A stretch of 41,601 nucleotides of DNA from Prevotella sp. (GTDB taxonomy: Bacteria; Bacteroidota; Bacteroidia; Bacteroidales; Dysgonomonadaceae), in NCBI GenBank assembly GCA_031273295.1, contig JAISSD010000183.1:1-41601 (forward strand), given 5' to 3'. The notes below the pieces were generated by a model. The model saw nothing but the letters and a program-made list of their open reading frames with translations, ran no database searches and was not told the origin of the DNA. Below, piece after piece: positions 1 to 41,601 of the stretch. The translations under genes were made by a program, and so were the position numbers. Each line of letters opens with the position of its first letter. Positions within the stretch are counted from its first letter, which is position 1.

Positions 1-224
1 ACAGACTGCTGCATGCTTTTATCTTCCTGTACCGCCGTTAAAAGCATGATTTCCAATGTGCGGGAAGCCGTATAGACTTTATCCCGTGTTTTTCCTTTCA
101 GATGCTCCTCGACATAGGAAGAAACAGCTTCTTGCGGAAAGTCCGCCTGAAAGGCAGACAGTAAATCCTGTGACAACTGTTCCCTGAACAGTAAACTCAA
201 CTCCAATGAATGATTCGATGTCAT
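1..224 (-). CDS. IS4-like family transposase, N-terminal part (truncated by window edge)
   Basis: Minus-strand ORF from ATG at 224 runs off the window: MTSNHSLELSLLFREQLSQDLLSAFQADFPQEAVSSYVEEHLKGKTRDKVYTASRTLEIMLLTAVQEDKSMQQSV; resembles the IS4 transposase N-terminus (K-x-R-D-K-V-Y-T...DKS...V). Confidence 0.45.
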   Translation of the reverse strand, partial: MTSNHSLELSLLFREQLSQDLLSAFQADFPQEAVSSYVEEHLKGKTRDKVYTASRTLEIMLLTAVQEDKSMQQS

Positions 225-286
225 AGCTGTTTTATTTTTATGACAAAGATACAATTTTTATTTATATTAGTGACATTACCCACCCA

Positions 287-317
287 CGGGATGGAACATC
301 AAAATTCAACCATCCCG
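287..317. terminator. Hairpin CGGGATGG-N15-CCATCCCG between IS-like gene and trpA
   Basis: Perfect 8-bp inverted repeat 287-294 / 310-317 in intergenic DNA; no strong T-tract. Confidence 0.3.
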
Positions 318-352
318 ACATATCCTGTTATGAATTGTTTATGTCTCGCGCC

Positions 353-1126
353 TTATTTGCACAATGCCTCTTTTAATGCCTTAACCGCCTCTTTTATATT
401 CGCGCTTTCTTTTAGCAAAGTAATAAACTTGCTGCCTATGATGGCTCCGCTTGCATTTGCCTGTGCGGCGTCCAGGGTCGCTTTATTGGAGACGCCAAAA
501 CCGATAAGGCGCGGATTACGCAGGTTCATGGCGTTTATTTTGCGGAAATAATCCTGTTTTTTCTCGTCGAAGCTTTTTTGAGCGCCGGTTGTCGACGCGG
601 AAGACACCATGTAGATAAAACCGTCGGTATGCCTGTCTATCAGGCGGATACGCTCGTCGGAAGTTTCAGGAGTGACAAGCATGACGATCTTGACGTCATA
701 TTTATCCGCAACGGGTTTGTATTCATTGATATAGTCGTTGAAAGGCAGGTCCGGGATGATGGCTCCGTCTATCCCTGTTTCCCTGCATTGTTTGCAGAAA
801 TTCTCAAAACCATATTGCATGATCGGGTTGAGGTATCCCATCATTATCAACGGGATAGCCACATCTTGACGGATGTTTTCCAGTTGGGCGAACAATGTTT
901 TCAATGTCATGCCATTGCGCAGAGCGATTGTCCCGCTTTCCTGAATGGTAGGCCCGTCGGCCATGGGGTCGGAAAAGGGGATGCCTATCTCTATCAGGTC
1001 AATGCCGTTGGCTTCCAGTTCGCGGATAACATCGCAGGTATCGTCCCTATGGGGAAATCCTGCAGTAAAGTATATGGAAAGTATGTTTTTCTGTTTCTTT
1101 TCGAATAATTGCTTGATCCTGTTCAT
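353..1126 (-). CDS. trpA: Tryptophan synthase alpha chain
   Basis: 257 aa; [42 protein letters not shown] motifs; position at end of trp operon. Confidence 0.97.
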
Positions 1127-1740
1127 TGTTTCAATGCTTTTATAAATTGCTGTAATAGTGTTATATCTTTTAATCCGGGCGTGGTTTCAAACCGGCTATT
1201 GAGGTCTATACCGTAAAATTGGGCGCGCCGTATTTTCTTTATTTCATCAGCGTCGCATATAGAGACGCCGCCGCTCAGGAAGAAAGGAGTATTGCCGGTG
1301 TAAGAATCCAAAATACCCCAATCGAATTTTTGCCCCGAGCCTCCGTATCGAGGCGTTTTGGTATCGAAAAGGAAGTAGCCGCACAGGCCGTCATAGCTTT
1401 TTGTTTGTTCAAAATCGGATGCTTCGGCTATACTGAATGCTTTGATAACCGGCAAGGCCTCGTTAAGCCTTTTGCAAAATTCCGGAGATTCATTTCCATG
1501 CAGTTGAACAAGGTCGAGTCCGTACCGGTTCATTTTCTCGACAATGTAGCCCAATCCGGCATTGACAAATACGCCAACACGTTTTATATCAGGAGGTAAT
1601 GTGTTTACATCATCGAATGTCAGTCCGTTTGCAAACCGTGGCGATCTATCGTAGAATATCATCCCCATAAAGTCGACGGGGAGTTTTGATAGATCTTTTA
1701 TGTTGTCGGGATATTTCATCCCGCAGACCTTTATTTTCAT
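1123..1740 (-). CDS. trpF: Phosphoribosylanthranilate isomerase
   Basis: 205 aa; [31 protein letters not shown] motifs; overlaps trpA start by 4 nt. Confidence 0.96.
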
Positions 1741-1832
1741 ATGATAATAATTTTGTTTTCAATTGACATGAGGAACTTGCATGATTTTTATTATCACGGA
1801 CTTTGGTGATTTGACAAAAATCATGCTTTGTT

Positions 1833-2618
1833 TCATACTAAATGTTTTATAAAGTCATTCAAAGCCTTGCCCGGATCGTCTGTTTTCATAAAGTTTTCGC
1901 CCATGAGGAAACCCTTGTATCCTGCTTTCCGGAGGTCGATCACTGTTTGAGGATGTGAAATGCCGCTTTCCGATATTTTCACGAACTCGCCGGGGATTTT
2001 GTCTGCCAGATCTAGAGATATCTGTACATCGGTCGCGAAAGTACCGAGATTGCGGTTGTTTACGCCTACCACGTCCACTTTATCGTGAATGTGCCCCAAC
2101 TCCTCTTCGTTATGTATTTCGAGCAATACATCCAGTCCGAGTTCTTTGGACTTCGCGGCCAGTCGCTTTGTTTGCAGTACGGTAAGTGCAGAAGCGATAA
2201 GCAGTACGGCGCTTGCTCCCGAAACTTTGGCCTGATAAAGTTGATATTCGTCTATCACAAAATCTTTTCGAAGAAGGGGCGTATCGGTCAGGCTTCCGGC
2301 CAATTCCAGATCCGCCAGTGTTCCTCCGAAGAAATCGATATCCGTCAATACCGAAATGGTGCTTGCCCCGTTTTCGGAATATGACGGGATAACATCTTCT
2401 ACCCTGGCGTCTTTGAAGATCCAGTCGCGGGAAGGCGAGCGGCGTTTAAATTCGGCGATAATCCCTGTGGGAGAAGCGGTTAAAGCCTCTTTAAACGATT
2501 TCGGATGTTTGACGGAGCCTGCGATCTTGCACATCATGCTATCTATGCTTTGCCGCCGCTTTTGCCGCTCTACTTCGATTCTTTTATTCGCAATTATCTT
2601 TTCCAGTATATTGTTCAT
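1833..2618 (-). CDS. trpC: Indole-3-glycerol-phosphate synthase
   Basis: 261 aa; IIAEFKRRSPSRDWI, VLTDIDFFGG, LLRKDFVIDEYQ, VGVNNRNLGTF, SESGI motifs. Confidence 0.97.
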   Translation of the reverse strand: MNNILEKIIANKRIEVERQKRRQSIDSMMCKIAGSVKHPKSFKEALTASPTGIIAEFKRRSPSRDWIFKDARVEDVIPSYSENGASTISVLTDIDFFGGTLADLELAGSLTDTPLLRKDFVIDEYQLYQAKVSGASAVLLIASALTVLQTKRLAAKSKELGLDVLLEIHNEEELGHIHDKVDVVGVNNRNLGTFATDVQISLDLADKIPGEFVKISESGISHPQTVIDLRKAGYKGFLMGENFMKTDDPGKALNDFIKHLV

Positions 2619-2628
2619 ATCACAGTCC

Positions 2629-3627
2629 TTATGTATTTAACTCCAGAAACCTCCTGAATGTTTCCCTTGTACGTCCGCTTTCCAGCGATTCTCCGGCTTC
2701 TGCAACGGCCTCCTCAAAAGAAAGCTTCGGATTTATGGTCTGAATGGCAGTGGCCGCATTTGCAATCACTGCATTCTTTTGGGCGTTTGTGGCTGTATTG
2801 TTGATCACATTATCGAAAATCCTTGATGCGTCTTCGGGTGTTGCGCCGCCGTCAAGTTCCTGTTCTGTACAGCGTTCAAATCCGATTTGCCCGGGACTGT
2901 AGATCCGTTCGCCAAACTTGTTGATTATTTTAAAATCTCCGGTCAAGGAAATCTCGTCATATCCGTCGAGGCTATGAACAATCGAATAGTCCACGCCAGT
3001 TTGCTGATACATATAAAAATACAAGCGCGCCATTTTCAGGTTGAATACGCCCAGCACGGTACGCTTCGGTTTTATCGGATTCACCACCGGTCCGAGCATA
3101 TTAAAAAATGTACGGACGCCCAAGGCTTTGCGTACGGGCGCCACTACTTTCAACGCATTGTTGAACAGCGGGGCGTGCATATAGGCAATGTTGACCCTGT
3201 CCAGTGATTTCTCGAGTTGGCCGACGTCCGAAGTGAATTTTACTCCGTGCTGTTCCATCACATTCGATGCTCCGCTGACGGATGTTGCTCCGTAGTTTCC
3301 ATGTTTGGCGACTTTATATCCCGCTCCCGCTGTGACAAAGCAGGCGAGAGTAGATATATTGAACGTATTTTTATTGTCGCCGCCCGTACCCACAATGTCT
3401 ATCGGATTGTATGCCGCCAGTGCATCCACATTCGTCCGCAAGTCCAGCAGGGCGTCCGAGAATCCGAGGAATTCGTCGACGCTAATGCTCCGCATCAGGA
3501 ATACGCTGATAAATGCCGCGATCTCCGGTTCATTATATCCGCCTGCCGCCATATTGGACAGTATCTCCTTTGCCTCGTTGCGGTTGAGATACTGGTGTTC
3601 AAAGAGTCTGTTTAGTATCTGTTTCAT
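2629..3627 (-). CDS. trpD: Anthranilate phosphoribosyltransferase
   Basis: 332 aa; DIVGTGGDNKNTFNIST, KHGNYGATSVSGASNVME, FNMLGPVVNP motifs. Confidence 0.97.
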   Translation of the reverse strand: MKQILNRLFEHQYLNRNEAKEILSNMAAGGYNEPEIAAFISVFLMRSISVDEFLGFSDALLDLRTNVDALAAYNPIDIVGTGGDNKNTFNISTLACFVTAGAGYKVAKHGNYGATSVSGASNVMEQHGVKFTSDVGQLEKSLDRVNIAYMHAPLFNNALKVVAPVRKALGVRTFFNMLGPVVNPIKPKRTVLGVFNLKMARLYFYMYQQTGVDYSIVHSLDGYDEISLTGDFKIINKFGERIYSPGQIGFERCTEQELDGGATPEDASRIFDNVINNTATNAQKNAVIANAATAIQTINPKLSFEEAVAEAGESLESGRTRETFRRFLELNT

Positions 3628-3693
3628 TGTTTTATCCTCTTCTGACCTCCGCTTGGGGAGGTATGGTAATGATTTCTGTTTGCTTGCTCTTGT

Positions 3694-4260
3694 TTAGTTG
3701 TTTAAAAAGTTTCTTGCTATTGTTTTTCCCACAGGCGTCAACACCGATTCGGGATGGAATTGCACTCCGCGAATGTCATATTCTTTATGGCGAAGCGCCA
3801 TTATCTGTCCGGCGCCGTCTGTGGCTGTTACTTCGATACAGTCAGGCAGTTCCCGGGGGTTGACTATCCATGAATGATAGCGTCCTGCTTCCAGTACTTT
3901 GTCCAGTCCGTCAAACAGATAGTCGGATCTTATGACTTCTATCCTTGTGGCTACGCCATGATAAACATCTTCCAGATTGATCAGTTTGGCCCCGAAAGCT
4001 TCTCCTATCGCCTGATGTCCCAGACAGACGCCGAGTATGGGCTTCTTTCCCGCATATTCTTTTATCAATGGTAATAACAGCCCGGCTTCGGACGGTATTC
4101 CGGGACCCGGGGAAAGAATGATCTTGTCGTATCGGGCTATGTCTGCCAATGCTATCTTGTCATTCCTGTATACATCTACATCAGTGAATCCCAATTCTTT
4201 TACCAGGTGAACCAGATTGTATGTAAATGAGTCATAATTGTCGAATATCAGTATTTTCAT
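3694..4260 (-). CDS. trpG: Anthranilate synthase glutamine amidotransferase component
   Basis: 188 aa; DNYDSFTYNLVHL, SPGPGIPSEAG, ILGVCLGHQAIGEAFG, GVQFHPESVLTP (class I amidotransferase triad). Confidence 0.97.
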   Translation of the reverse strand: MKILIFDNYDSFTYNLVHLVKELGFTDVDVYRNDKIALADIARYDKIILSPGPGIPSEAGLLLPLIKEYAGKKPILGVCLGHQAIGEAFGAKLINLEDVYHGVATRIEVIRSDYLFDGLDKVLEAGRYHSWIVNPRELPDCIEVTATDGAGQIMALRHKEYDIRGVQFHPESVLTPVGKTIARNFLNN

Positions 4261-4285
4261 GTGGATATGATTTGTTTTTTAATGG

Positions 4286-4345
4286 TCACATGGAACTCGC
4301 GGCATATTTATGCTCTTTGATGCAAATCTTGCATGCTCGTTTCAT
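4286..4345 (-). other. Small ORF MKRACKICIKEHKYAASSM*, copy 1 of recurring element, directly upstream of trpG
   Basis: ATG at 4345, TGA at 4286-4288; homologous at nucleotide level to 4371-4439 and to 22535-22641. Confidence 0.5.
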
Positions 4346-4370
4346 ATGTATATAATTTGTTTTTTAATAG

Positions 4371-4439
4371 TCACATGGAACTCGCGGCATATTTATGCTC
4401 TTTGGCGCAAATCTTGCATACTTTGCATACTCGTTTCAT
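4371..4439 (-). other. Small ORF MKRVCKVCKICAKEHKYAASSM*, copy 2 of recurring element
   Basis: Near-identical tandem duplicate of the 4261-4345 unit with a 9-nt (GTATGCAAA) expansion. Confidence 0.5.
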
Positions 4440-4527
4440 GTTTTAAGCTCTTCTAACCTCCCCCAAGGGAGGCTATGTTATGTGATATGTTCAGTTATTT
4501 ATACTATTACGGGTAATTCCCGGGTAT

Positions 4528-5943
4528 TCAGAATTCCCTGTTTTTAAGCTCCATTGCGGCTTTAACCGCTTTTGTTAACGCTCCCAGTTTATTTTTCACT
4601 TCCATCACTTCGGTTTCAGGATTCGATTTGGAAACGATGCCTCCTCCGGCCTGATAATAAAGCGTATTGTTGCGGCTCAGGAATGTACGGATTGTGATAG
4701 CCTGGTTCAGGTCTCCATTGAAACCGATATAACCGATACAGCCGCCGTATACTCCCCGCATCTGCTTTTCGATATCGCGGATCAATTGCATGGCTCTCAC
4801 TTTCGGGGCGCCTGACAATGTCCCGGCAGGGAACGTATCGGCAAAGACCGAAATGTTGTTCCTGCCTTTGTCTACAGCGCCGCTGACACGTGAAACCAGG
4901 TGGATAACATGCGAATAGAACTGTACATTCTTGTAAAATTCCACTATTACATCGTGGCAGTTGCGACTGAGGTCGTTACGGGCAAGGTCTACAAGCATCA
5001 CATGCTCGGCGTTTTCTTTCTCGTCTTTCAACAGGTTTTCGGAAAGGATACGGTCTTTTTCATCGTCTCCTGTCCGGAAATATGTCCCTGCGATGGGGTC
5101 TATACAGGCTTTTCCTTTTATTATTTTGCAGTGGGTTTCGGGTGAAGACCCGAAGATGCGGTATGAACCGAAATCGAAGTAAAACAGATAGGGCGAAGGG
5201 TTGATCGAGCGCAATGAGCGGTACACGTTGAAATCGTCTCCTGCGAATTTTTGGGTGAAACAGCGCGAAAGAACAATCTGGAAAACGTCTCCCCGTTTGC
5301 AATGGGCGATCCCTTTCTTTATCATTTCCCTATGCTCTTCGTCGGTTATCATGGATTGTTCGCTACCGATAGCTTCGAAGTTGTACGAGGCAATATTGTT
5401 ATTGTTAAGAATAGCCTCGAGTTCCCGGAACTTTTCGTCTGTGCCGTCAACTACGTTTTCCACGATGGTCAATTCGTTTTTCAAATGATTGACGACAAGA
5501 ATAAAACGATAGAGAATATAGTAAAATTCAGGAATGCCGGCGTTATTCAGTTTCGTGTTCACCGGATCTGCCGCTTCGAAATAGCGGATAGCGTCATAGG
5601 AAGTATAGCCGAAGAAACCGTTTATATCTGTTTTGTTTTCACCCTGTACATCGAATTGTCCTGTGAAGTCATGAAACTTGTCGGTCAGTTTTTGATGCTC
5701 CGACAAGGTTTCCTGTATTACCGTATCATCGGGGTATGTACATGTTATTTCATCATTATCCACTTTGAAGCGGGCGACCGGACTTATTCCTATGAATGAA
5801 TAGCTGTTTTCGCCTCCATGATAATCGGAACTTTCCAGTAAGGCCGATTCGGGATATACATCTCTTACTTTCAGATAAATGCCAACCGGCGTTTGCAGAT
5901 CGGCAAGGAGCTTTTTCGTTTTTACTTTTATTTTGTATCGCAT
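4528..5943 (-). CDS. trpE: Anthranilate synthase component I
   Basis: 471 aa; [57 protein letters not shown] motifs. Confidence 0.97.
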
Positions 5944-7139
5944 GGTATTTGTTTTTTATCTTGATAATACTGTATATACGTCTCCATATCCTTGTCTCCT
6001 CGTCCCGAGAGACAAAGTACAACCACATCATCCGCTTTGAATTTCATTTTATCCAGCGCGCCCAGTGCATGCGCCGATTCTATTGCGGGGATGATGCCTT
6101 CAAGTTTTGTCAGTTCAAAAGCGGCTTGCATGGCTTCGTCGTCGGTGACAGCCAACACTTCCGAGCGTCCTGTTTTAGCAAGGTGGGCGTGCATCGGGCC
6201 GATACCCGGATAATCGAGGCCCGCCGAAATAGAATACGGCTCTTCTATCTGCCCGTCTTCCGATTGCATGATCAGCGTCTTGCTACCGTGTATTATGCCT
6301 AATTTTCCCAAATGGATTGTTGCGGCCGATTCTCCTGTGTCGACTCCTTTTCCGGCGGCTTCGGCAAGCGTTATTTTTACGCCGGGTTCGTCTATAAAAT
6401 GGTAGATTGTCCCTGCCGCGTTGCTTCCGCCGCCTACGCATGCCATTACATAATCGGGCGTTTCACGGCCCTCTTTTTCAAATAACTGTTTGCGGATTTC
6501 TTCACTGATAACTGCTTGCAGGCGAGCTACCATATCCGGATAGGGGTGAGGCCCCACGGTGGAACCTATGACATAATAAGTATTGGCGGGATTGCTGCAC
6601 CAGTCGCGGATAGCTTCGTTTGTCGCGTCTTTCAGCGTCATATTGCCGCTTGTGACAGGGATAACCGTTGCCCCGAGCATTTTCATCTTCTGCACATTCA
6701 GTTTTTGGCGTTCCACATCCACAGCGCCCATATATACGATACATTCCAGGTTCATCAGCGCGCATACGGTCGCAGTAGCTACGCCATGCTGGCCTGCGCC
6801 TGTTTCCGCAATAATGCGGGTTTTACCCATGCGGCGGGCGATAAGCGCTTGTCCTGTTGCATTGTTTATTTTGTGCGAGCCTGTATGGTTGAGATCCTCG
6901 CGTTTCAGGTATATCTTGCACCCGTATTTCCGCGAAAGGCGGTTTGCCGGATAAAGGGGAGAAGGGCGGCCTGCATAATCCCTTAGTAGATCATTGTATT
7001 CTTTCCGAAATGACGGATCGTTAATTACCTTGAGATAGGTATTCTTCAATGTTTCCACATTGTCGTAAAGGATTTCAGGGATGTAAGCGCCTCCGAATTC
7101 TCCATAAAAGCCATTTGAATCAACCGCAAATTTTTCCAT
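5928..7139 (-). CDS. trpB: Tryptophan synthase beta chain
   Basis: 403 aa; [20 protein letters not shown] (PLP Lys), [31 protein letters not shown]. Confidence 0.98.
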
Positions 7140-7168
7140 TTTTATATTGTGTTTATTTTTCCTGTCAT

Positions 7169-7201
7169 AAAAAAAGCCTGTCGTGAGTTACGACAGGCTT
7201 T
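7169..7201 (-). terminator. trp attenuator terminator hairpin
   Basis: Minus strand AAAGCCTGTCGT-AACTC-ACGACAGGCTTT + T-run; 12-bp stem (7173-7184/7190-7201), T tract 7169-7175. Confidence 0.93.
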
Positions 7202-7250
7202 GTATTCTGAAAAATTTCTATTTGTAAATACATACCGGCTTGGCTCACGA
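7181..7250 (-). promoter_or_regulatory. trp antiterminator pairing
   Basis: Minus-strand UCGUGAG (7250-7244, overlapping leader-peptide stop) is complementary over 7 nt to CUCACGA (7187-7181) in loop/3' arm of the terminator. Confidence 0.75.
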
Positions 7251-7304
7251 TTTTTTAAGTTGAGAGCGCCACCGCCAATATACATTTGCTAACTGAAAAT
7301 CCAT
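7245..7304 (-). CDS. trpL: trp operon leader peptide MDFQLANVYWRWRSQLKKS
   Basis: 19-codon ORF with Trp codons at TGG CGG TGG, directly upstream of an attenuator-type terminator and trpB. Confidence 0.85.
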   Translation of the reverse strand: MDFQLANVYWRWRSQLKKS

Positions 7305-7320
7305 TCTTCTTTCTTTTTTG

Positions 7321-7350
7321 CAAAGATATGAAAAAAATGAATCCGGCAAA
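7321..7350 (-). promoter_or_regulatory. Bacteroidales-type promoter of the trp operon
   Basis: Minus strand TTTG-N18-TATCTTTG (-33 at 7347-7350; -7 at 7321-7328), ending 16 nt upstream of the leader ATG. Confidence 0.75.
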
Positions 7351-7501
7351 ATATCAAGCCTGTATTTTTTGTGGTAAAATAAAAAATATACCGGAATATT
7401 GGCGCTAAAACGGCTCTTTCTTTGTCAAAAATCGTATCTTTATGTCCGCTAATTCGTTTTAATGGAAACAATTTTATATCTAACATATAACTTATTCGAT
7501 T

Positions 7502-8164
7502 ATGGATGTACAAATAGAGGAAAGCTGGAAAGAGCAGTTGAAGGATGAATTCGATAAGGATTACTTTATCAGGCTGACTGATTTTGTAAGGGATGAATAC
7601 CGGACAAAACGGATATTTCCTCCTGCGGGACTGATCTTCAATGCTTTCGGGCATACTCCTTTCTATAAAGTAAAAGTAGTGATTTTGGGACAGGATCCCT
7701 ATCATAACGACCGGCAGGCTCACGGGTTGTCGTTTTCTGTTCCCGACGGTATGCCTGCGCCTCCATCACTGGTAAATATATTCAAGGAAATAAACCGCGA
7801 TATGGGAATCCCCGTTCCAAAATCGGGAAATCTGACGCGTTGGGCAAATCAGGGCGTGTTGCTTCTCAACGCCACGCTGACGGTACAGGCTCACATGGCA
7901 GGCTCTCATCAGAGAAAAGGATGGGAAACTTTTACCGATGCCGCCATTCATAAGTTAGCCGAAGGGCGTGAAAACATCGTATTTATTTTATGGGGTTCTT
8001 ATGCGCAGAAAAAGGCGGCATTTATAGATACAGGTAAACATCTGGTACTTAAATCGGTACATCCGTCCCCGTTATCCGCGTGCAACGGATTTTTCGGAAA
8101 CAACCATTTCAGCGAAGCAAACAAATACCTGGAATCGAAAGGAATTGAACCGATCGAGTGGTAG
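7502..8164 (+). CDS. ung: Uracil-DNA glycosylase
   Basis: 220 aa; VVILGQDPYHNDRQAHGLSFSV, LLLNATLTVQ, LKSVHPSPLSA motifs. Confidence 0.98.
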   Translation: MDVQIEESWKEQLKDEFDKDYFIRLTDFVRDEYRTKRIFPPAGLIFNAFGHTPFYKVKVVILGQDPYHNDRQAHGLSFSVPDGMPAPPSLVNIFKEINRDMGIPVPKSGNLTRWANQGVLLLNATLTVQAHMAGSHQRKGWETFTDAAIHKLAEGRENIVFILWGSYAQKKAAFIDTGKHLVLKSVHPSPLSACNGFFGNNHFSEANKYLESKGIEPIEW

Positions 8165-8231
8165 GTTTTTCCCTTTGCCCGGCTTCAATAGCCCGTTATT
8201 GTCACTTTACAAAGGAAAAAACAGCCTGAAA

Positions 8232-10097
8232 ATGAATAGACAAATCGATATTGTTTGTCGGTTAAAACCGTGTTTTGTAATCTGGTCGACTATTTGGAAT
8301 GAAATTATACAAAAGTCGGATTGTCAGGCTTGGATTATTCCGTTCATCGTTACCGGAATAAGCGACCCCGATAAACTGCAATTGGATTTGAGCTCGCAAT
8401 GCGCCACTTCCTTCAATCAAACAATCCGCCCGGAAATAAAAGTGGAAACGATAGACGGTAAAAATGTATTGCTTGTATTTGTGCCGGAATTGCCTGCTTC
8501 ACAAAAGCCGGTTTATTTCAAAAATACGGGTTTGCCTCGTGGGGCGTACAGACGAATTGGGGCTAGCGACCAACGTTGCTCCGATGATGATTTGTTCATT
8601 TTTTATCATAGGGAAGACGAATTGGATAGTAGTATTATTAAAGATTCGGGGTTGGATGACATAAGCGAAGAAGCTGTTTCCTTGTACCGCAATCTGCGGG
8701 TGAAAGTCAATCCTTATGCAGAGGAGTTGCAATACGGCGACATTGAGTTGTTGCAGTCTCTGGCTTGCCTGAAAAAGGAAGCGGACAAATACTGTCTGAC
8801 GTATGCCGGCTTATTGCTGTTTGGCAAACGGACTTCTCTCCGGCGTTTGCTTCCCATGGTTCGGATAGATTATATCCGGATACCGGGCAATGTATGGATT
8901 GAAGACCCCGAAAACAGGTTTACGACGGTAGATATGCGTGGTTCGTTGCTTGAAATGGTACAAAGAGCTTTCAGTCTTGTTTCTGACGATCTGCCAAAGG
9001 GCTTTTTATTACCCGAAGGAGAACTGCAAGCGGAGAGTATCGGGCTTCCTGCCCGCGTTTTGCGTGAAGCTATAGTCAATGCGTTGATTCACAGAACTTT
9101 CAGAGTCAATCAGCCGATACAGATTATTCGCTATGGCAATCGTATTGAGATTAGTAACCCCGGCTTTTCATTGAAACCGGAAGAGCATCTCGGCATTCCG
9201 GGTTCAGTAACCAGAAATCCCGTTATTGCAACCATATTCCATGAAACTAATTTGGCTGAAACCAAAGGATCGGGTATTCGTACCATGCGCTCATTGATGG
9301 AAAAGGCAAAAATGTCGCCTCCTACTTTTGAGAGTAATCATAGTCTGAACCAATTTACAATCCGTCTCTTATTGCATCATTTCTTGGGGGAGGAAGATGT
9401 GAATTGGCTTGCCGGATTTAAGGCTTTCGACTTGAACGAAAACCAAAAGTGCGCACTGATTTTCATCAGAGAAGTTGGCGCAATAGACAATTCTACCTAT
9501 CGACAGCTAAATGGAGTCGAAATGATCAAAGTTAGGGCAGATTTATACGATTTGAAAAACAGGGAGATCCTCACACAAAAGGGTAAAGGTAAAGCAACTT
9601 ATTATATTCCCGGAGAGGAGTTGATAAAATTGCTACCGACCAAGGCGGAAAGCACACAACCGAATCAGTTCGATGGCTTAACCCCCCAGTTCGATAGCTT
9701 AACCCCCCAGTCTGATGGCTTAACCCCCCAGTCTGATGGCTTAACCCCCCAGTTCGATAGCTTAACCCCCCAGTTTGATGGCTTAACCCCCCAGTTTGAT
9801 GGCTTAACCCCCCAGTTCGATGGCTTAACCCCCCAGTTGCCTATCGAGTTACGGAACAAATTGGAACAATTGAGACAACGGAGCAATAGTAAAGAAGATA
9901 TTATTGTTGTCATTCTTGGATTGTGTGATTGGAAACCTCTAACATTAAATCAATTATCGGATTTAATGGGGCGAAAGGACAAAAAGTATTTGAAAAGCGC
10001 TTATATTACGCCGCTACGCAAACAAGGCAAACTGGAATATACCATTCCTGAAATGCCTAACCATCCCAAACAAGCGTATCGTACTGTAACCAAGTAA
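8232..10097 (+). CDS. AlbA_2 / HATPase_c_4-type DNA-binding regulator with winged-HTH C-terminus; N-terminal AlbA_2 part looks degenerate
   Basis: Start chosen at internal ATG 8232 (ORF opens at 8145). YFKNTGLPRGAYRRIGASDQ, LREAIVNALIHR, IEISNPG, ETKGSGIRTMRSLMEKA motifs are typical of this family. Confidence 0.75.
   Translation: MNRQIDIVCRLKPCFVIWSTIWNEIIQKSDCQAWIIPFIVTGISDPDKLQLDLSSQCATSFNQTIRPEIKVETIDGKNVLLVFVPELPASQKPVYFKNTGLPRGAYRRIGASDQRCSDDDLFIFYHREDELDSSIIKDSGLDDISEEAVSLYRNLRVKVNPYAEELQYGDIELLQSLACLKKEADKYCLTYAGLLLFGKRTSLRRLLPMVRIDYIRIPGNVWIEDPENRFTTVDMRGSLLEMVQRAFSLVSDDLPKGFLLPEGELQAESIGLPARVLREAIVNALIHRTFRVNQPIQIIRYGNRIEISNPGFSLKPEEHLGIPGSVTRNPVIATIFHETNLAETKGSGIRTMRSLMEKAKMSPPTFESNHSLNQFTIRLLLHHFLGEEDVNWLAGFKAFDLNENQKCALIFIREVGAIDNSTYRQLNGVEMIKVRADLYDLKNREILTQKGKGKATYYIPGEELIKLLPTKAESTQPNQFDGLTPQFDSLTPQSDGLTPQSDGLTPQFDSLTPQFDGLTPQFDGLTPQFDGLTPQLPIELRNKLEQLRQRSNSKEDIIVVILGLCDWKPLTLNQLSDLMGRKDKKYLKSAYITPLRKQGKLEYTIPEMPNHPKQAYRTVTK
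9666..9833 (+). repeat. Eight tandem 21-bp coding repeats, Q[FS]D[GS]LTP
   Basis: CAGTTCGATGGCTTAACCCCC x8 (168 bp), in frame. Confidence 0.97.
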
Positions 10098-10166
10098 GTA
10101 AAAACACATCCGGTAGCAAAAGTATCCTTGTCTCGAACCCGGGTTATAAAGCGCCGTCCCTGTGTT

Positions 10167-10727
10167 TTAAAAATGAAAACGGTTTGTCCGTTTTTCATTC
10201 GGCAACTGGCTCCGGTAGGATTCATACACAAAATCCGTAAAGTGGACAATAAAAAATTCCTGCCCCTCCATACCCCTGTACCAGGCCTTGAAATCCTCCG
10301 GGCCAAGCCCCTCGTTTGCGGCGAATTCATTCAGGGCGACAATTTTACCTTCCACCCGGATCCCCGCATCCAGGGACGATAAGAAACTGCCTTTCTGAAC
10401 CCGCATCCTGTTTCGTTTGCTAATAAGCTGATTCGCGGCAGATATGTTACCGGTCAGATAGTAGCAGATGTGCAGCTCCTGCCTGCCCGCGTTGACCAGC
10501 TTCTGAGACCGGGCCCAGTCATCGTCACGGAAGACAATGGCATGGATCTTGGGAGTGTGACGACCGGTAAGTATCCGCCATCTGAAATTGGTCGGTTGTC
10601 CGGCTTTCGGATGCCAGTCGGGAAAGAAAGGATCGAGATACAGCCTTTTGGGACGGTATTTCCACCCGAACAAGCAGAGGACAATGCCCATGTATTGAAG
10701 TATTTTTTGAACGCATCCGTTTTTCAT
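10167..10727 (-). CDS. Uncharacterised ASCH-like / phage-type protein
   Basis: 186 aa; FFPDWHPKAGQPTNFRWRILTGRHTPKIHAI...EGKIVALNEFAANEGLGPEDFKAWYRGMEGQEFFIVHFTDFVY resembles phage ASCH-domain proteins; ATGA overlap with upstream peptidase gene. Confidence 0.55.
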   Translation of the reverse strand: MKNGCVQKILQYMGIVLCLFGWKYRPKRLYLDPFFPDWHPKAGQPTNFRWRILTGRHTPKIHAIVFRDDDWARSQKLVNAGRQELHICYYLTGNISAANQLISKRNRMRVQKGSFLSSLDAGIRVEGKIVALNEFAANEGLGPEDFKAWYRGMEGQEFFIVHFTDFVYESYRSQLPNEKRTNRFHF

Positions 10728-11953
10728 TTTTTATCGGTTTCTCCTGTACCTGAATATAAATATGCGGCGTTGCCGGATCCCTGCGCGTGGTTTTGCGGCT
10801 CGCGGCCCGTATCGTTCGCCCAGTCCAACTTCGCATACGCGTCATTCAACACGGGAAACCGTTCCTGAGGAATGTAAACGGTCAATCCCGAATGACGGCC
10901 TATTGCAAAGCCGTTAAAGCCGATCATAAAAGTCTCGGTCGAGGCTTTCCACACCACACAACCGTTTATCAGGCGGGTCAACTCGTTGCGTTGAGCCTCC
11001 GTCGGCAACAGGCGGGAATAATAATCCTCGAAATCAAAGAACAGGCGGTAGCTACTGTATCTGTCGAAATGCTGTATCTCGGTCAGGCTTGCCTCACTGT
11101 CGGGATCGCAGTTTTTGCGGACGAAAGACGCCAGATCCTTCAGCACGAATGTGCGGATAACCGAAAAGGTAGCCGAACGCTGGTATCCGCTCTGGCTGTT
11201 GAACCACCCGAAAGCTTTCTCTGCGAACTTTTCCATGGGCCTGTCTTCTTCAAACAGGCAAACGGTGGCTGCGGGATAGATCTCCGTAAAGCCGGGAGAC
11301 ACAATCTCTGCGCTCGAAGCAAGAATACAGTCCGTCTTGTCTCCAAGCTGGTAAGCCACTTCAATCCCCGACATAAAGCAGGCCTCGAAGACGATATACT
11401 CGAACATCCCGTCAGGAATGGCCGCCGCCAGGTCCGTCAACTCCATCTCCCGCCCCTGGTCGGCCAACACGGATTTGGGATTGGTCAGTGTCTTTTCGGG
11501 CAACCAGCCCGAAGCATGGGAAAAGACCAGTAGCCCGTAACGGTTGTTGGGATATAATCTTCGCACATCAGCGATGACGGAAGCAAAGGTCGCGCTGTCG
11601 GCGGAATTGTCTTCCCCGTACTCCCGGATCTCCATTGTTTTGGATTGTCCTCCGTCGGTGTAAACCTCCAGCAAGCGGGGAGGCCCGTCTGCCGGATCGA
11701 TGTATATCAGCAACCGGCCCTGCAAATTATCCTGAACATGCGAGGTATAACCCTGTCGCAAGGCTTCGGCTTTGGCATAGGCTTCCCCCGACAGGTTGTT
11801 GTCTCCGCCAAGATATGCCAATACGACCCTGCCTGAACCGGCAGGGGTATTCTCTTCCACCTTGCTGCACGAAGCCGGCGCCGCAACGAAAAGAGCAAAC
11901 AAGGCAATGTATGGCAGTATTTTCAAAATTGTATGTTTTCTTCTTCCGGTCAT
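10724..11953 (-). CDS. Clostripain-family (C11) cysteine peptidase, predicted lipoprotein
   Basis: 409 aa; lipobox-like APASC; VVLAYLGGDNNLS, YGLLVFSHASGW, EYIVFEACFMSGIEVAYQLGDKTDCILASSAEI (His/Cys catalytic motifs). Confidence 0.88.
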   Translation of the reverse strand: MTGRRKHTILKILPYIALFALFVAAPASCSKVEENTPAGSGRVVLAYLGGDNNLSGEAYAKAEALRQGYTSHVQDNLQGRLLIYIDPADGPPRLLEVYTDGGQSKTMEIREYGEDNSADSATFASVIADVRRLYPNNRYGLLVFSHASGWLPEKTLTNPKSVLADQGREMELTDLAAAIPDGMFEYIVFEACFMSGIEVAYQLGDKTDCILASSAEIVSPGFTEIYPAATVCLFEEDRPMEKFAEKAFGWFNSQSGYQRSATFSVIRTFVLKDLASFVRKNCDPDSEASLTEIQHFDRYSSYRLFFDFEDYYSRLLPTEAQRNELTRLINGCVVWKASTETFMIGFNGFAIGRHSGLTVYIPQERFPVLNDAYAKLDWANDTGREPQNHAQGSGNAAYLYSGTGETDKK

Positions 11954-12454
11954 TGTTCAAATTCACGCTCTTATATGTTATTTCACTATTTGTTTTTTAA
12001 CCCGCCTCCTTGTTTTCAAAGGAGAGAAACTGTATACCGGGACTTCTATTCCGGCTTTTCACCTTATTTTGTGCAGGTACGCCTGCATTTTTCCATTAGC
12101 CAAAACAAGTCTAAATGACTGACCGGATGTATTTCCGTCTTCGCCCATGCCGTAGCTTGTGGTTGGTACGGCAAATCTACTGCTTTGGAATGAAACGGCA
12201 AGGGAGTTACTCGTTTTTTTTAGTCGGTCGGTAGCGATATTATTTCCAAACGGGCTTTTTTGTCGCGCTATCGCTGTCCGAACCTTGATTTACAAAATTA
12301 TTTGTTTGTGTATCCTGCGGGGAAAAGGAGAGGGGGCGTATTGTTTTTTCTACCGGTATGCAAGTCTTGCGGACTATCCTTTGCTCCTGTTGTAACAAGG
12401 GATTGCAACCCCTTGTCAATGCAGAGAGAGTAAAGGCCGAATGTCTTTACCGGA

Positions 12455-12874
12455 TCATATCTGTTCATTTCTTCGTTCCATGGTGCGTGCCAGAAACCCG
12501 ATGCCGCTGATGAGCAGGAAAAACAGAAGCTTTGGCGACCGGATACCAAAAAGCGTCACGTCTTCGCCGTGGCGGTTAAAGAAGGGACGATATATGCCGC
12601 CGTTTGTGTTGACGGACGCGCCTCCGGCTTTACAAGAAGCTTGCTCGCCCTGTATGTCCGGCTTTGTGAGATCTCCGGCAGGCGCAGGCTCGTTGCCGGC
12701 ATACTCTGTTTCTTCTCCGAAACCCGTTTCAACAGGAACACCGCGTATATCCCCGTACCCGTCCGCAGGATTGTGCGCTTCGCAGACACAAGAGGCCGGC
12801 AATCCGGCGTCTCCGCACGATTCGAAACACAGGAACATAGCGGTTATCAATCCATACAATAGCATCAGTTTCAT
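12455..12874 (-). CDS. Small predicted lipoprotein with C-terminal hydrophobic segment
   Basis: Internal start MKLMLLYGLITAMFLCFESCGDAG (lipobox-like ESC); C-terminal SPKLLFFLLISGIGFLARTMERRNEQI. Confidence 0.5.
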   Translation of the reverse strand: MKLMLLYGLITAMFLCFESCGDAGLPASCVCEAHNPADGYGDIRGVPVETGFGEETEYAGNEPAPAGDLTKPDIQGEQASCKAGGASVNTNGGIYRPFFNRHGEDVTLFGIRSPKLLFFLLISGIGFLARTMERRNEQI

Positions 12875-12921
12875 GTTTTCATTTAACCTCCTCCTCCGTC
12901 GCAGGGAACTGAATCGTACAC

Positions 12922-12965
12922 TGCATCCGTCGAGAGCCAATTGCAATTGGCTCTCGACGGATGCA
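12922..12965. repeat. 44-bp perfect palindrome
   Basis: TGCATCCGTCGAGAGCCAATTG|CAATTGGCTCTCGACGGATGCA, no spacer, no mismatches. Confidence 0.97.
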
Positions 12966-13153
12966 ATACCGTTAGATCCGAAAGAACGGATACAAACTTT
13001 ACAGACTTCAATAACCTTGCACTTACCGGTCGTTTCTGTTGATTGCTTCCCCGCTTATGGATAAACTATCCCGGTGACAACAGTCCTTCCGGTATCCCTC
13101 AACCGGTCATTGATCCGTATTTTATTCTTTCTTCCATTGAGAGCAGACCATTT

Positions 13154-14911
13154 TTACCAAACTACCGTATAATTTATATCGTCAAATTCTTTGTCGAGGC
13201 TGGTGAATTTTATTGTCGGAGCTGTGGCTGTGGCTACGGTTTTCTGGATTGATACATTTGCTGTATTGGAATTGGTGGTGTTCCAGGTACCGTACCAGTC
13301 AAATTCAGCGCCGGTTGTCAGCAATAGCCATCCTGTCCCGGAGTTTGGCGTCGCAGTCCATGGGGCCTTGTAGGTAACCTCGAAGGTTTTTATCCCTGTC
13401 GCCGAGCCGACGGAGGTTACTGCTGGATTCGTAACTACGATCGCCCTGCCCTTATATTGGTAGATCTCAATTTTCTTTTCGAAGTTGATCGCTTTCAAGG
13501 TGATAGAGCCTGTGCGAGACGCAGGGCCAGTGTCAAGGTCAATTGCAGCCAGGCTGAAAGACAGGTTGCCGTTGCCGGTTATGGGGCTGGCGCTGGTTGG
13601 CGATACATTTGTTATCCAGTTGTCGCTGGTTGAGGCCGACCACTTAACGCTACTCGGTGCGGTCACGGCGAGTGTGCGACTTTTGGCTGTACCGTCATAA
13701 CGCAGTTGCGTCTTGTCGATTTTCAGCTTGTCGTCATCTTTGACCGCCACGCCCAAAACGGACAGATTCCAGTCCTCGATATGGGCCTCCACTTTTACGG
13801 CCTCGTCGAATGCAGTCTGCTGGTTTGGCGCACCGTTGTAGGTAACATCCTGTATCGTGATGGTGTAGAGATGGTTGCGCAGAATGTCGCCGTAGCTTTT
13901 CGGGTTGGTTATTGCGTTTCCGCTGCCATCGAATTCGGGAATGTCCACCCGGTAATAGCTTACTTCACTTGCGCCATTGTATTTTCCTCCCACTATAATG
14001 GCGGTGGCATGTTTTTTGTCAGCTGCCGTAACGACGCCCGCAGCCTCGAATGTATAAATGCTGTGCGTTATTGCATCAGGGGAGGAGGCGGTTTTGTTGT
14101 AGTTCTCTGTTGGCGTTAATTCAGTACCTGTGCCGGTCGGTATCCAGGCTTTTTTTGCTGTATTTTCCGGATTTGTTGTACTCCAGAAATTGCTATCCCC
14201 GTCCTTGTAAGAGATGTGTCCTTTGGTTTTGCGGTTGAAGATACAGGCGTTCACCAGCGTGAATTTACTTGAAAGTATATCGCTTTTCAGCTTGACGTCG
14301 ATACGCGCCAGCATACGTATCATTGGAATCGGGTTTGCAATCTGACTGCCTGATACGCCTAACGTGGCGGTTTCGTCGGTGTTGTTGAATATTATCGCAT
14401 TAGTGACGGCGGCCATCGGTATGTATTTTATATCGGAGGCGCCATTAATTTTGGCAGGCCATTCACCGGAATGAGTGACAGTCAGCTTTTCCAATGCATC
14501 GGGAAGCTTATCGGCGCTTGATAGATTTGACGCTGCAATCTCGGCATTGCAGTTAGCCAGAATAACAAAACGTTGACTGCTGCCGCTGTACCGCCTCATT
14601 TGAGCATTGAAACTGCCGCCTGGTATAATTGCGCCTGCCCGCGAGTAATTGTAATAAAAATTTCCTCCCCTGGTGTTGTCTTTGACAAATGCCAGTACGG
14701 TGATCTCGTTTATCTTCTGTTCATCATCTCCAGTCATGGCATAGGCAGTGGCGCCCTGCATATCGGCGGGCAATGCCAGACGGAATGTTACTTCTTTTTC
14801 TTCGGATTCCGGTAGTATTGTATCATAATTCTCGTCTATGCACGAAGTACCCGGCAAAATGACGGTAGCCAGTAACAGGAGGCCTATTGTTATGTTGTGT
14901 ATTCGGTTCAT
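13154..14911 (-). CDS. Fimbrillin (FimA/Mfa-like) protein with C-terminal BACON-like domains
   Basis: 585 aa lipoprotein (LPGTSC); fimbrillin-like N-terminus; KTQLRYDGTAKSRTLAVTAPSSVKWSASTSDNWI... BACON-type repeats. Confidence 0.7.
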   Translation of the reverse strand: MNRIHNITIGLLLLATVILPGTSCIDENYDTILPESEEKEVTFRLALPADMQGATAYAMTGDDEQKINEITVLAFVKDNTRGGNFYYNYSRAGAIIPGGSFNAQMRRYSGSSQRFVILANCNAEIAASNLSSADKLPDALEKLTVTHSGEWPAKINGASDIKYIPMAAVTNAIIFNNTDETATLGVSGSQIANPIPMIRMLARIDVKLKSDILSSKFTLVNACIFNRKTKGHISYKDGDSNFWSTTNPENTAKKAWIPTGTGTELTPTENYNKTASSPDAITHSIYTFEAAGVVTAADKKHATAIIVGGKYNGASEVSYYRVDIPEFDGSGNAITNPKSYGDILRNHLYTITIQDVTYNGAPNQQTAFDEAVKVEAHIEDWNLSVLGVAVKDDDKLKIDKTQLRYDGTAKSRTLAVTAPSSVKWSASTSDNWITNVSPTSASPITGNGNLSFSLAAIDLDTGPASRTGSITLKAINFEKKIEIYQYKGRAIVVTNPAVTSVGSATGIKTFEVTYKAPWTATPNSGTGWLLLTTGAEFDWYGTWNTTNSNTANVSIQKTVATATAPTIKFTSLDKEFDDINYTVVW

Positions 14912-14972
14912 TTATACAAGAAAAAATTATAACTACTTATAGTGAAAAACCTTCTATAATATCTTTTTTTAG

Positions 14973-15929
14973 TTACAATCCCGGCGTGACGGGCGCGCTT
15001 TCCCATCCCACAAGGGTGACCGTGATATCGTTAACGTCCACAAAAGAGATCTGTATCGAAATGCGGGCTTCCTCCCCGTCGACGATTGCAATGTTGTTGT
15101 CCTTTATGAATTTTTCCAGGTCGAGACTGTATAGCGCCGTGTCGTCGCCGGCGTTGTCAATTACGTCTATGGTAACCGGGTTGTCATTACCGAAGCGCAG
15201 CACGTCGCAACGCGCGCTCGCTGTTTTGTTCTTTGTATCCACTACCACCTGCGGGTAGTAGTCTACAAAATCTCCCAATATTTTCATGTCGAAATCATAC
15301 GCCGCTTTCAGGTTGCCGATTCGTATGACGGGATAATCCTGCGGAAGCGTTTCCGCCTTTGTGTTCGGCAATTCCAAAACCGTCACTTTCAGTTTGATAT
15401 GGGCCGGCTTGAAAAGCACCGGCACCCGTAAATCCTGATATTGCACTTTGGTGAATGTCACCTTCCCGTAATAGAGGGAGTCGTTGGTGGGTATCGCATT
15501 ACCGGGAGCATAGGTCAACGCCCCGTTGTAATTGGGGTGGTAAACTCTGCCTTGTCCCATATTGCATCCTTCGGCAAAGCCGTCTATTTTTGTGTCGTGG
15601 AAAGCGTTTCCCCAGCAAACAGCCGTATAGGTACCCGGAGGAAGCGCCAGGGTTACATCCTGTGGCGTTTTCATGATCTTTTCCAGCACGAAGTTGCCCT
15701 CGCTGTCGAAAATACCGGTAGTGACCTGCCCGATGTTGTCGGGAAAGCTAACGCTGTCGTCGTCGTCCGGATCCGGATTCGGAACGTTCAGGTAACTGAA
15801 TACCAGCACGGTGTTCTGGTCGGGCGGGCAATTACTCAGGTCTTCGCCTATCTCGCAGCCCGTGAACAGTAGCGCTGCTATTGCCGTCAGCATGGAAAAT
15901 ATATTTACCCTGATTCCTGTTCGTTTCAT
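14973..15929 (-). CDS. FimB/Mfa2-family fimbrial anchor lipoprotein
   Basis: Start at internal Met (MKRTGIRVNIFSMLTAIAALLFTGCEIGEDLSNCPP); family-typical GEDLSNCP and TAVCWGN motifs. Confidence 0.85.
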   Translation of the reverse strand: MKRTGIRVNIFSMLTAIAALLFTGCEIGEDLSNCPPDQNTVLVFSYLNVPNPDPDDDDSVSFPDNIGQVTTGIFDSEGNFVLEKIMKTPQDVTLALPPGTYTAVCWGNAFHDTKIDGFAEGCNMGQGRVYHPNYNGALTYAPGNAIPTNDSLYYGKVTFTKVQYQDLRVPVLFKPAHIKLKVTVLELPNTKAETLPQDYPVIRIGNLKAAYDFDMKILGDFVDYYPQVVVDTKNKTASARCDVLRFGNDNPVTIDVIDNAGDDTALYSLDLEKFIKDNNIAIVDGEEARISIQISFVDVNDITVTLVGWESAPVTPGL

Positions 15930-15962
15930 TATATGCATGGTTAGATTACAACACTTCCCCAT

Positions 15963-15982
15963 CCCCCTCCTTTTGGAGGGGG
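15963..15982. terminator. Hairpin CCCCCTCC-TTTT-GGAGGGGG between fimbrillin and FimB/Mfa2 genes
   Basis: Perfect 8-bp stem, 4-nt loop; no clear T tract on either strand. Confidence 0.4.
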
Positions 15983-16060
15983 CCTCTTCCCCATGTTGCC
16001 GGGGAAACGGGAGGGAGTGTTTGTTCTTGATTTTTATTGAAGACTGGTCTTCTTTTCTTT

Positions 16061-17272
16061 TTAGAATACAGGATCTATATTTTGGGGCGCCCAGTTTTGT
16101 ACTGACACGGTAGCAGTTACGCTTGTTTGAGAGTTTCCACCCGGTATTGGCTCATCTTGGAGGTCGCTCGCGTCAAACTGTACATTTGAAATTATATATA
16201 CTTTACCGGCTTCGAAATATGGGACAATATCCCCGCCTGTGGTATTTTTATAGTTGGTCACGACCAAGTATTTTGTGTTGCCTGAGTACAGTAATTTGAA
16301 AACGATTATCGGAACCGCTCCGAATTGGAAGCTATCCGTAACTCCGTCAATCACCGTGTACATCATATTACCTACATATGTACCTTGACTATCCTTCTTT
16401 TGTGCGGGAACAACGCTAAAGCCCCATTTATTTGTTGGTGTATATGCCGCTGCTCCGGTTTTTCCCGTAAAATGAATGTGGAAGTTGGGATCATAACCAG
16501 TACTCCACACGGTAGCGTCGAAAGCGTATTTGATTGCATTAGTATCATAAGGATATTTGCCAGGATCGATACTAATCATTTTAAAAGTATTATTAATAAA
16601 GATATCCGTTAGCTCAAAGTTCGCTGTTGGCACTTTGTGTTCAATTCCGCTTAACTCCATACGGGCGACAGCCGGCTTTAGTACAATGGACACAGGCGTG
16701 ATTGAACCTACTACCGGCGTAAATGTTCCTTTAGCAAACAAGTGGAGATGATTTACAGGGTCTTGTTGGTCTGCTATTTTAAACATCAGTGTTTTGAGTG
16801 TTGCAACTGTTGTTGCTCCATCGGTGATAGTAACAGTCGATCCGGCTTCATTAGTCACAGGGCCTGCTGCTCCGGAGCCACTAGACTCTATATTCCCAAT
16901 GGCGTAATAAGTAGTGGCTGTGAGGGGGATGTCTCGGACTAACTTGCTTGCTCCAGCTGTTATCTCACTCATATTCGCTGAAGAAACTGTCACTGTGCGC
17001 CAGACGGTATTATTAGTATCATCATCATCATCATCACTATCTGTAAAATAGATAATCACATCATGGAGATCCGGGTTTTTATCCTCATAGCTTACCACAT
17101 CGTCTGGCGCATAAGCATAAGTGGAAGCTCCGGGTACAGCCACTTTCAGACTTATAGTCTGCGTACCTGTGGCAAGCTCGTCCACAGGAGTGTCTACGTC
17201 GGCATTGCTACAAGCAGTTGCGCCCAATGCCAGCACAAGCGCCATGCTTAAATAACTGAATAATTTTTTCAT
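16061..17272 (-). CDS. Mfa1-like major fimbrial subunit
   Basis: 403 aa; MKKLFSYLSMALVLALGATACSNAD lipoprotein signal; overall fimbrillin pattern with C-terminal ATVSVQNWAPQNIDPVF strand. Confidence 0.82.
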   Translation of the reverse strand: MKKLFSYLSMALVLALGATACSNADVDTPVDELATGTQTISLKVAVPGASTYAYAPDDVVSYEDKNPDLHDVIIYFTDSDDDDDDTNNTVWRTVTVSSANMSEITAGASKLVRDIPLTATTYYAIGNIESSGSGAAGPVTNEAGSTVTITDGATTVATLKTLMFKIADQQDPVNHLHLFAKGTFTPVVGSITPVSIVLKPAVARMELSGIEHKVPTANFELTDIFINNTFKMISIDPGKYPYDTNAIKYAFDATVWSTGYDPNFHIHFTGKTGAAAYTPTNKWGFSVVPAQKKDSQGTYVGNMMYTVIDGVTDSFQFGAVPIIVFKLLYSGNTKYLVVTNYKNTTGGDIVPYFEAGKVYIISNVQFDASDLQDEPIPGGNSQTSVTATVSVQNWAPQNIDPVF

Positions 17273-17642
17273 CTTGTTTTTAATTTAAATGGTTTTTTAA
17301 AAATTAATAATTAAAATAATTTTCGTTCTCTTTGTTTATAGATTCATGTCTCATTGTGTTTTGCTCTCATTTTGATACATCTCCCCAATCCTTCCAAAAG
17401 GGCAGTCGCCAACTGTCTCCCCTCAAACGGGAGAGGAATAGTCCCTCTAAAGGAAGCGCCAAGGGGTGTTATTTTTCGTCTTTTCATTTTTTCATGTCAT
17501 GCCGCCTTTTCAAGGCGAATCTATTCCAATCCTGTCCGTAATCCGGAGCGTTGTCCGGTCTGTATTTTTGTATTGCCATGTCAGGTTTACAAGCTTGAAA
17601 TCCCGGTTCTTTTCCAACTTCGCCAAAGAAGCAGGCTTGTCA

Positions 17643-18200
17643 ACTTTTCATTTTTCCGTCGTCAAGGGTACGTTCTACCCTGCTGTCTTCCCCACCGGGA
17701 TTTCCCTGCACTCCGTTTCGTCGATTTCCGGTTTTGCTCCTCAAACCAACGGATTGCAAACGCCTTCAATATCGACCTCCGGATTTCGAATCCGGAAAGG
17801 CGGGAGCGTTGTTATTCTTTTCGCTTCTTTGCTTTTCATTTTTTCCGTCATCATAGACTTGTTCTACCCTGTTATCTTCCCCACCGGGATTTCCCTGCAC
17901 TCCGTTTCGTCAATTTCCGGTTTTGCTCCTAAACCAACGGATTGCAAATGCCTTCAATATCAACCTCCGGATTACGGATCCGAAAGGGTGGGAGCGTCGT
18001 TATTCTTTTCGCTTTTTCACTTTTCATTTTTATCGTCATCATAGACTCGTTCTACCCTGTTATCTTCCCCCACCGGGATTTTCCTGTACTCCGTTTCGTC
18101 GATTTCCGGTTCCGCTCCTAAAACAAACGGATCAAATCCTTCAATATCGACCTCCGGATTCCGAATCCGGAAAGGTGGGCAGGAGTCTTGATCTCTCCCG
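17643..18200. repeat. Three tandem direct repeats of about 189 bp
   Basis: Anchor GTTCTACCCTG at 17672, 17861, 18049 (spacing 189 and 188); shared CACCGGGATTT.CCTG.ACTCCGTTTCGTC.ATTTCCGGTT. Confidence 0.92.
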
Positions 18201-18329
18201 ATTAAAACCATGCGGATTATCTCAACCCACATGGTTTCGACAAACTTTACAAAACTACACTTCGTGAAACTCCCTTCACGACTCTCCTGGTTCCACTCCC
18301 TTTTTACCGGGGAGAGGAGGGAGAGGCTG

Positions 18330-19868
18330 TTACTTCTTTAAGTCTTTTAAGTCTTCATTTTTTTTCTTGTCATCGAACAACACTTTGATATAAGCCGCTA
18401 CGCGCAGTTTAGGAAAAAAATTCCTGTACATGTACCGGTACGGCTCTCCGCCTGCCAGCTTCATCAATTCGCCTCTGCGTCCCATATTCCGACGGCTGTC
18501 CCAGATAGGCGTATTGTCGATAATGTCGAGTACCCGGTCGCGGTAAGGCATTGAAGAGGCGGCTACCAGCGTCCGCAATTCCCTGTAATTCAGTTCGCCG
18601 TTGTAAGTGATGAACCGGATATCCCCGAAACGTGTCCGCTTGGAGATATACTCTTTAAGAGCTTTTGCGCGACGATCGGCCAGGGTCTTGTTTATGGCCG
18701 CACTTCCTTCCGGCGAGGCGTAACCGGCTATGAAAACCGCTGTTACCCGGCTGTCCGACGAAGCTTCGATATCCCGGATGGAACGGATGATCTTTTCCAG
18801 TTCTTCGTAGTTGTCCGCGAAATCCGGATTAACCCTGAAACTGCCTTGCGGGAATCTGATGTCCAGGGAATTTTTACCGGTATTGGTATCGGCGAGCAAC
18901 AAGTGTTCGGAATTGCTTTCCAGTATATGTTCGAGGGCGTTCGCAGACAATTTGACAACATACGGATGGGTTTCAGCCAGTTTATCTCCGGTGGTTACCG
19001 CCGGCTCTTCAGCAGGCTTGTCTTTGTCTTTCGCGGCGGCCTGGTTTTCGGCGAGTTTGTCTCCGGATGCGGCCCGGTTTTCGAAAGAATCTACAATCGC
19101 TTTCTCTATGGCGTTTTCCTTGCCTGTTACGGCGGGTTCATTTTCAGCTTCGGGCTGTCGTGCCGCCAACTCAGGCTTTGTAATTTCAGGAAGAAGATCA
19201 TCCGGTGTGACGCTCCGCACCGGTTTGGCGGTTTGTCCTATTCGGTAGGCTATGCTTATTCCCGCCCGTGTAGGCCCGAAATATTGCACGGTTTCTTCGC
19301 TGACCTGTTTTCCGCAGTTTCCGCACAGGTATTTACCGTGGCTCAGATGAGCATAACCGGCTCCGATATTGAACTCCAGACCCCAGCGATTGCCGAGTGC
19401 GAGGTGGTAGCCGTAGCTTATTCCCGCGCCGTATGCAGAACCGTCGTAACGGTATTCTTTTTTGAACAGCAAAGGGACGTCTATTCCTCCGACATTGTAA
19501 CGCGAATAAAGACCGTGCAAGCCCGCGAAATGCCCGTTGAATGCCTCCTTGAGCCAGTAGCGGTATTCTCCTTGCAACATGTAATGCTTTATTTTCCGGC
19601 TATCGTCGAATGTCCATGGGTTGTATCCTGCGCTGAGGGCGAGGCTCATGCGTTTTCCAGTCCTGTATTCCAGTCCCAGATTGGGCGTTGCCGTAGCGCC
19701 GTACAGCAGGTTTGTTTTGATCGCCAAACGAGGAAGTCTGCTACTGTCGGAATTCTGTTGTACCGTAGCCTTGCTTCCCACTGCTGCCAGCAACAGCACT
19801 GCAAGCGTCATATTCTTTATACGGGAGTTTTTCTGTCCGATCCTTTTCCGTGTTTTATTTTGTTCCAC
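18330..19868 (-). CDS. DUF3575 + OmpA-like protein associated with fimbrial loci
   Basis: 512 aa; LAIKTNLLYGATATPNLGLEYRTGKRMSLALSAGYNPW (DUF3575) and OmpA-like VFIAGYASPEGS...LADRRAKALKEYI. Confidence 0.85.
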   Translation of the reverse strand: MEQNKTRKRIGQKNSRIKNMTLAVLLLAAVGSKATVQQNSDSSRLPRLAIKTNLLYGATATPNLGLEYRTGKRMSLALSAGYNPWTFDDSRKIKHYMLQGEYRYWLKEAFNGHFAGLHGLYSRYNVGGIDVPLLFKKEYRYDGSAYGAGISYGYHLALGNRWGLEFNIGAGYAHLSHGKYLCGNCGKQVSEETVQYFGPTRAGISIAYRIGQTAKPVRSVTPDDLLPEITKPELAARQPEAENEPAVTGKENAIEKAIVDSFENRAASGDKLAENQAAAKDKDKPAEEPAVTTGDKLAETHPYVVKLSANALEHILESNSEHLLLADTNTGKNSLDIRFPQGSFRVNPDFADNYEELEKIIRSIRDIEASSDSRVTAVFIAGYASPEGSAAINKTLADRRAKALKEYISKRTRFGDIRFITYNGELNYRELRTLVAASSMPYRDRVLDIIDNTPIWDSRRNMGRRGELMKLAGGEPYRYMYRNFFPKLRVAAYIKVLFDDKKKNEDLKDLKK

Positions 19869-19944
19869 TGTTTTGTGTCGTTATATTTATATATATTTTT
19901 GTCTTCATTTTATATTTATCCATTCTCCAGGTCTTTTTCGTCCG

Positions 19945-20343
19945 CTATATGAATTGCAGGCTGTATTCTTGCCGTCCGTCCGTGCCGTTTGCCAAAGCCT
20001 TGTCCATCCACGGCAGATATGGCAGGCGGAGACTGTAACGGCAATGGAGCGAACCGATATCCGGTGCAGGAGCCTCAAACACCTTGTATATTCCGTAATC
20101 TTTCAGGATCGCCTCCCTCTTCCAAAAACCGGCCATCGACCGGAAGCCCCGGTTGCGCCTGCGTCCGTTTATCATCACTGCCGGCAACTCCATCCGGCGA
20201 TCCTCCGTCGCCAGAACAGGAACCAGCCTGCGGGATTCGTCCCGCCCGAATGTTCCACACAATATGTCCATGTCCATCCGCACCTGTAAAAACCGCCCGC
20301 CCCTTCGCGACAGGCTCTTCCGTTTTATGAATATTTCGCACAT
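19945..20343 (-). CDS. Short DUF3868-like protein lacking a signal peptide and a C-terminal domain
   Basis: 132 aa; VRMDMDILCG...RRLVPVLATEDRRMELPAVMINGRRRNRGF...YSLRLPYLPWMDKA resembles DUF3868; in-frame TGA nine codons upstream excludes an N-terminal extension. Confidence 0.6.
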   Translation of the reverse strand: MCEIFIKRKSLSRRGGRFLQVRMDMDILCGTFGRDESRRLVPVLATEDRRMELPAVMINGRRRNRGFRSMAGFWKREAILKDYGIYKVFEAPAPDIGSLHCRYSLRLPYLPWMDKALANGTDGRQEYSLQFI

Positions 20344-20444
20344 AATTATCTTTCTTATGTTATATATTCAAAAAAAATGTTACTTTCGCATGGCCTGTAT
20401 GCCTTAAATGCTTGCACGCCGGTAAAATTGAAACAATCCCCTTC

Positions 20445-20472
20445 ATTTTCCGTCACTTACCCGTTGACGGAA
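20445..20472. repeat. Left copy (IR-L) of 28-bp perfect inverted repeat, candidate recombinase crossover site
   Basis: ATTTTCCGTCACTTACCCGTTGACGGAA; exact reverse complement of 21687-21714; internal dyad TTCCGTCA-N9-TGACGGAA. Confidence 0.95.
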
Positions 20473-20543
20473 CACAAATTGCACTGACAACAACATAATG
20501 TATTTCAACGGTACAAGGCACAAAAAACCGGGGGTATATTTTT

Positions 20544-20675
20544 TGTAAAACATTTTGTAAAACATTTGCCTCCTGAAAAAAGAGGAAAAGGGCCTTCCAA
20601 GCCTTTGTGCAAAAGGCTTTCGGCATATCCGGTACAGGCCCGGCGGAAGCGAATTTGTAAAACATTTGTAAAACA
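20544..20675. promoter_or_regulatory. Four TGTAAAACA direct repeats in two pairs upstream of araC
   Basis: TGTAAAACA at 20544-20552, 20556-20564, 20656-20664, 20667-20675 (12- and 11-bp spacing, pairs about 112 bp apart). Confidence 0.75.
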
Positions 20676-20704
20676 TTTTATAAACTACTTAATATCTGAT
20701 AGTT

Positions 20705-21574
20705 ATGAGCGATTTGCAGCGCACGGGAATTCTGAATTGCCCGAACGCGGATACGGGGCCGCAGGCCACGATCGAACTGGTACGTTCGGACAGGGGACCG
20801 TACATGGACGGAGTCTCCTTTGGCGACGAACTGATATTTGTTTTGAAGGGGCGGGTACGCCTGTCTTTCGCGGGCTATGCCAGCACCGCAATTGAAGAAA
20901 ACAACTTTGTATTCCTTCCCGCGGATTGCCGGTACCGGGCCGGATTCCGGGCCAACAGCCTCATGCTGGTCATGCGTCCGTGCGAGAAAATACAGTTCTG
21001 TGATTGCCTGCGCGGGGAAGACCTGGCGACCTGTTTCAGCACCGAGGAGCAGGAGGATCCAATTGATACCGGACACATGTCGATACTGGAAATAAAGCCA
21101 CAGATACGGTCGTACCTGGATCTGCTGCGTGAATGCATCGAACAGGGGATGTGCTGCAAGCTGTACTACCGCAACAAGATCAGGGAGCTGTTTTTTCTGT
21201 TGAGGGCGTTTTATTCCCGGCAAGAGCTGGCCCGCTTCTTCCACAGGTCGCTTAGCCCGGACACCGCTTTTTCCACCTATGTTATCCACAACAGCCACAA
21301 GCACAAATCTGTAGCGGATCTGGCCGGTGCGATGAACTATACTGTTTCAGGCTTCGAAAAGCACTTCAAGCGCGTGTTCGGAGTGGCGCCATACAAGTGG
21401 ATGCTGGGGCAGAAGGCAGAAAGGATCTACCACGAGATCTGTTTCGGAGAGCGCAATTTCAAGCAGATAAGCGACGACTTCGGGTTTGCCACCGTCTCGC
21501 ATTTTGTGGCCTTTGTCAGGGGCAAACTGGGAGATACGCCCGGGAATATCAGGCGCTTCGGATTCAAGGCGTAA
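20705..21574 (+). CDS. AraC-family transcriptional regulator
   Basis: 289 aa; N-terminal cupin-like region; C-terminal HTH_18 pattern KSVADLAGAMNYTVSGFEKHFKRVFGVAPYKWMLGQKAERIYHEI...KQISDDFGFATVSHFVAFVRGKLGDTPGNIRR. Confidence 0.93.
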   Translation: MSDLQRTGILNCPNADTGPQATIELVRSDRGPYMDGVSFGDELIFVLKGRVRLSFAGYASTAIEENNFVFLPADCRYRAGFRANSLMLVMRPCEKIQFCDCLRGEDLATCFSTEEQEDPIDTGHMSILEIKPQIRSYLDLLRECIEQGMCCKLYYRNKIRELFFLLRAFYSRQELARFFHRSLSPDTAFSTYVIHNSHKHKSVADLAGAMNYTVSGFEKHFKRVFGVAPYKWMLGQKAERIYHEICFGERNFKQISDDFGFATVSHFVAFVRGKLGDTPGNIRRFGFKA

Positions 21575-21660
21575 ATTTGATATAAAAAGGCGTAAATTGG
21601 TAACGGATATTCCAAAAAAAATCCTGTATTTTGCAGCGTTGTTTCGAGAGCGAAAACATG

Positions 21661-21686
21661 AAAAAACAAGGCGGCTTGATCGCCTT
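21661..21686 (-). terminator. Intrinsic terminator on minus strand just inside IR-R
   Basis: Minus strand AAGGCG-ATCAAGC-CGCCTT-GTTTTTT (arms 21686-21681 and 21673-21668; T run 21666-21661). On the plus strand the same hairpin is followed only by TTTT. Confidence 0.6.
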
Positions 21687-21714
21687 TTCCGTCAACGGGT
21701 AAGTGACGGAAAAT
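21687..21714. repeat. Right copy (IR-R) of 28-bp perfect inverted repeat
   Basis: TTCCGTCAACGGGTAAGTGACGGAAAAT; exact reverse complement of 20445-20472. Confidence 0.95.
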
Positions 21715-21735
21715 ATTCTAGACATCAACAAATTA

Positions 21736-21766
21736 CAAAGATAGCAATCCAAACTTGATAAATCAA
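21736..21766 (-). promoter_or_regulatory. Bacteroidales consensus promoter pointing into the araC inverted-repeat segment
   Basis: Minus strand TTG-N20-TATCTTTG (-33 21766-21764; -7 21743-21736), located 22 bp outside IR-R. Confidence 0.75.
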
Positions 21767-22534
21767 CATCTCCGGATGGTTTTAACATTTTGCCCGTTCA
21801 GGGCCGGCAGGCAAAACAGCCTTTTATCCCGCTGCTGTCCCCGAAATTCACTACTACAGCCGCCGGATAATCCGGGTTAATTTTTTATATTTTTTAGAAT
21901 TCAATTGCAGGCGCATGAAGCCCGGCAGGAGATAATAATTTTCCGGTCCGGTAAAATCCAGTCTTTTTTTTGCAATCCGGAAGCGAAACTGCCCGAATGA
22001 TTAAATGCATTGATTTACAGATATTTATTCCGGTTCTGTTTTGATGCTTAATGCAGATTGAAATCGTAAACTGCATGTTATCAGTGAATTATAAAATCAA
22101 CAATCAAATATGGTTAATCTTTCTTAATACGTCCTGTTGATTATTTGGCGTTTATGTAAAGCGCCTGAATATTTACGAATTTTTTAACCGCAAAGTACGC
22201 AAAGAAGGCGCAAAGAACGCAGAGCATTCATTCTACAAAATTACCTGCTTTTTTTATATTGCAGATACAAGGTACGGACTATCCCTGTTTCGACCCCGGA
22301 TATCCATGCTTTGGTGGTAGCCATTGCATGGAACTTGAAGAAAATGACGGGAAAACCGGGAGAAAAGTTGGCATTTCAGTCCCCTTTCTAAAATTTTTTA
22401 TGCATCTTTGACGGGATTTTGTTGCATTTGAAACTCGAATCTGCGGAGCGACCAATACAAGATATATGAAATGTGTGCAGGTCGGCAATCTCTTGTTTTT
22501 TGTATCCGGAGTTGGATAAATTGATATAAAAACC

Positions 22535-22630
22535 ATGAAACGGGCATGCAAAACTTGCGTCAAAGAGTATGAAACAACGTTCGGCGGCGCCAATATGTTT
22601 TGCGAGTTCCTTGCGACCGCTAAAAAATAA
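22535..22630 (+). CDS. Small Cys-containing ORF MKRACKTCVKEYETTFGGANMFCEFLATAKK
   Basis: 31 codons, stop 11 nt upstream of next ATG (22642); N-terminal 12 aa and flanking DNA match elements at 4261-4439. Confidence 0.5.
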   Translation: MKRACKTCVKEYETTFGGANMFCEFLATAKK

Positions 22631-22641
22631 ATTATAGACAC

Positions 22642-23964
22642 ATGAAAATTCGATTGTCGGTCATCCATGTTTTAAGTTTATGCTTTATATTGACAATACA
22701 GGCGCAAACACCCGATGAGAAAATAGAAGGTTTGATAAACCGAACTGATTATTTCGAATTGAACAGACAGTATGCTTTACTGAAAGACAGCGTACGTCCA
22801 GCCATAGGATCTCTCGCAAAATGTCTTCTCGACGATGCGTTCAACAACCCTGAAGAAGCATGTAAATCAATTGAATATCTGTGTCGGAATCATCAAGAGA
22901 TCGGATTCGACAATCTACTGAATATGATTGCGCTTTGGGGGCAAAATCTCATTAAACTGGGGAAATATGGCGATGCTGCCGATCTATTGAGCGCTCAACT
23001 TAACAGTACGGAGGTACAGACCTGTGCCGGCGCTCAGGTCAAGAGCAATTTGGAATATCTGAATCGGCGGGCCGCTATTCTAAGGAGTTGTCCCAAAAGC
23101 GAGATTGTAAGACCTGACAAGGATTGCACTGTGTCCATGATCAGGAATAACCCTGATCGGGACAAACGAAATCTTCTTTCCAAAATCAATGTGAAAATAA
23201 ACGGGAAGCAGGTTGAATTCATTTTTGATACGGGCGCCGACGCTCCCTTGTTCATTTCAGAAGAATTTGCAAAAGAGCATGGTTTTAAAATCATGGGAGA
23301 TTCCATACTCACTTCCGGCGTTGTAGCCAGAGAGTACACAAAAACGGGCTTTATCGATAGCATGGAGATCGGCGATATTGTTTGTCGCAACCTTTGGGCC
23401 ATAGTGTCGCCGCGAGCCGAAATCACCTATGGAGATAGTGTGATAGCCCGTATTGATGCAGTGCTGGGCAGATATTTTATGGATGCAATAGGCGAAATTC
23501 ATATCATTCCGTCCAAAAACGAAATTGTTTTTCCTGCACACGGATCACCGGCCCCTAAAGATGGCGGCAACCTCGTGTTGATAGGAGGACAGCCCTATGT
23601 GGAAGCATTCTCAAATGGCGAAAGACTATTGTTCCATTTCGATACCGGAGGAGGTCGCAGCTTGAATTCAACCTATTACCGCAAACACAAAGAAGAAATA
23701 GATACGACTTGCGTGAAAGTTTCTGCCGGTATCGGCGGCTTTGGCGGAGCAAGGCGTATACCTGCATACAGACTGGCTGAATTACCTTTGACCATTGCAG
23801 GGACGGATTGTACAATGAGTGAAATGAACGTTTTTACAGAAGATATACTGGTTGGCGGCGTCGGCGACGGCAGTTTAGGTATGGATTTTGTAGAAATGTT
23901 TGACAAAGTCGTATTCAATTTCCGCAAGATGTTTGTAACCTGTGAAAGTAAAAAGACAGAATAG
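22642..23964 (+). CDS. Retropepsin-like aspartyl protease with two D-T-G motifs, signal peptide
   Basis: 440 aa; VNVKINGKQVEFIFDTGADAPLFIS..., LLFHFDTGGGRSLNS; N-terminal signal. Confidence 0.82.
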   Translation: MKIRLSVIHVLSLCFILTIQAQTPDEKIEGLINRTDYFELNRQYALLKDSVRPAIGSLAKCLLDDAFNNPEEACKSIEYLCRNHQEIGFDNLLNMIALWGQNLIKLGKYGDAADLLSAQLNSTEVQTCAGAQVKSNLEYLNRRAAILRSCPKSEIVRPDKDCTVSMIRNNPDRDKRNLLSKINVKINGKQVEFIFDTGADAPLFISEEFAKEHGFKIMGDSILTSGVVAREYTKTGFIDSMEIGDIVCRNLWAIVSPRAEITYGDSVIARIDAVLGRYFMDAIGEIHIIPSKNEIVFPAHGSPAPKDGGNLVLIGGQPYVEAFSNGERLLFHFDTGGGRSLNSTYYRKHKEEIDTTCVKVSAGIGGFGGARRIPAYRLAELPLTIAGTDCTMSEMNVFTEDILVGGVGDGSLGMDFVEMFDKVVFNFRKMFVTCESKKTE

Positions 23965-24182
23965 AAAACATTTGTAGCCTGTTTGGGATCCGTTTAAATT
24001 TTTCAGCTTGAACATCATCGCTATACGTCTTTACAAGCCGGTTTGCCTGCTCAAAGTATCTGTCCTCACAGGCAAAATTATTCCCGACTTAATATATAAA
24101 TGCTATTTGTTTTATATATTTGCCTGTTTATTATACGGCAGGGCTATTTTTGAGGAAAATTATTATAAGTGAACAAAACGAT

Positions 24183-26108
24183 ATGTCGATATTGGAGAAG
24201 ATAAATTACCCGTCGGATATGAAAAGCCTGAACATGGAAGATATGGAAACCCTTTGTTCGGATTTGAGGGCTTTTATCATCGATCAGCTGAGTAATAATC
24301 CGGGGCACTTTGGCTCCAGCCTTGGTACTGTGGAGCTTACCGTCGCCCTTCATTATGTATATAACACCCCGTACGACCGTATCGTCTGGGATGTGGGACA
24401 TCAGGCTTACAGCCACAAAATACTAACCGGAAGAAAGGATAAGTTCCATACCAATCGTCAGTATGGAGGCTTGTCGGGTTTCCCCAATCCGAATGAAAGC
24501 GAATACGACGCTTTTATAGCTGGCCATGCGTCCAACTCCATTTCGGCGGCATTGGGTATGGCCGTAGCTTCTGCGTTGAAGCATGAAGACAGGCATGTGG
24601 TAGCCGTTATCGGCGACGGCGCCATGACCGGAGGATTGGCATTCGAGGCGTTGAACAACGCAAATTCACAGCCTAACGATATACTTATTATCCTGAACGA
24701 TAATGATATGGCTATCGACGACAATGTCGGCGGAATAAGGGATTATCTGGTGAAAATGACAACGTCGCCTGCATACAACCGTGTGAGGAACGGCGTTTAC
24801 CAAAAGTTCAAGAAAGGAAACCTTATTACGGAGAAAGGGAAAAACTTTATTCTCCGTTTCAATAACAGCCTCAAATCTTTATTGACCAAGCAACAGAACC
24901 TGTTCGAAGGATTTAATATCCGTTATTTCGGCCCTGTAGACGGGCACGATTTGCGTGGATTGATACGCGTTTTACAGAATATAAAAGGCCTGAAAGGGCC
25001 TAAAATGCTCCACATCCACACGGTGAAGGGTAAAGGCTTCAAACAGGCCGAGGCATCGGCCACAATATGGCATGCTCCCGGCAAATTCGACAAGGAGACC
25101 GGCGAACGGATCGTGGTGAAATCCAAAGACCAGCCGCAATTGTTTCAGGACGTCTTTGGGCATACGCTTGTGGAGCTGGCGCAGAAGGATGAGAAAATTG
25201 CAGGCATTACCCCGGCCATGCCAACCGGCTCGTCCATGACATACATGATGAAAGAATTTCCCGACAGGGCTTTTGACGTCGGTATTGCCGAAGCGCATGC
25301 CGTGACATATTCGGCAGGATTGGCAAAGGAGGGGCTTATACCTTTTTGCAACATATATTCATCTTTTATGCAACGGGCTTACGATCAGGTTATACACGAC
25401 GTGGCTTTGCAAAACCTGCATGTGGTAATGTGTCTCGACAGGGCCGGACTGGTAGGCGAAGACGGGCCTACCCATCATGGGGCGTTCGACCTTGCCTATA
25501 TGCGCTGTGTTCCCAATCTCGTAATCGCTTCGCCATACAATGAACATTATCTTCGTCATCTGATGTTTACGGCAGTTTATGGTTATGACAGGCCATTTGT
25601 CATCCGTTACCCCAGAGGACAGGGCGTATTGCGCGACTGGGAATGTAAAATGGAGAAACTGGAAATAGGAAAAGGTCGAAAATTAAAAGACGGGAAAGAT
25701 TTGGCCGTGCTTACAATAGGCCCTGTCGGATACGCCGCCGGAGAGGCCATAGCCGTGATGGAAAGCGAAGGCTATTCGATCGCGCATTACGATATGATAT
25801 TCCTGAAACCGATTGATGAAGGTTTACTGAAAGAAGTCGCGGAAAACCACGATAATGTGATGACTGTTGAAAATGGCGTGGTAAATGGCGGATTGGGCAG
25901 CGCCGTACTTGAATATTTTTCGGAGAATAATTATAATAATATAAATGTTACCCGTGCCGGATTGCCTGACGGGTTTGTCACGCATGGTTCCATAAAAGAA
26001 TTGAACAAGCTGTGTGAAATAGATGTGCCGGGCCTGGTTAAACGTATGCGGAAGGCGCTGGTTCGACAGAATGCGACGCTGCGGCAACATGAAAAAACAT
26101 ATAAATAG
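24183..26108 (+). CDS. dxs: 1-deoxy-D-xylulose-5-phosphate synthase
   Basis: Start at internal ATG 24183 ([16 protein letters not shown]); [46 protein letters not shown]. Confidence 0.97.
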
Positions 26109-26118
26109 ACAGGTTTAG

Positions 26119-27456
26119 ATGAGAATTGTAATTGCAGGAGCAGGAGCGGTAGGTACGCATTTGGCAAAACTGTTGTCGGTGGAAAACCAGGATATCATCC
26201 TGATGGACGCCGACAGGAATAAACTCAATTTCTCCAGTACAAACCTGGAAATGATGACTATGACCGGTTCATGTACATCATTGAAAGATTTAACCGAAGT
26301 TGATGTGGAAAAAGCCGATCTGTTTATCGCGGTTACTCCCGACGAGTCGGTCAATATTACAGCGTGCATGCTGGCCTCCAATATGGGAGCAAAGAAAACA
26401 TTCGCCCGCATAGACAATTATGAATACCTCTTGCCTAAAAACAGGGAGTTTTTCGGGAAACTGGGAATAAATTCCATGGTTTATCCGGAAATGCTGGCCG
26501 CCAAAGAAATTGTTTCGGCCCTGAAACGTCCGTGGGTACGCCAATGGATAGAATTGTGCGATGGCAACATAATACTGGCAGGTATCAAGGTAAGAGAGAA
26601 CTCGGAACTGGTGGGCAAGCATCTTTGCGAATTGGGGCAAGAGGACAAGAAGTTTCATATTGTCGCCATTAAACGGAAAAACATGACGATCATTCCCAAA
26701 GGAAGCGATCTGGTACTGGCCGGGGATATCGTTTTCTTTACCGTAACCAGGGACAATGCGGGCGAATTGCCGAAAATTACAGGCAAATCCACTTTTGAAG
26801 TAAGAAACGTGATGATAATGGGCGGTAGCCGCATAGCTATCCGTACCTGCCAGTATTTACCGGATTCGGCAAATATAAAACTGCTGGAGTCGGACAAAGA
26901 AAAATCCTGTCTCTTGCTGGAAAAATTGCCCAAGAATGTGACGGTCTATCACAATGACGGACGAAATGCCGAATTTCTGTTGCAGGAAGGCATAAAGGAG
27001 ATAGACGCCTTTATTGCCGTCACGGGAAATTCGGAAGCCAATATCCTGGCCTGTATGGCCGCAAAGCGTTTCGGCGTGAGAAAAACAGTGGCCGAAATAG
27101 AAAACATGGACTATATTTCAATGGCCGAAAACCTTGATATAGGAAGCATTATCAACAAGAAACTGATCACGGTAGGCAATATATACCGCTTTCTGTTAAG
27201 CGCCGATGTGTCGAATGTAAAATCACTGACAGTGGCTAACGCGGATGTGGCGGAAATCATAGCGCGTCCAAATTCCCGGATAACCAAAAAAGAAGTGAAA
27301 AAGATAACATTGCCCAGAAATGTGACTTTGGGAGGCCTTATCCGCAATGGCGAGCCGATGATGATTGACGGGGAAACCATGATCGAGCCTTACGATCATG
27401 TTGTGGTTTTCTGTCTTGAAGACTCGTTGCGCGAGGCCGAGAAACTGTTTCATTAA
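26119..27456 (+). CDS. trkA: Trk potassium uptake system NAD-binding protein TrkA
   Basis: 445 aa with two Rossmann/TrkA_N-C repeats (MRIVIAGAGAVGTHLAKLLS; VMIMGGSRIAIRTCQYL). Confidence 0.96.
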   Translation: MRIVIAGAGAVGTHLAKLLSVENQDIILMDADRNKLNFSSTNLEMMTMTGSCTSLKDLTEVDVEKADLFIAVTPDESVNITACMLASNMGAKKTFARIDNYEYLLPKNREFFGKLGINSMVYPEMLAAKEIVSALKRPWVRQWIELCDGNIILAGIKVRENSELVGKHLCELGQEDKKFHIVAIKRKNMTIIPKGSDLVLAGDIVFFTVTRDNAGELPKITGKSTFEVRNVMIMGGSRIAIRTCQYLPDSANIKLLESDKEKSCLLLEKLPKNVTVYHNDGRNAEFLLQEGIKEIDAFIAVTGNSEANILACMAAKRFGVRKTVAEIENMDYISMAENLDIGSIINKKLITVGNIYRFLLSADVSNVKSLTVANADVAEIIARPNSRITKKEVKKITLPRNVTLGGLIRNGEPMMIDGETMIEPYDHVVVFCLEDSLREAEKLFH

Positions 27457-27466
27457 AAGATACCCG

Positions 27467-28924
27467 ATGAGTAATTTCAATTATCGCTTTGTATTAAAGA
27501 CTATCGGTTTTTTACTCATCATAGAGTCTTTGTTTATGATGTTGTCGTCAGTTGTTTCGTTCTATTTACGTGAAACGGCGGGCGACGTGATGCTGATAGG
27601 TTCAACGATAACCTTTTTTGCCGGAGTATTCCTTCGTTTGACCGGCACAGAAGATTATGTAAAACCGATAGGGAAGCGCGAAAGCTTTGTCATGGTGGCC
27701 ATGTCGTGGATCATCCTTTCCGTCTTCGGGATGCTGCCGTTTTGTTTGAGCGGTTCTATTCCGGATATTGGCGAAGCATATTTTGAAACCATGTCGGGCT
27801 TCACCGCTACCGGAGCCACCATCCTCACCGATGTGGAAAGTATGCCTAAAGGACTGCTCTTTTGGCGGAGCATAACACAGTGGATGGGGGGACTGGGCAT
27901 TGTGGTATTCGTTGCCACCATATTGCCTATGGGGGGAAATGCCTCCGTGTTGTATGACACGGAAGTCACAGGAATAGGATATGACCGTTTTCGTCCGCGT
28001 ATATCGCAAATAGCGAAGAGATTGTGGCTGGTGTATATTTTCCTTACCTCTGTTCTTGTGCTGTTGCTGTGGTTAGGCCCCATGAATATGTTCGACTCTG
28101 TTTGCCATGCTTTCACAACCATATCGACAGCGGGATTTTCCACAAAGCAAAATAGCATAGCGTATTGGAATTCCGCCTATACAGAGTATGTGATCACCCT
28201 GTTTATGTTCATAGGCGGAATAAATTTTCCGCTGATCTATTTTTTCATGCAAGGCGATACCGGGAAGTTGCTGAAAAATGAAGAGTTCAAGTGGTATGTC
28301 GTCGTCATCTTAATCTCTGTCGCGATAACAGGTCTCGGACTATATTCGTCAGGAAAAATCGAAGGAGTGGAACGTGCGTTCCGTACATCCCTGTTTCAAG
28401 TAGTGTCTGTAGTCACCACCACTTGCCATGCCACCGACAATTTTATGAATTGGGGAGCGTTCTATCAGTTCATTGTGGTCATTCTCATGCTTTTCGGCGC
28501 TTGCGCCGGGTCTACGTCGGGCGGTATCAAGATAGTACGGATCATTATACTCTTTAAAAATTCGATCAACGAATTTAAACGTCAGGTGCATCCTAACGCC
28601 ATTCTTGCCATCCGGCTCAACAACAGGGTAATATCCATTGATATAGTGACCAAGGTGCTGGCTTTCATTTTCCTTTATCTGGGAGTATTGATATTCAGTT
28701 GCCTGTTGCTATCCTGGTCGGGCATGGAATTTGAAAATGCGCTGGGCGCCGCCATCTCGTGTATCGGAAATGTGGGAGGCGGATTAGCCGAAATCGGGTA
28801 TAGCGGTAATTTCCACGATGTACCTGCCGCTTCCAAATGGTACCTTTCTTTCCTGATGCTTACAGGCCGTCTGGAATTGTTCACCGTGCTATCGCTGTTT
28901 ATGCCTGCTTTTTGGAGAAGATGA
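27467..28924 (+). CDS. trkH: Trk potassium uptake system membrane subunit TrkH
   Basis: Start at ATG 27467 (MSNFNYRFVLKTIGFL); MSGFTATGATILTDVE, WMGGLGIVV, STAGFST, GACAGSTSGGIK selectivity motifs. Confidence 0.96.
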   Translation: MSNFNYRFVLKTIGFLLIIESLFMMLSSVVSFYLRETAGDVMLIGSTITFFAGVFLRLTGTEDYVKPIGKRESFVMVAMSWIILSVFGMLPFCLSGSIPDIGEAYFETMSGFTATGATILTDVESMPKGLLFWRSITQWMGGLGIVVFVATILPMGGNASVLYDTEVTGIGYDRFRPRISQIAKRLWLVYIFLTSVLVLLLWLGPMNMFDSVCHAFTTISTAGFSTKQNSIAYWNSAYTEYVITLFMFIGGINFPLIYFFMQGDTGKLLKNEEFKWYVVVILISVAITGLGLYSSGKIEGVERAFRTSLFQVVSVVTTTCHATDNFMNWGAFYQFIVVILMLFGACAGSTSGGIKIVRIIILFKNSINEFKRQVHPNAILAIRLNNRVISIDIVTKVLAFIFLYLGVLIFSCLLLSWSGMEFENALGAAISCIGNVGGGLAEIGYSGNFHDVPAASKWYLSFLMLTGRLELFTVLSLFMPAFWRR

Positions 28925-28946
28925 TAAGCTTGTTAATATATAATAG

Positions 28947-30035
28947 ATGAAAAAACGCTACGCACCTCTTGCCGTCATATTTTTTGCCTGCGCCGCCATT
29001 GCTCAAGAGCAGAAAGTCAGTTTCCTTTTTGCGGGAGACGCCATGCAGCACAAGATACAGCTGGATGCGGCCAAAACAAACGCCGGATACGATTATTCGC
29101 CATATTTCAAGTATGTGGCGGATGAGATCAAACAGGCCGATATTGCCGTGGTCAATCTGGAAACTACCCTTCCCGGCCAAAAATATACCGGCTATCCGCA
29201 ATTCGGTTCACCCGACGAGTATGCTTGCGCACTGAAAAACGCGGGATTCGATATATTCCTTTTATCGAATAATCATATTCTGGATAAAGGGAGAAAAGGC
29301 CTTGAACGTACTATCGCCGTCCTGGATTCGATAAAAGTGAAACATACAGGCGTATTCGTTAACGAAGAAAAACGCAGCCTGTATTATCCCCTGATGATGA
29401 TAAAGAACGGAATCCGTATCGCCATGTTGAACTACACCTATGGCACAAACGGATATACCGCCGCAAAGCCCAACATTGTCAACTACATTGACAGGAAGCA
29501 GATCCTAAAGGACATTGAACAGGCGAAGGCGATGAAAGCCGATATTATCGTAGCCAATATGCATTGGGGCGCCGAATATGTACTGAAGCACAATAAGGCT
29601 CAAAAAGAACTCGCGGACTTCCTTGTAAGGAACGGGGTTCGCCTTGTGATTGGCGGACATCCGCACGTGGTGCAGCCGGTAGACATACAAAAAGACGGGG
29701 ATAACATAAAAAGCATAGTGGTATATTCTATGGGAAACCTGATTTCAGCCATGAAACCCGTGAATACGACAGGAGGAATGATGGTGAAAATAGATATCGG
29801 CAAAAACGGGAATGACCCTGTTAAAATAGATTCGTGTTCATATTCCCTTGTCTGGGTCAACAAGCCGATGAAAGACAAGGATACTCCGGCTTTCTTCGAA
29901 CTGCTACCTGTCGCCTCTTTTGATAATGAAGCGGGTAAGGAAAAACTGGGCGAAGAATCGTTCCGGAAAATGCAAACCTTTGCAACCAATGCGAAGAATG
30001 CAATCGGGAGCTTATGGGCAAAAGGTCAACCCTAG
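28947..30035 (+). CDS. CapA family (PGA_cap) metallophosphoesterase-like protein
   Basis: 362 aa; FLFAGDAMQHKIQ, VVNLETTLPG, LLSNNHILDKG, VANMHWGAEY, LVIGGHPHVVQPV. Confidence 0.92.
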   Translation: MKKRYAPLAVIFFACAAIAQEQKVSFLFAGDAMQHKIQLDAAKTNAGYDYSPYFKYVADEIKQADIAVVNLETTLPGQKYTGYPQFGSPDEYACALKNAGFDIFLLSNNHILDKGRKGLERTIAVLDSIKVKHTGVFVNEEKRSLYYPLMMIKNGIRIAMLNYTYGTNGYTAAKPNIVNYIDRKQILKDIEQAKAMKADIIVANMHWGAEYVLKHNKAQKELADFLVRNGVRLVIGGHPHVVQPVDIQKDGDNIKSIVVYSMGNLISAMKPVNTTGGMMVKIDIGKNGNDPVKIDSCSYSLVWVNKPMKDKDTPAFFELLPVASFDNEAGKEKLGEESFRKMQTFATNAKNAIGSLWAKGQP

Positions 30036-30063
30036 TCAAATCATATTTCTTTTAAAAAAGGAT

Positions 30064-30178
30064 ATCTCTAAAAACTGTTTTTTTCGGCGTCCGGCGTCAA
30101 TTTTCAGATCCTCGTTTGCAACGGGTAAATTCCGGTTTAAGAATCTTGTCTTCCTTTAAAAATCAAGATTTTAGAGAT
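30064..30178. mobile_element. Possible MITE-like element
   Basis: Terminal inverted repeat ATCTCTAAAA (30064-30073) / TTTTAGAGAT (30169-30178) in non-coding DNA. Confidence 0.3.
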
Positions 30179-30238
30179 TCCCCAAAGTGATTGTTGATAT
30201 ATACTTTCGGTTGATAAATTTTGCGGTAAAAGCATAAT

Positions 30239-30437
30239 TTCAGAACTCCAATACCATCGCAAATTAAAATACAATAACAAACAAGACGAGCCACGTCGGA
30301 TTACGACACATGATAGCTAATAATCAGTTGTTTATGATTCGCAAACTTGCGCGGTAACGCATAAATGCCAGCACAATTAATTTACGCACAAATGCGGTTT
30401 TACAGGCATTTAAAACCGTTCGTATTGGAGTTCTGAA
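30239..30437. repeat. 16-bp perfect inverted repeat flanking 167 bp
   Basis: TTCAGAACTCCAATAC (30239-30254) / GTATTGGAGTTCTGAA (30422-30437). Confidence 0.9.
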
Positions 30438-30494
30438 TTTATTTTCCGCATTTTTTGCGGGGAATAGCGCATCTTTTCTCCGCAAAAATTTCCA

Positions 30495-31133
30495 TCAATC
30501 CGTTTGGTTTATTTTGCGTATCACCCTGCACGGATTCCCGACCGCAAGGCTGTTTGCCGGAATGTCTTTTGTAACAACGCTTCCGGCGCCGATTACCGAA
30601 CCGCCGCCTATGGTAACTCCGGGAAGAATAATAACGCCTCCACCTATCCAGCATCCATCTTCAATGGTCACGGGACGGGCAAAAGTCCGGCAAAAATACT
30701 GTTTACTCTCCGGCGTCCAGTCGGGATTCAGGCGTTCGCTTAGTTCTACGGGATGGGCAGAGGTATAAATCTGTACATTCGACGCTATCAGCACATTATT
30801 TCCTATCATAATTTTGTTGCAGTCGATAAATGTACAATTCATGTTTACCGACACATTATCGCCTATATGAATATGGCGTCCGTAATCGCAGATAAACGGT
30901 TGTCCGATAGAAACATTGGCGCCGATACTGCCCAACAGCGATTTCAAGACGTTGTAGCGTTCCGTTTTCCTGTTGTACGGAAGAGCGTGATATTGCGTCA
31001 ATAATTCTCTCGCCCTGTTTTTGTATTCGAGAAATATCCCGTCGTGACAATCGAACCATTCGCCGGACATACATTTTTCGAGTTCTGTTTTCATCCGGCG
31101 TGCTGTGTATGTTGACAGATTATTTGTTTCCAA
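30495..31133 (-). CDS. Sugar O-acetyltransferase (maltose/galactoside acetyltransferase type)
   Basis: 212 aa; CMSGEWFDCHD, NVLIASNVQIYTSAHPVE, IEDGCWIGGGVIILPGVTIGGGSVIGAGSVVTKDIPANSLAVGNPCRVIRKI. Confidence 0.95.
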   Translation of the reverse strand: METNNLSTYTARRMKTELEKCMSGEWFDCHDGIFLEYKNRARELLTQYHALPYNRKTERYNVLKSLLGSIGANVSIGQPFICDYGRHIHIGDNVSVNMNCTFIDCNKIMIGNNVLIASNVQIYTSAHPVELSERLNPDWTPESKQYFCRTFARPVTIEDGCWIGGGVIILPGVTIGGGSVIGAGSVVTKDIPANSLAVGNPCRVIRKINQTD

Positions 31134-31234
31134 AAAGAGTCTCCTCTCGGTTTACTGTCGATATAAGCTCTTAATTCTTCAAAGTTCATGTCTTTTGTTT
31201 CGGCATATATTTTTGCCTGAATATCGTTTTTCAT
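31091..31234 (-). CDS. Small hypothetical protein (47 aa)
   Basis: MKNDIQAKIYAETKDMNFEELRAYIDSKPRGDSFWKQ...; same strand, fits between GrpB-like and acetyltransferase genes. Confidence 0.4.
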   Translation of the reverse strand: MKNDIQAKIYAETKDMNFEELRAYIDSKPRGDSFWKQIICQHTQHAG

Positions 31235-31244
31235 CCGAACGCAA

Positions 31245-31880
31245 TCAAATTCTTTTTCGTTCTTGATCGTTTCTTTTAGCATCTTTTTTTGATTCTTGTT
31301 TTGCAGCTTTGGTCTGTTTCGAAATAAATTCCGTTTTAGCTTCCGTGTAGCCGTCCCGATTATGTTTGAATTTTTCTTTCAACCCGTATTTCAACTTTTC
31401 ATATTCTTTTGCAACATCCTGACGAGCGATAAGATAATCGCGAAAATATAATTCGTCGGGGTCATTTTTTCTTGTTACGTGCAAGTGATAGACCTTGTCC
31501 GCAAAACCGTTCGGCGTGTATCCTTTGTTGAACGAAAACTTCAATTTGGGTTCTTCACTTTGCGACATTATCAGCCAGTCTTCGGAAATGAGTTTGTTTG
31601 TAATTTCCGTTATATCAGCAATATCTGTGATTTCAAGCAAAATATCTACCGTAGGCTTTGCCGCGAGTCCCTTTACTGCGGTACTGCCGATATGACTTAT
31701 CCGCACAGTTTCTTTCTCTAAAAGTGTCAGCAGATTATTGCGTTCTTCCTCGTACCATGCCGTCCATTCGGGATTATACGGGACGATAATGATGGGAAAC
31801 AATGCCCATAGTTCTTCCAAAGTCATATCATACAGGATATTCCCTGCATTGGAGAGCGCAGATAATTCATTATTTTTCAT
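31245..31880 (-). CDS. GrpB family protein (UPF0157 / nucleotidyltransferase-like)
   Basis: 211 aa; IIVPYNPEWTAWYEEERNNLL, ISHIGSTAVKGLAAKPTVDILLEI, HVTRKNDPDELYFRDYL. Confidence 0.93.
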   Translation of the reverse strand: MKNNELSALSNAGNILYDMTLEELWALFPIIIVPYNPEWTAWYEEERNNLLTLLEKETVRISHIGSTAVKGLAAKPTVDILLEITDIADITEITNKLISEDWLIMSQSEEPKLKFSFNKGYTPNGFADKVYHLHVTRKNDPDELYFRDYLIARQDVAKEYEKLKYGLKEKFKHNRDGYTEAKTEFISKQTKAAKQESKKDAKRNDQERKRI

Positions 31881-33639
31881 CGGAAAGAATTATCCATTTA
31901 CCGCCTTTGTCGGGACCTTCACGCTTGATGATGTTGTTTTGTTTCATCTTTTCTACATAATATCTAATGCCGCCTTCCGATAGATTATTGCCTAATTGCT
32001 TTGATATTTCAGCACGAGAAGCAGATGGATTTGATTTCATGATTTCTAAAATTAAAGATTCAACATCTGTTTTTCCGGCTGTTTTCTGGTTGTTTTCTGG
32101 TTGTTTTCTGGTTGTTTTCTGTGCGTTTTCTGTGCGTTTTTTAGTTGTTTCATTTACGTTTTCTATCTGTTTATCAGGTGTTTTCCGGTTGTTTTCCGGT
32201 TGTTTTCTGTGCGTTTTTCGGTTGTTTTTTAGTTGTTTTTTAGTTGTTTCATTTACGTTTTCTATCTGTTTATCAGGTGTTTCCTGGTTGTTTTCTGTGC
32301 GTTTTTCGGTTGTTTTCTGTGCGTTTTTCGGTTGTTTTCTGGTTGTTTCATTTACGTTTTCTATCTGTTTACCAGGTGTTTTCCGGTTGTTTTCTGGTTG
32401 TTTTCTGGTTGTTTTCTGTGCGTTTTCTGTGCGTTTATCCGATATGTCTGCATTTTCATCTTGCAGCATAAAGGTTATTTTGGTCCTGTCAACAAAAGTT
32501 TCAAAAAGGACTTCTTTGCCGGTTTCTTCTTTCCAAACCAACATTTTATCAAAGCCATAACCGGCATTTTCACAGAGTCTGGCTACGCGGAACAGCTTTG
32601 CCAGCACAGGATTGCGCGGAATGGAAACATCCTCTTTCAGCAACTCGTTAATCGGACGAGGCAACGAACCGGGGTTCTCAAATTCAATCCGGTTGGTAAA
32701 AACGCGGATGCGCGGCTTCATCGGACTGAAATAATCGGTGTGTATCAGCAGGTTTATCAGGCCTTCCCTGAGTGCGTCCATCTGTTTACTGTCTTCGTAA
32801 CCTATGCCCATATCGCCGATATGCAGCGGATTATCGGCATAAATCCGCAGGCGTTGGAAAAGGACAAAATAATATTCCCAAAGGTTTTCCTGTTCCTGGA
32901 TACGAAACGTATAACGCGGTTCGGCGTCGGCATACGATAATCCGGGTATTTCCAGATAATCTACCCTGAAATCCGGAAAATGGTTTTGAATTTCAATATT
33001 ATCGCCCAAAAACAGCAATCCGCCGTATGTCAGTTTTCCATTTCTGACCAATTGCAGTTTTTGGTTGAACGCGTCATCGTTCAAGGTGTTGTATATCAGT
33101 TCGGGAAGCATCCTTTTCAGGTAATCCCGGAAACCTCGGTAAGACGATTTGCTGAACGACGCTATCGACGTTCCTTCGACTGCTTTTGCCGACATTGTCC
33201 CGAAAGACTGTTCACGGTACAAAGTGTTTATCTCGTATTCGGTTGCCCGATGATCGCCACTTGCAGTACGGATAAATGTGTTGTGGAGCGAATTAAAGTA
33301 CACGGGCTTTTTCTCCGCAGACGGGATATAGAAACCTAAAACCGTTTTACCGTCAATATGGTATTTCTTGCATTCGGGGTTGATCAATACGTTGAATTTG
33401 TTTTGGGAACGCAATACGGTTGTAAAATCCTGCTCTATCTTTTCGGGACTACCGACTCCGGTAACCGTAAAAATCTTGTCCTGTTGGGTAACGCCTAAAA
33501 TAATCCATCCTCCGGAGGTGTTGGAAAAGGCGCTGACTGTATCCCAAATATTTTTTGGAAGTTCTACGGATGCCGCCTTGACTTCAAAATCATCCCATTC
33601 AATATCCGATAAACGTTGGAGTAAGATGTTTTTGTCCAT
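31870..33639 (-). CDS. AlbA_2 / HATPase_c_4-type DNA-binding regulator with long Lys/Asn/Gln-rich repeat linker and wHTH C-terminus
   Basis: 589 aa; EWDDFEVKAASVELPKNIWDTVSAFSNTSGGWIILGV (AlbA_2), LREGLINLLIHTDYF, IEFENPGSLP; C-terminal MKSNPSASRAEISKQLGNNLSEGGIRYYVEKMK. Confidence 0.9.
   Translation of the reverse strand: MDKNILLQRLSDIEWDDFEVKAASVELPKNIWDTVSAFSNTSGGWIILGVTQQDKIFTVTGVGSPEKIEQDFTTVLRSQNKFNVLINPECKKYHIDGKTVLGFYIPSAEKKPVYFNSLHNTFIRTASGDHRATEYEINTLYREQSFGTMSAKAVEGTSIASFSKSSYRGFRDYLKRMLPELIYNTLNDDAFNQKLQLVRNGKLTYGGLLFLGDNIEIQNHFPDFRVDYLEIPGLSYADAEPRYTFRIQEQENLWEYYFVLFQRLRIYADNPLHIGDMGIGYEDSKQMDALREGLINLLIHTDYFSPMKPRIRVFTNRIEFENPGSLPRPINELLKEDVSIPRNPVLAKLFRVARLCENAGYGFDKMLVWKEETGKEVLFETFVDRTKITFMLQDENADISDKRTENAQKTTRKQPENNRKTPGKQIENVNETTRKQPKNAQKTTEKRTENNQETPDKQIENVNETTKKQLKNNRKTHRKQPENNRKTPDKQIENVNETTKKRTENAQKTTRKQPENNQKTAGKTDVESLILEIMKSNPSASRAEISKQLGNNLSEGGIRYYVEKMKQNNIIKREGPDKGGKWIILSDEK
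32074..32440 (-). repeat. Nested coding repeat: 11-bp subunits within three 99-bp units
   Basis: CATTTACG anchor at 32151, 32250, 32349 (exact 99-bp period); local 11-bp period CTGGTTGTTTT. Confidence 0.93.
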
Positions 33640-33689
33640 ATACGTGAAATTTTATGCAAAGATACATCTTTTCATCATTTGTTAGTTTA

Positions 33690-33745
33690 ATTTTAATGGT
33701 GCATACCCCATAGTTTCCCTGATGCCTTGCCGATAAATTGTTTAC
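33690..33745 (-). pseudogene. Remnant of a second SWIM-type gene N-terminus
   Basis: Minus translation ARHQGNYGVCTIKIK matches ARYQGNYGVYTIKMT of the intact SWIM gene at 34049-35659. Confidence 0.6.
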
Positions 33746-34048
33746 TGTAAGGATAATATCTTCTTTTGTTGTCTTGCCTGCATTGTATCTTTTTACCGCT
33801 GTCTTACCGGTTCATCACCAATGGTTTTTCTTTTTATGAAATTGATGACATTGGGGATCAGCAGCCCGATAAAACCATTTTTATCCGTTAACAGTCGCTT
33901 AACTGTCCGGAATAGTCTTAGCCTGACAACTATGGAATACATCCCCGGCTGATATTCATTCCGTTTTTTGAAGATAATATCCCTTTAACGGTTTAGAAAT
34001 GCATATTATTTTACGTTACGTTACGTTTCATCCCGTTTCATCCCGTTT

Positions 34049-35659
34049 TCATAAGCGGTTTAGTATTTCTATCATAACTTTCCGGTTTTTATAGCAGATT
34101 TTGTATTGGCCCACCATGTCTGCTACGACGGTTTCTCCTCCTTTTATTTTTCTCATCTTTTTCAGTGTATCGAGAATGGTTTCATAAGAGTTTCTTCCCG
34201 TGTTTTTCGCGTAGATATCCACTTCCTGACGGAACAAGGCAAGCGTCTTTTCGGGAAACGATGCGGAAAACATGCTATAGTATTGTTCTATCACATGCAG
34301 CGACGGGTATTTTTCAATGTATGCTATCAATCTTTCGATGGCTTTTTCAGCTACCAACACCTCTGCAATGTTGCTGCTAAATCTTTGTTGGCTGCTTTTT
34401 TCATAAGTTTTGATGAGGGTTTCCACCTCCTTTTGCCATTCATCGCCAGTAAAGGTGGATTTGTAGGCACGGAAATATTTGGCGTCGAACTGGCTTTTAA
34501 GAAATTCAAACGATATTTCCCGTATGGCGGGCGCGTCTTTTTCTTTTTGAGCGATAGTCAAAAGAAAATCGTGCCAATAGTTTGGATATCTGTTACCGCT
34601 ACCCTTAATAAAATCCTTGATCAGCTTTTTTACTTCTGTGAATTGCTGATTTTCTATCTTTTTTTCGACTACTTTTTTTCGATAACTTTCTATCTGCAGG
34701 TTGGTCTCCATCACTTCCCATGCTTTCTCCGGTTGGCCGGCCTGCGTATAGAAATCAATTTTCCGCTGCAGAATCTTCTGCGCTTCGTACGAACTTTTGT
34801 CCGGAACCTTGCTCAGTAGATTATCCTGCAAGTTGATAAATCCGTCCGGATTTATGATGGCAGACAAGGTCATCAGCAAATCGTTGAACTCGTCGAACAT
34901 ATCCGTTTCGGAGTATTTTGGTTTTGCCATTTCAGCCTGACAGTAGTCGAACAACGCCCCGGCTTCCACACCGGAATTTGTGAGGGCCGTATTCAATATT
35001 TCAAACGGGGTAGTTTGATAATCAGGATTGATATAATCTGTCATATAGCTATCCGTCTTCTGCAACCAATCTGCATACTCTTCGATGCAGGCTTTGCTGA
35101 TGAGTACGGCCTCCCGGTAATTTCCTTGTTTGGCATAGGTTTGCGCCTTGTCGATCCATTGGTCTAAAGCGTCAATCTCCACATTGCCGCCGTAATCATA
35201 CAAATCAGTATTGGTTATGTATGTATTTTCCAGAGTTTTACGCAATATGAGTGAATAACTGTTTTCGTCTCCGTTTCTGTCTCCGTTTTTACTTTTATTT
35301 CCGGCGCTTATTTTGTGCGAAAATTCCAGCAAAAGGGTGTTGGTCAGCTCCGGGTTATAACGCGCCTGCCGGACAAGGAAGTCATACAACTCTTTCTGCG
35401 GTACGTCTTTTAGTACGCTTTCAACGGTTATCTCCTTTTCTTTCACCGGTTTCCGGATTTCCGCCATCCGTTCGGCAATCGCTTTTTTCACCATGGCAAT
35501 ATGTTTGCACGGATAGCGACTGCTTGGGCATGAGCATGAAAAATCAGTAGCTTCATTGCCGTCGAGGGTCATTTTGATGGTATATACCCCGTAATTGCCC
35601 TGATACCTTGCCCGCCAGTTATCGGGGGAAATTTCTTCTAAACTGATAAATTTATTCAT
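34049..35659 (-). CDS. SWIM zinc-finger protein
   Basis: 536 aa; FSCSCPSSRYPCKHIAMVKKA (CxCx7CxH) plus helical repeat-like C-terminus. Confidence 0.9.
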   Translation of the reverse strand: MNKFISLEEISPDNWRARYQGNYGVYTIKMTLDGNEATDFSCSCPSSRYPCKHIAMVKKAIAERMAEIRKPVKEKEITVESVLKDVPQKELYDFLVRQARYNPELTNTLLLEFSHKISAGNKSKNGDRNGDENSYSLILRKTLENTYITNTDLYDYGGNVEIDALDQWIDKAQTYAKQGNYREAVLISKACIEEYADWLQKTDSYMTDYINPDYQTTPFEILNTALTNSGVEAGALFDYCQAEMAKPKYSETDMFDEFNDLLMTLSAIINPDGFINLQDNLLSKVPDKSSYEAQKILQRKIDFYTQAGQPEKAWEVMETNLQIESYRKKVVEKKIENQQFTEVKKLIKDFIKGSGNRYPNYWHDFLLTIAQKEKDAPAIREISFEFLKSQFDAKYFRAYKSTFTGDEWQKEVETLIKTYEKSSQQRFSSNIAEVLVAEKAIERLIAYIEKYPSLHVIEQYYSMFSASFPEKTLALFRQEVDIYAKNTGRNSYETILDTLKKMRKIKGGETVVADMVGQYKICYKNRKVMIEILNRL

Positions 35660-35993
35660 GGATTGTATAATTTAATTATTTCACTGATGATATTCACACT
35701 TTCTATTGTGGAGGAAAGATAAAATATATGCCATTAACAAGCAATTAAATGTCATCGTTTCTTTAACTGTTTTTGTTTATAACCTTAGGTTTACAATTCA
35801 CAAGAGGATATATACACATTGTACCCCGGTTGATTTTATATTATTCATAAAATTAAACCTGTTTTACAAAGTCAATTTTTTTTACAAATATACACATTCT
35901 TGTTTGGTCATACGCATCCAAATTCATTGACATAATTTATTATTTGTACAAATATCCATATTTATCGTTTTTTGACCGATTATTTAATCCCGT

Positions 35994-37127
35994 CTATCCA
36001 TTATATCTTTTTCTTAACCATCTCCTTACCGGTTCGTCATATAATTTCAGGCAAGCGTATGCAAGGGCGATACTTGATACAACAACAAGCAAAACGACCC
36101 AAATGGCTTCCGAAAAAGTGTGATGCGTATCGGAAATCCAGCCGATGTAGAGATACATAACCGGATAATGCGTGATATATAGCGGGAAAGAAATGTCGCC
36201 GAGAAATTTGCAGATCCGCGAGGCATATTTGCTTTTGATTTTGCCGCTTGCTCCCCAAAAAACGATGAGCGGGAAAAGAATAATGATACAGAACGATTCA
36301 TACAAGCCGTTCATCCAAACGTGTTCGCTGTCGCCAATCCGTGGCATGGACAATGCAATTACGACAAGTAAACTGCACCACAGGAAAGCATGTTTGACAT
36401 GAATTGGTTTTCCCATTCGATAGAGCAGCAGTCCGGCAAAGAAGGGATATAGCAAGCGGGTAAAACCGAAGCGCAGATGCGTCTCGGTGAACGACCAACC
36501 GCCGTTTATATCGCCCGCAGTTGTCAGGATAAGATGGACGGTGGCGCAGGCGGCCAGGAATACCAGAACGGCAAGCGCCTTTTTTGAAAATTTCCGGATA
36601 AAAAGAGCATAAAAAATATTGGCAATATATTCGAAAAACAGCGTCCAACTTGGCGCATCCAGAGTGTACATTTCTTCCCAGCCACGAATATCCATCGAAG
36701 GCGGCATGGGAATAAGCAGCATGCCGAGTACCATATAAACAAGCATTTTCCACACCGGAATATCATGGATTAGCGGAAATATGGCGGAACCTCCAAAGTA
36801 GAAAAGCGTGGCGCCGATAATCATACCCATGATCACCAGAGGATGAAGCCGGATAAGCCGCCGCTTGAAAAAGTCGCCGACAGTCATTTTCCCCCAGCGG
36901 TCGTCGTAGGCATAGCCGATAACAAAACCGGACAGCACAAAGAAGAAATCGACCGCCAGATAGCCGTGGTTTATTACTTGTTCGAAGCGGTCTAAGGTGT
37001 GAGCCTCGGAGATATGAAAGGCGACCACCATCACTGCCGCTACTCCACGCAATCCGTCAAGTATCTCGTAATGGGGCTTTGTGCCGGAGGAAGGCATTCC
37101 GGATGACAAGTCTTTTGCTGTTTTCAT
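35994..37127 (-). CDS. Acyltransferase family 3 (OafA/YrhL-like) membrane protein
   Basis: 377 aa; LDGLRGVAAVMVVAFHISEAH, DFFFVLSGFVIGYAYDDRW, FKRRLIRLHPL. Confidence 0.95.
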   Translation of the reverse strand: MKTAKDLSSGMPSSGTKPHYEILDGLRGVAAVMVVAFHISEAHTLDRFEQVINHGYLAVDFFFVLSGFVIGYAYDDRWGKMTVGDFFKRRLIRLHPLVIMGMIIGATLFYFGGSAIFPLIHDIPVWKMLVYMVLGMLLIPMPPSMDIRGWEEMYTLDAPSWTLFFEYIANIFYALFIRKFSKKALAVLVFLAACATVHLILTTAGDINGGWSFTETHLRFGFTRLLYPFFAGLLLYRMGKPIHVKHAFLWCSLLVVIALSMPRIGDSEHVWMNGLYESFCIIILFPLIVFWGASGKIKSKYASRICKFLGDISFPLYITHYPVMYLYIGWISDTHHTFSEAIWVVLLVVVSSIALAYACLKLYDEPVRRWLRKRYNG

Positions 37128-37208
37128 TTTGGATTTATTTGATGTGGTGATCTCTTTGATGTTTATTTTAGATTTTCCTGATTTTCATATCTGCTGTTAT
37201 TACGAACT

Positions 37209-37976
37209 TCAAGTATTCACGATTTTGTCAAAGCGGCTATCCATGCAAACGCTTAAATCCGTCGTAACGAATTTTCCATTGTAGAACAAACTGAAAATCG
37301 TAGCGGGCGTGGGCGAAGACTGCGCCTGTTGCATCGTTTCCAATTTGATTATTTTCAGCGGGAGGTTGCGCTTTTGGGCTGTTTCAATCAGGGAATGGTG
37401 AACGTGATATTCCGTAAACGGACAACGATTGGTGTAATAGACAGCGATGCCGTCCCGAAATTCACATTCTCCGCTCGTCGCGCAGTCCCTGAATCGGGGA
37501 TTTTCCGCCTGCGGATTCAGTTTTCCGACCAAAAGACTGAATCCGTAAGGCAATTTTTCAACCGTTTCAAAACCTTGTCGCAACAGCCATTTGGTATCGT
37601 TCATAAAATGAAACTTGGCAGTTCCGGCCACAGTCGCCAAACCGTCCCTTCCTTGTGACAGGGCATCGTCCATTGCCGACTGCAACAGGGCTTTGCCATA
37701 GCCTTTGCCCTTGTATTGTCCCGAAACCCAAAAGCAGTTTATCATCAAATAATTCGGCGCCTCAACGGGCGTCCACGCTTTTTCTGCCGGACAGTATTCG
37801 ATGAAAACCTTTGCCCGCTCGTCAAGTCGCCGGAAAACATAGCCGTTGTCGAACTCTCTGTTGAGCCATTCTTTTTTCAGTTCGTAACTTTCCTTGCATT
37901 TCTTATCGGAAAACGCACAACAGATATGCTCTTTACCGATATTTTCTTTGGTGAGGGTGATAAATTTTGTATCCAT
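37209..37976 (-). CDS. GNAT N-acetyltransferase with YoaP-like C-terminal domain
   Basis: 255 aa; INCFWVSGQYKGKGYGKALLQSAMDDA (acetyl-CoA loop); C-terminal YYTNRCPFTEYHV...SSPTPATIFSLFYNGKFVT. Confidence 0.88.
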   Translation of the reverse strand: MDTKFITLTKENIGKEHICCAFSDKKCKESYELKKEWLNREFDNGYVFRRLDERAKVFIEYCPAEKAWTPVEAPNYLMINCFWVSGQYKGKGYGKALLQSAMDDALSQGRDGLATVAGTAKFHFMNDTKWLLRQGFETVEKLPYGFSLLVGKLNPQAENPRFRDCATSGECEFRDGIAVYYTNRCPFTEYHVHHSLIETAQKRNLPLKIIKLETMQQAQSSPTPATIFSLFYNGKFVTTDLSVCMDSRFDKIVNT

Positions 37977-37992
37977 ATTTTATTCATTTCAA

Positions 37993-38829
37993 CTAGACTA
38001 TCCATATCATATCAACCAATTGCAGAAAATATTCCGTACTCCATATCTCCATTTCCGCCGGATTCTTGATAAACGGGCGGACATCGTTTTTCACTAATGC
38101 AATATCAGTTTGAGAGATGCGTTCTTTGAGCAAGGTCTTGAAATTTGTCGGAGTGAAATCTTCCGCTTTTATGGCGTTAATTTGTTCTGTTCGTTGTTGT
38201 AGATGCTTAAAATTCAGCGCAACATTGTTCCGTACATACCACTCGAAATCGTACCAGTCGCGCCCTTTTACCCGGCTTTTCCAATTACGAAACAACATGG
38301 CGTGCATTTTTCCGGCATACAAATCCGGCAAGGCATAACAACGCACCATAAACGAAAACGGCAAAAGCAATAACTTGTTCTCTGTCAAAAATCCAAGAGG
38401 CGGCTGCGTATCGACTTCAATCTTGATTTTCACATGCTTTTCGGTCGAAAAAGCCAAGTTATAAACTTCGGTATTCTCTTTCAAAAACGCCGATTCGATA
38501 TTGGTTTGCGTTTTCTTTTCTTTCCGCGTGATAGTGATTTCCTGTCCAAGCGACTGAAATTCCGCTTTTATGGCATCGAAATAGTTTTCCAATCGGAAAC
38601 TTTCGTCTGCCTGCAACAGCGAGAAATCCAGATCTTCGGAAAAGTGCTGCAAACCGTAGAAAATGCGCAGGCAAGTACCGCCGTAGAAAGCAGCTTTTCC
38701 AAAGAAACCGGCTTTATAAAGTCCTGCCAGCGCAATTTCCTGCATTATCTCGTGAATTGCATTTTGCTTCTCTACTTTCGTTGCAGGCGAATAACGCGAT
38801 AACATTTGGTCAAAAATATTCTTTTCCAT
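37993..38829 (-). CDS. AbiEii/AbiGii-type nucleotidyltransferase toxin (type IV TA)
   Basis: 278 aa; AAFYGGTCLRIFYGLQHFSEDLDFSL (GG..LR...R.S.DLDF signature). Confidence 0.92.
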   Translation of the reverse strand: MEKNIFDQMLSRYSPATKVEKQNAIHEIMQEIALAGLYKAGFFGKAAFYGGTCLRIFYGLQHFSEDLDFSLLQADESFRLENYFDAIKAEFQSLGQEITITRKEKKTQTNIESAFLKENTEVYNLAFSTEKHVKIKIEVDTQPPLGFLTENKLLLLPFSFMVRCYALPDLYAGKMHAMLFRNWKSRVKGRDWYDFEWYVRNNVALNFKHLQQRTEQINAIKAEDFTPTNFKTLLKERISQTDIALVKNDVRPFIKNPAEMEIWSTEYFLQLVDMIWIV

Positions 38830-39451
38830 TCTGCAACAGTTTTAATAATTGAGTTAATTCCGTTTTCTTTTTGCCAAATTCAATACATGCTTCGACAGTA
38901 TCCGGATCAAAAGTAGCTAGTGCCGACATTTCAAATCTCAAATCTTCTTCCAAATACTCTTGTATTGCCTTGACAGACTGTAATCTAAGATTTGGCGTAG
39001 CAATAATCTTGTCACACAATGCCTTTTCAGGCGAGGCAATGAGAAAAGCATAAGAGTTGCCGATAATTTCCTGACTGACGCCAACGGGATAATATTTTGC
39101 AGGCGCTTTTACATATTCAAAATGTCCCAGCGGCGTATCGTACTGCTTGTGCAACTTTATACAAACCGAACGCATCGCATACACTCGTTCGGGAATCAAT
39201 CCGTAATAAGCGAGAGCCGATTCAAGCGAAACATACGAAGGTCCGTACAAATGATTTGCCACGAGTTCCGTTGAAATTTCCTTCTTATGAACTTTTGGGG
39301 AAACGACATACAAATTCCGCTTCACCCGAATTACAAGCCCCTTGCGCTCCAATTCGGATAATTTCTTATCCGGACTCTTCAAGTCGTTGTACAACGAGTA
39401 TAAAATATCCGTATTTACCGGAATAACTCCCAAATTCATTAATCGTTCCAT
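38810..39451 (-). CDS. AbiEi-type antitoxin/transcriptional regulator
   Basis: 213 aa; LSELERKGLVIRVKRNLYVVSP wHTH, YVSLESALAYYGLIPE, SPEKALCDKI; overlaps toxin gene start. Confidence 0.9.
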   Translation of the reverse strand: MERLMNLGVIPVNTDILYSLYNDLKSPDKKLSELERKGLVIRVKRNLYVVSPKVHKKEISTELVANHLYGPSYVSLESALAYYGLIPERVYAMRSVCIKLHKQYDTPLGHFEYVKAPAKYYPVGVSQEIIGNSYAFLIASPEKALCDKIIATPNLRLQSVKAIQEYLEEDLRFEMSALATFDPDTVEACIEFGKKKTELTQLLKLLQNGKEYF

Positions 39452-39529
39452 TCTTATACAAATTAAATCGGCTGCGAAGATAGTAAAATTTCGATAGATA
39501 ACGGAAAAAAAGTAGGATAACTATCAAAA

Positions 39530-39630
39530 TTCTGCTATGTTGTAATATTCATCGCGCACCTGTTTCGGTAGTTTCTTTACGACTTCATCCACGGAATGAA
39601 GACTCCATTTTTTTCACTTTTTCATCCCTC
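39530..39630 (-). pseudogene. C-terminal gene remnant
   Basis: Minus-strand translation KKWSLHSVDEVVKKLPKQVRDEYYNIAEF* with upstream in-frame stop; protein-like, no intact ORF. Confidence 0.35.
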
Positions 39631-39691
39631 TTTTTCCAGTTCAAGAAAATCGTGTTCCAGTATTGATATCTTTGATGTTTATTTTAGGCCC

Positions 39692-40246
39692 TTACAGCGC
39701 CGTTCTTTTTTTCGGGACGAATAATTTCTCCATGTTCACACGTTCAAGTTTGAGCAGTCCGATTTTTCGCTCAATACCGCCCGCATAGCCTGTCAGACTA
39801 CCGTTCGTTCCCACAACACGATGGCAAGGTACAATAATGGAAATTGGGTTATGGCCGACAGCGCCTCCAACCGCCTGAGCCGACATTCCGACATTCCGCC
39901 GGCGTGCTATTTCCGCGGCAATTTCTCCATAAGTGATTCGCTGTCCGTATGGAATTTGTTTGAGAATTTCCCATACCGCAAGCCTGAACTCCGAACCGTC
40001 CAATTTGACAGCCGGCATGAAATCCGGTTCACTGCCGCCGAAATAACAATCAAGCCACTCCCTTGTTTTTTCAAAAACAGGAAGTTGTTTTTCGTCGTTT
40101 TCGGGAGACAGCGTACCCCCGAAATACTTTTGTTTATCAAACCACAATCCGGTCAAAGCTTCGCCGTCGCTTGCCAGTGTAATCCCGCCGAATGGAGATT
40201 CATACCTGTTTGTAAATACCATAAATTTATTTTTTAATGATTTCAT
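39692..40246 (-). CDS. ogt: Methylated-DNA--protein-cysteine methyltransferase
   Basis: 184 aa; AVGGAVGHNPISIIVPCHRVVGTNGSLTGYAGGIERKIGLLKLE. Confidence 0.97.
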   Translation of the reverse strand: MKSLKNKFMVFTNRYESPFGGITLASDGEALTGLWFDKQKYFGGTLSPENDEKQLPVFEKTREWLDCYFGGSEPDFMPAVKLDGSEFRLAVWEILKQIPYGQRITYGEIAAEIARRRNVGMSAQAVGGAVGHNPISIIVPCHRVVGTNGSLTGYAGGIERKIGLLKLERVNMEKLFVPKKRTAL

Positions 40247-40274
40247 TTGTACTCCATTTTCACATACTTTATTT

Positions 40275-41067
40275 TTAACGAGTAACGAGGTCGGGGGGTT
40301 GTATGATATTCCATTGCTCTACGAGGTTGTTTTGTTGGAAAAAATTAGGTGGAAATGAGGCTTTCGTACTCCAAGACCCGCCACTGTCGGCTGCAACGCT
40401 GATACTTCTCGTCCCCTCACTTTTTGCGGTAACTGTTTCCACCTTGTCGCCATTAACAACAATCGCTTGATTGTTACTGATGGGGCGCAAGTCGAGCGTA
40501 TCGGAGTAAGTAATGAGTATTTTTTCCGTCGCCTTTTTGAACGGGAAGTTGGTACAGTGCGGAACCACGCAAAAATCAACAATGGACAGTGCGGTGAAGT
40601 CGCCCTGCAAATCCGGAGCAACGGTCGGCTTGTCCATATATTTCGCATACTCTATGTCCTTCGAGGCAATCATGGAGCCGGCGGCGGCTCCGGTAGAGTT
40701 TTCCCCTGTTGATATGCTCGATAATGAGTTTGTCCGCTTCGGTACGTTTCAACTCCTGCAACAGAAAGAATGTATTCCCACCCGATACAAAAACATAGTC
40801 GGCGCCGGCTATGTTATCGGCTGTTTCATCGGGCGAGGCGCTTGAAACTTCCAACTCGTCAACAATGAGTCCCAGTTTTACAAGCGCTTTTTTGTCGGCG
40901 CCAACGTAAAACGTTATTTTTTCCGGAATACTTGCCGTTGGGATGAAAACGACCTTTTTGCCTGTACAGTCGTTGCCCGCAAAATCTGGAAACAGACCGG
41001 CTACTCCCGAAAAATAGGATGCCAGAAAAAGCTTTTTATCTTTATTTTCGTTTTTTGTATTGTCCAT
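40275..41067 (-). pseudogene. Peptidase E-like (S51) gene, frameshifted
   Basis: N-terminal part MDNTKNENKDKKLFLASYFSGVAGLF...YVFVSGGNTFFLLQEL in one frame, C-terminal part GAAAGSMIASKDIEYAKYMDKPT... in another; switch near 40695. Confidence 0.82.
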
Positions 41068-41135
41068 AATGGGTCTGCTTATTTTAATTATTAATGGCAC
41101 AAAGATATACCTTTTTTCGATGCGCGGGGACGAGA

Positions 41136-41178
41136 TTTTTTTAACACAAAGGACACAAAGGACACAAAGGACACAAAG
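41136..41178. repeat. 9-bp tandem repeat (ACACAAAGG-type), about 4 copies
   Basis: ttttttaacacaaaggacacaaaggacacaaaggacacaaag. Confidence 0.9.
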
Positions 41179-41184
41179 CGCCAA

Positions 41185-41601
41185 TCACCCCAATAATCTT
41201 TTTTCTACGCTGTTGCATACGCTGTCGAATCTGTCAAACGGAGCAAGCCATACGGGAATATCCCTGTTTGCCCACATTATGACGGTAAGCATTTCGGCAT
41301 GTATTTGCCGCAGTCGTTCCAGATTCCAGCTAATGGGTTCGTGGTGGAAAATACGGTTACGAAACGTCCTGAAACGGTTCAACGGCGGTGCTACTTTTTT
41401 CCGCTGACGTTCTTTTTTCGGCATGTTGGGAAAAACTTTTCGTAAATTTTTACACAAGATACGTTCATATTCGACGTTGAACAGGCTGACCCAAAAGCCC
41501 AAAGTCAATTCGGCTATGATTTTGGAAGGTGAAGTGTACTCTTTTCGTACGGCAATCTGTTTATTTGCTTGAGTGATATATTTGTTCAAATCGGTTAAGC
41601 C
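41185..41601 (-). CDS. Abi-like protein with HEPN-type motif, N-terminus beyond window
   Basis: ELTLGFWVSLFN...RTFRNRIFHHEPISW; RNxxxH (RNRIFH) matches the HEPN RNase signature; open to window end. Confidence 0.7.
   Translation of the reverse strand, partial: GLTDLNKYITQANKQIAVRKEYTSPSKIIAELTLGFWVSLFNVEYERILCKNLRKVFPNMPKKERQRKKVAPPLNRFRTFRNRIFHHEPISWNLERLRQIHAEMLTVIMWANRDIPVWLAPFDRFDSVCNSVEKRLLG

Follow-up and report, generated by a model that had tools for sequence, protein, structure and literature searches.

The window analysed here is a stretch of 41,601 nucleotides, part of contig C120 in the 4.17-Mb genome of a Dysgonomonas-type bacterium. It carries two inverted repeats of 28 nt, IR-L and IR-R, which are 100% complementary and enclose an araC-type gene on a segment of 1270 bp (~1.3 kb). 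A type V pilus cluster lies to the left of the segment, and araC is now divergent from this fimbrial operon. The regulator has a C-terminal HTH_18 domain, as AraC/XylS proteins do, and both araC and the fimbrial ORFs are intact. The features of the locus, with their positions in the window, are:

13154-19868, minus strand: fimbrial cluster (type V pilus), left of the inverton, with DUF3575/OmpA, a 403-aa protein, Mfa2 and a FimA-type fimbrillin
19945-20343, minus strand: DUF3868-like gene (132 aa) that opens the fimbrial operon, separated from IR-L by 101 bp
20445-20472, plus strand: left inverted repeat IR-L, ATTTTCCGTCACTTACCCGTTGACGGAA, containing GTCACTT, as do the repeats of relatives
20542-20564, plus strand: TTTGTAAAACA repeats in tandem within the leader of araC, where a regulator might bind
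20654-20675, plus strand: second TTTGTAAAACA pair, directly 5' of araC; relatives have similar TGTTAAACA pairs
20705-21574, plus strand: araC-type regulator, 289 aa, inside the inverton (HTH_18, Pfam PF12833, E=2.6e-11)
21568-21573, plus strand: GGCGTA, the leading half of a 21-bp direct repeat; the P2 box follows 58 nt downstream
21589-21594, plus strand: GGCGTA again, 21 bp further downstream, a candidate AraC-type site
21626-21633, plus strand: predicted promoter P2, -7 box GTATTTTG (TA-N1-TTTG, one base short of the consensus), recognised by position
21661-21686, minus strand: hairpin AAGGCG-ATCAAGC-CGCCTT-G-TTTTTT (U6), from a terminator scan; it resembles a terminator for RNA made from P1 as the segment now lies
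21687-21714, minus strand: right inverted repeat IR-R, which pairs with IR-L
21736-21766, minus strand: predicted promoter P1, inward-facing, with -33 TTG at 21766-21764, N20 and -7 box TATCTTTG at 21743-21736
21782-21787, minus strand: TGTTAA, a putative activator site; the -7 box of P1 follows 44 nt downstream

In relatives, TTTGTTAAACA pairs are the counterpart of the TTTGTAAAACA pairs of the window, and these resemble the TGTTAA element at P1.

The genome holds two further copies of the element. One, on contig C6 (L006), has the same repeat around araC and 90% DNA identity. The other, on C203 (L007), is truncated by the contig end, which falls inside araC (L007:15373-15644), with repeat collapse as the probable cause, and the left half of this copy was not found. 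The orientation is identical in all three copies. Among araC homologues, in related records mostly from Dysgonomonas, the flanking repeats scored 22-30 in 12 loci and at most 13 in all others, and the repeats of the 12 have a common core resembling GTCACTT-N4-AAGTGAC. The counts of promoter boxes given below were anchored on the repeats and made on 12 loci (the window, L006 and ten of relatives), of which several are closely related (window and L006, L043 and L057, L049 and L055), so that the effective number is nearer 8 than 12.

The first-pass annotation had described a fixed promoter just outside IR-R, TTG-N20-TATCTTTG on the minus strand at 21766-21736, facing the segment. It is present there, with the 5' end of its -7 box 29 bp from IR-R. 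Its agreement with the promoter consensus, which had been called excellent, stands for one half: the -7 box is kept in the sister copies, but the -33 TTG is not, and we rejected the TTG as evidence of a promoter because sister copies lack it. TTG-N19-21-TAnnTTTG has just four occurrences on the two strands of the 41.6-kb window. TAnnTTTG is the Bacteroides -7 box, and altering the box abolishes promoter activity (PMC4747536; PMC12632263). The exact box stands at the P1 position in 9/12 loci, where shuffling gave a mean of 1.2 and a maximum of 5 in 300 shuffles, and TAnnTTT(G/A) is found in all 12 (shuffled mean 2.6). These inward boxes begin 22-52 bp outside the repeat in the 12 loci, on the recombinase side. 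By these counts the putative promoter P1 belongs to the conserved parts of the cassette, and a fixed promoter facing in from outside the right repeat is backed by the comparative data. An inward promoter on the left, TTACTTTCGC (20380-20389), which might drive araC in the present orientation, was rejected as a conserved part; TTACTTTCGC was found only in the window and L006, TACTTTCG also in L043, and TAnnTTTG in that region in 0/12 loci.

A second predicted promoter, P2, was overlooked in the first-pass annotation. Its site is 3' of araC, between the araC stop and IR-R, and it points out through IR-R at present. TAnnTTTG occurs in this region on the araC sense strand in 10/12 loci against 0.74 expected, a count that falls to 9 without the window’s match over the araC stop, which is not kept in the sister copies; the opposite strand has none, and seven control strands or regions have 0-1/12. 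The exact box is at the P2 place in nine relatives’ loci. The match over the stop, TAAATTTG (21572-21579), was rejected as P2, as it is lost in L006 and L007, and GTATTTTG is conserved in position. As P2 points out of the segment, inversion would aim it at the fimbrial operon. The segment would then present a promoter, predicted by box and position, to the operon in one of its two orientations. A search of the 101-bp gap between IR-L and 20343 agreed with the earlier statement that no TAnnTTTG there faces the fimbrial genes. In six loci the operon begins only 32-67 bp from the repeat, too near for a promoter of its own, and there is no excess of boxes in the gap, which makes P2 the natural promoter of the operon.

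Two further observations concern the DNA beyond P2. A 14-codon ORF, MKKQGGLIAFSVNG and a stop (21658-21702, plus strand), lies just after P2, overlaps the hairpin and ends inside the repeat; it is kept in L006 and loses its start codon in L007, and could be a leader peptide or chance. Outside the inverton, CCGGATAATCCGG (21863-21892, plus strand) is another terminator-like stem, with T-rich DNA after it. P2 transcripts could end there as the segment now lies; the stem is kept in L007 and disturbed in L006.

Both predicted promoters have a conserved element upstream. TGTTAA precedes the P1 box by 43-45 nt in 10/12 loci (mean 0.14 and maximum 3 over 1000 shuffles), and GGCG(G/T)A precedes the P2 box by 57-59 nt, also in 10/12 (shuffle mean 0.38, maximum 4); for both motifs, discovery and counting used one set of loci. 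The GGCG element falls in different araC frames or outside araC, and so is conserved as DNA. In the window and L006 GGCGTA is doubled at 21 bp, a spacing that we take as typical of AraC-type direct repeats; one published account describes the use of direct repeats by the AraC family (PMC9723621). These 21-bp-spaced GGCGTAAAT repeats upstream of P2 are candidate AraC sites. The recombinase led to a held-out set of five araC invertons in other genera of the family, which had P1-like boxes in 4/5, P2-like boxes in 3/5, TGTTAA at the right distance in 1/5 and GGCG in 0/5. By these counts the anatomy of the cassette generalises and the exact motifs mostly do not. The segment in the window is best read as the regulator-carrying inverton of a tyrosine-recombinase cassette that is found in Dysgonomonas and related genera.

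The orientation of each locus can be read from the tyrosine recombinase, which in relatives lies on the P1 side and has the same reading direction. By this landmark L059, L100 and L179 are in the connected orientation, with the remaining loci disconnected like the window. In the non-invertible homologues L044, L047 and L048, araC, P2 and the operon are fixed co-directionally, and the GGCG element and P2 box are present. From the connected relatives and these fixed homologues we infer that the state in the window is OFF. The earlier proposals that the present orientation is disconnected, and that after inversion araC would be sense to P1 and co-directional with the fimbrial genes, are both backed by this comparison.

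We consider it likely, from the conserved boxes and their arrangement, that the segment is a two-connection switch, in which one flip would link P1 to araC and P2 to the operon, and that the present state breaks both links. In the connected orientation, opposite to that of the window, P1 would transcribe araC through a leader of ~280 nt, while P2, carried on the segment, would fire outward into the fimbrial operon. The GGCGTAAAT direct repeats are the probable route by which AraC would activate P2, and the TGTTAA site may serve it likewise at P1. As the segment now lies, P1 would read antisense into araC, with P2 facing away from the fimbriae. Transcription from P1 may stop after ~65 nt at the hairpin on the inner side of IR-R, a local refinement in this genome.

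The first-pass annotation had given that hairpin a larger part, as an orientation-dependent terminator at the core of the switch. The terminator scan did find it on the minus strand at 21686-21661, with only TTTT when read the opposite way. Its stem has ~ -7.1 kcal/mol, and together with the leader before it z is -2.2. The region is rich in terminator-like sites (18 against 8.3 expected), so the hairpin alone says little. It was found at this place only in this genome’s three copies, and was absent from the araC invertons of all ten relatives. Substitutions in L006 and L007 leave the minus-strand stem at -5.6 kcal/mol as opposed to -7.1, while the plus-strand stem has -7.2/-7.3 through G-U pairs. 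This pattern, from three sequences, hints at an absence of selection for an OFF terminator, and we rejected the hairpin as a conserved OFF device: it is lineage-specific and its minus-strand stem decays in the sister copies. Possible roles for it are a terminator working in both directions or, in the P2 transcript, a leader hairpin; it looks like a real but local extra, not the core of the switch.

This bears on the possibility that P1 alone matters, its transcript stopping at the hairpin when OFF and, when ON, reading through araC and past a weakened terminator, with the fimbrial genes joined in a single long operon. The hairpin and its U6 are present, the U-run is longer in the OFF-reading direction, no fimbrial promoter was found in the gap and the same principle has been proposed for C. 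difficile cwpV (PMC2784873). Such an arrangement is nevertheless unlikely, given the fate of the hairpin in relatives and sisters and the conserved P2 downstream of araC, which the non-invertible homologues also have. Read-through from P1 past araC, as the annotation had it, is unnecessary if P2 supplies the fimbrial promoter after inversion.

A tyrosine recombinase family, with identities of 48-72%, adjoins the araC inverton in most relatives. Within the genus, matches at E<1e-150 occur only in genomes with high-scoring araC invertons, and of 394 genomes sampled from the order, no more than two from outside the family match at E<=1e-120. The sole member in this genome is on another contig (G000:C310; L151:6989-8305). 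It has 438 aa and the intact catalytic residues R258, H356-R359, H382 and Y391, in the R..K..HxxR..H..Y arrangement of PF00589. No inverted repeat was found near this gene, and no recombinase gene adjoins the window element or L006. The 432-aa gene to the right of L006 was rejected as a recombinase, since it is HipA; where the recombinase would stand, that locus has a HipA-type gene with both the N- and the C-terminal domain, and an ORF of 118 aa (L006:3000-4654, minus strand). Members of the recombinase family also adjoin invertons of ~0.5 kb without araC but with the same GTCACTT...AAGTGAC repeat (L155:8388-8931, L156:1431-1963, L158:4615-5099). One contig of a relative (L160:1-486, G008:C5) starts with 71 bp that recur inverted at 416-486, comprising the repeat with 48 bp of its outer flank, as would be seen had the sequenced DNA included both orientations of a small inverton.

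Only one orientation was seen in this genome, while both occur among the relatives. The copies could be relics that no longer invert here, with an unlinked recombinase and permanently silent fimbriae; the single orientation of all three, the imperfect P2 box and the HipA gene where L006 would have its recombinase fit such a locked state. We regard this as very unlikely, since the 28-bp repeats are perfect, araC and the fimbrial ORFs are undamaged, the genome has one intact recombinase of the family and a B. fragilis recombinase with distant targets is known (PMC4747536). The 1.3-kb segment is probably able to flip, and the C310 enzyme probably flips the copies in trans. It is less probable still that the present divergent orientation is the active one, with AraC, aided by the TTTGTAAAACA repeats, acting on a promoter of non-canonical type at IR-L or in the 101-bp gap, for although these repeats are now on the fimbrial side and most sequenced loci have this orientation, operon gaps go down to 32 bp, boxes are absent from the gap and the non-invertible homologues hold araC co-directional with the operon.

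If the switch makes two connections, as we favour, a positive-feedback circuit can tentatively be drawn, in which AraC made from P1 would activate both P1 and P2 through its sites at fixed distances. The DNA flip, combined with this self-activation of the regulator, would make the pili switch bistable and memory-like. When disconnected, the P1 antisense RNA to araC, shortened here by the hairpin, might reinforce OFF. The two-connection reading predicts an all-or-none, regulator-reinforced phase variation of pili, and a defined family of repeats and recombinases is now available for testing.

Promoter invertons are well known in gut Bacteroidales. Here a transcription-factor gene and a promoter would move jointly past a second, fixed promoter, so that one recombination rewires two transcription units; models that consider promoters only can misplace the source of a surface operon’s promoter. 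In the open-access literature we found nothing on invertons or phase variation in Dysgonomonas, nor on AraC with DNA inversion under Bacteroid- names. In Salmonella the H-segment inverted by Hin comprises a gene and an outward promoter for the neighbouring operon, the gene being a serine-type recombinase. The segment described here likewise has a gene and an outward promoter, but the gene is an AraC regulator and the recombinase lies outside. Type 1 fimbriae of E. coli are controlled by fimS, a promoter inverton of ~0.3 kb that is flipped by tyrosine recombinases and has no regulator gene. Phase-variable fimbriae under a promoter-bearing inverton are the shared feature, whereas the type of fimbria is unrelated and the regulator gene is absent from fimS.

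C. difficile cwpV, like P1 here, has its promoter outside the inverting segment, with an intrinsic terminator proposed to act in the OFF state 60-70 nt from the start (PMC2784873). Its segment has no promoter and no part of an ORF, whereas here araC and P2 are on the segment, and the hairpin here is not conserved as a maintained OFF terminator would be. The B. fragilis tyrosine recombinase BF2766/tsr19 inverts the promoters IVp-I and IVp-II, one enzyme serving a local and a distant site (PMC4747536). The likeness extends to the tyrosine recombinase, the inverted repeats, TAnnTTTG on the flipping segment and the surface-structure operons. The B. fragilis segment is described as a promoter; the segment in the window also has a regulator gene, and a conserved fixed promoter outside it that would drive that gene.
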